The notes under the pieces are model-generated. The model saw nothing but the letters and a program-made list of their open reading frames with translations, did no database searches and was not told where the DNA came from. From the NCBI GenBank assembly GCA_021812385.1, contig JAKANO010000010.1:1-64000 (forward strand): DNA of 64,000 nt, read 5' to 3'. The DNA comes from Pseudomonadota bacterium (GTDB taxonomy: Bacteria > Pseudomonadota > Gammaproteobacteria > Burkholderiales > Thiobacteraceae). Of this stretch, positions 1 to 64,000 are shown piece after piece. A program made the translations under genes and the position numbers. Position 1 is the stretch's first letter, and each line of letters opens with the position of its first letter.

Positions 1-218
1 TACTTTCAGTTAAACCAGACCCAAAGTTTTACCCCTGAATCCAGCCACCCAGGCATCAAGCACCCACACCTATCGGCTGTTTGAATTTTTAAAGAACAGG
101 TCGCGGTCTGAATCGCGAAGCCGGCATTTTACAGATATAAAACACTGGGTCAAGCATTTTTCATCAGCATTTCACAATGTTCGTATTTACCCGGTAAATC
201 CAGGATAGAAATGCCTGA

Positions 219-1418
219 CTAAAGAATGGTGATGCGCGCGAATTTGCGCTTACCAACTTGCAACACCACCGTGACGCCCGGCAACAACGCGTGCGACTTG
301 TCACTAATTTTTTCGCCGTTAAGCTTCACGCCACCTTGATCGATCATGCGTGTGGCCTCGGAGGTGCTTGGCGTGAGGCCAGCTTGCTTTAATACTTGTC
401 CGATGGATATCCCAGTCGCACCCGCAGTCAGCCTCACCTCGGGCATGTCGTCCGGCATGGCGCCCTGCTTGAAGCGCGCCTCGAAATCCGCCAGCGCGGA
501 CTGCGCGGCTTTTTGATCATGGAAGCGCGCCACGATCTCCTGCGCGAATTGGACTTTGATATCGCGAGGATTGCGACCGGCAGCCACTTCCTGCTTCCAC
601 TTTTCTACGGTCGCCAGCGATTCGAACGATAATAGCTCTATATAGCGCCACATTAAATCGTCGGACACCGACATCAATTTGCCGAACATTTCGTTCGGCG
701 GCTCGTGGATGCCGATATAGTTGCCGAGCGACTTGGACATTTTCTGCACGCCGTCCAAGCCTTCCAGGATCGGCATGGTCAACACGACTTGCTGCGCTTG
801 CCCATAGTGTTTCTGTAACTCGCGCCCCACCAACAAGTTGAACTTCTGGTCGGTGCCACCCAACTCAATATCGGCTTTCATCGCCACCGAATCGTAGCCT
901 TGTATTAAAGGATACAGAAACTCGTGGATCGCAATCGGCTGCCCACTGCTATAGCGCTTATGAAAATCGTCGCGCTCCAACATGCGCGCGACCGTATGCT
1001 TAGCCGCCAGCGCGATCAAATCAGAGGCGCGCATCTCGCTCATCCAACTGGAGTTGAACATCACCAGCGTTTTTTCCGGATGCAGTATCTTGAAAATCTG
1101 GCTCTCGTAACTGCGCGCATTCTCGATCACTTGATCGCGCGTCAAAGGCGGACGTGTGACGCTTTTGCCCGTGGGATCGCCGATCATGCCGGTAAAATCG
1201 CCGATCAAGAACATGGCCTCATGCCCCAAATCCTGAAGCTGGCGCATCTTGTTTAATAGCACGGTATGGCCCAGATGCAAGTCCGGGGCGGTCGGATCGA
1301 AACCGGCCTTGACCCGCAGCGAGCGGCCACTAACGAGTTTTTGCTTTAACTCTTCTTCCAACAACAGCTCGTGGCAACCGCGTTTAATTATCTGGAGCGC
1401 TTCATCAACGGAGGGCAT
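219..1418 (-). CDS. tyrS: Tyrosyl-tRNA synthetase
   Basis: Class I aaRS motifs ([20 protein letters not shown]), C-terminal S4-like domain, full length 399 aa. Confidence 0.97.
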
Positions 1419-1561
1419 GGATGTCTTTATAAAATTGAAAAGTGGGGTGCGCGAATATTAGATTTTCATTAAATACCGGCACTTAGATCATGACAGCAAT
1501 GTATTTTGCCGAGCTAACATTCTCTGTTATCCTCACGGCACTTATTTAAGAACGGCATGCC

Positions 1562-2881
1562 ATGGAAGATAAAGAAGCAATAATTCTAGCGCAAAAACAA
1601 TCGCCTGAAACCAGAAACATCCCACTGAGTTGGCTTGTGGGACTCTCCACTGTACCGCTATTAGGCATGGCCGTTGCCTTTGGCATTGCGCCTGCGACGG
1701 ATCCGCGCCCAGTTGAACTCAAGACCGTCATCGAAAATATTGCCCTGCCCCAAGCCGATGCACTGAACAAAGATGACAATGTTTATTGGCGCGAAGTGCG
1801 CATCCAGCGTGGCGACACTATTGCTAGCTTGCTCAATCGTTTGCAGATTGAAGATATGGCGGCTGTCAATTTCATAAGAAGTGCGAAAGACGCAAAAACG
1901 CTTTATCAATTAGTGCCCGGCCGCAGCGTGCGCGCCCAAACCACGGAAGACGGTGAGTTAATCGCCTTGCGTTATATTGCCTCCGATAATACTCAGCTGA
2001 AGATTGATCGTAGCGGTAACGAATTCAAGGCAAGCGAGCAAGCCGCAGCGCTGAATGCGCGCGTGGTCATGAAATCCGGCGAAGTGCGCAACTCCTTATA
2101 TGGCGCGACGGATGCCGCCGGCGTACCGGACGCGATCGCTTCGCAAATGGCTGAGGTTTTTTCATCCGATATCGACTTTCATTTGGATATCCGCAAGGGC
2201 GACCGCTTCGCAGTAGTGTATGAAATGCTGTACAACAATGGCGAACCAGTGAAAACTGGTCGCGTACTCGCTGCCCAGTTCGTCAATCAAGGCAAAACGT
2301 ACCGCGCCGTGTATTTCAAGGACCACGAAGGTCGCGAGGGCTACTACACGCCCGAGGGCAACAACTTGCGTAAAGCATTTTTGCGTTCGCCTTTAGCGTT
2401 TTCACGGATCACCTCCGGCTTTACCAACGCACGCTTCCACCCCATTCTTAAAACCTGGCGTGCTCACAAAGGCGTTGACTATGGCGCGCCCACTGGCACC
2501 CCGGTGCGCGCCACGGCGGATGGAACCATCGCCATTGCCGGCAAGGAACGCGGCTATGGCAATATTGTGGTGATTCAGCACAAAGGTGTTTTCAGCACCG
2601 CCTATGGTCACCTTTCGGCCTTTGCCAAGGGCCTGCACAGAGGTTCACGCGTCAACCAAGGCGACGTGATTGGCTACGTCGGCTCCACCGGCATGGCGAC
2701 CGGCCCGCATCTGCACTACGAGTTCCGTGTCGCGGGCGTACAGCGCAACCCGCTAACCATACCGATGCCGCAATCGTTCCCCATCGCAGCGCAAAATAGA
2801 AATGAGTTCCTGGCTGCCGCCCGTCCGTTAAACGCCCAACTCGAATTGTTGAGCGGCTTGAATCTTGCCAGCGTAGAGTAA
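1562..2881 (+). CDS. M23 family murein endopeptidase (MepM-like)
   Basis: LysM/OapA-like N-terminal part and C-terminal M23 motif (HKGVDYGAPTGTPVRA ... GPHLHYEFRV). Confidence 0.93.
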   Translation: MEDKEAIILAQKQSPETRNIPLSWLVGLSTVPLLGMAVAFGIAPATDPRPVELKTVIENIALPQADALNKDDNVYWREVRIQRGDTIASLLNRLQIEDMAAVNFIRSAKDAKTLYQLVPGRSVRAQTTEDGELIALRYIASDNTQLKIDRSGNEFKASEQAAALNARVVMKSGEVRNSLYGATDAAGVPDAIASQMAEVFSSDIDFHLDIRKGDRFAVVYEMLYNNGEPVKTGRVLAAQFVNQGKTYRAVYFKDHEGREGYYTPEGNNLRKAFLRSPLAFSRITSGFTNARFHPILKTWRAHKGVDYGAPTGTPVRATADGTIAIAGKERGYGNIVVIQHKGVFSTAYGHLSAFAKGLHRGSRVNQGDVIGYVGSTGMATGPHLHYEFRVAGVQRNPLTIPMPQSFPIAAQNRNEFLAAARPLNAQLELLSGLNLASVE

Positions 2882-2927
2882 TTCAACCCGGGTGCCACAC
2901 CCGGGTACTGCGCAAAATATCTGCCCC

Positions 2928-4046
2928 ATGGAGCATAACGCATCGCAGTTATTTATCGGCATTATGTCCGGCACCAGTCTCGATGGCTTGGATGCCATCC
3001 TTGCCGATTTTAGCCAGGCTCACCCCAGACTCCTCGCAAGTCAACATATCGGCTTTGATCCCGCGCTCCGCACCGAATTATTAGCGCTGAACCTGCCAGG
3101 CGAAAACGAGCTGGAACGGGCTGCGCTGGCAGCCAATCGCTTATCGCAGCACTATGCGCAAGCCGTACAAGCCTTGCTCGTGCACACCCAAAAAAGTCCA
3201 AACGAAATTGCCGCCATCGGTTGCCATGGCCAAACTGTGCGCCATCGCCCCGAATTAGGCTATACCTTGCAGCTCAATAATGGCGCTCTACTGGCCGAAT
3301 TAACCGACATTCCAGTCGTCGCAGATTTCCGCAGCCGCGATATTGCCGCCGGCGGTCAAGGCGCGCCCTTGGTGCCGGCCTTTCATGCGGCCGTCTTTCA
3401 GCATTCCAGCCTGCATCGCGTCATCGTCAACATCGGCGGCATCGCCAATCTCACGAATTTGCCCAGTAGCGGCAACATCATCGGCTTCGATTGCGGCCCC
3501 GGCAATATGCTGCTGGATGCATGGTGCATGCAGCATACTGGGAAAGCTTATGATGATAGCGGCGCTTGGGCGGCGAGCGGCAAAGTCATTCCGGACTTAT
3601 TGGCCGCCATGCTAGAAGAACCCTATTTCAAGCAACCCCCACCCAAAAGCACTGGCCGCGATCTCTTCAATAGCGCGTGGCTACAACAGCATCTGCGCCG
3701 CGCATATGCACCGCAAGATGTGCAGGCCACGCTCTTGAAGCTAACTGTTCACGGCATTTGGCAAGCAGTCCAAGATGATTGCGCTGGCGCACAAGAAATT
3801 TATATTTGCGGCGGCGGCGCGCGCAATAGCGCCTTGGTCAATTCCTTGCGCCATGCCTTTGCCAAAAATGCCGTGCCCGTCGCGCTCACCGATGCGCTCG
3901 GCGTAGCCGCAGAGCACGTAGAGGCGCTGGCCTTTGCTTGGCTGGCACGACAAACGATGCACGGTGAAGCCGGAAACCTACCCGCCGTCACGGGCGCTAA
4001 ACACGCCTGCATCCTAGGCGCCATCTACCCGGCCAACCGACGTTGA
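2928..4046 (+). CDS. anmK: Anhydro-N-acetylmuramic acid kinase
   Basis: FIGIMSGTSLDGLDA N-terminus, GCHGQTVRH, IVNIGGIANLT; ATG at 2928 preferred over the upstream GTG. Confidence 0.95.
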   Translation: MEHNASQLFIGIMSGTSLDGLDAILADFSQAHPRLLASQHIGFDPALRTELLALNLPGENELERAALAANRLSQHYAQAVQALLVHTQKSPNEIAAIGCHGQTVRHRPELGYTLQLNNGALLAELTDIPVVADFRSRDIAAGGQGAPLVPAFHAAVFQHSSLHRVIVNIGGIANLTNLPSSGNIIGFDCGPGNMLLDAWCMQHTGKAYDDSGAWAASGKVIPDLLAAMLEEPYFKQPPPKSTGRDLFNSAWLQQHLRRAYAPQDVQATLLKLTVHGIWQAVQDDCAGAQEIYICGGGARNSALVNSLRHAFAKNAVPVALTDALGVAAEHVEALAFAWLARQTMHGEAGNLPAVTGAKHACILGAIYPANRR

Positions 4047-4137
4047 GCGCTCAGCGGCAAATCACGGCATAATCGGAATGAATAAACGATTTACCCGATT
4101 CGACTGCGTTCATCTCTAAAGAAAAAGAAGGAAATTC

Positions 4138-5070
4138 ATGCGTACTTTGATTTGCGGCTCGCTCGCCTACGACAACATTATGGTGTTCCATGATCAATTC
4201 AAGAACCATATCCTGCCGGACAAGATTCATATTCTGAATGTGTCCTTTCTGGTGCCCGACATGCGCCGCGAGTTTGGCGGATGCGCCGGCAATATCGCGT
4301 TCAACCTGCAATTACTCGGCGGCGACCCAATCATCATGGCCACCGTCGGCGACGATTTCGGTCCCTATACATCACGTTTAGCGCACTTAGGCCTGGAAGA
4401 AGCGCATGTGCGCCACATTGCCGACACCTTCACGGCGCAAGCCTTTATCACCACCGATCTCGACGACAATCAGATCACCGCGTTCCATCCCGGCGCGATG
4501 AATTACTCGCATGAAAACCGGGTCAGCGATGCCAAAGATATCAAGCTCGGCATTGTCGCGCCCGACGGCCGCGATGGCATGCTGCAGCACGCACAGCAAT
4601 TTCACGAAGCAGGGATTCCTTTTGTTTTTGATCCCGGCCAAGGCTTGCCGATGTTTAACGGCGCAGAACTATTGCAGTTTGTCGAGTTGGCGGATTATGT
4701 CGCGCTCAACGACTACGAAGCGCAACTCATGCAGGATCGCACCGGCAAAACGTTGGAGGAACTTTCCAAGCGCGTCAAAGCCTTAATAGTCACGCTGGGC
4801 GCAAACGGCTCGGCGATTTATGTCGATGGTAAACCGATCGACATCGCGCCCGTTAAAGCCAAGCAAGTGGTCGATCCAACCGGCTGCGGCGATGCCTTCC
4901 GCGGCGGCCTGCTCTACGGTATTGTGAATGGCCTAGACTGGAAGAGTACCGGGCAACTGGCCAGCTTGATGGGTGCACTGAAAATCGCCCAGCGCGGCGC
5001 GCAAAATCATGGCCTACCGCGCGAAGAAATCGCAGCGCAGATTCGCACTGAATTTGGTTTTTCTATTTAA
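4138..5070 (+). CDS. PfkB-family carbohydrate/adenosine kinase
   Basis: PfkB signature VVDPTGCGDAFRGGLLYG and GGCAGNIAFNLQLLGG. Confidence 0.93.
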   Translation: MRTLICGSLAYDNIMVFHDQFKNHILPDKIHILNVSFLVPDMRREFGGCAGNIAFNLQLLGGDPIIMATVGDDFGPYTSRLAHLGLEEAHVRHIADTFTAQAFITTDLDDNQITAFHPGAMNYSHENRVSDAKDIKLGIVAPDGRDGMLQHAQQFHEAGIPFVFDPGQGLPMFNGAELLQFVELADYVALNDYEAQLMQDRTGKTLEELSKRVKALIVTLGANGSAIYVDGKPIDIAPVKAKQVVDPTGCGDAFRGGLLYGIVNGLDWKSTGQLASLMGALKIAQRGAQNHGLPREEIAAQIRTEFGFSI

Positions 5071-5087
5071 CGAAGAAAGGGTACCTC

Positions 5088-5549
5088 ATGACCATCATCC
5101 GCAATCTAGCCTTAGCGGGCGTGTTGGCGACGACAACCTTGCTGGCAGGCTGCCCAGCCAGCACTTCCGGCGGCGCCTATACGCGCGGGCAAACGCGTCA
5201 AGTACAAGAAGTCCAATTGGGCGTCGTGGAAAGCGTGCGCGAAGTGCAGATCGAAGGCACTAAAACGCCGATTGGCGCGGGCGCCGGCGCGGTCGTCGGC
5301 GGTGTCGCCGGCAGCACGCTTGGCGGAGGCAAAGGCAGCACCATCGGCGCCGTGGTCGGCGCCGTCGCCGGCGGCTTGGCGGGTAGCGCCATCGAGGAAG
5401 GCGTCACGCGCAACAAGGGTCTAGAGATCACGGTGAAATTGGATAACGGCAGGCTCTTGGCCATCACCCAAGATGCCGATGAAGTGTTTCGCCCCGGCGA
5501 ACGCATCCGCGTCTTGAGCGGCGGCGGCGTCACCCGCGTTACACATTAG
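5088..5549 (+). CDS. Glycine-zipper outer membrane lipoprotein (SlyB/PcP-like)
   Basis: Lipobox LLAGC and glycine-zipper repeats (GAGAGAVVGGVAGSTLGGGKGSTIGAVVGAVAGGLAGS). Confidence 0.88.
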   Translation: MTIIRNLALAGVLATTTLLAGCPASTSGGAYTRGQTRQVQEVQLGVVESVREVQIEGTKTPIGAGAGAVVGGVAGSTLGGGKGSTIGAVVGAVAGGLAGSAIEEGVTRNKGLEITVKLDNGRLLAITQDADEVFRPGERIRVLSGGGVTRVTH

Positions 5550-5562
5550 GCCGCTTCCTTAA

Positions 5563-6162
5563 ATGTCCTCGGCCGCACCAACACGTTGTGCGTGGTGCGG
5601 CACCGACCCGCTCTACATCGCCTACCACGACCACGAATGGGGTGTGCCATCGCATGACGATGCGCACCTGTTCGAAATGTTGATTCTAGAAGGTCAGCAA
5701 GCCGGCTTGAGCTGGCTCACCATCCTGAAGAAGCGCGAAAATTTCCGTGCCGCATTGGATGGCTTCGACCCCGCACGCATCGCACGCTTCACCCCAGCCC
5801 GCATCGAAAAGCTGATGGGCAACGCCGGCATTATCCGTAACCGGCTCAAACTCAATGCGGCGGTGAAGAACGCACGCGCCTTTCTCGACACGCAGGAAAA
5901 ATTCGGCAGCTTCGAGCGCTACATCTGGACCTTCGTCGACGGCGTTGCGAAACAAAACCGCTTCGAATCCCCCCAAGACATCCCGGTCTCCACACCAGAA
6001 TCGGACGCCATGAGCCGCGCACTCAAACAGCGCGGCTTTACGTTTGTCGGCTCAACCATCTGTTATTCATTCATGCAAGCCGTTGGGATGGTGAACGATC
6101 ACGTGCGCGGATGCCACCGCTATAAAACGATTGCCGCGCTAAGGAATATCCCTACCCCATAG
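5563..6162 (+). CDS. tag: DNA-3-methyladenine glycosylase I
   Basis: RCAWCGTDPLYIAYHDHEWGVP N-terminus; QAVGMVNDHVRGCHRY C-terminus. Confidence 0.95.
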   Translation: MSSAAPTRCAWCGTDPLYIAYHDHEWGVPSHDDAHLFEMLILEGQQAGLSWLTILKKRENFRAALDGFDPARIARFTPARIEKLMGNAGIIRNRLKLNAAVKNARAFLDTQEKFGSFERYIWTFVDGVAKQNRFESPQDIPVSTPESDAMSRALKQRGFTFVGSTICYSFMQAVGMVNDHVRGCHRYKTIAALRNIPTP

Positions 6163-6195
6163 GCAGCACAGCGCTCAGTACGTTAAGATTTGCCC

Positions 6196-7482
6196 ATGAC
6201 TGAAAAAATCGGCGTAGAAAACCTACTGATCGGCATGTTCATTACCGAACTGGATCGGCCATGGCTCGACACGCCTTTTTTATTTCAGGGCTTTCTGATT
6301 GAAACAGAAGAGCAGATCGCGGATTTGCGCCGCTATTGCCAATACGTCTTGGTCGACCCGTTGCGCAGCATTGGATGGGAGCCTGGGCAAGACACCCCCG
6401 AACACCAAGAAGCATTGCGGCGGCTGGCGATACTGGATCGTGAAAACCAAAACGCGCTTCCTCCACTGCCATTAGCGCTTGCCGAGCGGGCGAGCGGACC
6501 TTTTTCACGCAACCTAAATCGCTACGCTGACCGCGCCCAACTCGAGCAAGAACTACCCCGCGCCAAAGAAATCCAATATCAAGCGGAGCAAGCGGTAGAG
6601 CAACTATTTGAAGACCTGCAGCAGCATGGGACCACAGACTTTGACCGGGCGCACGAGGTGGTCGATAGCATGGTGGAAAGCATCATTAGCAACCCGGATG
6701 CGCTCGCCTTATTGAGTCGTGTGAAGCGTGTAAGCACCTATGTCTATGCGCGCTCCGTCAGCGTTGCAATCAATATGCTGTTGTTCGGCCGCCATCTGGG
6801 TTTTCCGCGCGACCACTTGCACCAGCTCGGGGCTGCAGGACTGTTGCTGGATGTTGGTACGGCCAAAGTGCCGCCCGAAATCTTGAACAAATACGGTCAA
6901 CTCACCGCCGACGAATACGCGGCGATTCAACGCCACGTGCCATTAGGTCTCGAGATGCTGCGCGAATCGAAGGGGATCTCGGACAAGCTGCTCAACATCG
7001 TCGCCTGTCACCATGAGCGGGAAGATGGCAGCGGCTATCCGCATCGCCTGCGCGGCGTTGAAATCAGCGTGCCGGGAAAAATGGCGGCGATCGTAGATTG
7101 CTATGACGCGCTCACCAGCGAGCGTCCCTATGCGCGATCCTATTCGCCTTATGAAGCACTGCAGCATCTCTATAACTGGCGTCAGCATTTGTTTCATTCG
7201 GAGCTTGTCGAACAATTCATTCAGAGCTTGGGGATTTACCCCGTCGGCAGCTTGGTTGAGCTCAATTCGGGCGAAGTGGCGGTGGTATTGGCGCATAATC
7301 GTGTACGGCGCTTGAAACCACGGGTACTCGCCATTCTAGACGCCGATAAAAAACCCTATGGCGCACCCATTCTCCTGGATTTACTCACGCTGCCAAAGCT
7401 CGTGGGGGACCAGCCCTACGAAATAGTCCGCGCGCTCGAGCATGGCATGTACGGCATCGACCCACGCGACTATTACCTGTAG
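6196..7482 (+). CDS. DUF3391-type HD-GYP domain protein with altered HD motif
   Basis: HHEREDGSGYP present; the canonical HDxGK position reads LDVGT. Confidence 0.88.
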   Translation: MTEKIGVENLLIGMFITELDRPWLDTPFLFQGFLIETEEQIADLRRYCQYVLVDPLRSIGWEPGQDTPEHQEALRRLAILDRENQNALPPLPLALAERASGPFSRNLNRYADRAQLEQELPRAKEIQYQAEQAVEQLFEDLQQHGTTDFDRAHEVVDSMVESIISNPDALALLSRVKRVSTYVYARSVSVAINMLLFGRHLGFPRDHLHQLGAAGLLLDVGTAKVPPEILNKYGQLTADEYAAIQRHVPLGLEMLRESKGISDKLLNIVACHHEREDGSGYPHRLRGVEISVPGKMAAIVDCYDALTSERPYARSYSPYEALQHLYNWRQHLFHSELVEQFIQSLGIYPVGSLVELNSGEVAVVLAHNRVRRLKPRVLAILDADKKPYGAPILLDLLTLPKLVGDQPYEIVRALEHGMYGIDPRDYYL

Positions 7483-7493
7483 AGATTCGCCCT

Positions 7494-8762
7494 ATGCCGT
7501 TAATACCGGATCACCTAATTTGCCTGGATGCCCTGGATGAGGCTTTGCGGCAAGCGGCAAGCCAGTCACGCCCCTTGGGCGTATGCTTGCTCTGGCTCGA
7601 TTGCGTCTACCGCATTGACGCCATCTTCGGCTACCGCGCGGGCGACACGGTATGCGCAAAATCCCTGGCGCACCTCAAAAGCATCCTCAAGGAAGATGAT
7701 CAAATTTTTCGCGTCGGACGTAGCGAGATCGCGTGCCTGCTGCCCTCCCTCGCGAATGAAACGCAAGCGGTATTGGCCGCGCATAAAATCATCCGCACGC
7801 TCGGCAACCGGCTGGTACTCGATCAATACGCGGTGCACAGCGAACCCTACGTGGGCGTAGCGCTATTCCCAACCCACGGTCACGGCGCCGACACCCTGCT
7901 GCAACGCGCCAGCAGCGCGCTGCGCGAAGCGCGCATCAGAAAAGAGCCGGTATTTATTTACAGCAACGAAGCCGATGCGGCCACGCAGTTTCAGTTGCAG
8001 CTGCAAACCGATCTGCGCTACGCGCTGGACGAAAACACGTTCACCCTGAATCACCAGCCCCAAACCGATTTAAGGAGCGGGCGCGTGGTGGGCATGGAGG
8101 CGCTGAGCCGCTGGCATTCGCCCATCCGCGGCGCTGTATCGCCTGCGGTGTTCATCCCGGCTGCGGAAGCGGCAGGCTTGATGCACCGCCTCACCATACG
8201 GGTCTTGAATGTGGCCCTGCGCGAGTTTCAAGAACTGGGACCCGCCGCGCAGGATCTGACCATCAGCATCAACCTTTCTGCCCACGATTTGGTGCAAGCC
8301 GAAATGCCGGCGCTGCTAACGCAGGCGCTCGCCACGTGGAGCGTACCCGCTGAACAAGTCGTGATCGAAATCACCGAAACCACCATCATGGATGACCAGC
8401 ACGCCCGCGCGACGACGCTGGAGCGCCTAAAGGAAATCGGCGTACAGCTGGCGATAGACGACTTCGGCACCGGCTATTCCTCTCTGGCGCGGCTCAAGCA
8501 TTTGCCCGTGGATGAACTCAAGATCGATATCAGCTTCATTCAGCGCATGCTGCACGACAGCCGCGACGAAAATATCGTACGCGCGATCATCGACCTGGCG
8601 CATAACCTCCAGCTGCGCGTCGTGGCCGAAGGCGTAGAAGACGAAGCCACGTTGCAGCGCTTGATTGCGATGGGCTGCGATATAGCGCAAGGACATTTTT
8701 TGAGTCCGCCGCTGCCGCTGGAACAATTGCGATCCTGGCTGATGCAACCCGAGCGCGACTAG
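7494..8762 (+). CDS. GGDEF(degenerate)-EAL protein, predicted c-di-GMP phosphodiesterase
   Basis: EAL motifs GMEALSRW, AIDDFGTGYSS, ELKID, VVAEGVED intact; GGDEF position reads VGRSE. Confidence 0.9.
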   Translation: MPLIPDHLICLDALDEALRQAASQSRPLGVCLLWLDCVYRIDAIFGYRAGDTVCAKSLAHLKSILKEDDQIFRVGRSEIACLLPSLANETQAVLAAHKIIRTLGNRLVLDQYAVHSEPYVGVALFPTHGHGADTLLQRASSALREARIRKEPVFIYSNEADAATQFQLQLQTDLRYALDENTFTLNHQPQTDLRSGRVVGMEALSRWHSPIRGAVSPAVFIPAAEAAGLMHRLTIRVLNVALREFQELGPAAQDLTISINLSAHDLVQAEMPALLTQALATWSVPAEQVVIEITETTIMDDQHARATTLERLKEIGVQLAIDDFGTGYSSLARLKHLPVDELKIDISFIQRMLHDSRDENIVRAIIDLAHNLQLRVVAEGVEDEATLQRLIAMGCDIAQGHFLSPPLPLEQLRSWLMQPERD

Positions 8763-8818
8763 CGCAAAATGCATCTTCCATGATTTGGTGCATGGATGCC
8801 TCATCCCTCAACGCTATC

Positions 8819-8847
8819 CCGTCATAGAACCGTCATCGTCGCGTCAT
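8819..8847 (+). promoter_or_regulatory. Candidate Pho box (three 7-mers at 11-bp spacing)
   Basis: CCGTCAT(8819)-AGAA-CCGTCAT(8830)-CGTC-GCGTCAT(8841), upstream of the OlsB-like gene. Confidence 0.7.
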
Positions 8848-8904
8848 TTCACTGCCACCCCGGCTCAGTAATGTGCCCTTGTCAAAAACCCGACGAGGAT
8901 CATC

Positions 8905-9663
8905 ATGTTAAGAGAAGACTATTGCCTGCTGGCCGAGCGCAAAACACCGCATCTGCGTCTCGCCATGGCCCGCAATATTGAGGAAGTGCGGGAAGCCCAA
9001 CGCCTGCGCTATCAAGTATTTTCCGAAGAAATGGGCGCCTGCTTAAGCGGCACCGAGCCAGGCGTGGACAAGGATCAATTCGATGCCTATTGCGAACATC
9101 TCCTGGTGCGCGACCATGCAACGGGCGCCGTCGTCGGCACCTACCGCTTGTTAAACCCCAAAATGGCGCAACGCGTTGGCGCTTATTACGCCGAAACGCA
9201 ATTCGATCTCACCCGCCTGAGCCAATTAAATGAAGGCATGGTGGAAGTCGGCCGCGCCTGTGTGCACCCCAATTACCGCAACGGCGCAAGCATTGGGCTG
9301 CTCTGGTCTGGCGTATTGCAATACATGCAGCAAATGGACTATAAATATTTAATTGGCTGCGCGAGCATTACTATGCAAGATGGCGGTCATGCGGCTGCCA
9401 GTATTTATCGCCGCTTGTGCCAGGAACACATGAGTCCAAGAGAATGGCGCGTTTTCCCGCGTAATCGCTTGCCGCTGGAGTCTTTAAACAGTACTCTAAA
9501 TGCTGCGTTACCGCCGCTCATCAAGGGCTATATGCGGCTCGGCTGCTTCATCTGCGGCGAACCCACTTGGGATCCTGATTTCAATACCGCGGATCTATTT
9601 ATGTTGCTGCCGCTTTCTTTAATGAATAAACGTTACGCAAGGCATTTTCTCGACCACACATGA
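8905..9663 (+). CDS. olsB: GNAT-type N-acyltransferase (OlsB-like, ornithine lipid synthesis)
   Basis: EVREAQRLRYQVFSEEMGA and MVEVGRACVHPNYRNGASIGLLW typical of OlsB; followed by a PlsC-like gene with 4-nt overlap. Confidence 0.8.
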   Translation: MLREDYCLLAERKTPHLRLAMARNIEEVREAQRLRYQVFSEEMGACLSGTEPGVDKDQFDAYCEHLLVRDHATGAVVGTYRLLNPKMAQRVGAYYAETQFDLTRLSQLNEGMVEVGRACVHPNYRNGASIGLLWSGVLQYMQQMDYKYLIGCASITMQDGGHAAASIYRRLCQEHMSPREWRVFPRNRLPLESLNSTLNAALPPLIKGYMRLGCFICGEPTWDPDFNTADLFMLLPLSLMNKRYARHFLDHT

Positions 9664-10526
9664 CGCCAGCCCCCACCCCCAAGAGCCTCCGTCTGCTGCG
9701 CATCCTGCGCGTCGCGTTGCACCTGGCTTGGGGTGTATTCATTGCCGGCATTGTGTTTCGGATCACCCCAGCAGCATGGCACGACCGCATCGTGCAGCGC
9801 TGGTCCAAAAAAATCTTGGGCATGCTGGGCGTCGAATGCCACCTGCACGGCAACATGCCCGATCTCGGCACGCGCGGCGTGATCATGGTCTCGAACCATA
9901 TGTCGTGGCTGGATATCTGGCTGCTGTACGCCATTCGCCCGCTGCGCTTCATATCCAAGGCCGACGTGCGCGGCTGGCCGGTAATCGGTTTCCTGGCGCA
10001 GCAAAGCGGCACTTTGTTTATCCAGCGCGAACGGCGCCATCACACCGCCGCCATCATCAAAGAAGCGGCGGAACGATTGACGCACGGCGACTGCATCGGC
10101 CTGTTCCCCGAAGGCACGACCACCGATGGCACACGGCTGCTGCCGTTTCATTCTTCTTTATTCCAAGCTGCGGTGATTCACCACGCGCCGGTGCTGTTAT
10201 TTACCATCCGCTATCGCTTGCCCGACGGCAGCATCGATACCGCTCCGGCTTATCATGGCAATCTCACGCTGCTCGAATCGTTTAAATCCGTATTGTCACG
10301 GCGCCGCATCCACGTCGACATCACCTGCCTCGGTACGCTCGACACGCAAGGAAAAACCCGCCGCGAAATCTCCGACGCAGCCGAAAGCGCTATCGCCACG
10401 CATTTAAATCTGCCTGCTCCACACAAGAAACCTGGAACACCTGCCGATCTTCCAGCCGCAGCGCCGTCAACTGCCCGCCCCACAGACAGCCCGTATCCAA
10501 GGCCACATGCCGGCTCCCCACATTAA
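9660..10526 (+). CDS. Lysophospholipid acyltransferase (PlsC/OlsA-like)
   Basis: NHMSWLD (NHxxxxD) and FPEGTTTDG; C-terminus overlaps apaH on the opposite strand. Confidence 0.87.
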   Translation: MTPAPTPKSLRLLRILRVALHLAWGVFIAGIVFRITPAAWHDRIVQRWSKKILGMLGVECHLHGNMPDLGTRGVIMVSNHMSWLDIWLLYAIRPLRFISKADVRGWPVIGFLAQQSGTLFIQRERRHHTAAIIKEAAERLTHGDCIGLFPEGTTTDGTRLLPFHSSLFQAAVIHHAPVLLFTIRYRLPDGSIDTAPAYHGNLTLLESFKSVLSRRRIHVDITCLGTLDTQGKTRREISDAAESAIATHLNLPAPHKKPGTPADLPAAAPSTARPTDSPYPRPHAGSPH

Positions 10527-11217
10527 GCCCGAGCGCCGACCAATGGCCGAACACGATATTCGCCTTCGCGCTTTTGCGCCCCGGCACTTCGTACCAGGGT
10601 AGGGTCTTTTTCGGCCGGTCTTCCACCGCGCCCTTATGGCTGAAATCCATCACGCCCTCTGCCGAGCACACGCGCAGGCGCGTCATGGCATTGGTGATAA
10701 TGCGCAGCCGATCCATGCCGCTCAACGCATCATCCCAGTGGTCGGGCCGATTGCCATATAAATGCTGCAGAAAATCGCGGTAGTTATCCGCGCGCAAGGC
10801 CGCCTCCACTTCCTGCCCTAAGCGCAGCGCCTTTTTTACGCTCCACTGCGGCAACAGGCCGGCGTGCACCAAGACCCAATCGTCTTCGGCATAAATCATG
10901 CGCTGATGGCGCAACCAGTCGAGCAATTCAGCGCGCTCCGGCGCCGCCAAAATCTCGTCCAAGGTATCGCCGCGATGCACCTGCACAAAGCCCTCGGCCA
11001 CCGCCAGCAAATGCAAATCATGATTGCCCAGCACCGTAATCACGCGCTCGCCCAAGTCTTTAGCCCATTGCAACACCTGCACCGAATCCGGGCCGCGATT
11101 CACCAAATCGCCGACCAGCCATAAGCGGTCCTGATCCGGATTGAATTGGATCTTCTCCAACAACTGGGTCAGGGCCTGGAAACAGCCCTGGATGTCGCCG
11201 ATCGCATAGGTAGACAT
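10390..11217 (-). CDS. apaH: Symmetrical bis(5'-nucleosyl)-tetraphosphatase
   Basis: MSTYAIGDIQGCFQAL, GDLVNRGPDS, GNHDLH. Confidence 0.96.
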   Translation of the reverse strand: MSTYAIGDIQGCFQALTQLLEKIQFNPDQDRLWLVGDLVNRGPDSVQVLQWAKDLGERVITVLGNHDLHLLAVAEGFVQVHRGDTLDEILAAPERAELLDWLRHQRMIYAEDDWVLVHAGLLPQWSVKKALRLGQEVEAALRADNYRDFLQHLYGNRPDHWDDALSGMDRLRIITNAMTRLRVCSAEGVMDFSHKGAVEDRPKKTLPWYEVPGRKSAKANIVFGHWSALGLNVGSRHVALDTGCLWGGQLTALRLEDRQVFQVSCVEQADLNAWR

Positions 11218-11288
11218 AAAAATTAATTCAGGTTGAGTAAGCCCATTTTACCGGCAGCACCCGCCCCTGCCCATGATAGAATTACCGT

Positions 11289-13322
11289 GTGTCACAGCAA
11301 CAATCTCGCACCTCTTCCCAATCGCCTTTCGATGGTCTCAATGCCGAGCAACGCGCCGCGGTTAAGCACCTCGACGGGCCGCTATTGGTCCTCGCCGGCG
11401 CCGGTAGCGGCAAGACGCGCGTCATCACGCAAAAAATCGCCTATCTGATCGGCACCTGCGGCTATCACCCCGCGCATATCGCGGCGATTACCTTCACCAA
11501 CAAGGCTGCGCGCGAGATGCGCGAACGTGCCGGAAAGCTGTTGGATAAAAAGGCCACGGATGGCCTGACCGTCACCACCTTCCACTCGCTGGGCATGCAA
11601 ATCCTGCGGCAGGAAGCGCGGCTCATCGGTTATAAGTCGCAGTTTTCCATTCTCGATGCCGCCGATAGCATGTCGGTGCTGTCCGACATCATGAAGAGCA
11701 CCGACAAAGCCGAATTGAAGCGTGTGCAATATCGCATCTCGCGTTGGAAAAACGATTTAATCGCACCCGAATATGCCGCAGTGAATGCGGAAGATACGGC
11801 CGAGCACGCCAGCGCCAAGCTGTACCAGCGCTACCAGGATACTTTGCGCGCCTACCAAGCCTTCGATTTCGACGATCTGATTCGGGTGCCGGTGGAGATT
11901 TTCCAGCGCGAGCCCGAAGCCCTGGGCAAATGGCAGGACAAACTGCGCTATCTGTTGATCGACGAATACCAAGACACCAACACTTGCCAGTACCAAATGC
12001 TGAAACTGCTGGCCGGACCACGCGCCGCTTTCACCGCGGTGGGCGACGACGATCAATCCATCTACGCCTGGCGCGGCGCGAATGTCGATAATCTGCGCTT
12101 GCTGCGCGACGAGTATCCGAAGTTATCGGTGATCATGCTGGAGCAAAATTACCGCTCCACGGTGCGCATCCTGGAAGCCGCCAATCATCTGATCGCACAC
12201 AACCCCAAGCTATTCGAGAAAAAGCTGTGGAGCGAGCTGGGCTATGGCGACCCGATCCAGGTCATCGCCAGCAAGGACGAAGAAGAAGAAGCGGAAACCA
12301 TCGTGCGCCGCATGATGGCGCAGCGCTTCGAACTGCGCGGCAAATGGTCGGACTTCGCCATCCTGTATCGCGGCAATCATCAAGCGCGCATCTTCGAAGA
12401 AAAACTGCGCGCCGAGCACATTCCGTATGTGCTGTCCGGCGGCCAATCGTTTTTCGATCGCGCCGAAATTAAAGACATCATCGCCTACCTGCGCTTGCTC
12501 TTGAACTCGGACGACGACCCGGCGTTTATCCGCGCCATCACCACCCCCAAACGCGGCATCGGCAACCAGACCCTGGAAAAACTCGGCAACTACGCCGCCA
12601 GCCGCAACGTCAGCCTGTTCGCGGCGGTGTTCGAGGCCGGCCTGGCGGCGCAACTGCAAGCCAAGCAGCTCGAATCGCTCAGAGAGTTTTGCAATTTCAT
12701 CAACAATATCGAGTACCGCGCCGCGCACGAACCGGCCGGCACGGTGCTCAAGGATATGGTGCGCGCCATCGGCTATGAGCTGCATCTGTTCGATAGCGAA
12801 GAAGAACGCGTGGCCAAAGTGCGCTGGGAGAATGTCACCACTTTTATCGACTGGCTGACACGCAAGGGCGAGGAGGACGACAGCAACCTGCTCAAGCTGG
12901 CGCAAACGGTCGCGCTGTTATCCATGATCAATAGCGGCGAAGAAGAAACCGACGCGGTGCGCCTGTCCACCCTGCATGCCGCCAAGGGCTTGGAATTCCC
13001 CCACGTATGCTTGGTCGGCACCGAAGAAGGCATCCTGCCGCATCGCGAAAGCATCGACAACGGCCAAGTGGAAGAAGAACGGCGCCTGATGTATGTGGCT
13101 GTCACGCGCGCGCAGCTGACCTTCACCATCAGCTATTGCGAGAAGCGCAAACGTGCGCGCGAAATGCAAAGCTGCGAACCCTCGCGCTTCATCAACGAGC
13201 TGGGCAGCGAGCATGTGCGCAGCAAACAATCGGCCAGCGACCCCGCTGCGGCAAAGCAAAATGGCAACGCCCGACTCGCGCAATTGAAAGCGATGCTGGC
13301 GAGCAAAACACCGACTGAATAA
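11289..13322 (+). CDS. rep: ATP-dependent DNA helicase Rep (UvrD family)
   Basis: LNAEQRAAVKHLDGPLLVLAGAGSGKTRV, TAVGDDDQSIYAWRGA, LSTLHAAKGLEFPHV; GTG start. Confidence 0.94.
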   Translation: MSQQQSRTSSQSPFDGLNAEQRAAVKHLDGPLLVLAGAGSGKTRVITQKIAYLIGTCGYHPAHIAAITFTNKAAREMRERAGKLLDKKATDGLTVTTFHSLGMQILRQEARLIGYKSQFSILDAADSMSVLSDIMKSTDKAELKRVQYRISRWKNDLIAPEYAAVNAEDTAEHASAKLYQRYQDTLRAYQAFDFDDLIRVPVEIFQREPEALGKWQDKLRYLLIDEYQDTNTCQYQMLKLLAGPRAAFTAVGDDDQSIYAWRGANVDNLRLLRDEYPKLSVIMLEQNYRSTVRILEAANHLIAHNPKLFEKKLWSELGYGDPIQVIASKDEEEEAETIVRRMMAQRFELRGKWSDFAILYRGNHQARIFEEKLRAEHIPYVLSGGQSFFDRAEIKDIIAYLRLLLNSDDDPAFIRAITTPKRGIGNQTLEKLGNYAASRNVSLFAAVFEAGLAAQLQAKQLESLREFCNFINNIEYRAAHEPAGTVLKDMVRAIGYELHLFDSEEERVAKVRWENVTTFIDWLTRKGEEDDSNLLKLAQTVALLSMINSGEEETDAVRLSTLHAAKGLEFPHVCLVGTEEGILPHRESIDNGQVEEERRLMYVAVTRAQLTFTISYCEKRKRAREMQSCEPSRFINELGSEHVRSKQSASDPAAAKQNGNARLAQLKAMLASKTPTE

Positions 13323-13349
13323 GCGCTTCGCCCTATTGGCAGGCAAAAA

Positions 13350-13371
13350 AAGCGCGGGGTTTCCCGCGCTT
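13350..13371. terminator. Bidirectional terminator hairpin between rep and the convergent YiiX-like gene
   Basis: AAGCGCGGG-GTTT-CCCGCGCTT flanked by an A-run on the left. Confidence 0.75.
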
Positions 13372-13391
13372 CAGATTTAACCAGAACAGTC

Positions 13392-14279
13392 TTAACACTG
13401 TTTTTTCGAATCTTTGCCGCAATCATTGGCTTGGGCCAACTCCACATCAATCGTTGCATCCGGCGGCGCAACATAGCGGCCTTTGCTATTCACCACCTGC
13501 GCCGGCGTCACGATATCGAGCAAGCCACCACGCTCATCGGTATCCAAATCCACGCCGGAATAATGCAACGCCGTCAGCACGATGGTGGAGCAAATATAAT
13601 CATGCCCAATGTCCTCCGGCTTAGTGGGCTTCAGGTTCGAATTCCACAAACCAAACATGCCGGAGAAATCGTAGCCATACCAGTGCCCGGCTTTTTTCAT
13701 GGCGAGTTGTACAAATTCGTTCAAGCGCGCTTTGTCCACGCGCTCCCATTTATTCAGGCGATAGACATCGAAACTATGCGTTCTTAAAGTTTCCAGGCCT
13801 TCTTGCATATTCGGCCCTTTAAAGCTTTCACTGGAAAAAATACGCAATTTGCTCGTGTCTTGTGGATCGCGCACGACAATCGCCAAGTGGCCGTATTTGT
13901 ACAAACGGTAGGCCACTTTATTCAACTTGCCGGTAAATATCTCCTTGCGCGCCTCCCACTTACCCAAGCGGTAAGCCAGCACATCGCCTTCTTGCAATTG
14001 CGCGAGCGTGCTCATGAATACAGCATCATCCATCGCATGATCGAATGCATTGACCTGTTTAAACTCTGCCAAATCATCCAGAGTGGCGGTTTTAGAAGGG
14101 CCGTGGGACGAAGGCTTCTCCATCCATTTCAGGATGAACCAGCCATTTGATCTTTCTGGCGATTTCTCTGATGATTTCTCTGGCGCTTTCTCCACCTCGC
14201 CTGCAAGCACCAAACCAGCGAAAGACACGAGCCCAAGCAAGAAAATAATTCGGACAACCTGGCTTAACCGATTTTGCAT
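13392..14279 (-). CDS. YiiX/YebB-like permuted NlpC/P60 family protein, secreted
   Basis: Signal peptide; LQEGDVLAYRL, YGHLAIVVRD, YDYICSTIV-type Cys/His arrangement. Confidence 0.65.
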   Translation of the reverse strand: MQNRLSQVVRIIFLLGLVSFAGLVLAGEVEKAPEKSSEKSPERSNGWFILKWMEKPSSHGPSKTATLDDLAEFKQVNAFDHAMDDAVFMSTLAQLQEGDVLAYRLGKWEARKEIFTGKLNKVAYRLYKYGHLAIVVRDPQDTSKLRIFSSESFKGPNMQEGLETLRTHSFDVYRLNKWERVDKARLNEFVQLAMKKAGHWYGYDFSGMFGLWNSNLKPTKPEDIGHDYICSTIVLTALHYSGVDLDTDERGGLLDIVTPAQVVNSKGRYVAPPDATIDVELAQANDCGKDSKKQC

Positions 14280-14333
14280 ATCGACCTCCCCCGTCTACGT
14301 TTTTCAAAACCAGATCATAACGCCGACCCAAAA

Positions 14334-14360
14334 AAAAGGCGCGACAAAATCGCGCCTTTT
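14334..14360 (-). terminator. Terminator downstream of the cytochrome c gene
   Basis: AAAAAGGCGCGA-CAAAA-TCGCGCCTTTT. Confidence 0.7.
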
Positions 14361-14386
14361 AATCAAACGGAATATCGGTCTACTGG

Positions 14387-14878
14387 TTACTTGGGCTTGA
14401 AGTTCGCGCCGCCAGCATTCGCCATGTGCGCGACCGCACGCGCCATCTCGATGTCCGACAATTCCGGGTTGCCGCCACGCGCCGGCATGGCGCGAATACC
14501 ATTGATAGCGTTCTTCACCAAGGTATCGAAGCCCTGCGCATTGCGTTTGCCCCAAGCAGCCTTGTCGCCGAATTTAGGCGCATTCAGCGCACCGGTAGCA
14601 TGGCAAGCCGAACACACTTCGGTATACACAGCCTCGCCGGTCTTCTCGACACGCGGCGCACTGGGGTCGATCGCCTTCACTTCGCCATAAGGCTTGATGC
14701 GATCCTGAACCGCCGCAGCCGACATGCGCGGATCATTCTTATCCACATGGCCCGCCTGGAAGGCCAACACCAGTTGCACGATCATCACAATCGCGAGTAC
14801 CGGTACCGCAAAAACTCCCACCACCGCAGCAAGAATCATTGCCGGGGATGTTGCACACTGCCCTTTTTCTTCGCTCAT
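14387..14878 (-). CDS. Cytochrome c5-family monohaem cytochrome
   Basis: CSACH haem motif (VCSACHATGALNAPKFGD), N-terminal membrane anchor. Confidence 0.9.
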   Translation of the reverse strand: MSEEKGQCATSPAMILAAVVGVFAVPVLAIVMIVQLVLAFQAGHVDKNDPRMSAAAVQDRIKPYGEVKAIDPSAPRVEKTGEAVYTEVCSACHATGALNAPKFGDKAAWGKRNAQGFDTLVKNAINGIRAMPARGGNPELSDIEMARAVAHMANAGGANFKPK

Positions 14879-14993
14879 GGTATTGCCCTGCCCTTATCAA
14901 TCGTTGCCAAAGCTGGCGATTATACTAAAAACCCCGAAAGCGACCAAGCCGCACGTAGACCGCCTGGCAAAACCCGCTATAATTGCCCCTCAC

Positions 14994-15070
14994 GCGCCCG
15001 TAGCTCAGCTGGATAGAGTACTGCCCTCCGAAGGCAGGGGTCGGACGTTCGAATCGTCTCGGGCGCGCCA
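14994..15070 (+). tRNA. tRNA-Arg (anticodon CCG at 15028-15030)
   Basis: 77 nt: acceptor GCGCCCG/CGGGCGC, anticodon arm CTGCC-CTCCGAA-GGCAG, T-loop TTCGAAT, encoded CCA. Confidence 0.96.
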
Positions 15071-15205
15071 TACAGATCAACGGATTACCCTCCCCCCTTC
15101 CCAATCCGATTTCACGCCGCGGCCATGCTGTGCCTGGCCACGGTGATGACTTTTTCATTTCCCTTTTTGACTCGTCCCTGCGCCGAATTATATTGACCTA
15201 GCCGC

Positions 15206-15222
15206 CTAGGCCTCATTCTTGC
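15206..15222 (+). promoter_or_regulatory. Weak sigma54-like -24/-12 candidate upstream of fmdB
   Basis: TAGGCC-TCATT-CTTGC (GG-N10-GC spacing kept, -24 box poor). Confidence 0.35.
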
Positions 15223-15246
15223 ATATCTGTATCTGAGCGAGCTGTT

Positions 15247-15262
15247 TGTCGCAAACGCTACA
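15247..15262. promoter_or_regulatory. NifA UAS candidate
   Basis: TGTCGCAAACGCTACA = TGT-N10-ACA, matches the local extended motif TGTCGCAA-N5-ACA. Confidence 0.5.
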
Positions 15263-15271
15263 GGAGTATGC

Positions 15272-15517
15272 ATGCCGATTCATGACTTTCATTGCAAGAA
15301 ATGCGACCGCACCTTCGAGCTGTTGGTGCGCGCCTCCTCCACCCCCGTCTGCCCTGGGTGCGGCAGCGCGGACGTGGGGAAGCTGGTGTCGCTGCCGGCG
15401 CCGCAGGGCAAAACCGCGGGCATTATCGCCCGTGGCCGTGCACAAGCCGCGCGCGAAGGGCATTTCAGCAACTACGCGACTTCGGAGCGCCCAGGGGAGC
15501 GCCCGGGGCGCAAATGA
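15272..15517 (+). CDS. FmdB-family zinc-ribbon protein
   Basis: MPIHDFHCKKCDRTFELLV ... PVCPGCGS. Confidence 0.9.
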   Translation: MPIHDFHCKKCDRTFELLVRASSTPVCPGCGSADVGKLVSLPAPQGKTAGIIARGRAQAAREGHFSNYATSERPGERPGRK

Positions 15518-15553
15518 ACGATGGCCTACCGATGCACGCTCGTCCCGCCGTTT

Positions 15554-15569
15554 TGTCGTATTTGCGACA
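15554..15569. promoter_or_regulatory. NifA UAS candidate (extended palindrome)
   Basis: TTTTGTCGTATTTGCGACAAAA; reverse strand core TGTCGCAAATACGACA. Confidence 0.55.
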
Positions 15570-15600
15570 AAACCCGGCAACGGCTTCCGGGAGCTGACCC

Positions 15601-15969
15601 ATGCTGAATGCGTCGCTGCTATCCATCATCGAAGAAGCGGGAATCGCCGTGCTGACCCTGACCGAGGGGCTGGAAAAAGAAGAATTCCTCGCCTCCCGTC
15701 TGACGCGTGCGGAAACGCTGCGCCAGATCAAGATCATCAGCGAAAGCCTCGGCAGCCTGCCCCTGAATGCGCAAGCTTTACTTGCCGAAATAGACTGGGG
15801 CGGCTGGCAAAGCGTTACACGCCAACTGGACATGACCCAGCATGCAGAGCCGGAAGCGCTGTGGTTCTCCGTGCGTTCCCTGGTGCCGGCCACGCTGATG
15901 TGGCTGCGGGTTTATCGGCAGAATCAGCCGGAAATTTTCGAATACAAACCATTAGCCGATGCGGGTTAA
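15601..15969 (+). CDS. Conserved hypothetical protein in nif-region block
   Basis: 122-aa ORF starting at the first ATG after the UAS, tightly followed by the AAA gene. Confidence 0.75.
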   Translation: MLNASLLSIIEEAGIAVLTLTEGLEKEEFLASRLTRAETLRQIKIISESLGSLPLNAQALLAEIDWGGWQSVTRQLDMTQHAEPEALWFSVRSLVPATLMWLRVYRQNQPEIFEYKPLADAG

Positions 15970-15977
15970 ATAAAACC

Positions 15978-17696
15978 ATGAATCTACAAATCGAGCGCCC
16001 TTACATCGAAGCCATGATCAGCGAATTCCCGCGCTTAGCCCCGCTCAAGGAGCAGTTGCGTCTCGGCAATAAAGTGACGCTGCCGTTCCATCATCTGTCC
16101 GGCGCCGAACTCGGCTTCCTCGGCAATCTCTACCGGGAAGCCGGCCCCGCCATGCGCACGCGCGCGGCACAACTCAGCACGCTGCAACAGGCACTTGACG
16201 GCCAAGGCGAGCGCTTCGGCCCAGGCGACGATCTGGAAATGCTGATGCCGGCCATCGCCCGCTACCTCAGCACGGATGCATTGCGCGGCTGGCTGTTTCG
16301 GGTGAACGTGTCGGACAAACCGCTGGCCTATGTGGTCACGCGCCTCGACTACATCGCCGCGTCCAACGACGAGACCGGCAAGGTGATGATCGAACTCAAA
16401 GCCAATGCCAAAGGCACACTGGCCACGGCGAGCATGCGCATCGCCGCCGCGGATATCGTGAATAAAACAGTGGCGGAAATTTTCGCCGCCAAGGGCTTCG
16501 TGCGCGAGAGCGCGGAATTGATCGCCGCTTACGACGATACCGCGCAGCGCTATTTCGAATGGCGCAGCCAATATGGCGCGCAGTTCTCCGGCCAGGGCAC
16601 TGCCTTCTATGCCGAAGATCCCACCGCGACTCACCGCGACACCGACTGGTCGCGCAAGGACGTGGTGGTGTTATCGAGCGGCGGCGGAACCGCGCGTTTA
16701 GTGAACGACGAAAGCATCCTGAGCGCGCGCACCACCACGCTGGAAGCGACCGGCGACATCCTCGGCCAGTATCTGCGCAAGGCCGCGAAGAGCAATCAGT
16801 ACAACGCCGAAGACGAAGTGAGCGAATTCCAGTCTGAAATTCCCAAGGGCCTATTCACGCAATTACCGGTGCATCCCTACCTCTTCATGTTCCACCTGGA
16901 ACTGCACCACTACCTGTGGGTACACGTGGACGACATTCGGCCCTACGAATACCAACCGGCATTGAAACAAAAGCTCATCCTGCCGCCGGAGCAAACCGAT
17001 CTCATCGACATTCTCACCGCCGAGATGGACGTGCTGATGGACGACATCGTGGCAGGCAAGTCCGGTGGCACCACCGTGCTGTGCGCGGGGCCTGCCGGCG
17101 TGGGCAAGACCCTCACCGCAGAAGTCTATTCGGAAATCATTCAACGCCCCTTGTACCGCGTGCACTCGGGACAACTGGGCTTGAACGTGGCGGCGATGGA
17201 AAGCGCGCTCAAGGACGTGCTGACTCGCGCCCAGCGCTGGGGCGCGGTGATGCTGATCGACGAAGCCGACGTCTACATCAAACGCCGCGACGACAACATC
17301 GCCATGAACGCCGTGGTCGGCGTATTCCTGCGCGTGCTGGAATATTTCAACGGCCTGCTGTTCCTCACCACCAATCGCGTGGACGATATCGACGAAGCCA
17401 TCGTCTCGCGCTGCATCGCCATGATCCGCTACTACCCGCCGGATAGTCAGGCGCGACGCAGAATCTGGCAAGTGATGCTGGAACAATTCGCGCTGGAAAT
17501 CGACGACGCGCTGCTGAACGAACTGGTCGAACTATTCCCCAGCGCCAGCGGCCGCGACATCAAGGGACTGGCGAAACTAGCGGCCAAATACTGCAACCAG
17601 AAGCAGGTGTGCCCGAGCGCCGAAGTGTTCAAGCGCTGTTCGGTATTTCGCGGCATGGCGCTGGAACGGCCAGCCAACCAGCGCCATGCCGCATGA
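15978..17696 (+). CDS. AAA-family ATPase
   Basis: Walker A GPAGVGKT, Walker B VMLIDEADVY, TTNRVDDIDEAIVSRC; ATG at 15978 follows the upstream stop by 9 nt. Confidence 0.9.
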   Translation: MNLQIERPYIEAMISEFPRLAPLKEQLRLGNKVTLPFHHLSGAELGFLGNLYREAGPAMRTRAAQLSTLQQALDGQGERFGPGDDLEMLMPAIARYLSTDALRGWLFRVNVSDKPLAYVVTRLDYIAASNDETGKVMIELKANAKGTLATASMRIAAADIVNKTVAEIFAAKGFVRESAELIAAYDDTAQRYFEWRSQYGAQFSGQGTAFYAEDPTATHRDTDWSRKDVVVLSSGGGTARLVNDESILSARTTTLEATGDILGQYLRKAAKSNQYNAEDEVSEFQSEIPKGLFTQLPVHPYLFMFHLELHHYLWVHVDDIRPYEYQPALKQKLILPPEQTDLIDILTAEMDVLMDDIVAGKSGGTTVLCAGPAGVGKTLTAEVYSEIIQRPLYRVHSGQLGLNVAAMESALKDVLTRAQRWGAVMLIDEADVYIKRRDDNIAMNAVVGVFLRVLEYFNGLLFLTTNRVDDIDEAIVSRCIAMIRYYPPDSQARRRIWQVMLEQFALEIDDALLNELVELFPSASGRDIKGLAKLAAKYCNQKQVCPSAEVFKRCSVFRGMALERPANQRHAA

Positions 17697-17717
17697 CATA
17701 GACGATAGGAGAAGCCC

Positions 17718-18002
17718 ATGCCAGTAAGCATCAAACTCGAAGGCGAGCACGTTGACTTAGCAAGCCCAGATGAAATTAGCGCGGGCATCAACGCCGCCAG
17801 CAGCGTGTTCTCGCAGCATAAGGTCGACCCCTTGGCCTGTGCGCTGGCGAACGAAAAATTGGAAACGGATCAGCCGCTCACCAAGGATGATGCCTTGTTA
17901 TGTCTGATTTGGAACACGGCAGACGACAAGGCGTTTCGCGCCGTGACCTTGAATTGGCTGGTGCGCGATGTCGACATCCGGCTCGCCGTGAGCCCATCGT
18001 GA
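17718..18002 (+). CDS. Hypothetical protein downstream of AAA ATPase
   Basis: 94-aa ORF with RBS-like AGGAGAAG just upstream. Confidence 0.7.
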   Translation: MPVSIKLEGEHVDLASPDEISAGINAASSVFSQHKVDPLACALANEKLETDQPLTKDDALLCLIWNTADDKAFRAVTLNWLVRDVDIRLAVSPS

Positions 18003-18009
18003 ATCCATC

Positions 18010-18177
18010 ATGAATGTAGAACAGTTGATCGCGGCATTGCAGCAGATGCCGCAACAGGCGGTGGTACTGCTGGAAGGCGATGCGGGCTACTCGCTGGTCG
18101 GCGGACTAAGCTTCGAAGAAAACGGCAACGGTGTTCCCGACGAAGTGATCTTGTTGCCGTCCCTAGCAGATGATTGA
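18010..18177 (+). CDS. Small hypothetical protein (55 aa)
   Basis: MNVEQLIAALQQMPQQAVVLLEGDAGYSLVGGLSFEENGNGVPDEVILLPSLADD; 7 nt after the preceding stop; below the ORF-track cutoff. Confidence 0.6.
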   Translation: MNVEQLIAALQQMPQQAVVLLEGDAGYSLVGGLSFEENGNGVPDEVILLPSLADD

Positions 18178-18199
18178 CGGGGAAGATGATTAAAAACCT

Positions 18200-18272
18200 T
18201 CAACCGCAGAGACGCCGAGACGCAGAGAAAGTCCAACCTGATTTCCTCAGCGCCTCCGCGCCTCTGCGGTAA
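18200..18272. repeat. Intergenic inverted-repeat element, copy A
   Basis: ACCGCAGAGACGCCGAGACGCAGAG ... CGCCTCCGCGCCTCTGCGGT. Confidence 0.8.
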
Positions 18273-18290
18273 GATTTTTGACTTATGCCC

Positions 18291-18905
18291 ATGAAACTCT
18301 ACATGACCCCCGGCTCTTGCTCCACCGGCATTCACATTTTGCTGGAAGAACTCGATCTCCCCTTCGAGGCATACATCTTGAATCTGCCGGCGGGCGATCA
18401 CCTCAAGCCCGACTATCTCGCGATCAACCCGAAATCCACCATCCCCACCCTGGTGCGCGACGACGGCTCGGCACTCACCGAATTCCAAGCCATCGCCTAC
18501 TGGCTGGCGCGCAAGTATCCGAAAGCGAAGCTGCTGCCGGGCGACGCGGACGGCGATGCGCAGGCGATCGAAGCCATGGACTATGTGGTCGGCACCATCC
18601 ACGGCCAAGGCTATACGCGCATTTTCACCACCGCCAATTACACGCCGAACGAAGCTGACCACGAAGCGATTAAGGCGCGTGGGCGGGAAATCGTCGCGCA
18701 GAGTTTCGCCATCATGAACGCCGCTCTGGCCGACAAAGAATATATCGTAGGCAGTTTCTCCATCGCCGATGCCGCGCTGTTTTACGTGGAATTCTGGGCC
18801 GACAAGATCGGCATCGCACTGCCGCCGCATTGCCAGGCGCACTACCAGCGCATGCGTGCGCGGCCGGTAGTGCAGCGTGTGCTGCGCGAAGAAGGGTATC
18901 GCTAA
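18291..18905 (+). CDS. Glutathione S-transferase family protein
   Basis: MKLYMTPGSCSTGIHILLEELDLPFEAYIL N-terminal thioredoxin-fold pattern; FSIADAALFYVEFW. Confidence 0.9.
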   Translation: MKLYMTPGSCSTGIHILLEELDLPFEAYILNLPAGDHLKPDYLAINPKSTIPTLVRDDGSALTEFQAIAYWLARKYPKAKLLPGDADGDAQAIEAMDYVVGTIHGQGYTRIFTTANYTPNEADHEAIKARGREIVAQSFAIMNAALADKEYIVGSFSIADAALFYVEFWADKIGIALPPHCQAHYQRMRARPVVQRVLREEGYR

Positions 18906-18907
18906 CC

Positions 18908-20410
18908 ATGGATATCGCTGTTGCCCCGGATTTGAAGCCCCACGACGAGATTCCGCTCGATCCGCGCTATGCGGATTTGCGCGATCCCTATCACACGCCG
19001 GTCTTGCCCACGCCTTTACCGCAACCTCGGCTGCTGCACTTCAATGCTGCGCTCGCCGCAGAGCTCGGCCTCGACACCGGGGATCAGGAGCTGATTGAAA
19101 TTCTCAGCGGCAATCGCCCCTGGCCCGCGTATGCGCCGATCGCTTCCGTGTATGCCGGGCATCAATTCGGCAGCTGGGTGTCGCAGTTGGGCGACGGCCG
19201 CGCGCTGACCATCGCGGAAATTCGCAAGCCGGACGGCGCGCGCGTGGAGCTGCAACTCAAGGGCGCGGGACAAACGCCCTACTCGCGCGGCGCCGACGGC
19301 CGCGCCGTGCTGCGCTCGTCGATCCGCGAATACCTGTGCTCCGAAGCCATGCACGCCCTGGGCATTCCCACCACGCGCTGCCTGAGCTTGGTGGCTTCAC
19401 CAGAGCCAGTGCAGCGCGAAACCGTGGAGACTGCCGCCGTGGTGTGCCGCGTCGCGCCCAGCTTCGTGCGCTTCGGCCAATTCGAATTCTTCTACCATCG
19501 CAATCAGCATGCGCAGCTCGCACCGCTGGCCGATCACGTCATTGCGGAAAACTTCCCGCACCTGGCGGGGGAGCCGGATCGTTACGCGCGCTGGCTGGAA
19601 GAAGTCATCGAGCGCACCGCGCGCCTGATCGCGCAGTGGCAAACGGTGGGCTTCTGCCACGGCGTGATGAACACCGACAACTTCTCCATCCTCGGCCTCA
19701 CCCTGGACTATGGGCCGTTCGGTTTTCTCGACGCCTTCCGCCAGCATCATGTCTGCAACCACTCCGATTACGAGGGCCGCTATGGTTACGACAGCCAGCC
19801 ATTAATCGGGCAATGGAATACCTCACGCCTATTGCAAGCCGCACTGCCGCTACTCTCCGACAATCAGCAAATAGCCGCCGACATCGTCACCAGCATCTAC
19901 GAACGCTACGCGCCGGCCTATTCGCGCGCAGCCATCCGGCGCTGGGCGGACAAGCTCGGGCTGCGTGAAGTGCGCGATGGCGATACCGGTTTGATCAGCC
20001 GCCTGCTGACCATCTTGCATCACGGCAAAAGCGATTTCACGCGCAGCTTCCGCCACCTGTCGCGGGTGCGCACCGACACCGATACGCCGGCCAACGGCGT
20101 GCGCGAAGAGATTTGCGATGTTGCGGCGTTCGATGCCTGGATCGCGGACTACCGCGCACGGCTGCGCGCCGAACAGAATACCGACGACGCTGCGCGCGCC
20201 GCCCGGATGAACCGGGTGAACCCAAAATACGTGCTGCGCAACCATCTCGCTCAAGCCGCCATTGAACGCGCCATGGACGGCGACGACACGGAAATCGACA
20301 CCCTGATGCAATTGCTGAGCCGCCCTTACGACGAGCAGCCCGACAGGGAGCGCTACGCCGATGCGCCGCCCGACGAACTGCGGCATTTGGAAATCAGTTG
20401 CTCGTCCTAA
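18908..20410 (+). CDS. selO: Protein adenylyltransferase SelO (YdiU/UPF0061)
   Basis: YAGHQFGSWVSQLGDGRA, LQLKGAGQTPYSRGADGRAVLRSSIREYL, GVMNTDNFSI. Confidence 0.95.
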   Translation: MDIAVAPDLKPHDEIPLDPRYADLRDPYHTPVLPTPLPQPRLLHFNAALAAELGLDTGDQELIEILSGNRPWPAYAPIASVYAGHQFGSWVSQLGDGRALTIAEIRKPDGARVELQLKGAGQTPYSRGADGRAVLRSSIREYLCSEAMHALGIPTTRCLSLVASPEPVQRETVETAAVVCRVAPSFVRFGQFEFFYHRNQHAQLAPLADHVIAENFPHLAGEPDRYARWLEEVIERTARLIAQWQTVGFCHGVMNTDNFSILGLTLDYGPFGFLDAFRQHHVCNHSDYEGRYGYDSQPLIGQWNTSRLLQAALPLLSDNQQIAADIVTSIYERYAPAYSRAAIRRWADKLGLREVRDGDTGLISRLLTILHHGKSDFTRSFRHLSRVRTDTDTPANGVREEICDVAAFDAWIADYRARLRAEQNTDDAARAARMNRVNPKYVLRNHLAQAAIERAMDGDDTEIDTLMQLLSRPYDEQPDRERYADAPPDELRHLEISCSS

Positions 20411-20443
20411 AGCAAAACATGGCCCGGCTCTGTAGCGCCCGAT

Positions 20444-20722
20444 ATGGAAGCAACGCAGATGAACAATGAAACATCGCTCGGGTTTGTCGTGGCGGAAATG
20501 AACACGCATCACTTCATGTTCCGCGGTGCGGGACAGGATAGGAACACCGCCCGGGCCGCGCTGCTCAACGCCTGGCGCGCACATCGCAGCGCGCTGCTAG
20601 CGCGCTACCCGGAGCGCAGCGATTCCATACCCGACGAGACTAAAATGGAACAGCATTTCAAGATTTATTATCTGGAATTCGAGTTGGATGCGGGCTATCG
20701 CGACGGCGAGCGCCTGGTATAA
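20444..20722 (+). CDS. Hypothetical protein
   Basis: 92-aa ORF (alternative ATG at 20459), same strand context. Confidence 0.6.
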   Translation: MEATQMNNETSLGFVVAEMNTHHFMFRGAGQDRNTARAALLNAWRAHRSALLARYPERSDSIPDETKMEQHFKIYYLEFELDAGYRDGERLV

Positions 20723-20757
20723 ATGAATTCGCTTTACATTATCGAGAGACCAACCCA

Positions 20758-21444
20758 ATGAACTACGCCTTCCCACCCGCCCCCATCGTCACTCTCGACG
20801 CCATGTCGAGTGAACCGTTTCCAGTGCGCCGAATTTTTTGCGTCGGGCAAAATTATCCCGATCATGCGCGCGAAATGGGCGCCGATCCAGAAAGCGACAA
20901 ACCCTTCTTTTTCATGAAGCCGCCGGGTGCGATTCTGCAAAACAATTCCGTCATGCCCTACCCGCCCTTCACTCAGGATTTGCAGCCCGAGGTGGAACTG
21001 GTGGTGGCCTTGCACAAGGGCGGCAAAAACATCCCCGTCGGTAAAGTCGATTACGACTACGTATTCGGCTATGCCGTGGGCCTGGACATGACGCGGCGCG
21101 ACCTGCAACGCACCGCCAAGGAAAAGGGCCGGCCCTGGGACATGGCCAAGGGCTTCGACCATTCCGCGCCGTGCAGCGCGATCACACCCGAGTTTTATGC
21201 GGGCAACATCGCGCGTGGAAAAATCGAACTCAAGGTGAATGGCGAAATCCGCCAAAGCGCCGATGTCGGCGACATGATTTGGAAGATTCCGCAGATGGTC
21301 AACTACCTGTCGAATCTGGTCGAACTGTTTCCCGGCGATCTGATCTTCACCGGCACCCCTGCCGGCGTTGCGCCCGTGGTCAAGGGCGATGTCATCGAAG
21401 CCACGGTCGCGGGCCTGGAACCGCTGATCATCACCATCGGATAA
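20758..21444 (+). CDS. Fumarylacetoacetate hydrolase-family protein
   Basis: IFCVGQNYPDHAREMG, FMKPPGAIL, PEVELVVAL, FTGTPAGVAPV. Confidence 0.93.
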   Translation: MNYAFPPAPIVTLDAMSSEPFPVRRIFCVGQNYPDHAREMGADPESDKPFFFMKPPGAILQNNSVMPYPPFTQDLQPEVELVVALHKGGKNIPVGKVDYDYVFGYAVGLDMTRRDLQRTAKEKGRPWDMAKGFDHSAPCSAITPEFYAGNIARGKIELKVNGEIRQSADVGDMIWKIPQMVNYLSNLVELFPGDLIFTGTPAGVAPVVKGDVIEATVAGLEPLIITIG

Positions 21445-21461
21445 GCCAGATCGGAACAGCC

Positions 21462-21896
21462 ATGAATACCGCAAACATCCTGGAACACAATCGCGTCATC
21501 CTGTGCCACTTTGACAGCTACAGCGCCGCCCTGAACTTCGCCCGCTACGGCGACAGCGTATTGGCGCCCGCGCCTTTATCGGCGCAAGCCAGCGCCATCG
21601 CCGCACCCGAGTCAGCGGCGGAGCACTACAACCCCAGCCCTGTGGTGGATGCCTTGGCGGCGCAGTGCGGCCTCGACGCTGGGCAGCTGCTCCTCGACCA
21701 TGACTTCCAAGCCTGGCTTTCCGACAACAGCGTCCCGGTGCGCATTCATCTGGTGCGCTTCACCACCTTCGAAGCTCCGCATGCAGCGATAGAGCCGTTG
21801 GGTGGCGTGTTCAAACCGATCAGCGGAATGCGCGGCATGCCGCCGCTCGAGTTGAATCTGATGCGACAAGTGTTCAATCAGATCATCGGCGGCTGA
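21462..21896 (+). CDS. Hypothetical protein
   Basis: 144-aa reading frame from ATG 21462, 17 nt after the FAH stop. Confidence 0.65.
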   Translation: MNTANILEHNRVILCHFDSYSAALNFARYGDSVLAPAPLSAQASAIAAPESAAEHYNPSPVVDALAAQCGLDAGQLLLDHDFQAWLSDNSVPVRIHLVRFTTFEAPHAAIEPLGGVFKPISGMRGMPPLELNLMRQVFNQIIGG

Positions 21897-22000
21897 CAGC
21901 GAGGCCGGAAACAGTTTTCCCGGATGTTCCGGGGAATTTCAATGGGGGCGAGGCGTTGGGCCTCGGTCTCATCACTTTTAACCTGCTTAGGGAGATCATC

Positions 22001-22228
22001 ATGGCTTTATGTACTGGCGAACGCAAAACCAATCAACTGCAATGCTATGGAACAATCTACAAATGCAAGGCCTGCGGCAACGAAGGATGCATGCAAAACA
22101 AGGAGCACGCGTGTAGCAATCAGGGCTTCTCGGTCTTGGAACGCTGCTACAAATGCGGTGCCACCGGGCAAATGGAAATGCTGCCCAATGAGGAAAGAGC
22201 CCCGCGCAAGACGCCTAGTTACGGTTAA
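22001..22228 (+). CDS. Small Cys-rich (zinc-ribbon-like) protein
   Basis: MALCTGERKTNQLQCYGTIYKCKACGNEGCMQNKEHACSNQGFSVLERCYKCGATGQ; several CxxC pairs, RBS GGGAG upstream. Confidence 0.7.
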   Translation: MALCTGERKTNQLQCYGTIYKCKACGNEGCMQNKEHACSNQGFSVLERCYKCGATGQMEMLPNEERAPRKTPSYG

Positions 22229-22376
22229 ACCCGCCGCCGGCGCCCCGCAGGAAGCGCTGCAACACAGCAGCGGCATGAGGTGAATGCCCATGATCGAGCG
22301 GCATCTGATGCGTCAGATTTTCAATTTGATCATGGGAGGTGGTAAAACATCTGTTCTTGAGATTTTGCCCCACCGC

Positions 22377-22766
22377 TCATCCCTCGGCTTGCCTTGCTTC
22401 CGGATCAATATCTTCATAAGCCTCGGGCCGAAAACGTGGCGTGCAGATGGCGAGAAAGATCAAATCTTCAGTGCCGAGATTGGTGATGCGTTGGCGGCAA
22501 CCGGGGGGAATTAGCACCACGTCACCAGCGCCGACATCCTGCGCAAGTAGGCTCCCGACCTCGACCCGGCCGTTGCCGGAGAGCAACACATAGCGCTCCG
22601 TTGTTCCATGCAAACGGTGCCAGCGCGTAGTAACGCCGGCTGCGACGCGCGCGCGGGCAATGGAGACTTCGGGATCGACAGCGCTGTTCGATAGCTCGTG
22701 AATGAAGCAACGCTCAGGCGTGTAGAACTCCGCATCCGCAATCATGTGCCGTACTTGTTCGTGCAT
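22377..22766 (-). CDS. Cupin-domain protein
   Basis: GVTTRWHRLHGTTERYVLLSGNGRVEVG ... DVVLIPPGCRQRITNLG. Confidence 0.85.
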   Translation of the reverse strand: MHEQVRHMIADAEFYTPERCFIHELSNSAVDPEVSIARARVAAGVTTRWHRLHGTTERYVLLSGNGRVEVGSLLAQDVGAGDVVLIPPGCRQRITNLGTEDLIFLAICTPRFRPEAYEDIDPEARQAEG

Positions 22767-22790
22767 ACGCCCTCCGTGTTTGCCGCGTTG

Positions 22791-23864
22791 CTAGCGTTCG
22801 TTGCCTATCGACGTGAAAAATGTCCACATCACATCGTCGGCCGATATCGCTTGCGAAGGGCGCTCGTCACCGCGCACCTTGGTTCCGCCCGGCCAGGAAT
22901 GTCCGCCGGTGTCGGTGACGCAAAGTTGCACCGCCACATTGCCTCGGCATTGGGTATATTTATCGCAATAGGCGCCAGGCGTTTCGAGCACGCGCTGCGG
23001 CGTTGGATTGCAGCTGTTCAGCTTGACCCACTTCGCTATCGTAGCCGGTACCGAAGTGAAATCCGCGACCTTGGACATATCCCTGAACGTCTTGCCGGCG
23101 CCGCCGCTGTAGAGCACATGATCATCGTTCTTGGCATGGATGTGCAGGATGGAGATCGGCGCCTTGGGCGCACAGCTTGTGGTGTTGTCGGTTCCGGCCA
23201 CGGAGGCGATGGCCTTGAATGTGTCCGCCATCTCGCACGCGAGGCGGTACGTCAGCATGCCGCCGTTCGACATCCCCGTCGCGTAGATTTGCTTGCGGTC
23301 AATGTTGAGTTGGTGGGTGACGTTACCGATGATCTTTCTGACGAAGCCGACATCGTCGACGTTCTGGTCGCGCGCAGCGGCGCAGCACGTGCCGGCATCC
23401 CAGGTTGCGAACTTGCCGGAATTCAGCTTGCTGTATCCGTTCGGAAACACCACGACGAATCCCTCCGCATCCGCTTTCGAGATCAGGCCGTAGTTTTTGT
23501 CCGAGGCCATATAGTTCATGTCGCCGCCGCCGCCATGAAAAGCCAACACCAGCGGCGCAGGCGTCGCAGCGCTGTAACGCTGCGGCACATGCACGCGATA
23601 CAGGCGCGTCAGTCCATCGTGCGCGATGGAGAAAGTGTAGTCGCCGGGCCTGTCGATTTTCGCTGTGGCATCCGCACTGGACTCGGAAGCCGGCTTGTCT
23701 TGATGCCTCTTGAGCCAACGCTGCTTGAGCCGCTCTCGAAAGGTACCGCTTGCAGCACCGTCTTGCGCGGCGACATCGCGGGGGAGTAAGACGAGGCTGC
23801 ATACGAGCAGGGAAATCAGCATGCCCGCGAAGATGAGACTTCTCATATCATTTGTTGTGCGCAT
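22791..23864 (-). CDS. Secreted PHB depolymerase/LpqC-type esterase
   Basis: Signal peptide; PLVLAFHGGGGD, IYATGMSNGGMLTYRLAC, DTGGHSWPGG. Confidence 0.88.
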   Translation of the reverse strand: MRTTNDMRSLIFAGMLISLLVCSLVLLPRDVAAQDGAASGTFRERLKQRWLKRHQDKPASESSADATAKIDRPGDYTFSIAHDGLTRLYRVHVPQRYSAATPAPLVLAFHGGGGDMNYMASDKNYGLISKADAEGFVVVFPNGYSKLNSGKFATWDAGTCCAAARDQNVDDVGFVRKIIGNVTHQLNIDRKQIYATGMSNGGMLTYRLACEMADTFKAIASVAGTDNTTSCAPKAPISILHIHAKNDDHVLYSGGAGKTFRDMSKVADFTSVPATIAKWVKLNSCNPTPQRVLETPGAYCDKYTQCRGNVAVQLCVTDTGGHSWPGGTKVRGDERPSQAISADDVMWTFFTSIGNER

Positions 23865-23899
23865 TGGATATGTCTTCCTAGGATGAACCAAAAAAGTTA

Positions 23900-24012
23900 A
23901 ACCGCAGAGGACGCGGGTTAATTCAGAACTGAGCGAAATAATAGCACTCAGCCAGCATGTGACGCAGATCAAACGAAAGCGCCCTAGTCCTTCCTCTGCG
24001 TCCTCTGCGGTG
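23900..24012. repeat. Intergenic inverted-repeat element, copy B
   Basis: ACCGCAGAGGACGCG ... CCTCTGCGTCCTCTGCGGT. Confidence 0.75.
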
Positions 24013-24056
24013 AAGCGCTGTTTTTAGGATAAGCCCTAAACTTTTTGCGGCGCTTC

Positions 24057-24593
24057 CTACGTAGCAGTAGTGTTGGAGTACTTTTCCAGCACCGCAATTT
24101 TCAGGTCCGGCACTTTAGGAATGCCGACACCCCCCGCAAGCGGAAAGTCGATGGCGACACCAGTGGGCTGATAGCCGCGCCGCTGATAGTAGGCGACGAG
24201 ATCGGGTCTTCCGGTCACCACCCGCAGCAGAAATTTTTCCGCGCCAAAGTTTTCGACGGCGTGCCTTTCGGCATGCGCAAGCATTTGCTTGCCGATCCCG
24301 GCGCCTTGCAGTCTTGGGTGCACAGCTAGCATACCGATCTGGCTGTATCCGCCAACCTTTTCGACATGAACACAAGCCACGGTTGCCGAATCCTTGAGAC
24401 CGAGCAGAATAATGGAATCGCGCCTTGCCATGACCTCCCCGACTTGGATTGCGCTGATCCTTTCTCCAGACAACAAGTGGGATTCATCCGTCCAGCCGGC
24501 GGCACCTGGTTTAGGGCGATACGCCTTGTTAACAAGCGCGGCTATCGCTTGGGCATCCGATGCGTTGGCTGTGCGAAAGGTTTCAATGCTCAT
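24057..24593 (-). CDS. GNAT N-acetyltransferase
   Basis: IGMLAVHPRLQGAGIGKQMLAHAE acetyl-CoA binding motif. Confidence 0.9.
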   Translation of the reverse strand: MSIETFRTANASDAQAIAALVNKAYRPKPGAAGWTDESHLLSGERISAIQVGEVMARRDSIILLGLKDSATVACVHVEKVGGYSQIGMLAVHPRLQGAGIGKQMLAHAERHAVENFGAEKFLLRVVTGRPDLVAYYQRRGYQPTGVAIDFPLAGGVGIPKVPDLKIAVLEKYSNTTAT

Positions 24594-24646
24594 GTGGCCA
24601 ATGTTGGACGGTCAGGTTGATTTCCATGTTTGCGCACGATCTAACC

Positions 24647-25558
24647 TTATTCGTTAGCTCTCACCTTTCTCGAAGTCTCGGAAAATCGCTCTATGCCGCC
24701 AGCCTTCTCGGAATAGACCTGAGCAATTGGCACTGCTAGGCCAGTCTTACTGAGTCGCGACCGGATAAGCCTTACTTGGGCCTCCCAGTGCTTATCAAGG
24801 AGAACGAACTCACAATAAGAAAGGGGAACAATGGCGTGCATAAAGTCGATCGCGTGATTTCTTGAGACCTTCACACCCCGATCTATCAAGAAAGTTCTCG
24901 CCAACTCTCGGAGAATATATCGAGTTCCCCTTTGAATCACCGCACCCGATGGTAACCGTGCCACAGCAGTCCGGAACTCCGGTTTCAGGTCATGTTCATT
25001 GCGCAAGACTTCGATGCGCTCCGCCACAGTATCAGCCAACTGATTAAATAATAGTTGGAGCTGATCCCCTTGAACTGCCCTGAAGAGGTCGCGAACCTTG
25101 AAAGCATTTGGAGTATATAGCTTCAGATGCGCGAAGGTACTCAGCAATCCCGCATCTGCGTGCGGTGCAATCGGTATCCTAGCTTGACCTGAGAGTAGCT
25201 CATTTTCCCGCCGGATCACTGAGAAGGGGTCAGAGTCCAGAAAGAAGACTCTGGGCAGGTTGTTTGCATAGAACTCTTCCGCCTTCTGCCCTTGAGTATG
25301 ATCTGTAACTTTCGAGAACTCGGCTAGGTTGAGCCAAGATAACGCGAGCGTACCCCCTCGCTTTTCGAGAGCGCGTACAAACCGCTGGGCCAAGATGGGA
25401 TCCTGGGAGAACTTTCGTAGAGCCCAGTGATCGAGGTATACGGCGGGAGGTAAGTCCTGCTGTATTACTATAGGGACACCGTCGGTATTGATCTCTAGCC
25501 TGACCATTGATTTTCGCTGTGGAGTCAGAGCTAAAGTTTGAGTAGAGGGGCTAGACAC
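24647..25558 (-). CDS. PIN-like domain protein (no partner recognised)
   Basis: YLDHWALRKFS, LSWLNLAEFSKV, HAIDFMHAIVPLSYCEFVLLDKHW: acidic-residue order as in PIN-fold nucleases. Confidence 0.55.
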   Translation of the reverse strand: MSSPSTQTLALTPQRKSMVRLEINTDGVPIVIQQDLPPAVYLDHWALRKFSQDPILAQRFVRALEKRGGTLALSWLNLAEFSKVTDHTQGQKAEEFYANNLPRVFFLDSDPFSVIRRENELLSGQARIPIAPHADAGLLSTFAHLKLYTPNAFKVRDLFRAVQGDQLQLLFNQLADTVAERIEVLRNEHDLKPEFRTAVARLPSGAVIQRGTRYILRELARTFLIDRGVKVSRNHAIDFMHAIVPLSYCEFVLLDKHWEAQVRLIRSRLSKTGLAVPIAQVYSEKAGGIERFSETSRKVRANE

Positions 25559-25819
25559 CGCGGGCGGCCAGCCCCGGTGAGCGGAGCGAATGGCTCGAAC
25601 GCAGGGCTAGATCGCATCTGCGGCATGCCACTGCTCCAGAAGCTCATTCGCTTTTTCATCGATATATTTCCCAGTGCCGCCATATTACTTAACGAATTGT
25701 TCTACGAGGACGATGGCCTGAGGGCCAGACTCGATTTGTATTTTTAGCCTGGAGGGTCGCGCTCCCAGCAAGCATAACTTGCTGCCGTATCGACCCACTC
25801 GAACTGCTCGACCTGGATT

Positions 25820-26125
25820 TCACGCTAGCGCCTCGCGCACTACCTCCGGATGGCGCTTGGCGATACGAATCAGCGCTTGGGCCGCGCCTGAGGGCGATCT
25901 GCGCCCTTGCTCCCATTCTTGGAGCGTGCGCTTGGAAATTCCGAGCGCTTGGGCGAACTGTGCTTGGGACAAACCGGACTTCTGGCGTGCTTGCGCGACT
26001 TCATTGGGCTCGACATTGGTGACCCGCGCTGCTTGTGCGGTCTTCATTTCACGCACCGATTGCAGTAGCTTACGGCCAAGGGCCTCGCCTGTGGACACGC
26101 TCTTTGACTTGGTAGGATTAGCCAT
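25820..26125 (-). CDS. XRE-family antitoxin (HigA/NadS-like)
   Basis: ARQKSGLSQAQFAQALGISKRTLQEWEQGRRSPSGAAQALIRIA. Confidence 0.9.
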   Translation of the reverse strand: MANPTKSKSVSTGEALGRKLLQSVREMKTAQAARVTNVEPNEVAQARQKSGLSQAQFAQALGISKRTLQEWEQGRRSPSGAAQALIRIAKRHPEVVREALA

Positions 26126-26441
26126 TTTCGATTTCCTCTCGAACTGCTTTCAGTAGATGGCCGGGGATGTTGTCCTTGGCCGACTTCGCGTACACCAGTA
26201 GCAGCCAGATTTCGCCAGAGGCTAAGCGAGTGAAATAGATGACCCTGACTCCTCCGCGCTTACCTGAGCCTGCACGCGACCATCGAACCTTCCGGCAACC
26301 GCCGCTACCTGGTATGACGTCGCCCGTCTCGGGATTGGCCGCCAGCCATGTGAAAAACTCCAGACGTTCCTCTGTAGACCACAACTTGTCGGCATCCGCC
26401 GCGAATGTGGGCGTTTCGATGAACGTGTACATGAAACGCAC
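26118..26441 (-). CDS. RelE/HigB-type toxin
   Basis: CRKVRWSRAGSGKRGGVRVIYF ... LLLVYAKSAKDNI; overlaps the antitoxin by 8 nt; ATG at 26432 also possible. Confidence 0.88.
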   Translation of the reverse strand: MRFMYTFIETPTFAADADKLWSTEERLEFFTWLAANPETGDVIPGSGGCRKVRWSRAGSGKRGGVRVIYFTRLASGEIWLLLVYAKSAKDNIPGHLLKAVREEIENG

Positions 26442-26442
26442 T

Positions 26443-26459
26443 ATACGTCATAGACGTAT
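26443..26459. promoter_or_regulatory. Candidate autoregulatory operator of the toxin-antitoxin pair
   Basis: Perfect palindrome ATACGTC-ATA-GACGTAT immediately upstream of the toxin start. Confidence 0.6.
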
Positions 26460-26557
26460 TGCGTGCAACCATCAAGTTGAAAGCAGCCAGTTACGATGAG
26501 GGGGGGTATAAAGACGGCCGACAGAGTGATGCTCACGCACCACTCCAAATCAAAGAA

Positions 26558-27040
26558 TCACAAATCCTCTTCCATCGCATCCATCGCGATCAACTGCTGG
26601 CGCAAGGCCATGTGCGCATAGAACCCCTCATCCGGGTCGTACAGCGGGTCGCGCTGCAAAGCTTCGATCGCTTGTTCGTCGCTCAGGTGTACGCGGCAGG
26701 TTTTGAGTTCCTGCACCAGCGCGCCGACGCTCGCATTGAATTCATCCACCGGCTCGGCCTGCAACACGCCTTGGCCGAACACATGATCGGCGCGGTACAA
26801 GGGTGCGTCCCAGCCATGGGTGTTGGCCAGCGCGAATAGCTCGGCATGGGTCTGTGCCGCGTTCGGCGACTCCGGGCTCATGCCAGCGGCGGCTAGGCGT
26901 TGCTGTGCGCTCAGCGCTTCGAAGATGACCCAGCCTTCGCGCGCGCGGGTGGCTTGCACCTTGCGCACGAAGTCGTCGCGGTTGAAGGCGAACCAGGCAT
27001 GCGCGCGTCCTTGATGCGGGAATTCGACGACGTAGATCAT
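26558..27040 (-). CDS. Uncharacterised protein in putative nif-linked operon
   Basis: 160-aa reading frame from ATG at 27040, 5 nt from the upstream gene. Confidence 0.7.
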   Translation of the reverse strand: MIYVVEFPHQGRAHAWFAFNRDDFVRKVQATRAREGWVIFEALSAQQRLAAAGMSPESPNAAQTHAELFALANTHGWDAPLYRADHVFGQGVLQAEPVDEFNASVGALVQELKTCRVHLSDEQAIEALQRDPLYDPDEGFYAHMALRQQLIAMDAMEEDL

Positions 27041-27045
27041 GGCGC

Positions 27046-27354
27046 TTAATCCCGCGCCGTCATGGCCTTGTTCTGCGAGCGGCGCATGCGTTCGGCAATG
27101 CCTTGGTCGCTGGTCTCGAACACCTCGCGTGCTGCCTTGAGCGCGGCGTTGGCGGCCAGCGCCTGCTCCCAAGTCAGCGGAACGCGCCCGGCCATGTGGG
27201 TGGCGTCGGGCATGACCTCCAGAATTTTTTCCCGATTGGGATGGTAAATAATCGGGTCCAGAAAATCCGCTTCCTTCACGCCCTCCAGATAGATGGCGTT
27301 ACCGATGACGGTCAAGCTGCGTCCATCTGCTGTGGTCTTGATGGTTACTCCCAT
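27046..27354 (-). CDS. Uncharacterised protein in putative nif-linked operon
   Basis: 102-aa ORF, co-directional with both neighbours. Confidence 0.7.
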   Translation of the reverse strand: MGVTIKTTADGRSLTVIGNAIYLEGVKEADFLDPIIYHPNREKILEVMPDATHMAGRVPLTWEQALAANAALKAAREVFETSDQGIAERMRRSQNKAMTARD

Positions 27355-27393
27355 GATGTCAGTCTCCTTTCGCTAGCAACAAGTAAACAATAT

Positions 27394-27984
27394 TTACACC
27401 GGCCGATTTTCACCCGGGTCGCGCACCGGCCCCATGAGGCTCAGGCCTTCCTCGTAAGTCATGGTGGGGAAAGTACCGGAAAATTTCAGCGCGGTATCCG
27501 CGATCTGATCCACCTTGCCGGCCGAATCCAGGCGCTTGAGATCGCCGCGTTCCAGGTACAGTAGATCCAGCAGTTCGTTGTACACCGTTGCTTCGTCGAT
27601 CGGCAGCACATAGAAAGTCGCGCCGCCGTAAGGCACCTGATAGCGCTTGCTCAGATCGATGTTGTTGCAATACATGAAATACTTGCCGTCCGGCTTCAAG
27701 GTGGAGCCCATCGCATCCGCCAGGGGCTTCAAGTATTCGAATGACAGTAGATAGGCCGCCATGAAATCGACGCCGGGGCTGCCCTCATGCGCCACGGCGA
27801 TTACTTGATCGGCGGTGATCTCCGGCGGGCGCGCTTCGTCGGCGAACTGTTGCGCGAACTTGATGGCGATTTCGCCGCGGAAGCCGAAGCGCCCGGCGCG
27901 GCCGGTGGCGGACTTGAACACCGGATTCTGCAAGCGCTTGTCGGCATCGAGTTGTTTGAAGGCGGTCTGGTCTAGTGTGGTCAT
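27394..27984 (-). CDS. Uncharacterised protein, divergent from iscS
   Basis: 196-aa frame from ATG 27984, preceded by a sigma54-like promoter. Confidence 0.75.
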   Translation of the reverse strand: MTTLDQTAFKQLDADKRLQNPVFKSATGRAGRFGFRGEIAIKFAQQFADEARPPEITADQVIAVAHEGSPGVDFMAAYLLSFEYLKPLADAMGSTLKPDGKYFMYCNNIDLSKRYQVPYGGATFYVLPIDEATVYNELLDLLYLERGDLKRLDSAGKVDQIADTALKFSGTFPTMTYEEGLSLMGPVRDPGENRPV

Positions 27985-28033
27985 AATTGCGCTCTTTGCA
28001 AAAGTTGAAAAAGATTCTCTCAACTGCTCTTAT

Positions 28034-28048
28034 GCAAGAGCGATGCCA
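28034..28048 (-). promoter_or_regulatory. Sigma54 -24/-12 promoter for the leftward operon
   Basis: Reverse strand TGGCAT-CGCTC-TTGC(A), about 50 bp upstream of the 27984 start. Confidence 0.6.
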
Positions 28049-28194
28049 GTTGCCATGCTGGCGCATAAAAGCACTGCTCCCTAGGCATCGAAACCCATTG
28101 TGTGCAGCGTCGACAGTGTCGTTGTGCGATATGCCACGGGTGTCGCCACGGTTGTCGTAAGACAGCGCACAGCGACGATTCAATTGCAGCGTTT

Positions 28195-28210
28195 TGTCGC
28201 AAAACATACA
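28195..28210. promoter_or_regulatory. NifA UAS candidate in the divergent intergenic region
   Basis: TGTCGCAAAACATACA, ~80-90 bp upstream of the rightward sigma54 promoter. Confidence 0.7.
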
Positions 28211-28288
28211 AACCCTACACACCCGGCGGCGCGCTGCGCAAACAAATTCCCCGCGTCTTTTCAGCGCATTAGAACAAATCTCGCGGCA

Positions 28289-28303
28289 TGGCACATGAGT
28301 TGC
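28289..28303 (+). promoter_or_regulatory. Sigma54 -24/-12 promoter for the isc-like operon
   Basis: TGGCAC-ATGAG-TTGC, exact match to consensus TGGCAC-N5-TTGC. Confidence 0.85.
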
Positions 28304-28372
28304 TTTAGCAGGAAGCGTAAGCAGCGTTGCGACAGTCGCAGCGTTGAACAGCACAACCAAGCGGGACCAGAC

Positions 28373-29584
28373 ATGATCAAGACGCCTATCTATCTCGACT
28401 ACTCCGCCACCACGCCGGTCGATCCGCGCGTGGCGGAAAAAATGATTCCTTACCTGACGGAAAAATTCGGCAACCCCGCATCACGCTCGCACGCCTTCGG
28501 CTGGGACGCGGAAAAAGCCGTGGAGCAGGCGCGCGAAGAAGTCGCCGGCCTGGTCAACTGCGACCCCAAAGAAATCGTCTGGACTTCGGGCGCCACCGAA
28601 TCGGACAACCTCGCCATCAAAGGCGCGGCGCAGTTCTACAAGGGCAAAGGCAAACACCTCATCACCATGCGCACCGAACATAAAGCGGTGCTGGACACGA
28701 TGCGCGAGCTGGAGCGCCAAGGCTTCGAGGTCACCTATCTCGACCCTGAACCGAATGGCCTGTTGGACATCGAAAAATTCAAGGCCGCCATCCGCCCCGA
28801 CACCATCCTCGCCTCGGTCATGCACGTGAACAACGAAATCGGCGTAATTCAAGATATCGAATTGCTGGGCGAATTGTGCCGCGCCAAGGGCGTGCTGTTC
28901 CACGTCGATGCAGCGCAATCCACCGGCAAGGCGCCCATCGATCTGGCGCGCCTTAAAGTCGATCTCATGTCTTTCTCCGCACACAAGACCTACGGCCCGA
29001 AAGGCATCGGCGCGCTGTATGTGCGGCGCAAACCGCGCGTGCGCATCGAAGCGCAAATGCACGGCGGCGGCCACGAGCGCGGCATGCGCTCCGGCACCCT
29101 GGCCACGCACCAGATCGTCGGCATGGGCGCGGCCTTCCGCATCGCCGCCGAGGAAATGGCCACCGAGAACGAGCGCATCCGCATGTTGCGCGACAAGCTG
29201 TGGGCCGGCATCGGCACGCTGGACGAGGTGTACCTCAACGGCGACATGCTGCGGCGCGTGCCGCACAACTTGAATGCGAGCTTCAATTTCGTCGAAGGCG
29301 AATCGCTCATGATGGCGATCAAGGATCTCGCGGTGTCCAGCGGCTCGGCCTGCACCTCGGCCAGCCTGGAGCCGTCCTATGTGCTGAAAGCGCTGGGCCA
29401 CAGCGACGAACTCGCGCACAGCTCGATCCGCTTCACCATCGGCCGCTTTACCACCGAGGCGGAAATCGACTACGCCGTGCAATTGCTGCACAAACACGTC
29501 GGCAAATTACGCGAACTGTCCCCGCTCTGGGACATGCACTGCGCCGGCATCGATCTAAACACCGTGCAATGGGCAGCCCACTAA
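28373..29584 (+). CDS. iscS: Cysteine desulfurase, IscS type
   Basis: [53 protein letters not shown]. Confidence 0.95.
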
Positions 29585-29594
29585 GGAGATTGCA

Positions 29595-30014
29595 ATGTCT
29601 TACAGCGACAAAGTACTGGATCACTACGAGAACCCGCGCAACGTCGGCGGCTTTCAAGCCGACGACACATCGGTCGGCACCGGCATGGTCGGCGCGCCGG
29701 CCTGCGGCGACGTGATGAAGTTGCAGATCAAAGTAAACGACGACGGCATCATCGAAGAAGCGAAGTTCAAGACCTACGGTTGCGGCTCCGCCATCGCTTC
29801 CAGTTCGCTGGTGACCGAGTGGGTCAAAGGCAAGACGCTGGCGCAAGCGCTGGAAATTAAAAATACCGACATCGCCGAAGAGCTGGCGCTGCCGCCGGTC
29901 AAGATTCACTGCTCGATTCTGGCCGAGGACGCCATCAAGGCCGCCGTGGCGGACTATCGCAACAAACACGAAGTCGCCGAGAGCTATTCCGCCTGCGACC
30001 CTAACGCAGCCTAA
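29595..30014 (+). CDS. iscU: Fe-S scaffold IscU (single domain)
   Basis: MSYSDKVLDHYENPRNVG, APACGDVMKLQI, KTYGCGSAIASSS, KIHCSILAEDA. Confidence 0.96.
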   Translation: MSYSDKVLDHYENPRNVGGFQADDTSVGTGMVGAPACGDVMKLQIKVNDDGIIEEAKFKTYGCGSAIASSSLVTEWVKGKTLAQALEIKNTDIAEELALPPVKIHCSILAEDAIKAAVADYRNKHEVAESYSACDPNAA

Positions 30015-30045
30015 CTAAGCACCCTACTCACAGGAGATTCGACTC

Positions 30046-30423
30046 ATGGAAACCGCAACCCTAAGTCCCGAAGCCGCAAGCCCAGCCGCCATGCCCAGCC
30101 CGGTCATCTTCACCGACGCCGCCGCGAGCAAGGTCAAGGAAATGATCGCCGACGAAGGCAATGCCGCGCTCAAGCTGCGCGTGTATGTTTCCGGCGGCGG
30201 CTGTTCCGGCTTTCAATACGGCTTCGCCTTCGACGAGAACAGCGCCGAGGACGACACCGTGGTGGAAAAAGGCGGCGTAGCGCTGCTGATCGACCCGATG
30301 AGCTTTCAATACCTGATGGGCGCCGAGATCGACTACCAGGAAAACCTGGACGGCGCGCGTTTCGTGATCAAGAACCCGAACGCCACGTCGAGCTGCGGCT
30401 GCGGCAGCTCGTTCTCGGTTTAA
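30046..30423 (+). CDS. A-type Fe-S carrier, copy 1
   Basis: [18 protein letters not shown] ... [11 protein letters not shown]. Confidence 0.94.
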
Positions 30424-30433
30424 GGAGCAGGCC

Positions 30434-30757
30434 ATGGCGATCACCCTTTCGCAAGCCGCCGCCGAGCGCGTACAAAAATTTCTCGCGCAACGCGGCAAGG
30501 GCATCGGCCTGCGCTTGGGCGTACGCACCAGCGGCTGCTCCGGCATGGCCTACACGCTGGAGTTCGTGGACGAGGCAATGCCCGAGGATCACACTTTCGA
30601 ATCGCACGGGGTGCAAGTATTGATCGACCCCAAGAGCCTGACCTTCCTCGACGGCACCGAACTGGATTTCGCGCGCGAGGGCTTGAACGAAGGCTTTAAG
30701 TTTAACAACCCCAACGTGAAGAATAGCTGCGGCTGCGGCGAGAGCTTCAACGTCTGA
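30434..30757 (+). CDS. iscA: A-type Fe-S carrier, copy 2 (IscA)
   Basis: [16 protein letters not shown] ... [11 protein letters not shown]. Confidence 0.94.
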
Positions 30758-30767
30758 CGACGGAGGC

Positions 30768-30908
30768 ATGAGAATGAAACTGCACGCGCATAAAACATCT
30801 CCACTGGCCCAACTCGCGATGACCGAATGCAAATTGTATCTGCCGCTGCTTGGGTGCCTGGGCATCGTGTCCGGCGCATTGTACCTAGTAAGCGGCTTGC
30901 GCATTTAA
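30768..30908 (+). CDS. Small single-TM protein (46 aa) in the isc-like operon
   Basis: MRMKLHAHKTSPLAQLAMTECKLYLPLLGCLGIVSGALYLVSGLRI; GGAGG RBS at start, fills the iscA-hscA gap; below ORF-track cutoff. Confidence 0.55.
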   Translation: MRMKLHAHKTSPLAQLAMTECKLYLPLLGCLGIVSGALYLVSGLRI

Positions 30909-30926
30909 AGCTAGAGAAAGCACATC

Positions 30927-32795
30927 ATGGCACTCCTCCAAATTGCAGAACCCGGTTTATGCGCCGACCCGCACCAGCACCGGCTGGCCATTGGCATCGA
31001 TCTTGGCACCACAAATTCCCTGGTGGCCACGGTACGCAGCGGCACGGCCGATGTGCTGGAAGACGAAAGCGGCCACGCCCTGCTGCCCTCCGTGGTGCGC
31101 TATGTGTCCGACAGCGAACTGGAAGTGGGCCACGCGGCGCAAGCGCGGCAAAGCGAAGATCCCCATAACACCATCGTCTCGGTGAAACGCTTCATGGGAC
31201 GCGGCCTGAAGGATGTGCCGGATGCCGCCACATCGCCCTACTGCTTCGTTGACGCACCGGGCATGGTGCGCCTGGAAACGCGCGCCGGCGTGAAAAGCCC
31301 GGTTGAAGTCTCGGCGGAAATTCTCAAGACCCTGCGCAGCCGCGCCGAAGCCGCGCTCGGCGGCGAACTCACCGGCGCGGTGATTACCGTGCCGGCCTAC
31401 TTCGATGACGCGCAGCGCCAAGCCACCAAGGACGCCGCGCGTCTGGCCGGCATCAATGTGCTGCGCTTGCTGAATGAACCGACTGCCGCAGCGGTGGCCT
31501 ACGGCCTGGATAACGCATCGCAAGGCGTGTTCTGCATCTACGATTTGGGCGGCGGCACGTTCGATATTTCTATCCTGCGCCTCAAGCAAGGCATCTTCGA
31601 AGTCGTCGCCACCAATGGCGACTCTGCCTTGGGCGGCGACGATTTCGACCAAGATATCTACCGCTGGATCGTCGAGCAAGCCGGTGTTAGCCAAGTGACC
31701 GCCGGCGACGCACGCCTGTTGCTGACCCTGGCGCGCAAGGCCAAGGAAACCCTCACCGACCAAGAAGAAGCGCGCATCAGCGCCACGCTTTCATCCGGCC
31801 AGACGATCGACTTGACCTTGAGCGCCGAAAACTTTTTTATGCTCACCGCCGACTTGATCATGAAGACCTTGGGTCCAACCAGAAAAGCCTTGCGCGATGC
31901 CGGTCTTGGCATTGAAGACATCGAGGGCGTGGTGTTGGTGGGCGGCTCCACCCGCATGCGTCATGTGCGGCGCGCCGTGGCGGAATATTTCCATCGCGAA
32001 CCCTTGACCAACCTCGACCCGGACAAGGTGGTGGCGCTCGGCGCCGCCATGCAAGCCAATATGCTGGTGGGCAATCACAAGACCGACGACTGGCTGTTGC
32101 TGGATGTGATCCCGCTGTCGCTGGGCCTCGAAACCATGGGCGGCCTGGCGGAAAAAGTCATTCCGCGCAATGCCACGATTCCGGTGGCGCGCGGCCAAGA
32201 GTTCACCACTTTCAAAGACGGCCAGACCGCGATCAGCATCCACATCGTGCAGGGCGAACGCGAGTTGATCAGCGATTGCCGCTCGCTGGCGCGCTTCGAA
32301 CTGCGCGGCATTCCGCCCATGGTGGCGGGCGCGGCGCGCATTCGCGTCACCTTCCAAGTGGACGCCGACGGCTTGCTGTCGGTCTCCGCCTTGGAACAAA
32401 CCAGCGGCGTGCAGGCCACCATCGAAGTCAAACCTTCCTACGGCCTGAGCGACGACGAAATTGCACGCATGCTGCAAGAATCCTACACCCATGCGCAAGG
32501 TGACATGGACGCGCGCAACTTGCGCGAGCAGCGCGTGGATGGCCTGCGCTTGATCGAGGCCACGCAAACCGCGCTGGATCAGGACGGCGCGCAGCTGCTG
32601 GACGATGCCGAACGCGCCAAAATCGAACGCGCCATGGAAACCCTGCGCGTACTGCTCAACGACACCAACCATACCGCCATCAAACGCGCCGCCGAATCCT
32701 TGAACCGCGTCACCGCGCCGTTCGCCGCCAAGCGCATGGACGCCAGCGTTAAGCGCGCGCTGACCGGCCAACGGCTGGATGCGATCGAGGCGTAA
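30927..32795 (+). CDS. hscA: Fe-S chaperone HscA (Hsp70 family)
   Basis: [47 protein letters not shown]. Confidence 0.95.
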
Positions 32796-32830
32796 CGTCG
32801 CTTAGGGGGTCAAGAAATGCAAAACATTTT

Positions 32831-33092
32831 CACCGCAGAGGACGCAAAGGTGCGCGAAGATATGCGTAAAACAGGACTGACTGATAAGGTCATACAGTTC
32901 ATACGTACTCGGCTATCCACACCCTCCCCCTTGATGGGGGAGGGCCGGGGAGAGGGTGAAAATATGGTTTGCTCACCCCTCTCCCCAACCCTCTCCCACA
33001 AGGGGAGAGGGAGCATGTGCGTAGAATCAAGCTACGCACTAGTTAGCGCCCTACTTAGTTTCCTTTGCGAACCTTCGCGTCCTTCGCGGTTA
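32831..33092. repeat. Inverted-repeat element, copy C, with a second repeat between its arms
   Basis: Left arm CACCGCAGAGGACGCAAAGG, right arm CCTTCGCGTCCTTCGCGGTTAA. Confidence 0.75.
32921..33014. repeat. CCCTCTCCC/GGGAGAGGG palindromic repeat nested in copy C
   Basis: ACCCTCCCCCTTGATGGGGGAGGG ... CACCCCTCTCCCCAACCCTCTCCCACAAGGGGAGAGGGAG. Confidence 0.75.
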
Positions 33093-33121
33093 ATCGCTTT
33101 TTTTGCCTAGGATCAAACGCC

Positions 33122-33460
33122 ATGCCGCAAATCATCATCCTGCCGCATGAAAGCTTGTGCCCGGACGGCGCCGCGCTGGACGTGGCGAGCGGCACTAGCA
33201 TCTGCGATATCCTGCTCGCCGGCGGCATCGAACTCGACCATGCCTGCGAACAATCCTGCGCCTGCACCACTTGCCACGTCATCGTGCGCGAAGGCTTCGA
33301 TTCCTTGAGCCCCAGCACCGAAATCGAAGACGATCTGCTGGACAAAGCCTGGGGCCTGGAACCGGAATCGCGCCTCGCCTGCCAAGCCATGGTCGACGGC
33401 GCCGACCTGGTGATCGAGATACCGAAGTACTCGATCAACATGGTCAAGGAAGGGCATTGA
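33122..33460 (+). CDS. fdx: [2Fe-2S] ferredoxin, Isc type
   Basis: HACEQSCACTTCHVIVREG ... LACQAMV. Confidence 0.95.
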   Translation: MPQIIILPHESLCPDGAALDVASGTSICDILLAGGIELDHACEQSCACTTCHVIVREGFDSLSPSTEIEDDLLDKAWGLEPESRLACQAMVDGADLVIEIPKYSINMVKEGH

Positions 33461-33473
33461 GGCAATAAATTCT

Positions 33474-33598
33474 GAACCGCAGAGGCGCGGAGGCGCTGAG
33501 GAAAACCATTACTTTTTTTACCAAGCCGCCACAGGCTATTAGCTACGCTGGATTCCCGACTCGATAAATCTCTGCGCCCTCAGCGTCTCTGCGGTTCA
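33474..33598. repeat. Inverted-repeat element, copy D
   Basis: GAACCGCAGAGGCGCGGAGGCGCTGAGG ... CCTCAGCGTCTCTGCGGTTC. Confidence 0.8.
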
Positions 33599-33624
33599 AC
33601 TGTTTTTCTAGGAAGGAGCACACC

Positions 33625-34737
33625 ATGCGCATCGGCATCCCGAAAGAAATCAAAGACCACGAATACCGCGTCGGCGTCACTCCCGCCGGCGTGAGCGCGC
33701 TCAAGGCGCATGGACATGAAGTGTTGGTTGAAACCTCTGCCGGTGCGCGCATCGGCTTTGGCGACACGCTGTACGAAGCGGCCGGTGCAATGATTGCTGG
33801 GCGCAACGAAATCTACGCTTGCGACATGATCGTCAAGGTCAAGGAGCCGCAACCTGCGGAAGTTGCCTTGTTGCGCGAAGGGCAACTCCTGTTTTGTTAT
33901 CTGCATCTCGCGCCCGAGCCGGAACTGACGAGCGGTTTGCTGGAAAGAAAAGTCATCGGCATCGCCTACGAGACCGTCACCGACGCGCAGGGCAATCTGC
34001 CTTTGCTGATTCCCATGTCGGAAGTGGCGGGACGCATCGCGGTGCAGGCCGGGGCGACGGCCTTGCAGATCGCCAACGGCGGCAGCGGCGTGCTGCTCGG
34101 CGGCGTGCCGGGGGTTGCGCCGGGCAAGGTGGTGATACTCGGCGGCGGGGCTTCCGGCATCAATGCGGCGAAGATGGCGCTCGGCCTAGGCGCGGATGTC
34201 AGCGTGCTCGACATCAACTTGGCGCGCCTGCGCTACCTGGACGACGTATTCGGCATGCGTTTGAAAACGCGCTTCTCCGAACCCGCCGCCATCGCCGAGC
34301 TCACACGCGAAGCGGATCTTCTGATCGGCGCAGTGCTCATCCCCGGCAAGCGCGCGCCGCAGCTAATAACCCGCGCCATGATCAAGAGCATGAAACCCGG
34401 CTCGGCCTTCGTCGATATCGCCATCGACCAGGGCGGCTGCGCCGAGACCTCGCGTCCCACCACGCATTCCGAACCTACTTATATCGAACATGACGTCGTG
34501 CATTACTGCGTCACCAATATGCCGGGCGCCACCGCGCGCACTTCCACGCTGGCGCTGACGCAAGCCACGCTGCCGCTGGCATTGCAACTCGCCGACAAGG
34601 GCTACGCCCGCGCGCTGCTGGATAATCCCGGACTGCAAAATGGCCTGAACGTGTATCGCGGACAGGTCACGCATCCGGCCGTCGCCGCCGACCTGGGCTA
34701 CGCGCTGGAGCCGGTGCAGACGGCGTTGGCGGCTTGA
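33625..34737 (+). CDS. ald: Alanine dehydrogenase
   Basis: MRIGIPKEIKDHEYRVGVTPAGV, GGGASGINAAKMALGLGADV, MPGATARTSTLALTQATLP. Confidence 0.95.
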   Translation: MRIGIPKEIKDHEYRVGVTPAGVSALKAHGHEVLVETSAGARIGFGDTLYEAAGAMIAGRNEIYACDMIVKVKEPQPAEVALLREGQLLFCYLHLAPEPELTSGLLERKVIGIAYETVTDAQGNLPLLIPMSEVAGRIAVQAGATALQIANGGSGVLLGGVPGVAPGKVVILGGGASGINAAKMALGLGADVSVLDINLARLRYLDDVFGMRLKTRFSEPAAIAELTREADLLIGAVLIPGKRAPQLITRAMIKSMKPGSAFVDIAIDQGGCAETSRPTTHSEPTYIEHDVVHYCVTNMPGATARTSTLALTQATLPLALQLADKGYARALLDNPGLQNGLNVYRGQVTHPAVAADLGYALEPVQTALAA

Positions 34738-34761
34738 TAAAGCCCTAGTTAAAAGCTGTTG

Positions 34762-34885
34762 CACCACGGAGTACACGGAGTTAAAGACAAAATCTGGCGA
34801 CGGTTCTTGCGTAACCCAATTGGTGCGCGTGCTTGTATTGCCATGCATTTGATTTCCTCCGTGTACTCTGTGTACTCCGTGGTGA
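34762..34885. repeat. Inverted-repeat element, copy E (variant)
   Basis: CACCACGGAGTACACGGAG ... CTCCGTGTACTCTGTGTACTCCGTGGTG. Confidence 0.75.
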
Positions 34886-34918
34886 ATGTTTTTTCATGAT
34901 CGCCACCCCAAGCGCCTC

Positions 34919-34934
34919 TGTCGCAATCCCTACA
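34919..34934. promoter_or_regulatory. NifA UAS candidate upstream of nifV
   Basis: TGTCGCAATCCCTACA, ~85-100 bp upstream of the -24 element. Confidence 0.7.
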
Positions 34935-35017
34935 ATCCCCGACAAATGTCGCTAACACCCCCGCTCGCCTTTTCCACAATAACAAGCAAACCACTGTTTT
35001 TGTAGCGAATTAAGACC

Positions 35018-35032
35018 TGGCACGCCCCTTGC
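35018..35032 (+). promoter_or_regulatory. Sigma54 promoter upstream of nifV
   Basis: TGGCAC-GCCCC-TTGC, exact consensus match. Confidence 0.87.
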
Positions 35033-35069
35033 TGAATGCTTAAGCAAAAGCGATTCATTTGGAGCGAAC

Positions 35070-36212
35070 ATGGCCATAAATTCTGTAATCGTCAACGACA
35101 CGACACTGCGCGATGGCGAGCAAACCGCAGGCGTGGCCTTCACCACAGAAGAGCGCATTGCCATCGCCAGTGCGCTGGCCGCGGCCGGCGTACCGGAAAT
35201 GGAAGTCGGCATTCCGGTCATGGGGCCGGAAGAACATGAAAGCATTCTGGCCATCGCACAACTCGGGCTGCCCTCCCGCCTCATGGCGTGGGGCCGCATG
35301 TGCGATGCCGATCTCAAGGCCGTCGCAAGCTGCGGCGTGAATATCGTCAACCTATCCATCCCCGTTTCCGACATTCAAATCCGGCATAAGCTGGGGCAGG
35401 ATCGGGAGTGGGTTTTGAAAACCATCACGCATTTTGTCTGCATGGGGCTGGATCTGGGCATGGATGTGTGCGTCGGCGGCGAGGACGCTTCGCGCGCCGA
35501 TGTGGAATTTCTGCTGAGCGTGGTCGATGCCGCCCAAGTCGCCGGCGCACGGCGCTTTCGCTTTGCCGACACGCTCGGACTGCTCGATCCCTTCACGACT
35601 TACAAGCGCATCGCGCAATTGCGCGAGGCCAGCGATCTCGAACTGGAAATGCATGCCCACAACGATCTGGGGCTGGCGACGGCCAATACATTGGCAGCGG
35701 TACTGGCTGGGGCAACGCACATCAACACCACGGTGAACGGCTTGGGCGAGCGCGCCGGCAACGCCGCGCTGGAAGAGTCCGTCACCGCTTTGCATCACCT
35801 GTACAACTTCGAGACGCACATCGACACGCGCCATTTTCCGGATATCTCGCGCCTGGTTTCCATTGCTTCGGGGCGCCCGATTCCGGCCAATAAAAGCATC
35901 GTGGGCGAGGCCGTATTCAGCCACGAGTCCGGCATCCATGTGGATGGCCTGATCAAGAATCCCCTCAACTATCAGGGCGTGAATCCGGAGACCGTCGGGC
36001 GCAGCCACAAGCTGGTGCTGGGCAAGCACTCCGGCTCCAGCGCGGTGATGGAAGCCTATGCCGGCATCGGCATCGTGCTTACGGAATTCGAAGCCAAGGC
36101 CATGCTCGCGCGCATTCGCGAACATGCCGTCGCCAACAAGCAGGCCCCGAGCGCCACAGACCTGGAACGCTTCTATCTGGAAGCGCTGCCACGCGCGCTG
36201 GCCCACTCTTGA
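35070..36212 (+). CDS. nifV: Homocitrate synthase
   Basis: [53 protein letters not shown]. Confidence 0.95.
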
Positions 36213-36228
36213 TCGGGAGAATGCAAAC

Positions 36229-37029
36229 ATGACCGTAATGCTGGACGAAAAAACCCTGACCGCCGTGGATGCTGAACCGCGTCCCGGAATATTCGCTCTG
36301 CTGCGCGAAGATGTGTCCTGCGTATTTCAGCGCGACCCGGCGGCGCGCACCACTTGGGAGGTCATCACCACCTATCCCGGCATCCATGCCTTGCTTTGGC
36401 ATCGCATCAGTTACCTTCTGTGGAACCGGAACTGGCGCTATGCGGCGCGCTTCCTGAGTTTCTTCGCGCGCATGTTCACCCAGATCGACATTCATCCCGG
36501 CGCCACCATCGGCCGCCGCTTCTTCATCGACCACGGTTGCGGCGTCGTCATCGGCGAGACCGCCGAGGTCGGCAACGATGTCACGCTGTACCACGGCGTG
36601 ACCTTGGGCGGCGTGTCCTGGAATCCGGGCAAGCGCCACCCCACCTTGTGCGACGGCGTGGTGGTGGGCGCCGGCGCCAAGATACTCGGCCCGATCACCG
36701 TCGGCCGCGCTGCGCGCGTCGGCGCGAATTCGGTGGTGATCCAGGATGTGCCGGACAGCATGACGGTGGTCGGCATTCCAGGCCGCATCGTCTTGCCCGA
36801 GAACCTGCGGCGCATTACGCAGCAAGGCATCGACCTCGACCATCATCTGATGCCGGACCCCGTAGGCAAGGCCATTTCATGCCTGCTGGAGCGTATCGCG
36901 CACCTGGAAAAACATCTGGGCGTTTGCGCCGAAGCGCAAGAAATACCCGCCGCCAGCGACTGCATCACCTGTTCTGAAACCTGCGATCCGGCGCACGTCT
37001 CCGTGAACCTGAAGCGGACTACCCACTGA
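36229..37029 (+). CDS. cysE: Serine O-acetyltransferase (nif-linked CysE)
   Basis: Left-handed beta-helix hexapeptides; [29 protein letters not shown]. Confidence 0.95.
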
Positions 37030-37053
37030 ACTAAAACCAGTATTGGAAAAATC

Positions 37054-37386
37054 ATGAGCGCCTTACTCAAACATATGACCACTTTCTCGGCAGCGGAAGA
37101 GTTCCTGGATTATTTTCAGGTGGACTACGAACAATCCGTCGTCCACGTGAACCGTTTGCATATCTTGAAACGCTTTCACCAATACTTTCGCACCACGCCC
37201 GGCACGGCAGCGATGGACGATGAAACGCTGCGCGGGGTATGCAAGGAACTGCTGAGCAAAGCCTACAACGACTTCGTGAAATCCACGCCGGCGCAGGAAA
37301 AAGTGTTCAAGGTGTTTCAGGACACGGACGGCAAGCAGCACGTCACGCTCGACAGCTTGCGCACCTCGCTGCCATCGCACGGCTAA
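37054..37386 (+). CDS. nifW: Nitrogenase-stabilising protein NifW
   Basis: [34 protein letters not shown]. Confidence 0.93.
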
Positions 37387-37399
37387 GGAGTCGCTCATC

Positions 37400-38245
37400 A
37401 TGCACATCGTCGTTTGCATCAAGCAAGTTCCGGACAGCGCGCAGATTCGCGTGCATCCCGTGACCAACACCATCATGCGCCAAGGCGTGCCGGCCATCGT
37501 CAATCCCTATGACTTGTTCTCCCTGGAAGAAGCGCTGCGCTTGAAGGATAAATTCGGCGGCCGCGTCACCGTGCTGTGCATGGGCCCGCCGCAGGCCGAA
37601 GCCGCGCTGCGCAAGGCCATCTCGTTCGGCGCCGACGACGCCATCCTGGTGACGGATCGCGCCTTCGCCGGCTCCGACACCCTGGCCACGAGTTTCGCCC
37701 TGGCCTCGGCCATCAAGAAAATTCAAGAGGACATGCCGGTGGACATCGTGTTCGCCGGCAAACAAACCATCGACGGCGATACCGCGCAAGTCGGCCCCGG
37801 CATCGCCAAGCGCATGGATCTGCAACTGCTGACCTATGTCTCCAAGATCGTCGATCTGGATTTGGACAAGCGCGAAATTACCTTGCACCGCCGCGCCGAA
37901 GGCGGCGTGCAAGTGCTGCGCACCAAACTGCCTTGCCTCATCACCATGCTCGAAGGCACCAATGAAATGCGCTTCGCCACCATGCCCAATATGTTTCGCG
38001 CCGCGCGTTATCCGCTCAAGCAATGGGACAAAGACGCCGCCGGCATCGAAGACGTGAGCAAGATCGGACTCAAAGGCTCGCCCACCATCGTCAGCAAAGT
38101 GTTCGCGCCGCAGGCCAAAACGGTGCGCGCCGAAATCATCGACTGCGAGAGCAAGCATCCCAAGGATCTTTCCGTCACGCTGCTGACGAAGATGTTTACC
38201 AAGTTTCCGAACCTGGCCGAGGAAATCGGCAAAGGCGCTGGATAG
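37400..38245 (+). CDS. fixA: Electron transfer flavoprotein beta subunit
   Basis: MHIVVCIKQVPDSAQIRVHP; NPYDLFSLEEALRL; order fixA-fixB-fixC-fixX. Confidence 0.95.
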   Translation: MHIVVCIKQVPDSAQIRVHPVTNTIMRQGVPAIVNPYDLFSLEEALRLKDKFGGRVTVLCMGPPQAEAALRKAISFGADDAILVTDRAFAGSDTLATSFALASAIKKIQEDMPVDIVFAGKQTIDGDTAQVGPGIAKRMDLQLLTYVSKIVDLDLDKREITLHRRAEGGVQVLRTKLPCLITMLEGTNEMRFATMPNMFRAARYPLKQWDKDAAGIEDVSKIGLKGSPTIVSKVFAPQAKTVRAEIIDCESKHPKDLSVTLLTKMFTKFPNLAEEIGKGAG

Positions 38246-38259
38246 GAAACTCAAATGCT

Positions 38260-38381
38260 AACCGCAGAGGCGCAGAGGCGCTGAGAAAAGCAATGACTAT
38301 GTGCTCCATCCAAATTTGTATTGGTATCGATGCAGTAGAAAGATCAAGAATTTCTCCGCGTCTCCGCGCCTCTGCGGTGAA
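38260..38381. repeat. Inverted-repeat element, copy F, between fixA and fixB
   Basis: ACCGCAGAGGCGCAGAGGCGCTGAGA ... TCTCCGCGTCTCCGCGCCTCTGCGGT. Confidence 0.82.
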
Positions 38382-38408
38382 GGATTTTCTAAGCAAAGGA
38401 AACGCAAT

Positions 38409-39500
38409 ATGAGCGAAGCAACCGAACAGAAGAAACCCGCCGGTCGGCGCAAATTCGAACTGGACCCGCGCCTGGCGTCTTACAAGGGCGTATGGGTGTT
38501 CGTCGAACACGAGCGCGGTGTGGCCCATTCGGTGTCATGGGAGCTGATGGGCGAAGGCCGAAAACTCGCGGACAAGCTCGGCGTGCCGCTCGCCGGTGTG
38601 GTCATGGGCGCACCCGGAATTCATTCGCGACATTTTTGCCAGGAGGCGTTCCACTACGGCGCCGACTTGTGCTACCTAATGGAAGACCCGGTGCTGGCTG
38701 ATTATCGCAACCAGCCCTTCACCAAGGGCCTGACCGATTTGGTCAACGCTTATCAGCCGGAGATTTTACTGCTCGGCGCCACCACCCTCGGCCGCGATCT
38801 GGCCGGCAGCGTCGCCACCACTTTGCAGACCGGGCTTACCGCCGACTGCACCGAACTCAACATCGACATGGAAAATCGCAGTCTCGCCGCCACGCGCCCT
38901 ACCTTCGGCGGCAGCCTGTTGTGCACCATCGTCACGCTGAACTATCGCCCGCAGATGGCCACGGTGCGGCCGCGCGTGATGAGCATGCCGAAAAAAGATG
39001 AAACGCGCACTGGCAGCATTATTGAAAATTCGCTGGGCTTGATCGAAACCGACATCGTCACCAAGGTGCTGCAATACATGCCGGACAACCTGCAAGACAA
39101 GCCGCAGCTACCCTTCGCCGACATCATCGTCTCCGGCGGGCGCGGCATGAAGCGGCCGGAGAATTTCCAACTCATCTGGGATTTGGCCAAAGTGCTCGGC
39201 GCGGAAGTCGGCGCCACACGCCCGGTGGTGCAAGCCGGCTGGGTGGATCTGGATCGGCAAGTCGGGCAATCCGGTAAGACCGTGCGCCCCAAGCTCTACA
39301 TCGCCGCCGGCATTTCCGGCGCGATTCAGCACCGCGTGGGCATGGAAGGTTCGGACGTGATCATCGCCATCAACAGCGACCCGAACGCGCCGATCTTCGA
39401 CTTCGCCACCTACGGCATTGTCGGCAATGCGATGACGGTCTTGCCGGCCTTGACCGAAGCGTTCCGGCAGCAGTTGGCGACGGCGAAAGTGGCGGTTTAA
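38409..39500 (+). CDS. fixB: Electron transfer flavoprotein alpha subunit
   Basis: C-terminal FAD motif [35 protein letters not shown]. Confidence 0.95.
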
Positions 39501-39508
39501 ATAATCTT

Positions 39509-39616
39509 TCACCGCGAAGGACGCAAAGGTACGCGAAGGAAAAACGATGATTTCATTCTTGCCAGTGCCGTTGCAAACAAAGGTTTCCTTTGCGTACCTT
39601 TGCGTCCTTCGCGGTA
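39509..39616. repeat. Inverted-repeat element, copy G, between fixB and fixC
   Basis: CACCGCGAAGGACGCAAAGGTACGCGAAGGAAA ... TTTCCTTTGCGTACCTTTGCGTCCTTCGCGGT. Confidence 0.85.
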
Positions 39617-39648
39617 AAACGCCGTTATAGGCTTTAAGGAGAAGTTTC

Positions 39649-40947
39649 ATGGACGAAAAATTTGATGCAATCGTGATCGGCGCCGGCCCTTCGGGCAATG
39701 CGGCCGCCTACACCATGGCCAAGGCCGGGTTGAAAGTCTTGCAGATCGAGCGCGGCGAATATCCCGGCTCGAAGAACGTGCAAGGCGCGATTCTGTATTC
39801 AAAAGCACTTGAGGAAATCATCCCGGATTTCCGCGAGGACGCGCCGCTGGAGCGGCACATCATCGAGCAGCAGATGTGGGTGCTGGACGACGCTTCCTAC
39901 GTCGGCTCCACTTACCGTTCCGACGAATTCAATAAGCAGCCCTACAACCGCTACACCATCATCCGCGCCCAGTTCGACAAGTGGTTCTCGAAGCGCGTGC
40001 AGGAGGCCGGCGCGCTGCTGGTGTGCGAAACCACCGTGACCAATCTGATCATGGATCGCGACCGGGTGATCGGCGTGCAGACCGACCGCGAGGGCGGCTC
40101 GGTGTACGCCGACGTGGTGATCCTGGCCGACGGCGTGAATTCGCTACTGGCGAAGAAGGCCGGCTTTCATGCCGAACTCGAACCGGGGGACGTGGCGCTG
40201 GCGGTGAAGGAAATCCACTTCCTGCCGGAAGAGACCATCCAGGCCCGCTTCAACATCGCCGAGGGCGAAGGCGTGGTGATCGAGATGGCGGGCAAGATCA
40301 CCCAGGGCATGATGGGCACCGGTTTTCTCTACACCAACAAGGATTCGATCACCATCGGCGTGGGCTGCATGCTGTCCGATTTCAAACAGCAAAAAATCAC
40401 GCCCTATGCTTTGCTGGAACAGATGAAAGCACACCCTGCGATCAAGCCGCTGCTGGCCGGCGGCGAGATGAAGGAATACACCGCGCACCTGATTCCGGAA
40501 GGCGGCTACAAGGCCATGCCCCAGCTCTACGGCGAGGGCTGGATGATCGTGGGCGACGCCGGCATGTTCGTCAACGCGGTGCACCGCGAGGGCTCCAACC
40601 TGGCCATGACCACCGGCCGCTACGCTGCCGAGACCGTGATCGACTTGCTGCAAAAGAAACTGCCCATGACTGCCGCCAACCTGGCTTACTACCAAGGCCG
40701 GCTCGAAGACAGTTTCGTCATGAAAGATCTGAAGAAGTACAAAAACATGCCCGAGGTTTTCCATAAGAACAACCAGTTCTTTACCGACTACCCCGAGCTG
40801 CTCAACCGCGCCGCCCACACCATGCTCACCGTCGATGGCGTGGACAAGAAAACCAAGGAACGCGAAATCCGCAAGAGTTTCAAACAGCGCCGCTCCTTGT
40901 TCGGATTGATGGGCGACGCATTCAAGATGTGGAGGGCATTCGAATGA
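39649..40947 (+). CDS. fixC: FAD-dependent oxidoreductase FixC (ETF-quinone oxidoreductase-like)
   Basis: [61 protein letters not shown]. Confidence 0.96.
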
Positions 40948-41249
40948 TCCCCGAAAAAGCACCGGTTAAAGTTGAAGAAAAACTGTTCCAGAATCGCTAC
41001 CGCGTCGATGCCGGCCGGCCGCACATCAACATCAAAAATCCGACCACCTGCCAAGTGGAATGCAAGACGCAGGAATGCACGGTGTGCTGCCCGGCGGGTT
41101 GCTACACGGCGGAAGGCAACGGCCAAGTGGTACTGATCACCGACGGCTGCCTGGAATGCGGCACCTGCCGCATCATCTGCACCACCTACCGCAATGTGGA
41201 TTGGGAATATCCGCGCGGCGGGTATGGGGTGCTGTTCAAGTTCGGTTAA
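40944..41249 (+). CDS. fixX: Ferredoxin-like FixX
   Basis: ATGA overlap with fix[16 protein letters not shown] ... [12 protein letters not shown]. Confidence 0.95.
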
Positions 41250-41259
41250 CACCATTTTT

Positions 41260-41330
41260 TCACCGCGAAGGACGCAAAGGTTAACTCTGTAAATCGCTTT
41301 TCCTTCGCGTTACTTTGCGTCCTTTGCGGT
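41260..41330. repeat. Inverted-repeat element, copy H, after fixX
   Basis: CACCGCGAAGGACGCAAAGGTTAAC ... TTACTTTGCGTCCTTTGCGGT. Confidence 0.82.
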
Positions 41331-41363
41331 TATTGCTTTTAAGATCAATCAAGGAGAACTATT

Positions 41364-41684
41364 TTGCCTAAACCCGAAAAACACGTTTTCGTCTGCGTCC
41401 AAAATCGCGGCCCCGGCCACCCGCGCGGCTCCTGCATGCAAAGCGGCGCCAGCGATCTGTGGGAGGAGTTCGCCTACGCCTTCCAGCAGAAGAACCTGAA
41501 CGGCCGCTTCGCGCTCAGCAACACCGGCTGCCTCGGCCCCTGCAACGGCCCGCACGTGCTGGTGTATCCGGAGGGCGTGATGTACGCCAAGGTCGGCAAG
41601 GAAGATGTCGCCGCCATCGTCGACGAACATCTGCTGGGCGGCACGCCGGTGGAACGGCTTCAGTTACCACCGGAAATCTGGTGA
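41364..41684 (+). CDS. Thioredoxin-fold [2Fe-2S] ferredoxin
   Basis: VFVCVQNRGPGHPRGSC ... LSNTGCLGPCNGPHVLVYPEGVMYAKV; TTG start after AAGGAGAAC. Confidence 0.9.
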   Translation: MPKPEKHVFVCVQNRGPGHPRGSCMQSGASDLWEEFAYAFQQKNLNGRFALSNTGCLGPCNGPHVLVYPEGVMYAKVGKEDVAAIVDEHLLGGTPVERLQLPPEIW

Positions 41685-41688
41685 CGGC

Positions 41689-42177
41689 ATGAGCGGCGAT
41701 GCCTTCGGCGTGGCCATCGGCTTCGCGACGCCGCCGCGCATCGACGCCCTGCTGCGCCAGGCGGCGGAGCGCTACGCCGATACGCAGCAGGCCGAATTCC
41801 TGCTGTGGACCGCGCTGAAGACCGACCCGGAATGCTTGGGCAGCTATTTCTCGCTGTATAAGTTCTACTTCTACAAACGCATGCTGCCGGATGCCGAGGA
41901 CGTCGCCCTGCTCGCGCTCGAAACCGCCGCGCGCCAGGGCGGGTTCAACGCGGATTGGATGCAGCTCGATGCAAACTCCGTCGACTGGAAGCGCATCGAC
42001 GCGCCGCAGCACTTCTATCTGTTCACGCTGAAGGCGCTGGCCTTCATGCGCCTGCGCTTGGAGCGACCGCAAGAAAGTTTGGAACTGCTCGCCAAATTGC
42101 AGGAACTCGATCCACAAGATTCGGTGGGCGCCTCCGTCATTCGCGATCTGGCAGCGACGGGAATCGGTATGGCTTAG
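41689..42177 (+). CDS. TPR-like hypothetical protein, fix-linked
   Basis: 162-aa frame from ATG 41689; helical repeat-like sequence. Confidence 0.7.
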   Translation: MSGDAFGVAIGFATPPRIDALLRQAAERYADTQQAEFLLWTALKTDPECLGSYFSLYKFYFYKRMLPDAEDVALLALETAARQGGFNADWMQLDANSVDWKRIDAPQHFYLFTLKALAFMRLRLERPQESLELLAKLQELDPQDSVGASVIRDLAATGIGMA

Positions 42178-42185
42178 TCGATCCT

Positions 42186-42202
42186 TGCACCATTCTGGTG
42201 CT
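42186..42202. promoter_or_regulatory. Candidate NtrC-binding dyad
   Basis: TGCACC-ATTCT-GGTGCT; compare the classical glnA site TGCACT-N5-GGTGCA. Confidence 0.6.
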
Positions 42203-42215
42203 TGCGAAAGACGCT

Positions 42216-42230
42216 TGGTACGATACTTGC
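42216..42230 (+). promoter_or_regulatory. Sigma54 promoter upstream of glutaminase fusion
   Basis: TGGTAC-GATAC-TTGC (one mismatch to TGGCAC-N5-TTGC), 35 bp upstream of ATG. Confidence 0.72.
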
Positions 42231-42265
42231 GTGCCTCTCTTTTTGGACAACCAAAAAGAGACTCC

Positions 42266-44089
42266 ATGCGATCCCCTCTCCAGACTTACCTAGAAGAACT
42301 CCACAGCCAACTGGGTAACCTACAGGCGGGCGCAGTAGCGAGTTATATCCCGGAACTCACCAAAGCGAACCCGGACTGGTTCGGCATCAGTCTCGTCACC
42401 ATGGACGGTGTAGCCTATTCCGTAGGGGATTCCGAGCAGTTATTCACCATTCAATCGATCTCCAAACCCTTCGTCTACGGCACCGCACTTGCCGACCGGG
42501 GGCTTGAACTCGTCATGAATAAAGTGGGAGTGGAGCCGAGCGGCGACGCCTTCAATTCGATTAGCCTGAATCCCCAAACTGGCGCACCGCTCAATCCCAT
42601 GATCAATGCTGGTGCAATTGCCACAAGCAGCCTGGTTGCCGGAAGAGACCCCGAGGCGCAGTGGCAGCGTATCGAAGCCTCCATGGCCGCGTTCATGGGC
42701 CGGGACATCAACATCGACGAAGCGGTGTATCGATCCGAAAGCGAGACCGGCTTCCGCAATCGCGCCATCGCCTGGATGCTGAAGAATTTCGGCATCATCG
42801 ACGGCGAACCCATGGCGTCGCTGGAAAATTATTTTCGGCAGTGCTCCATCCTGGTGAGTGGCCGGGATCTGGCCTACATGGCGGCAACATTGGCGAATGG
42901 CGGGGTGCATCCGCTCACCGGACAGCGCGCGCTACCGGAAGAGCACGTCGAGCGCATGCTGAGCGTCATGGCGACTTGCGGCATGTACGACTTCGCCGGC
43001 AGCTGGCTGTATGAGGTTGGAATGCCAGCCAAGAGTGGCGTGGGCGGCGGCATCATTGCGGTGTTGCCAGGCCGTTTCGGCATTGGCATCTTTTCCCCGA
43101 GACTCGACGAAAAAGGCAATAGCGTGCGCGGCATTGCGGCCTGCAAGCAGCTATCCCAGGACTTCAACCTGCACGTCTTTTCTCACGCGCGAGATCCGCA
43201 CATGGTCTTAGGTCGCGTCTACACCGGCGCCGATGCCCCCTCGCGCCGACAGCCGGTGCCGGAAGCGCGCGTGCTCCTGAACGAATTGGCGCAGCGTATC
43301 AAGTATCTCAGCCTGCATGGATTTCTGGCCGTCGATGGCGCGGAATACATCATCCGGCGCATGCAAGAGATGGACGCCGACAGTGACAGCTTTATTCTGG
43401 ACATGCACCAGGTCACAGGCGTATCCGAAAGCGCCGCCCGCCTTCTCAATCAGGCGCGCCTCGGTTTCGGCGCAGCAGGGATCGCCGTGGTGTATTCGCG
43501 CATCCATGACCGCGCGGCCATCATGAACCCGCTGAGCAAGTCGGTGCAGAAGGACGACCACGGTTTCCTCAGCTTTGAGGACAATGACTTGGCGGTGGAA
43601 TGGTGCGAGAACCGGTTGCTGGGAGAGAACACTCTAACCACTGCCAGGGTCTGCTCCCTAGCCGACTCCACCTTGTTCAAGGACGTGCCGGAGGCCCTGA
43701 TAAAACAGGTCGAGGCGGTGAGCCGCACCCAGGCATTCGCCCAAGGCGAATGCATCTTGACGATTGGCCAGGCCGCGGATGGCTGTGTCTATTTCATTGA
43801 GTCCGGCCATGTCAGCATCTTGGTTCCACTGGAAGACGGCGCCCATCAGCGTATCGCTTCGCTCGGGCCCGGCATGGAATTCGGCGAGATGGCGCTGCTG
43901 GGCCAAATAACCCGCAGCGCCTCGGTCTACGCCGACACGGCGGTCACTTGCAGGATCCTTGAATCCCGCGACCTCGACAAAATTTCGGACCAGATGCCGC
44001 TGTTGAAGATCACGCTGCTGCAAAACCTGGCCAAGGAAATGGCCAGCAAACTACGCCGGGCCACCCAGTGGATCGCCGTACTGGCCTGA
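42266..44089 (+). CDS. Glutaminase-STAS-cyclic nucleotide-binding fusion protein
   Basis: Glutaminase motif FTIQSISKPFVYGTAL and GGIIAVLPGRFGIGIFSP; central STAS-like FILDMHQVTGVSESAARLL; C-terminal cNMP motif FGEMALLGQITRSASVYADT. Confidence 0.92.
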   Translation: MRSPLQTYLEELHSQLGNLQAGAVASYIPELTKANPDWFGISLVTMDGVAYSVGDSEQLFTIQSISKPFVYGTALADRGLELVMNKVGVEPSGDAFNSISLNPQTGAPLNPMINAGAIATSSLVAGRDPEAQWQRIEASMAAFMGRDINIDEAVYRSESETGFRNRAIAWMLKNFGIIDGEPMASLENYFRQCSILVSGRDLAYMAATLANGGVHPLTGQRALPEEHVERMLSVMATCGMYDFAGSWLYEVGMPAKSGVGGGIIAVLPGRFGIGIFSPRLDEKGNSVRGIAACKQLSQDFNLHVFSHARDPHMVLGRVYTGADAPSRRQPVPEARVLLNELAQRIKYLSLHGFLAVDGAEYIIRRMQEMDADSDSFILDMHQVTGVSESAARLLNQARLGFGAAGIAVVYSRIHDRAAIMNPLSKSVQKDDHGFLSFEDNDLAVEWCENRLLGENTLTTARVCSLADSTLFKDVPEALIKQVEAVSRTQAFAQGECILTIGQAADGCVYFIESGHVSILVPLEDGAHQRIASLGPGMEFGEMALLGQITRSASVYADTAVTCRILESRDLDKISDQMPLLKITLLQNLAKEMASKLRRATQWIAVLA

Positions 44090-44255
44090 CCCTTCATTCG
44101 CGTTCTGAACCCGGCATGCATCTAAAGGTATCTTTCTTGCTTTACCCTCTGAGAGGTCATGATTTTGTCGGCTATGCAACATAAATCAGATCAGCGAGAG
44201 ACCTTAACGTATCTCGCATCGACTCACAGTGGTATAGAACGGGAATGGAGCATGT

Positions 44256-44588
44256 ATGGCTTACGCCAATGTCTGCAAACAAAGCCTGCTGTACGAGGGC
44301 GAGTTGGTTCCCTGTAAGGTTGACGACAAGGAAATTATCATCATGTGGCCGGATGGCGGGCAGCCGAAAGCCTATGATGCAGCCTGCCCGCATGAAAAAG
44401 TATCGCTGGCGCGCGGCGACTTCAACGGCCGCATTCTCTACTGTATCGCCCATGGCTGGGTGTTTGATGGCCATAGCGGGAAATGTCTGCAACCCACTGG
44501 GTGGACGCTGAAGGAATATCCCTTGCGCTTCGTCGATGGCATGGTGCAGGTCGATCTCGCCAAAAACCCGGAACAGGAAATATCTTGA
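44256..44588 (+). CDS. Rieske [2Fe-2S] protein
   Basis: CPHEKVSLARGDFNGRILYCIAHGWVFDG. Confidence 0.9.
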   Translation: MAYANVCKQSLLYEGELVPCKVDDKEIIIMWPDGGQPKAYDAACPHEKVSLARGDFNGRILYCIAHGWVFDGHSGKCLQPTGWTLKEYPLRFVDGMVQVDLAKNPEQEIS

Positions 44589-46186
44589 GCCACGCCAAAG
44601 TAGATTCGGTATTGGACACAGTCATCGTCGGCGGCGGCCTGTGCGGCTTGGCGCTTGCCAACAGCCTGCATGGACAGGGACGCACTTTTGCTTTGTATGA
44701 GGCGCGATCCCGCCTGGGCGGGCGCATTCTTTCCGTGCCGGGCGCTGGCGACGCTATGGCGCTGGATCTTGGCCCAACCTGGTTTTGGCCCGACACCCAA
44801 CCGCGCATGAGCAAGCTGGTGGCCGATCTGGGCTTGCAGTTCTTTCCGCAACATGACAACGGTAGCGTGCTGCATCTCACCGATCACGACAAGCGTCCCG
44901 ACACCATTCGGGTGGCCGATCTGCACGGCGGCGCGCAACGCCTTGCAGGCGGCATGGGCGCTTTAGTGGATGCGCTTGCCAATGCTTTGCCGCCCGATGC
45001 AATGCACCTGGAACAGGAACTGCTCTCTGTCCGCGACCTGGGCGCGCATGTGGAGCTGCTGTTCCGTTGCGCTGAAGCTACGACGATCGTCCGCGCGCGT
45101 CAGGCCGTGCTGGCGATTCCGCCGCGCTTGCTCGACGAGCGCGTGCGCTTTGAACCCGCCCTGGATGCGGCGCTGCGCGCAGCGCTGCAGGCCACGCCGA
45201 CCTGGATGGCGGACAAGGCCAAGATCGTCGTGACTTACGATCAAGCCTTCTGGCGCGCGGCAGGGGAATCGGGCAATGCCTTTGTCAGCCATGAACAAGT
45301 GGTGCTGGGCGAAATTTTCGATGCCTGCGATGCGACAGCTGAACATGCGGCATTGGGCGGATTTTTCGCCCTCTCGCCGCAGTTCCGCGCCTCGGTGCAT
45401 CCGAGCAGCATGCCGATGCTGATATCGAGTCAACTGGTGCAAGTATTCGGTCCGCAAGCCGAGCATGGCGAACAGCACATGCAAGACTGGTCCACCGAAG
45501 CTTTCACCTGCAGCACGCTGGATATGACGCCGCTTGATGGCCATCCAGAATATGGCAACCCGCAACTGCGCCGTGCGCTATGGAGCAACAAACTTTTTCT
45601 CGGCAGCTCGGAAACCGCAGCTTATGGCGGCGGTTATATGGAAGGTGCACTGGAAGCGGCAGCGCGTATTCAACGCGCGCTTGCAATCGATGTTGACGCG
45701 GCGCAGCCAGCCAGCGGCAACGCTGCCTGTCTGACCCATTTCAACGCACAAGTGGCCGCGTTGCGGGTCGGCGCCATCGAGCGCTACCGCCAGCACTTGC
45801 AGCGCTATCTCGCCGCCCAAGCCAAGGAACAATTGACGCAGCGCGCCCTGCTCGACACCGTGGAGCAGGTATACAGCGAGGCGCTGGATCAACTCGGCGG
45901 ACTGCCTTTCGATACCGCAGCCGTAGGCGTGCAGCGCGGCCGTTCCGACCTTACCCCGAGCGTGCTGGCGGCGTTCGATGGTTTCAACAGCGCGCTGCTG
46001 GAAGAAGTCGCGCAATTCAATCGCGGCTCCTGCGCGATCTCGAACTTCCCCAATGAGCACGACCTCAACCAGGACTACATCGAAACCATCGCACGCGATC
46101 TCGCCGCCGCTTGGCGCGAATTTGCGATCAACGTGAACGGCGTGCTGCTGCACAAGGGCAAGGCGCAAGTGACACTAGCTGAATGA
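44585..46186 (+). CDS. FAD-dependent amine oxidase-family protein
   Basis: DTVIVGGGLCGLALANSL, RSRLGGRILSV; TTG start overlapping the Rieske stop. Confidence 0.87.
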   Translation: MSHAKVDSVLDTVIVGGGLCGLALANSLHGQGRTFALYEARSRLGGRILSVPGAGDAMALDLGPTWFWPDTQPRMSKLVADLGLQFFPQHDNGSVLHLTDHDKRPDTIRVADLHGGAQRLAGGMGALVDALANALPPDAMHLEQELLSVRDLGAHVELLFRCAEATTIVRARQAVLAIPPRLLDERVRFEPALDAALRAALQATPTWMADKAKIVVTYDQAFWRAAGESGNAFVSHEQVVLGEIFDACDATAEHAALGGFFALSPQFRASVHPSSMPMLISSQLVQVFGPQAEHGEQHMQDWSTEAFTCSTLDMTPLDGHPEYGNPQLRRALWSNKLFLGSSETAAYGGGYMEGALEAAARIQRALAIDVDAAQPASGNAACLTHFNAQVAALRVGAIERYRQHLQRYLAAQAKEQLTQRALLDTVEQVYSEALDQLGGLPFDTAAVGVQRGRSDLTPSVLAAFDGFNSALLEEVAQFNRGSCAISNFPNEHDLNQDYIETIARDLAAAWREFAINVNGVLLHKGKAQVTLAE

Positions 46187-46203
46187 ATACGCCACTTGGA
46201 TTT

Positions 46204-46557
46204 AATGAAGATCGTAAAAATAAAATCATGCTGAACGTAGCTCAATTATTGGCACCGCGACGCTTTTGGGACCCCTGCGAGCCGCCGAGTAGCGCAGCCA
46301 GGCCGGGGGCAGTCGGCGGATTCATGTTTGAGCGCGTGGGCGCGCAGCGGATCGCGCGAGTTCGAATCTGCCGCCCGGCGTGGCGAGCAACGCAGGGAAG
46401 TCGCCCAGCGGGCGACCGGCGAACCGGGGTGCCTTTTTCTTTGGTTACATTTCTTTTGGGCAAGCAAAAGAAAGTAGCCGCCCCGCCGGGGCGTGACCGG
46501 CCCAAATACATTCCGCGCACAGCGCGACCCCTAACAAGAACCTATACGATTCTCCAT
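46204..46557. repeat. MITE-like element, copy 1 (354 bp)
   Basis: Termini AATGAAGATCGTA ... TACGATTCTCCAT; homologous along its length to 47228-47582. Confidence 0.7.
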
Positions 46558-46568
46558 GGCCTTTTGAA

Positions 46569-46991
46569 ATGACAGACTGGACTATCAACCGAGAGGCGCA
46601 ACTCCCCTATTCCTCCGCGCGTTTCGGCCAAGCCAAAGTTTTCGTATTTCGCAAATGGTGCGAGATGGCAGTCGAGCGCCACGCATGCGCGCCCAGCGAT
46701 CTTTCCGGGTCTTGCAAATACGGCAGCCTATTCATGAATCAAATCTTCGGCGGCTCGATCCGCGGTCACTACGAACATCAATACAACATGATCGAGGGAC
46801 GCATCGTCGATCTCAGCCACGACGCCCTGGATGTCGGCAAGATCATCAACCCCTACCTGCATGAACCCGACTACTTCGCCATTCCGGAACGGCAGGACGC
46901 GCTGGATAACTGCCTGCCGCGCGTTGCCTGCTGGGTGGTGCAATTCCTCGCGGAGATTGCAGGCGAACACCTTCAAGAGGATTTAGCATGA
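46569..46991 (+). CDS. Hypothetical protein between the two MITE-like copies
   Basis: 140-aa ORF; SGSCKYGSLFMNQIFGGSIRGHYEHQYNMIEGRIVDLSHDA has Cys/His/Asp spacing reminiscent of papain-like folds. Confidence 0.7.
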   Translation: MTDWTINREAQLPYSSARFGQAKVFVFRKWCEMAVERHACAPSDLSGSCKYGSLFMNQIFGGSIRGHYEHQYNMIEGRIVDLSHDALDVGKIINPYLHEPDYFAIPERQDALDNCLPRVACWVVQFLAEIAGEHLQEDLA

Positions 46992-47221
46992 GCGGATTTT
47001 TCATGGATTGGGATGGCAATTTGCGCAGCGTCGAAGAACCCGGTGGCGGCTATGTCTGCGAAGTCGATGCGCCGGCGCGCTATGTTGCAGTGATGAAAGG
47101 CAGCATGCTGGCGCATGAAGCCACGCTGTATAAAACCCTGGCCGATGTCGAAAAGGCGGGGATCAAGGCCACGCTGGTTCCCGCATCGCACCCCTGGGGT
47201 AGCCAGCGCGACGGATTTTAA
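46988..47221 (+). CDS. Small hypothetical protein
   Basis: ATGA overlap with previous ORF; 77 aa. Confidence 0.65.
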   Translation: MSGFFMDWDGNLRSVEEPGGGYVCEVDAPARYVAVMKGSMLAHEATLYKTLADVEKAGIKATLVPASHPWGSQRDGF

Positions 47222-47227
47222 TGTGCT

Positions 47228-47582
47228 ATTGAGGATCGTAAAAGTGTCTGCCCTGCATAACGTAGACCGACTGCTCGCGTTGAGACGCTTTTGGGGCCCC
47301 TGCGAGCCGCCGAGTAGCACAGCCGCGCCGGGGGCTGTCGGCGGATTCATGTTTGAGCGCGTGGCCGCGCAGCGGGTCGCGCGAGTTCGAATCCGACGCC
47401 CGGCGTGGCGAGCAACGCAGGGGAGTCGCCCAGCGGGCGACCGGCGAACCGGGGTGCCCTTCTTTTTGGTTAGCTTTTTCTTGGGCAAGCAAGAAAAAGT
47501 GACTGCCCCGCCGGGGCATGGCCGGCCCCAAACTAAATCGCGCGCAGGGCGACTCCTGACGGGGATTTATACGATTCTCAAT
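47228..47582. repeat. MITE-like element, copy 2 (355 bp)
   Basis: Termini ATTGAGGATCGTA ... TACGATTCTCAAT (inverted). Confidence 0.75.
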
Positions 47583-47635
47583 AGGTTTGCCATGAACCCA
47601 GAAAAAAGCCATCTACGAAAAGGGGTAAACCGGCA

Positions 47636-47705
47636 TTTCACCGCAAGGCGGCAGCTCGCAAAAGTTTTCATCGTTTTTTTTGTGCCTTTCGTGCTTTTCG
47701 TGGAC
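47636..47705. repeat. Degenerate inverted-repeat element, copy I
   Basis: TTTCACCGCAAGGCGGCAGC ... TGTGCCTTTCGTGCTTTTCGTGG; poor pairing. Confidence 0.35.
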
Positions 47706-47734
47706 AACCAATTTTTTAGGATCAACCAATCGCC

Positions 47735-48601
47735 ATGAACACCGCACGCACACCGCCCACCCAGGATCTGACGCAGACTCATCCCGCGCTTGGCATCCTG
47801 CGCCTGGCGGCCCTATCCGCCAGCCCGGATTGGGCGCCGGATGACGAGACGCTGGATCTCATGTTCGAGCAAGTGGAAGCCGGCGCACTCAATGACATGA
47901 CGCCGGCCGTGGTGTGGCCGGAACTGGTGCGCGGGCTGATGGCCCAGGCGCCCTCTAATATGTTGCGCGCCCTGTACGCCTGTGGCGCGCTCACTGAGGT
48001 ATTGCCCGAGGTAGCGGCCTTGTTCGGCGTGCCGCAGATTGCCGACGATCCGCCGCAAGTCGACATCGGCCAGCATCTGCTACGTGTATTGGACGAAGCG
48101 GCGCGCTGCGATGCGCCGCTATGCGTGCGCTTCGCCGCGCTGGTGATGAATGTCGGCAAGGCGGACTCTCCGCCCGAGCATCTGCCGGTGCACTATCGCC
48201 ACGTCGAGCGCGGCCGGCCGCGCATCGAGGCGATGTGCGAGCGCTTCGGTGTTCCCGATGACTGCCGCGAGCTGGCCTTGCTGGCGCTCGCCGAATGCGA
48301 GCGCGTGCACCGCGTATCGGAAGTGCGCGCCGGCCCGGTGGCGGCGATGCTGGAGCGCTTGGGGGCCTTCGACCAGCCGCAATGCTTCGCGCAATTGATG
48401 ACGCTTTGCGCTTGCGATTATCGCGCCTATCCGGGGCGCACCACACAAGCCTATCCCAAGGCCGCCTTGCTGGACATCGCGCTAAAGGCATGCGCCGGCG
48501 TTGCTGAAACTGGGCACAGCGCCGACACCTTGCAAGAAGCCCGCGCCGTGGTGATCGCCGTCGCGTTTCGCTCGGAGCGTTGGTCGGATCGGGCGGAGTA
48601 A
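47735..48601 (+). CDS. CCA tRNA nucleotidyltransferase-derived protein lacking the nucleotidyltransferase domain; HD motif lost
   Basis: VWPELVRGLMAQAPSNMLRALYACGALTEVLPEVAALFGVPQ resembles bacterial Cca central/C-terminal region; HDxGK position reads NVGK. Confidence 0.75.
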   Translation: MNTARTPPTQDLTQTHPALGILRLAALSASPDWAPDDETLDLMFEQVEAGALNDMTPAVVWPELVRGLMAQAPSNMLRALYACGALTEVLPEVAALFGVPQIADDPPQVDIGQHLLRVLDEAARCDAPLCVRFAALVMNVGKADSPPEHLPVHYRHVERGRPRIEAMCERFGVPDDCRELALLALAECERVHRVSEVRAGPVAAMLERLGAFDQPQCFAQLMTLCACDYRAYPGRTTQAYPKAALLDIALKACAGVAETGHSADTLQEARAVVIAVAFRSERWSDRAE

Positions 48602-48615
48602 ATAGGCAAATAAAA

Positions 48616-48963
48616 ATGAACGGCATCGCTCCCCACCCGGCTGCGCAATGGGCGCTCGATATCGACTTCGATCCGGAACAGGTGGACTGCACCACCACCG
48701 TGGTGCTGAAGATCCTCGACAACAAGTGCAAGATGCTGCCCGGCGAAAAGGCAGCCGTAATGGCGATCTACGACGCCGTCAGGCACTGTAGCGCACCGCT
48801 GTTCGAGAGCGCGGTGCATGAAGCGATTAGCGCGGCGCGCCTGCACCCTGACCCTGCGGTGCTCGACACCATCCACCAACTCCGCGTGCAGGCCGAAGCG
48901 GCGATCCCCAAGCCAGTGATGAAGCGCTACAAGGCCTTCCTGCGCGACGGACTGTTCGGTTAA
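48616..48963 (+). CDS. Hypothetical protein
   Basis: 115-aa frame from ATG 48616, adjacent to next gene with no gap. Confidence 0.7.
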   Translation: MNGIAPHPAAQWALDIDFDPEQVDCTTTVVLKILDNKCKMLPGEKAAVMAIYDAVRHCSAPLFESAVHEAISAARLHPDPAVLDTIHQLRVQAEAAIPKPVMKRYKAFLRDGLFG

Positions 48964-49296
48964 ATGATGAAGAACTACATCCCGGAACTCAGCGAGCAGC
49001 GCATGGTCAGTCATGCCCCGGACTGGCCGGTCGATTTTGGAACGGACCGCGACTACATCTACTCCACCCTAAGAGCAGTTGAGCAGCGCTTCGGGCTGGA
49101 AGGCTTCCCCGGTTTCGCTCAGGAACAGATACCGGCCCGCGCGCTGATCAAGCAACTCATCGTGTGGTGGCGCACCCTTGAACCCGCCAACGAAATGCAG
49201 CAGCGTGCTTATGGCCGCCTTCCGGGCGCTATCCGGCTTATCGATACTTTTTCCACCTGGTTGATAGAGCACGCCGGCAAAGAACATCGGGATTGA
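48964..49296 (+). CDS. Hypothetical protein
   Basis: 110-aa ORF directly after the previous stop. Confidence 0.7.
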   Translation: MMKNYIPELSEQRMVSHAPDWPVDFGTDRDYIYSTLRAVEQRFGLEGFPGFAQEQIPARALIKQLIVWWRTLEPANEMQQRAYGRLPGAIRLIDTFSTWLIEHAGKEHRD

Positions 49297-49316
49297 TACT
49301 AGCTTACCGGGCGATC

Positions 49317-49410
49317 TGTAGCGCCGGCATCCTTGCCGGCAACAAACTCGATCCTGAGAATCGACCTTCTGCTCTATCTCCTAGGTTGCCGGCTGGTAGC
49401 CGGCGCTACA
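49317..49410. repeat. Long palindromic intergenic repeat
   Basis: TGTAGCGCCGGCATCCTTGCCGGCAAC ... GTTGCCGGCTGGTAGCCGGCGCTACA; both halves also form own stems. Confidence 0.75.
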
Positions 49411-49456
49411 TGGCAGCGGCGCTTGCAAACATTGTCTTTGCGGACGACCAGCAAAT

Positions 49457-49786
49457 TCAAGAGACGCGGCAAGGCGTGATATCGGCAGTATCGATCAGCA
49501 CTTCTCCACGCTCGATCTTCAGCGGATATTCAGCGAGGGTGCACGGCTTGCCTTTAATGCAAGCGCCCGATGCGCCATCGAATTCCCAGTCGTGGTGAGC
49601 GCAGGTCAACACCGTTCCATTGAAGCGCGCATCGGCCAAGGGCTCGTTGGAATGCGGACACATGCCCTGGAAGGCGCGCGGCTGGCCATCCTGCGGCCAT
49701 ACGATCAAGACCAGCGTACGGTTGACCACCGCCACTTCATATTTACCTTTTCTTAATTCGTTTTCTTCACATGCCTTTGCAAACAT
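49457..49786 (-). CDS. Rieske [2Fe-2S] protein (toluene monooxygenase ferredoxin-like)
   Basis: CPHSNEPLADARFNGTVLTCAHHDWEFDG. Confidence 0.9.
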   Translation of the reverse strand: MFAKACEENELRKGKYEVAVVNRTLVLIVWPQDGQPRAFQGMCPHSNEPLADARFNGTVLTCAHHDWEFDGASGACIKGKPCTLAEYPLKIERGEVLIDTADITPCRVS

Positions 49787-49835
49787 CGCGCTTCCCTTTC
49801 GGAGTGTTTATATAGAAACCAGGCCGCCATGCATC

Positions 49836-50147
49836 TCAGGTGGAAATAAACACAAATTGTCCCGCCTTCAAATCCGGGTAGTTATCCCGTAGCGCTTGCG
49901 TGATTTTTCCGACTAGCCCCTTATCGCTCGCGGCGGATGGTCCGACAAAATCGGTGCCCTGGTGCCAGGTCTCAAAAAAGCAATGCAGGGTTTGGTCGTA
50001 GGACGCATCGGTGGGCGCGGTCTTGTCATGCAGCGCGGCGATCCCGCTTTTGTCGACTTCCAGGCGCCAATCCCGGTCATCGCCCACCGATCCCAACAGC
50101 GCCGAGACATCGGCGTTCGTCCATTCCAGATTCAAATCGATAGCCAT
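49836..50147 (-). CDS. Hypothetical protein in the Rieske block
   Basis: 103-aa ORF, co-directional. Confidence 0.65.
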   Translation of the reverse strand: MAIDLNLEWTNADVSALLGSVGDDRDWRLEVDKSGIAALHDKTAPTDASYDQTLHCFFETWHQGTDFVGPSAASDKGLVGKITQALRDNYPDLKAGQFVFIST

Positions 50148-50166
50148 GCCTTAATCCTTTCTTGCT

Positions 50167-50559
50167 TCAATCGCCACGATCCAGCCCATCTTCTTCGGCC
50201 AATTCCACGCCGGTCACGCACACATCGCCGTCGTCGATCACTAACGTAATCGGAGTCAATTGCTCACCCTTACAGGGCCCAATGAAGCAGTGCCCGGTGT
50301 CCAAGTCGAACTGGGCGCGATGATTGCCGCAGGTAAAGAAGTTGCCTTCCGCATCCATGAACTGTCCGTGCTCCGTATCCAAGCGACTGCCGGTATGGGG
50401 ACAGACGTTTTCGAATCCAAAAAATCGAGTGCCCCTGCGCGAAATCACGATGGGCCAAGGTTTGCTTTCACCCGTCTCCGAACGCACAGCCAGCCAAAAT
50501 CCTCGCGGCTGATCTTCGTCGATTTCGTTCGTGCGACAAATTGCAAATAGCTCGTTCAT
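50167..50559 (-). CDS. Rieske [2Fe-2S] protein
   Basis: CPHTGSRLDTEHGQFMDAEGNFFTCGNHRAQFD. Confidence 0.88.
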   Translation of the reverse strand: MNELFAICRTNEIDEDQPRGFWLAVRSETGESKPWPIVISRRGTRFFGFENVCPHTGSRLDTEHGQFMDAEGNFFTCGNHRAQFDLDTGHCFIGPCKGEQLTPITLVIDDGDVCVTGVELAEEDGLDRGD

Positions 50560-50597
50560 ATTGGGTATCCCGTTTCAAGTGATGGATGGAAGACAAT

Positions 50598-50999
50598 TTA
50601 TTCTGGCTGATTGCGCATGAAATCCGCGGTCTTGAAGAAGGCTTGCTGCAACTCCGCGCGCAGCTCTGCCGCAAGCCCGATCTCCTGCATGGCGCGCAGC
50701 ATGCACGCCATCCACTGATCGCGCTCGCTCACGCCTATGGCAAAGGGCATGTGGCGTTGACGTAAGAATGGCTGGCCAATGCGTTCGCTAAAAAGCTTGG
50801 GGCCGCCCATCCACTCGCTCAAGAACCAATACAGCTTGTTGCGCGATTCGCCCAGATCCTGCGGATGCAATTTGCGGACGCCGTAATAATCCGGATCCTC
50901 GTCCATCAGATCGTAAAACTTATCGACCAGTCCGCGCACGGCTTCCGCCCCGCCCAGCCGGTGAAAATGGGGATTTGCGTTGATGACTACAGTGTTCAT
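50598..50999 (-). CDS. Truncated haemoglobin
   Basis: HRLGGAEAVRGLVDKFYDLMDEDPDYYGVRKLHP ... GPKLFSERIGQPFLRQRHMPFAIGVSERDQWMACM. Confidence 0.92.
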   Translation of the reverse strand: MNTVVINANPHFHRLGGAEAVRGLVDKFYDLMDEDPDYYGVRKLHPQDLGESRNKLYWFLSEWMGGPKLFSERIGQPFLRQRHMPFAIGVSERDQWMACMLRAMQEIGLAAELRAELQQAFFKTADFMRNQPE

Positions 51000-51037
51000 G
51001 ATGGCTGTCCCCTTAAGCTTCCGAATGGGCTTGTGCT

Positions 51038-51060
51038 GTAAGGTTTGTAGCAAACCTTAC
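51038..51060. promoter_or_regulatory. Perfect palindrome upstream of the haemoglobin gene
   Basis: GTAAGGTTTG-TAG-CAAACCTTAC, no downstream T-run. Confidence 0.5.
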
Positions 51061-51241
51061 GTTTTACGAGCGGCTTAGGGAATAAAGCAGAATATGTACC
51101 AGCTATTGGTGAGGGCCGCGCAAATGGTAGGTCAAATTTGAAGGTTTCAGCGTGCCGTACCCAGCGTCGTGATCACAGAGAAAGTTAGGCTCAGTGAACC
51201 GGTGGAGAGTGAACCCTAGTTCAGCACGACGAAGCGATCCG

Positions 51242-54200
51242 CTAACGACATGATTTCGCAAGGGGCGCCGTGGACTGATCAACGCAACTCGCCCCAAGAA
51301 GCTCGATCAACTCCTGCGCGCCCAGAGGCTTGCTGAACAAGTAGCCTTGCATCTCGTCGCAACCATGCGCGCACAGGAAGTCGCGTTGCGCTTCCGTCTC
51401 GACGCCCTCTGCGATTACCGTGCGCTGGAGGCTATGCGCCATGGCGATGATGGCCGTGGCAATCGCGGCATCGTCGGCATTCTGCGGCAAGCCATCCACG
51501 AAAGATTTGTCGATCTTGATCTTGTCGAGGGGGAAACGCTTCAGATAGCTCAAGGAAGAATAGCCGGTGCCAAAGTCGTCGATGGCCAGGGTGACGCCGA
51601 TTGCCTTGAGCGCGCCGAGCGTCGTGATTGCGCGTTCGGCATCCTTCATCAGCACGCTCTCGGTCACTTCAACTTCCAGCAGGCGCGCAGGGAGGCCCGA
51701 TGCTTCCAGGGCCGCTTCCACTTTTTCGCGAACGTGGTCCTGGCTAATTTGACGTCCGGAAACATTCACCGCAACCCGTACCGGCAGGCCCGCTTTGTTC
51801 CATACGTTGGCATCGGTACACGCGGTGCGGAGAACCCATTCGCCGATGGCGCCGATCACCCCGATGTCTTCTGCCAAGGGGATGAATATCGTGGGGGAGA
51901 TCATGCCACGGAGCGGATGCCGCCAACGCAGCAGTGCTTCGACCCCGATGACCTTGCCATTCTTGAGATCGACTTGGGGTTGATACTGGAGAAACAGTTC
52001 ACCGCGTTCGAGCGCACGGCGCAGGTCGTTTTCCAGCTCCAACTTTTCCAGACCCGCATCGGTCAACTCGTCGACAAAGAACTGGTAACAGTTTCGCCCC
52101 ATATCCTTCGCGCGGTACATGGCCGCGTCGGCGTTTTTCAATAGCGTGGTGATATCGTCGCCGTCCTGTGGGTAGAGGCTGATCCCAATACTCAAACTCG
52201 CCACAAGATCATGCCCTGCCAGCGTCATCGGCCGGCCCACCTCGGCCAACAAGCGGGCGGCAAGGAGCGCCGCGTCGGCCGGCTGACTAACATCCTGCAG
52301 GATCACGACGAATTCATCGCCGCCCATCCGGGCCACGGTGTCTTCTTCCCGCATGCAGGCGGCAAGACGCCGTGCAACCTCCTGCAACATCTGGTCGCCC
52401 ACATCATGCCCCAAGGTATCGTTGACCACCTTGAACCGGTCCAGATCGACGAACAGCAGCGCCACGCCTTCATCATGCCTGTGCGCCCGAACCAGTGCCT
52501 GCTCCAGGCGATCGCGAAACAAGGTACGATTCGGCAGTCCCGTTAGCGCGTCATGGTGAGCCGCATACTCGAGCTTGTCCTGCGATGCCTTCAGCGTGGA
52601 AATGTCCGAAAAAACGCCAATATAATTGATGATCGCGTTGTTCTTGTCGCGCACTTCGCTCACATTGAGCCACTCGGGGTAGGCGACACCGTCCTTAGTG
52701 CGATTCCAGATTTCCCCCTGCCAGCGACCTGTGGCATTGAGGGCCTGCCACATAGCCTGGTAGAACGCATCCGTATGTCGTCCGGACTTGAGCATGCTCG
52801 GGGACTTGCCGATGGCTTCGGCTTCCGTGTAGCCAGTGATTCGTGTGAATGCATCGTTTACCGCTTCGATGCGCAAGTCGCGCCCTGCAATGATCACGCC
52901 CTCATTGGTGTTCTCGAACACGGATGCCGCCTGGCGCAATTGCTGCTCGGCAATCTTGTACTCGGTAATATCCTGCACTGTCCCAAACATGCGCGCAGGA
53001 CGGCTATCGAGGTCGAGAGTAACTTCACCCCGTTCCTGTACCTCGCGCGTTGCTCCGTCGGGACGGACAATCCGGTGTTCGATCCGATAGGGCTTAGATC
53101 CATCCAGCGCATCCTTGACCGCCTGTTGGACGCGGTCCCGATCGTCAGGATGGATGACTTCGACAAATGCTTCATAAGTGGCGCCGAACCCTTCCGGTGA
53201 CAACCCGAAGATGTGGTAGATTTCATCGGACCAATGCAGGTCGCCGTGAACAATGTCCCAGTCCCAGCTTCCCATCCTGGCAATACGCTGCGCCTCCGCG
53301 AGCCGCTCCTCGCTTTGGCGCAATGCGACCTCGACCTTCTTGCGCTCGGTAATGTCGCGATCCATCCCACGGTAGCCGCGAAGCGATCCAGCCGGGTCAA
53401 AGACTGGCACGCAATTGGTCTCCAACACCACCAGGTGCCCGTCCTTGTGCCGATTCGTATTTTCAATACTGAAACACGGGCAGCGGGACGCCACAACTTC
53501 CGCGAAAATCGCCTTCACCCGCTCCGCCTCAGCTGGCGGCATCAGATCGAAAGGCGTCCGGCCGAGGACATCTTCCGGCGCATAGCCAAGGACATCTTTC
53601 ACCTTTGGGCTGACATAGGTGTAAGTGCCGCGCGTGTCCACTTCCCATACCCAATCGCTGCTCGATTCAACCAGATCTTTGAAGCGTGTGGCGTTGGCCT
53701 GTGCACGCTCAAGCGCTTCGCTCAAGCGCTGTGATTTTTCCCAGTTGAATATTCGAAGAATCTTGACGATGGCGAAAGCGGCCAGCACTGCGCAGATTGC
53801 GCGAAACAAATGGACCGGCGCATGGAAAGCATCGCGAAAAATGTCATGGTTAAGCCAGTTTGCCGGGAAGTAAGGCGCAGCCGGGACCACCAGCCCGCCA
53901 AACACGCCGTAGCCGATGAATGAAATACCCGCCAACGCAAAATAGCGTTTGACGCCCAGTTGCGCCAACTTGCTTTCTTCGGAACAGTAGTACAGGAAGA
54001 ATCCGAAGCCCGTCAAAACCGCAGCGGGAAAACCAACGAGGTAACGCACCCAAATGCGGAGGTCTACCAAGGAATCGCCATGGATGATGCCCGCGAGCAT
54101 TAATGCGCCGGCCAGCACGAGATAGATTGGACGGGATAAGAAGCGGCGTAGGTTGATGCGCGGCGGTGCATGGTCAACGGTGGCGAGGCGCACAATGCGA

Positions 54201-54451
54201 CGCCCGAATTCCAGCAAGAACGCGAAAGCGCCGAGCAGGAGACCCAAGCTAAGCGTGTCCATGGCTTTTCCCGAGCCATGAATCAGCGCCCACATATCCA
54301 ACCATTCGTGGGCTCCCAGTAGCAGACCGAAACCCGCCAGCAACCAGAGAATTCTGGACAAGGCGAAGGCGCTGTCCGGTCGGGGTTGGACAAGGATGGC
54401 GGCGCCGACCAATAACAGAGCAGCGCCAAATATAAGGAATACGATGTCCAT
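51242..54451 (-). CDS. Membrane-anchored PAS-GGDEF-EAL protein
   Basis: N-terminal TM segments, PAS repeats, ARMGGDEFVVIL, GVEALLRWRHP, AIDDFGTGYSSLSYLKRFP; start at MDIVFLIF preferred. Confidence 0.93.
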   Translation of the reverse strand: MDIVFLIFGAALLLVGAAILVQPRPDSAFALSRILWLLAGFGLLLGAHEWLDMWALIHGSGKAMDTLSLGLLLGAFAFLLEFGRRIVRLATVDHAPPRINLRRFLSRPIYLVLAGALMLAGIIHGDSLVDLRIWVRYLVGFPAAVLTGFGFFLYYCSEESKLAQLGVKRYFALAGISFIGYGVFGGLVVPAAPYFPANWLNHDIFRDAFHAPVHLFRAICAVLAAFAIVKILRIFNWEKSQRLSEALERAQANATRFKDLVESSSDWVWEVDTRGTYTYVSPKVKDVLGYAPEDVLGRTPFDLMPPAEAERVKAIFAEVVASRCPCFSIENTNRHKDGHLVVLETNCVPVFDPAGSLRGYRGMDRDITERKKVEVALRQSEERLAEAQRIARMGSWDWDIVHGDLHWSDEIYHIFGLSPEGFGATYEAFVEVIHPDDRDRVQQAVKDALDGSKPYRIEHRIVRPDGATREVQERGEVTLDLDSRPARMFGTVQDITEYKIAEQQLRQAASVFENTNEGVIIAGRDLRIEAVNDAFTRITGYTEAEAIGKSPSMLKSGRHTDAFYQAMWQALNATGRWQGEIWNRTKDGVAYPEWLNVSEVRDKNNAIINYIGVFSDISTLKASQDKLEYAAHHDALTGLPNRTLFRDRLEQALVRAHRHDEGVALLFVDLDRFKVVNDTLGHDVGDQMLQEVARRLAACMREEDTVARMGGDEFVVILQDVSQPADAALLAARLLAEVGRPMTLAGHDLVASLSIGISLYPQDGDDITTLLKNADAAMYRAKDMGRNCYQFFVDELTDAGLEKLELENDLRRALERGELFLQYQPQVDLKNGKVIGVEALLRWRHPLRGMISPTIFIPLAEDIGVIGAIGEWVLRTACTDANVWNKAGLPVRVAVNVSGRQISQDHVREKVEAALEASGLPARLLEVEVTESVLMKDAERAITTLGALKAIGVTLAIDDFGTGYSSLSYLKRFPLDKIKIDKSFVDGLPQNADDAAIATAIIAMAHSLQRTVIAEGVETEAQRDFLCAHGCDEMQGYLFSKPLGAQELIELLGASCVDQSTAPLAKSCR

Positions 54452-54668
54452 TACCTGGAAATCTTTCTCGACGGCCAAAGGTAGTTTGGATCGGTGTGCC
54501 CGCAAGCCATCCGCATAGACCGCCCACGAACTGCCTCGGGGCTTAAGGCGGCTAAACAGAACTGTGGGTTGCTTGGGGGCACCGCTTCGATACAAGAGCA
54601 ATATCGGACGAATATTCAATTGCTTGAGGTGCAGGAGTACCAGCAGACATCCTCAGAGGGGCGCTATC

Positions 54669-54797
54669 TCACCCCACCAACGCCACCGCCTTGATCTGCG
54701 CCCATACCTTGAGGCCCGGGCGCAGCTCCAGTTTGGTGGCGGAGCGCCGCGTGATGCGCGCGATCAGCGCGACACCGCCGGCGTTCAAGCGCACCAA
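54669..54797 (-). pseudogene. Remnant of a modC 3' end (TOBE domain C-terminus)
   Basis: 129 bp, roughly nine differences by eye from 56818-56946, including the stop codon. Confidence 0.85.
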
Positions 54798-55040
54798 CTC
54801 CACCCCCCAATCTCCCACGCATGCCTGAACGCGCTGCTCACCTTGTCAATCTCTTCAGCGGCAACGCCGTATTCCTCAAAACGATTTTTCCACTCGCGCA
54901 GGACGCGCCAGACTTTATCGACGCTCGCCAGTGCCTTGTCGTGCGTGAGACCGAAACGGGCGACCCAGCCCATGGCGCTGGCGAGGATGGCCAACAGTTC
55001 TCCATGCGCAGGATGCTGGCGCGGTTTCAACCCGCTCCAT
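54798..55040 (-). pseudogene. Remnant of a hipA 3' end
   Basis: [63 protein letters not shown] parallels intact HipA C-terminus LATLDNALSGYSRFGITLQDAHENIDRVWRAVREWKTYFEGYGVPGDEIKKVAPAFRHIDDV. Confidence 0.8.
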
Positions 55041-55173
55041 AGCTAAAAGTCCGTTAAAATATACAATAAACTTGTTTTGCCTTTAATTAACAACATAACT
55101 GTTGAAGATATAAAACACTGCTATGATGTATATGAATATAAACTTTAATTGATTTTAGTATCGAATAACGGAT

Positions 55174-55515
55174 ATGAAACGACAACAAGCCCCTGCCCTA
55201 TCACCTGAACTGGCCCAGCAACTCATCGCCCTCGGCCAGCGTTTGGCGCGCTTGCGCATTGCGCGGCGGATGCGCCAGGAAGATGCGGCGGCGCGCGCCG
55301 GCATATCGCGCAGTACGGCCGCGCTCATCGAAAAGGGGTCGGCTCGCTTGGCCATCGGACAAATCATTCGCTATCTCGACGCCATCGCGCCCGGAAAAAC
55401 CTTGACGCGACTGCTGACCGAAGAAGACCCGGCAGTGACTGCGCTATCCGCATCAGAGCGGCGGCGCCGGGCACGCACGCTATCCGAAGCCGAATTGAAA
55501 GAACTCGAATTCTGA
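55174..55515 (+). CDS. hipB: HipB-like XRE regulator/antitoxin
   Basis: LGQRLARLRIARRMRQEDAAARAGISRSTAALIEKGSARLAIGQIIRYLDAI; precedes hipA. Confidence 0.88.
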   Translation: MKRQQAPALSPELAQQLIALGQRLARLRIARRMRQEDAAARAGISRSTAALIEKGSARLAIGQIIRYLDAIAPGKTLTRLLTEEDPAVTALSASERRRRARTLSEAELKELEF

Positions 55516-55528
55516 TCGCGCCCCCAAC

Positions 55529-56812
55529 ATGAGTACGAATCCCATCAATCGCAAGTTGGCCGTTTTCATCCATCTGGACGATCAATTCGTTCCGGCCGGG
55601 CTCCTAGGCATAACGGAAGCCGGGACGGACGTGCTCGCGTCCGAGTTCAAATACGGCCTGCTGTATCTCGATCGCGGGAACGCCATCGAGGTCGATCCGG
55701 TCAGCCTTTCCATCCAAGACAAGGGCGCGATTCGCGGTAAGGCATTGCTGCCGGTCGAGGGGCTCACGCTGTTCGGCGGGATACGCGACGCCGCGCCCGA
55801 TGCCTGGGGGCGCCGCGTAATCGAAGCCCGCCTGCAAGCGCCCATGAATAGCCTGCCGGAATCCACCTATCTGTTGCAGGCCGGCAGCCAACGCGTCGGT
55901 GCGCTCGATATCCGCCCAGCGCTGGACAGCCCGCCGATCACGATTCGCAATTCGGTGCATCGCCTCGAATATCTGATGGAAGCCGCCGACCGCATCGAAC
56001 AGGGCCAAGCGATTCCGTCGCAACTGGAAGATATTTTCGATGCCGGCAGCAACTTGGGCGGCATGCGGCCGAAGGCCACCGTCGAGGACGATGACGGCAC
56101 GTTGTGGCTCGCCAAATTTCCATCCCAGGGCGAACGCATGGATGTTCCCTGCATCGAAGCGGCCACCATGCGCCTCGCCGCCGAAGCCGGGCTGGACGTG
56201 CCGGCGGTAAAAACCGAAACCTTGCGTGGCAAGACCGTCATGATGATTCGTCGTTTCGACCGGGAATGGGTCGATGGCAAGCAACAGCGCCGGCATATGG
56301 TGAGCGCCCTGACCATGCTCGCTTGCGACGAGCGCGCATCGCGCGAAAAAAGCTATGGCGAAATCGCCGACGCGATTCGCGCCAGGAACGCGGGGCCGCT
56401 GATCAAAAGCGACAACCAGGAATTATTCGCGCGGATGGTTTTCAATATCCTCGTCACCAATGACGACGATCATCTGCGCAACCACGCATTCTTGTGGAAC
56501 AGGAAAGTACAAGGCTGGGGCTTGTCGCCGCTCTACGACGTGATGCCGCGCCCGACCATGGCGACGGAGCGTTTTCTCCATCTTGGGGTGGGCCAGCAAG
56601 GCCGTCTGGCGACCCTGGATAATGCGCTATCGGGCTATTCACGCTTCGGCATCACGCTGCAAGATGCGCACGAAAATATTGATCGCGTGTGGCGTGCCGT
56701 GCGCGAGTGGAAGACCTACTTTGAAGGGTACGGCGTGCCCGGTGACGAGATCAAAAAGGTCGCGCCAGCGTTCAGACACATAGATGATGTGTTAACTCGA
56801 TCACACACTTAA
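55529..56812 (+). CDS. hipA: HipA-family serine/threonine kinase toxin
   Basis: LGGMRPKATVEDDDGTLWLAKFPS, NILVTNDDDHLRNHAFL, PLYDVMP. Confidence 0.93.
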   Translation: MSTNPINRKLAVFIHLDDQFVPAGLLGITEAGTDVLASEFKYGLLYLDRGNAIEVDPVSLSIQDKGAIRGKALLPVEGLTLFGGIRDAAPDAWGRRVIEARLQAPMNSLPESTYLLQAGSQRVGALDIRPALDSPPITIRNSVHRLEYLMEAADRIEQGQAIPSQLEDIFDAGSNLGGMRPKATVEDDDGTLWLAKFPSQGERMDVPCIEAATMRLAAEAGLDVPAVKTETLRGKTVMMIRRFDREWVDGKQQRRHMVSALTMLACDERASREKSYGEIADAIRARNAGPLIKSDNQELFARMVFNILVTNDDDHLRNHAFLWNRKVQGWGLSPLYDVMPRPTMATERFLHLGVGQQGRLATLDNALSGYSRFGITLQDAHENIDRVWRAVREWKTYFEGYGVPGDEIKKVAPAFRHIDDVLTRSHT

Positions 56813-56817
56813 TAAAC

Positions 56818-57933
56818 TCACCCCACCAAGGCCACCGCCTTGATCTGCGCCCATACCTTCTGGCCCGGGTGCAAACCCAGTTTGGCGGCGGAGCGCCGCG
56901 TAATGCGCGCGATCAGCGCGACACCGCCGGCGTTCAAGCGCACCAAGGACAGCGCGGGGTGGGTGTCGTCGGCCAGTTGCTCGACGGTCGCGGGTAGCAC
57001 GTTGAGGATGCTGCTGTCGAGATGGGTTCCCAAAGCAATGCTGATGTCGCGCGCGAGAATCCGCACGCGTACGTGCTGGCCAATTGGTAGCTTGTTGTCG
57101 CGCACCCACAAGTTGCCGCCGGTGAAGGCGACGCGCGCGAGATGCCACTCGGCGTCGAGCTCGGCGATCTCGCCTTCCAGCACCACGCCGGCGTCTTCGC
57201 CCAAACGAATCGGCAGATCGAGCCGCGCCAGGGTTTCGCCCAACGCGCCGCTGGCGAGTGCGCGCCCTTGTTCCAGAACCACCAAATGATCGGCTAAACG
57301 CGCCACTTCGTCCGGCGCGTGACTGACATAGATCAGCGGTATTTCCAGCTCGTCATGCAAGCGTTCCAGGTAGGGCAGGATTTCATTTTTGCGCTTGAGA
57401 TCAAGCGCGGCCAGCGGTTCGTCCATGAGCAGAATGCGCGGACTGGCGGCGAGCGCGCGGGCAATGGCGACGCGCTGTTTCTCGCCGCCGGAAAGTTTGT
57501 GCGGCATGCGCTCGAGTAGCGGCGCGATGCCCAGCAGCTCCACCACGTGCTGCAACGAGGCTATTTTGGAATTTTCCGGGCGAGCACTCTTCGGCACGCG
57601 CCGCATGCCGTATTCCAGATTGCGACGGATAGTGAGATGCGGAAACAAGCTCGCCTCTTGAAACACATATCCCAAGGGCCGCTGATGCGTCGGCACAAAC
57701 AGGCCGCGGCTATCGTCCTGCCACACCTCGCCATTTACGCTGAGATAGCCGCCGGGGGCATGCTCCAGTCCGGCGATGGCGCGCAGGCAGGTGGTCTTGC
57801 CCGAGCCCGATGCGCCGAACAGGGCGCTGACGCCGCGCCCCGGCAATTGCAAATCCACGTCGAGCGTGAAGCCGGGATGGGCGACGCGGAAGCGCGCGTG
57901 GATTATTTCAATGTTCTGCGGCATGTTTGCCAT
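56818..57933 (-). CDS. modC: Molybdate ABC transporter ATP-binding protein
   Basis: [34 protein letters not shown]-terminal TOBE domain; adjacent modB/modA. Confidence 0.96.
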
Positions 57934-57949
57934 TGAAACCATAAAGCTT

Positions 57950-58028
57950 GAACCGCGAAGGACGCAAAGGTACGCGAAGGAAACACGAATGAGATCTCCT
58001 TTGCGTACCTTTGCGTCCTTTGCGGTGA
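57950..58028. repeat. Inverted-repeat element, copy J, between modC and modB
   Basis: AACCGCGAAGGACGCAAAGGTACGCGAAGGAAA ... CCTTTGCGTACCTTTGCGTCCTTTGCGGT. Confidence 0.85.
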
Positions 58029-58047
58029 AATATGTTGTTCAAATCCA

Positions 58048-59479
<1,432 letters not shown>

Positions 59480-59536
59480 TTACCATTGGTGATTATGCGG
59501 CAAATGGTTGGCGCGTGGGAGCAAGAAATCTTATCG

Positions 59537-60178
59537 CTAAACCGACTCCGCTGCGCGCGCCGCTCTGCCGCTGGCCATCGACAAAGCGCCCAACCCGCTC
59601 GCATCTTCCGGGCCAAAACATTGTTGGTAGTCGTCGCACACTTGGCAACTCGGCGCTTTGCACAAATTCACTTCGGCGCGATCGCACAACTGTTTATAGA
59701 AAAATTTCTTCCACTTCATATTGGCGACATTCTTGTCGTGCAGAGCAGTGAAATTCTGTTTCAGCAGATCGGACAGCGCATGCCGTCCCGTCAGCCCCAT
59801 GTCCTGCCACAAATGATTGCCTCCGGTGCAGCCGGCGGCGATAGCATAGGCCAACCAAGACGCTTCCTCGCGCCCATGACTGCGATGCTCCAACAACAAG
59901 GCGAGCAAGTCGTGCATCTCTTCCTGGCGAAAAGCGGGACAGGGCGCATCGTTGTCGGACAAAACCGTCGCCGCGAACAATGCCGGCCATGCGCCGGGAA
60001 AATAGCGGTCCAGCAAGCAACGGAACTGCTGCTCGCTCAGGCCGAAAAACAGTGCCGGAAACGTGCCGCTGGCAAAAGCCGTGCACACTGCGCCGGCAAA
60101 CGCTTGCGTCATCACATCCGCGGGATCGCGCGCATAATCCATCAATTGCCCGCGATTCATTGTGCTTTCAAGTCGCAT
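59537..60178 (-). CDS. nifQ: NifQ, molybdenum donor for FeMo-co
   Basis: C-terminal Cx4Cx2Cx5C motif: C-KAPS-C-QV-C-DDYQQ-C; position in nif cluster. Confidence 0.92.
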   Translation of the reverse strand: MRLESTMNRGQLMDYARDPADVMTQAFAGAVCTAFASGTFPALFFGLSEQQFRCLLDRYFPGAWPALFAATVLSDNDAPCPAFRQEEMHDLLALLLEHRSHGREEASWLAYAIAAGCTGGNHLWQDMGLTGRHALSDLLKQNFTALHDKNVANMKWKKFFYKQLCDRAEVNLCKAPSCQVCDDYQQCFGPEDASGLGALSMASGRAARAAESV

Positions 60179-60194
60179 ACCGCTACCCTCGCTT

Positions 60195-60509
60195 CTATTC
60201 CGCGCTCATTTCGGCGTGCGTATAGCAATCCTTCGGGCAAATCTTGGAGCAGGCCTCGCAGCCGACGCAGTTCGTCTGGTTGGCGATGGTCATGACCTTG
60301 CGCTCGTATTCCTCGTCGTCATCGTCGTCGCTGCCCAGTACCACGGGGATGAACTCGCCGTCCTCGGTGACGCCCACGAGTTGCAGCACTTCGCGCCCGC
60401 ATACCCGGAAGCAGCGGCCGCAGCCGATGCATTTTTCCTGATTGATCTCGCCGACAAATTTTGGCGTCCAAGTACGCCCATCGGGCATAGTGACCGTCGC
60501 GAAAGCCAT
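60195..60509 (-). CDS. fdxB: nif-specific 4Fe-4S ferredoxin III
   Basis: CIGCGRCFRVCGREVLQL ... CVGCEACSKICPKDCYTH. Confidence 0.94.
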   Translation of the reverse strand: MAFATVTMPDGRTWTPKFVGEINQEKCIGCGRCFRVCGREVLQLVGVTEDGEFIPVVLGSDDDDDEEYERKVMTIANQTNCVGCEACSKICPKDCYTHAEMSAE

Positions 60510-60519
60510 GTTCCTCTCC

Positions 60520-60840
60520 TTAGCTGCCGGCAGCGGCCAGCTTCTTGCGCGCAGCGTCCAGACTTTCGAACGCGGCGACGGTCTGCTGCGCGACTTCCAT
60601 CACTTTGTCCAGGCCGGTCGGCAGCTCTTCCGACAAGTCGTGTAGCGCCATGCGCGCATCCATGGCGCGCGCGTTGAGTTTTTTCACCTCGGCCTTGAGT
60701 GTTTCCTTGTCTTCCACGTTCGCTTTCCCTTCGATCTTTTTCATGCACGCGGCGAGAAACTGCTCCTGTTCCTCGTCTTCGATAATGTCCAGCCAATGCG
60801 GGACATCGACTTCCATACTATCTTCAAGGACTACAGACAT
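60520..60840 (-). CDS. DUF683/CCE_0567-like nif-associated protein
   Basis: KETLKAEVKKLNARAMDARMALHDLSEELPTGL, located between fdxB and the DUF269-like gene. Confidence 0.82.
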   Translation of the reverse strand: MSVVLEDSMEVDVPHWLDIIEDEEQEQFLAACMKKIEGKANVEDKETLKAEVKKLNARAMDARMALHDLSEELPTGLDKVMEVAQQTVAAFESLDAARKKLAAAGS

Positions 60841-60909
60841 GATGTGCTCCTTTCGATTTCAGCTACAACCGGGTGACGCCCGACGCCTGACGCCCGACGC
60901 CTGATTTTT

Positions 60910-61407
60910 CTAACCATACTTCGCCGCGTCGGAGAATTGATTCACCATCGCAACACCCGCCGCGACCTGTTTCTCGCCTTCTTCCGCGAGTTTTTCCATG
61001 CTCTCGAATCCAAAGCGGTGCACGTCGCGCAATTGTTTGTTGACCGCCACCAGGCGCCCGGCCAGCAGCACGATGCGGCCAAAGCCTTCATGCGACATTT
61101 TCATCATGGGCGACACCATGACGCCTGTCTGGCGCTCGATGGCCAGGCCGATGGCGTTGTAGTACAGCTCCACGCGCCACAGCACTTCCGGATCGGGATC
61201 GTCGATGATCGGCATTTGCCGGCGCTGCTCCTTGGTGACGATATAGGGCGCGAGCAGCGTGAGGTCGCTCTTGCCTTCCCAAGTCCCGTGCGTATCCTGG
61301 GCGCGCCACTGTTTGACTAATTCCTTCACGAACAGCGACTGCATCGGATCGGCGGCGGCTTCGGCCACTGCGGTTTCGGCATTAAGCATCTTGAACCTCT
61401 TCATCAA
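60910..61407 (-). CDS. NifX-associated DUF269-type protein
   Basis: [62 protein letters not shown]. Confidence 0.92.
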
Positions 61408-61792
61408 AATCGAACGTTTTTTTCTGGTCCTTGAGAACCGCCTTGCGCAACCAGGGGGGCGGCGTACCTTTCAGCACGCCTTGTAGTTTGATCAAAATCT
61501 CGTCGATCACTTCCGGTTGCTGCACCTTGATCGGGTGGATATTGCTGGCCACCACCCGCGCCGCACCCGAACCGCCAATCGCCGCCACATAAAGAATGGC
61601 GCAATCCTTGATGGCGTCCAGCTTGGGCGCGAGCTTGTCTTCGTTGCCGTCTTCCTGGAGGTCGCCCTCGAACTGGATCGCTTCCACGAAGCGCGAATCA
61701 TCGGACGACACATCGTAGATCGCGATGTTCTTCGCCCAGCCGAAATGAGCGTCCACCCGTTTCATATCCTGTGTGCAAAACGCTACTTTCAT
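61382..61792 (-). CDS. nifX: Nitrogen fixation protein NifX
   Basis: [44 protein letters not shown]. Confidence 0.93.
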
Positions 61793-61829
61793 ATAACCTC
61801 CATTGGTAAAACTTTGATCCAAGCCGCTG

Positions 61830-63197
61830 TCAATGAGCCGCAGTCGACGCACAACTTCCACATTCCGCTCCATCCGCAACAGGTTGCCGCCAATCGTCCG
61901 GCGCAGGTTCGTGCGCCGCCGCCATGAACATATTGGCCACGGTAAAAATCAAGTCGCGCGTACCGCGATATCCCACCGTCACTTGATGCGCCGCACCCAG
62001 GCGGTCGAACATGGGAATGCCCATGCGCAAGAACGGAATATTCAGGCGCTCCGCCATCTGCCGGCCGTGCGAATGCGTGATCAGCATGTCGCAGCCCTGT
62101 GCGCGCAATTCCAAATCTTCCAGATCGCCGATCAGCACTTCCTGCGCCGGTAATTTTTCCAGTAGCGGCGAATGCGTGGTGGTCACCACCGCGGCGAGTT
62201 CCGCGCCGATGCCGACCAACAAATGGCCAATGGCGCTCAACATCTCCGGCTCCGCGCCAATGGCGATTTTCTTGCCGCCGATGTAGAAGTGCGCATCCAG
62301 CATGGCGTCCACCAACTGGCTGCGCTGGCGGCGATATTTGTTCGGCGCCGCGCGCCCGGATTTCTGCGCCAGCAGGCTCATCAGCTGATCGTTAGCATCC
62401 AGTCCGGTCAGGCTTTCCAGCACTTGGAACGGCACGCCGCATTTGTCCTGCAAAGTCTGCGCAGCCTCGCGCATGTGTTCGCCGATGGCGATAGTAAATT
62501 CGGAGGCCCCGGTGCTGCGCAGTTCCGCCAGCGTGGTGCCGCCCAAGGTCGTGGGGCTGAAGTTATCCGGCACATGGCCGTCCATGGAGCCGGACAAATC
62601 CGGCAGGATGATCGGCTTGAGGCCGAAGGCTTCCACCAGTTCGCGAATTTCTTCGATGTCGCCCGGCGTGAGGTTGCTGCCGGCTAATACGTTCACCTGT
62701 CCGGCAATCTTCTCGCCCGGCTCGGCCAGTTCCTGCACGATCTTGGTCACGGCCTTGGCCCAGCCGTCCTGAAACGCGCCCACATAATCCGGCGTCGACA
62801 CATACACCAGCGCCAACTCATCCAGCTCGGGGTGCTTCTTGCGAATCGCGGCCAGATAGCCATCCACATCGTCGCCTTTGGTTTCCGTGAGACCGGTGGA
62901 AGCAATGCCGATGATGGCCGGATTGGCGCGCTTGTGGATGTTGAGGATGGCCTGCTCGACGTTTTCCATGCCGCCCATGATGGTGGTCGCCTCGTTCATG
63001 GCCGTGGTCTGCATCGGCACCGCTTCCTTGAAGTGGCGCACGAACAGCACTAGGCCGAAGGCGGTGCAGCCTTGCGAGCCGTGCAGCGTCGGCATGCAGT
63101 TGTTCAAGCCCATGAAGGCCAGCGCCGCGCCGATCGGCTGGCTCATCTTGAGCGGATTGACCGCGCAGGATTTTTTTACATGAGTGACGTTGGCCAT
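61830..63197 (-). CDS. nifN: FeMo-co scaffold subunit NifN
   Basis: KKSCAVNPLKMSQPIGAALAFMGLNNCMPTLHGSQGCTAFGLVLFVRHFKE. Confidence 0.96.
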   Translation of the reverse strand: MANVTHVKKSCAVNPLKMSQPIGAALAFMGLNNCMPTLHGSQGCTAFGLVLFVRHFKEAVPMQTTAMNEATTIMGGMENVEQAILNIHKRANPAIIGIASTGLTETKGDDVDGYLAAIRKKHPELDELALVYVSTPDYVGAFQDGWAKAVTKIVQELAEPGEKIAGQVNVLAGSNLTPGDIEEIRELVEAFGLKPIILPDLSGSMDGHVPDNFSPTTLGGTTLAELRSTGASEFTIAIGEHMREAAQTLQDKCGVPFQVLESLTGLDANDQLMSLLAQKSGRAAPNKYRRQRSQLVDAMLDAHFYIGGKKIAIGAEPEMLSAIGHLLVGIGAELAAVVTTTHSPLLEKLPAQEVLIGDLEDLELRAQGCDMLITHSHGRQMAERLNIPFLRMGIPMFDRLGAAHQVTVGYRGTRDLIFTVANMFMAAAHEPAPDDWRQPVADGAECGSCASTAAH

Positions 63198-63198
63198 G

Positions 63199-64000
63199 TT
63201 AAGTCCCGAGGACTGAGGTCTGAGGACTGAGACCACCAAGGACTGAGGGCTCAGGACTGAGGGCTGAGGGTGTGGTGGTTTTACTCAGTCCTGAGTCCTC
63301 AGCACTCGGCACTGAATTTGTTTCCCATGGAGCGGGACGCCGCACCTGTTCCCAAATCGGATTGGTCAGCGCCTTGTCGATTTCCTGCACCAGCTTCACC
63401 ATGCCGCTATAGCCGGCGTAGGCGTGATGCCGTTCCTGATTGATGTCGAGCCAGGGCATCTTGGCCTTGAGCGCGATGAACTGCGAGCGCCCGCCGGAGA
63501 GCATGATCTCGGCTTGCGCATCCTTGAGCATTTTGTACATTTCGCGCGGCGTCATGTCGTCGATCATGTGCGCGTCTTCGCCCATCAGTTCCTTGATTTT
63601 CTGCTTGTCTTCGAGGGTGGATTTCTTCACGCTGGTGCCGACGATTTCCATGCCGACTTCCTGCAGCGCGGACACCACCGACCAGGATTTCACGCCGCCG
63701 GTGATGAGCAGCACCTTCACGCCTTGCAGGCGATCTTTGTAGGGTTCCATGGCCTGCCAGAACGTCGCTTCTTCACGCTGGATAATGGCTTCGGTGCGCT
63801 CCAGCAGATCCGCCGGCGCGCCCTTCTCCACCAGCAGCTTGGCGATGCTGCGCAGCGATTCATTCATGTCGGTGATGCCGTAGAACGAGCCTTCGAAGAA
63901 CGGAATTTGATAGCGCTCGTCCATCTTGCGCGCGATGTTGATCATGGCCTTGGAACACACCATCATCGCCGCCTTGGCGCGATGGCTGTAAGCGACTTCT
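63199..64000 (-). CDS. nifE: FeMo-co scaffold subunit NifE (partial, 5' part outside window)
   Basis: AYSHRAKAAMMVCSKAMINIARKMDERYQIPFFEGSFYGITDMNESLR; frame open to the window edge. Confidence 0.95.
   Translation of the reverse strand, partial: EVAYSHRAKAAMMVCSKAMINIARKMDERYQIPFFEGSFYGITDMNESLRSIAKLLVEKGAPADLLERTEAIIQREEATFWQAMEPYKDRLQGVKVLLITGGVKSWSVVSALQEVGMEIVGTSVKKSTLEDKQKIKELMGEDAHMIDDMTPREMYKMLKDAQAEIMLSGGRSQFIALKAKMPWLDINQERHHAYAGYSGMVKLVQEIDKALTNPIWEQVRRPAPWETNSVPSAEDSGLSKTTTPSALSPEPSVLGGLSPQTSVLGT
63204..63312. repeat. GTCCTCAG/CTGAGGAC-type repeat within the 3' end of nifE
   Basis: CCGAGGACTGAGGTCTGAGGACTGAG ... ACTCAGTCCTGAGTCCTCAGCACTCGGCACT. Confidence 0.75.

Follow-up and report, generated by a model that had tools for sequence, protein, structure and literature searches.

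The closest structurally described relative of the protein considered here, P0001, is Mglu, the salt-tolerant glutaminase of Micrococcus luteus K-3 (PDB 3agd, 3if5 and 3ih8), which has the same fold (phmmer E 1.5e-90 over residues 1-305). It is the best match in the PDB, and the fold match reaches its C-terminal accessory domain (E 1e-37, 424-462 columns). However, Mglu ends at about 456 residues, without a cNMP domain, and we know of no cyclase or sigma54 context for it. The animal glutaminases GLS and GAC also carry the PF04960 catalytic domain with an added C-terminal part; they are regulated by phosphate and by filament formation, and they have ankyrin repeats where P0001 has a STAS-cNMP extension. 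The fusion of a CAP-type domain to an enzyme, with the canonical FGE...R cassette that is also found in P0001, is known from the mycobacterial Pat acetyltransferase and from the regulatory domains of PKA and PKG, and the NCBIfam model of mycobacterial Pat (ActPatMycb56) matches P0001 weakly. By contrast with these proteins, the enzyme in P0001 is a glutaminase, and its cNMP domain is C-terminal, after STAS. To our knowledge, the known bacterial effectors of cyclic nucleotides are mostly transcription factors.

Two further systems resemble the locus at the level of signals. In Sinorhizobium, the CHASE2 cyclases CyaD1, CyaD2 and CyaK have been described together with the outer-membrane protein NsrA and Clr (PMC13001267). 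As we propose here, a CHASE2-class III cyclase responds there to an envelope-level signal, but the Sinorhizobium output is a CRP-type regulator, whereas the linked effectors in our loci are the glutaminase and, in some of them, a cNMP-SpoIIE phosphatase. E. coli glnAp2, for its part, has the same 17-bp NtrC box and type of sigma54 promoter, although it combines paired distal activating boxes with weak proximal limiting sites, while a single strong box in the proximal zone is found here. The low-affinity proximal sites of glnAp2 have been proposed to be governor sites that limit the promoter (PMC3870243).

The gene of P0001 lies between two genes of a fix operon in the window (the whole stretch of 64,000 nucleotides that was analysed), where the following features were identified:

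41364-41684, + strand: 2Fe-2S thioredoxin-like ferredoxin of the fix operon (best NCBIfam match fdxn_Azotob, below cut-off)
41689-42177, + strand: conserved gene, read as TPR-type (no Pfam match), the last fix-operon gene before the insertion
42178-44255, + strand: inserted segment with gene and promoter, absent from the operon of the relative G373
42186-42202, no strand assigned: NtrC box TGCACCATTCTGGTGCT, single, centred at about -48 from the predicted start (consensus from PMC8743547)
42216-42230, + strand: sigma54 -24/-12 element TGGTACGATACTTGC, predicted +1 at about 42242
42236-42261, + strand: perfect inverted repeat TCTCTTTTTGG-ACAA-CCAAAAAGAGA with arms of 11 bp, lying across the predicted +1
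42266-44089, + strand: glutaminase-STAS-cNMP gene P0001, 607 aa, the sole glutaminase gene found in the genome
42329-43180, + strand: glutaminase domain PF04960, residues 22-305, with S64 and K67
43298-43621, + strand: STAS domain, residues ~345-452, with E388 at the usual phospho-serine position
43730-43987, + strand: cNMP-binding domain PF00027, residues 489-574, followed by a long C-terminal helix (578-606)
43880-43927, + strand: phosphate-binding cassette FGEMALLGQITRSASV, residues 539-554, with E541 and R550
44256-44588, + strand: Rieske-type ferredoxin, the next operon gene past the insertion

We propose that this glutaminase would be under signal control at two levels, transcription and enzyme activity, in a model to which, as a whole, we give somewhat better than even chances. 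Transcription would start from a sigma54 promoter of its own that travels with the gene family, and NtrC~P at the -48 box would tune or limit this promoter, mainly fired by another enhancer-binding protein. Binding of cAMP or cGMP to the C-terminal domain would set the activity of the enzyme allosterically, and the STAS domain would serve for coupling or for forming oligomers. The source of the cyclic nucleotide, in turn, would be a CHASE2-class III cyclase in the membrane, acting together with FecR-domain and OmpA-like proteins of the envelope. Gene and promoter would have been inserted together between two fix-operon genes of this genome.

A first-pass annotation of the locus had described a glutaminase carrying STAS and an apparently binding-competent cNMP domain, and both parts of this description hold. 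Pfam PF04960 (GlsA) matches P0001 along the full length of the domain (E 1e-120), and the S-x-x-K active site, S64 and K67, is invariant in 66 sequences. The cNMP domain is matched by Pfam in P0001 and in every one of the 66 family members. As for STAS (PF01740), P0001 itself falls below the threshold, but 58 of the 66 members match, and residues 345-452 show the expected beta-alpha order in an AlphaFold model made with the 66 window and locus sequences (pLDDT 89.4, pTM 0.82), which consists of three parts and the C-terminal helix. In an alignment by eye, the phosphorylatable serine of anti-sigma antagonists is absent from this domain, its place being taken by E388; as E or D replaces the serine in 32 of the 66 members, STAS as a phosphorylation target of a partner switch was rejected. 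The binding competence of the cNMP domain is a prediction supported by its cassette, where G540 is conserved in 66/66 members and E541 and R550 in 64/66 each. In cNMP domains, the Glu and the Arg of the cassette hold the ribose and the phosphate. Additionally, 63 of the 66 members have S or T after the cassette Arg, as do PKG and the cAMP-binding MlotiK1, so that the ligand may be either cAMP or cGMP.

The neighbours of the gene in other genomes also bear on the cNMP domain. Clustering them over the glutaminase loci gave one outstanding companion, a CHASE2-class III cyclase. Among 80 loci, which are the best matches, derive in many cases from metagenome bins and include related genomes that are not independent of each other, an ortholog of the CHASE2 cyclase of this genome (48-66% identity) is encoded no more than about 6 kb away in 14, and a CHASE2-type cyclase of any kind lies near the glutaminase in 21 (15 of the 46 where both flanks are long enough). 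The cyclase-linked loci span beta-, gamma-, alpha- and deltaproteobacteria as well as Verrucomicrobia, and FecR and OmpA-like genes usually accompany the linked cyclase. In L002, from the cultured relative Parasulfuritortus cantonensis, the cyclase and glutaminase genes adjoin each other. As only one close ortholog of the cyclase was found in this genome, we infer that the two genes would hardly lie side by side by chance in so many loci. In the genome of the window, the CHASE2 cyclase, FecR and OmpA-like genes are found on the same contig (C6, about 106.6-110.1 kb; L166:7590-11121), about 64 kb from the glutaminase, and are adjoined by a separate 371-aa cNMP-binding protein (L166:6456-7571), so that the pairing of glutaminase and cyclase here is a presumed one.

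Given the conserved Glu541 and Arg550 and the cyclase linkage, gating of the glutaminase by a cyclic nucleotide is the best reading of these sequences. It is rather unlikely that the cNMP domain is instead a structural or oligomerisation relic in an ordinary constitutive glutaminase, with its cyclase neighbours explained by coincidence or a shared mobile context. Non-binding cNMP folds are common, and no cyclase is found nearby in most of the 80 loci; however, a relic is at odds with the retention of both cassette residues across phyla and with a cyclase linkage that is repeated in distant groups. Glutamine is a nitrogen-status signal for many bacteria. If gating is true, a glutaminase commanded by a cyclic nucleotide and transcribed from a sigma54 promoter would act on the metabolite itself, and so tie nitrogen status to a signal from the envelope or from carbon; as the cyclase-enzyme pair recurs in several classes of Proteobacteria and in another phylum, it would be a directly testable new route. 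A literature search of incomplete coverage returned no paper in which glutaminase is connected with CHASE2 cyclases or with STAS plus cNMP domains.

Some other genes recur in these neighbourhoods. A cNMP_binding-SpoIIE phosphatase, possibly a further cyclic-nucleotide effector, is found beside the same cyclase in L029 (9644-10864), L001, L002 and L003, and L002 and L029 also have, nearby, a small protein that was identified as STAS by eye. In Verrucomicrobia-type loci and in L023 (L023, L048, L052, L055, L056, L059, L061, L065 and L068), the glutaminase repeatedly adjoins a secreted NHL-repeat-like protein of about 370 aa.

With regard to transcription, the -24/-12 element has one mismatch to TGGCACG-N4-TTGC, keeps the GG of -24 and the GC of -12 at the fixed spacing, and is followed 36 bases later by the ATG at 42266. 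The pattern alone is not rare, as 27 matches with up to two mismatches were found in the window against 38 expected, and the evidence for a promoter consequently comes from the comparison with relatives. In 80 family members, counting that of the window, we scanned the interval between -160 and +20 relative to the aligned start with a weight matrix hand-written from the textbook consensus, scoring the family and control sets alike. A score of at least 12 bits was reached by 38/80 glutaminase upstreams, compared with 5/514 control ORFs of the same loci; at 10 bits, the counts were 53 of 80 and 16 of 514. The betaproteobacterial sites are located mostly about 51 bases before the ATG. The genome has rpoN, and no sigma70 promoter-like match was observed in 42050-44300. 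The sigma54 promoter claimed in the first-pass annotation thus stands on firmer ground than was first thought. No 5-mer palindrome is repeated in the family upstreams more often than in shuffles, and a common motif for an upstream activator was rejected on this ground. NifA-type sites (TGT-N10-ACA) occur in 1/63 upstreams against 2.0 expected, and none was seen by eye in the region of the first-pass annotation; control by NifA was rejected, as such sites are not enriched in the family.

The same annotation had linked the gene to nitrogen fixation and placed it at the end of a fix operon. This placement describes the map correctly, but not the history of the gene. In G373, the same order is found (fixC-fixX-ferredoxin-TPR-Rieske-amine oxidase) with the glutaminase absent, and about 20 bp separate the TPR stop from the Rieske ATG, compared with about 2.08 kb, containing glutaminase and promoter, in the window. 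Judging by this comparison, 42178-44255 is a lineage-specific insertion that carries the glutaminase and its sigma54 promoter, a point previously overlooked. At the chosen cut-off, the gene was absent from nine genus- and family-mates, and 10 of the 399 genomes of the order gave a match. Plasmid relatives, which cover at most 74% of the query, were discarded.

That the glutaminase is integral to the fix/nif system, selected because it holds down free glutamine and leaves the nitrogenase genes switched on, would agree with its location inside the fix operon of this genome, but we consider it very unlikely. None of the 80 relatives has fix neighbours, and thus no fix neighbourhood is conserved; the operon of G373 does without the gene; and the gene has its own promoter, with no enrichment of NifA-type sites in the family. 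As the sigma54 site is conserved in relatives without fix neighbours, the promoter is a trait of the gene family rather than of the fix operon. The claim of a dedicated link to nitrogen fixation is weakened by the lineage-specific insertion, and such a link is no more than a possibility.

Control by NtrC is a more complex matter. The 17-bp box consensus is TGCACCAnnnTGGTGCA (PMC8743547), and TGCACC-ATTCT-GGTGCT at 42186-42202 matches 13 of its 14 fixed positions, as the first-pass annotation had noticed. It is the single match to TGCACC-N5-GGTGCA with up to one mismatch in the window, where 0.34 would be expected by chance. In the 3.29-Mb genome, which has ntrC (above the cut-off), there is one exact match to the consensus, and three with one mismatch; when up to two mismatches are allowed, the count rises to 30 sites per strand, compared with 2 for a reversed-pattern control. 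The exact site lies upstream of a gene that, from its sequence, we take to be glnA, and the glutaminase box, nearly identical to it, belongs to the second rank in the genome. Of the other one-mismatch sites, one (on C12), together with a second box, precedes a strong sigma54 element and an operon, and the remaining one is within a coding region. From this rarity, and the company it keeps at glnA, the box at 42186-42202 is very probably real.

The position of the box, however, is atypical, and its closeness to the -24 element, which had already been flagged, is borne out. The glutaminase has a lone box centred at -48, whereas the box centres are at -127 and -96 at glnA and at about -177 and -132 at the C12 operon; the glutaminase thus has no pair of boxes located some 100 bp or farther ahead of the start. 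Assuming E. coli-type rules, this difference makes activation by NtrC doubtful, and the governor sites of E. coli glnAp2 (PMC3870243) favor limitation or repression over activation, so that, by analogy, NtrC is no less likely to act as a governor here than as an activator.

A direct activation of the sigma54 promoter by NtrC~P from the -48 box, with the glutaminase produced when nitrogen is limiting, perhaps so as to recover the nitrogen of glutamine or weaken the glutamine signal, is therefore a possible but doubtful explanation. It would account for a box so similar to that of glnA and for a sigma54 element at the correct spacing from the ATG, and the relatives lend it some weight: when up to two mismatches are allowed, 6/63 glutaminase upstreams contain an NtrC-like dyad against 1.08 expected, a mild enrichment, and in some the distance from the dyad to the downstream -24 element is about 96 to 152 bases. 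Against it, the lone box is probably too near for DNA looping, most relatives that keep the sigma54 element lack the box, and joint induction of glnA and the glutaminase would be a futile cycle. Speaking for activation all the same, the relative L014 has NtrC-like boxes at a comparably short distance. By itself, the exact GCAC-N7-GTGC core shows no clear enrichment (2/63 upstreams, 0.68 expected). NtrC may consequently be a recurrent, though not general, partner of the glutaminase family; of the promoter arrangement to be looked for in relatives, the sigma54 element recurs widely and the NtrC box in just these six, and of the claim of NtrC control, the box survives while activation is weakened.

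On C12, at about 39.07 kb (L172:1457-1631), the operon that follows the paired NtrC boxes and their strong sigma54 element includes an ABC substrate-binding protein, presumably BMP-type, and likely serves nitrogen scavenging.

The inverted repeat at 42236-42261, overlooked in the first-pass annotation, contains a weak Shine-Dalgarno sequence (AAGAGA) in its 3' arm. In RNA reading through from fix, the full stem is possible and the Shine-Dalgarno sequence is predicted to be buried (mean accessibility 0.11), whereas RNA started from the sigma54 promoter keeps five stem pairs and leaves it open (predicted accessibility 0.69). As a local hypothesis drawn from these folds, the repeat would shield the glutaminase from fix transcription; alternatively, it could be an operator for some repressor. 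A family-wide hairpin sequestering the Shine-Dalgarno sequence was rejected, as strong stems are found only in the window and a few relatives and the combined test over 27 sequences gave no significant result (Fisher p 0.09). Strong inverted repeats near the sigma54 start were observed in 9 of 47 relatives with p<0.05, and those upstream of the glutaminase in L034, L027, L039, L003 and L006 are of unrelated sequence. An exact 11-base dyad at C25:6051 lies within a coding region and was dismissed as not regulatory.

These structures also raise the suspicion that the dyad, the -24/-12 region and the inverted repeat are all RNA hairpins (attenuator or terminator) rather than promoter elements. 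A 111-nt region does fold far better than its shuffles (z -5.1), and a weak terminator-like stem overlaps the -24/-12 element. Nevertheless, what relatives keep is the letters and spacing of -24/-12, not the hairpins, and the dyad fits a protein-binding consensus at all but one position, which makes this the most improbable of the explanations considered. Returning to the gated glutaminase with its own promoter, its boldest form would join the CHASE2 cyclase, FecR and OmpA-like proteins and the glutaminase into an undescribed module, in which an envelope signal sets intracellular glutamine directly, by way of an enzyme and without a CRP-type regulator; in this genome, a proximal NtrC governor box would tie the module into nitrogen control, and the stem, which can form in read-through RNA alone, would shield it from transcription of the fix operon. 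The conjunction of all these parts is unlikely.

Two other features were observed in the window. The segments 46229-46528 and 47254-47553 are direct copies of 300 nt, 85% identical and about 1 kb apart, with similar translations, and are probably a dispersed non-coding repeat. Finally, an ORF of 288 aa at 47735-48601 resembles the C-terminal part of the multifunctional CCA-adding enzyme, without the nucleotidyltransferase part.
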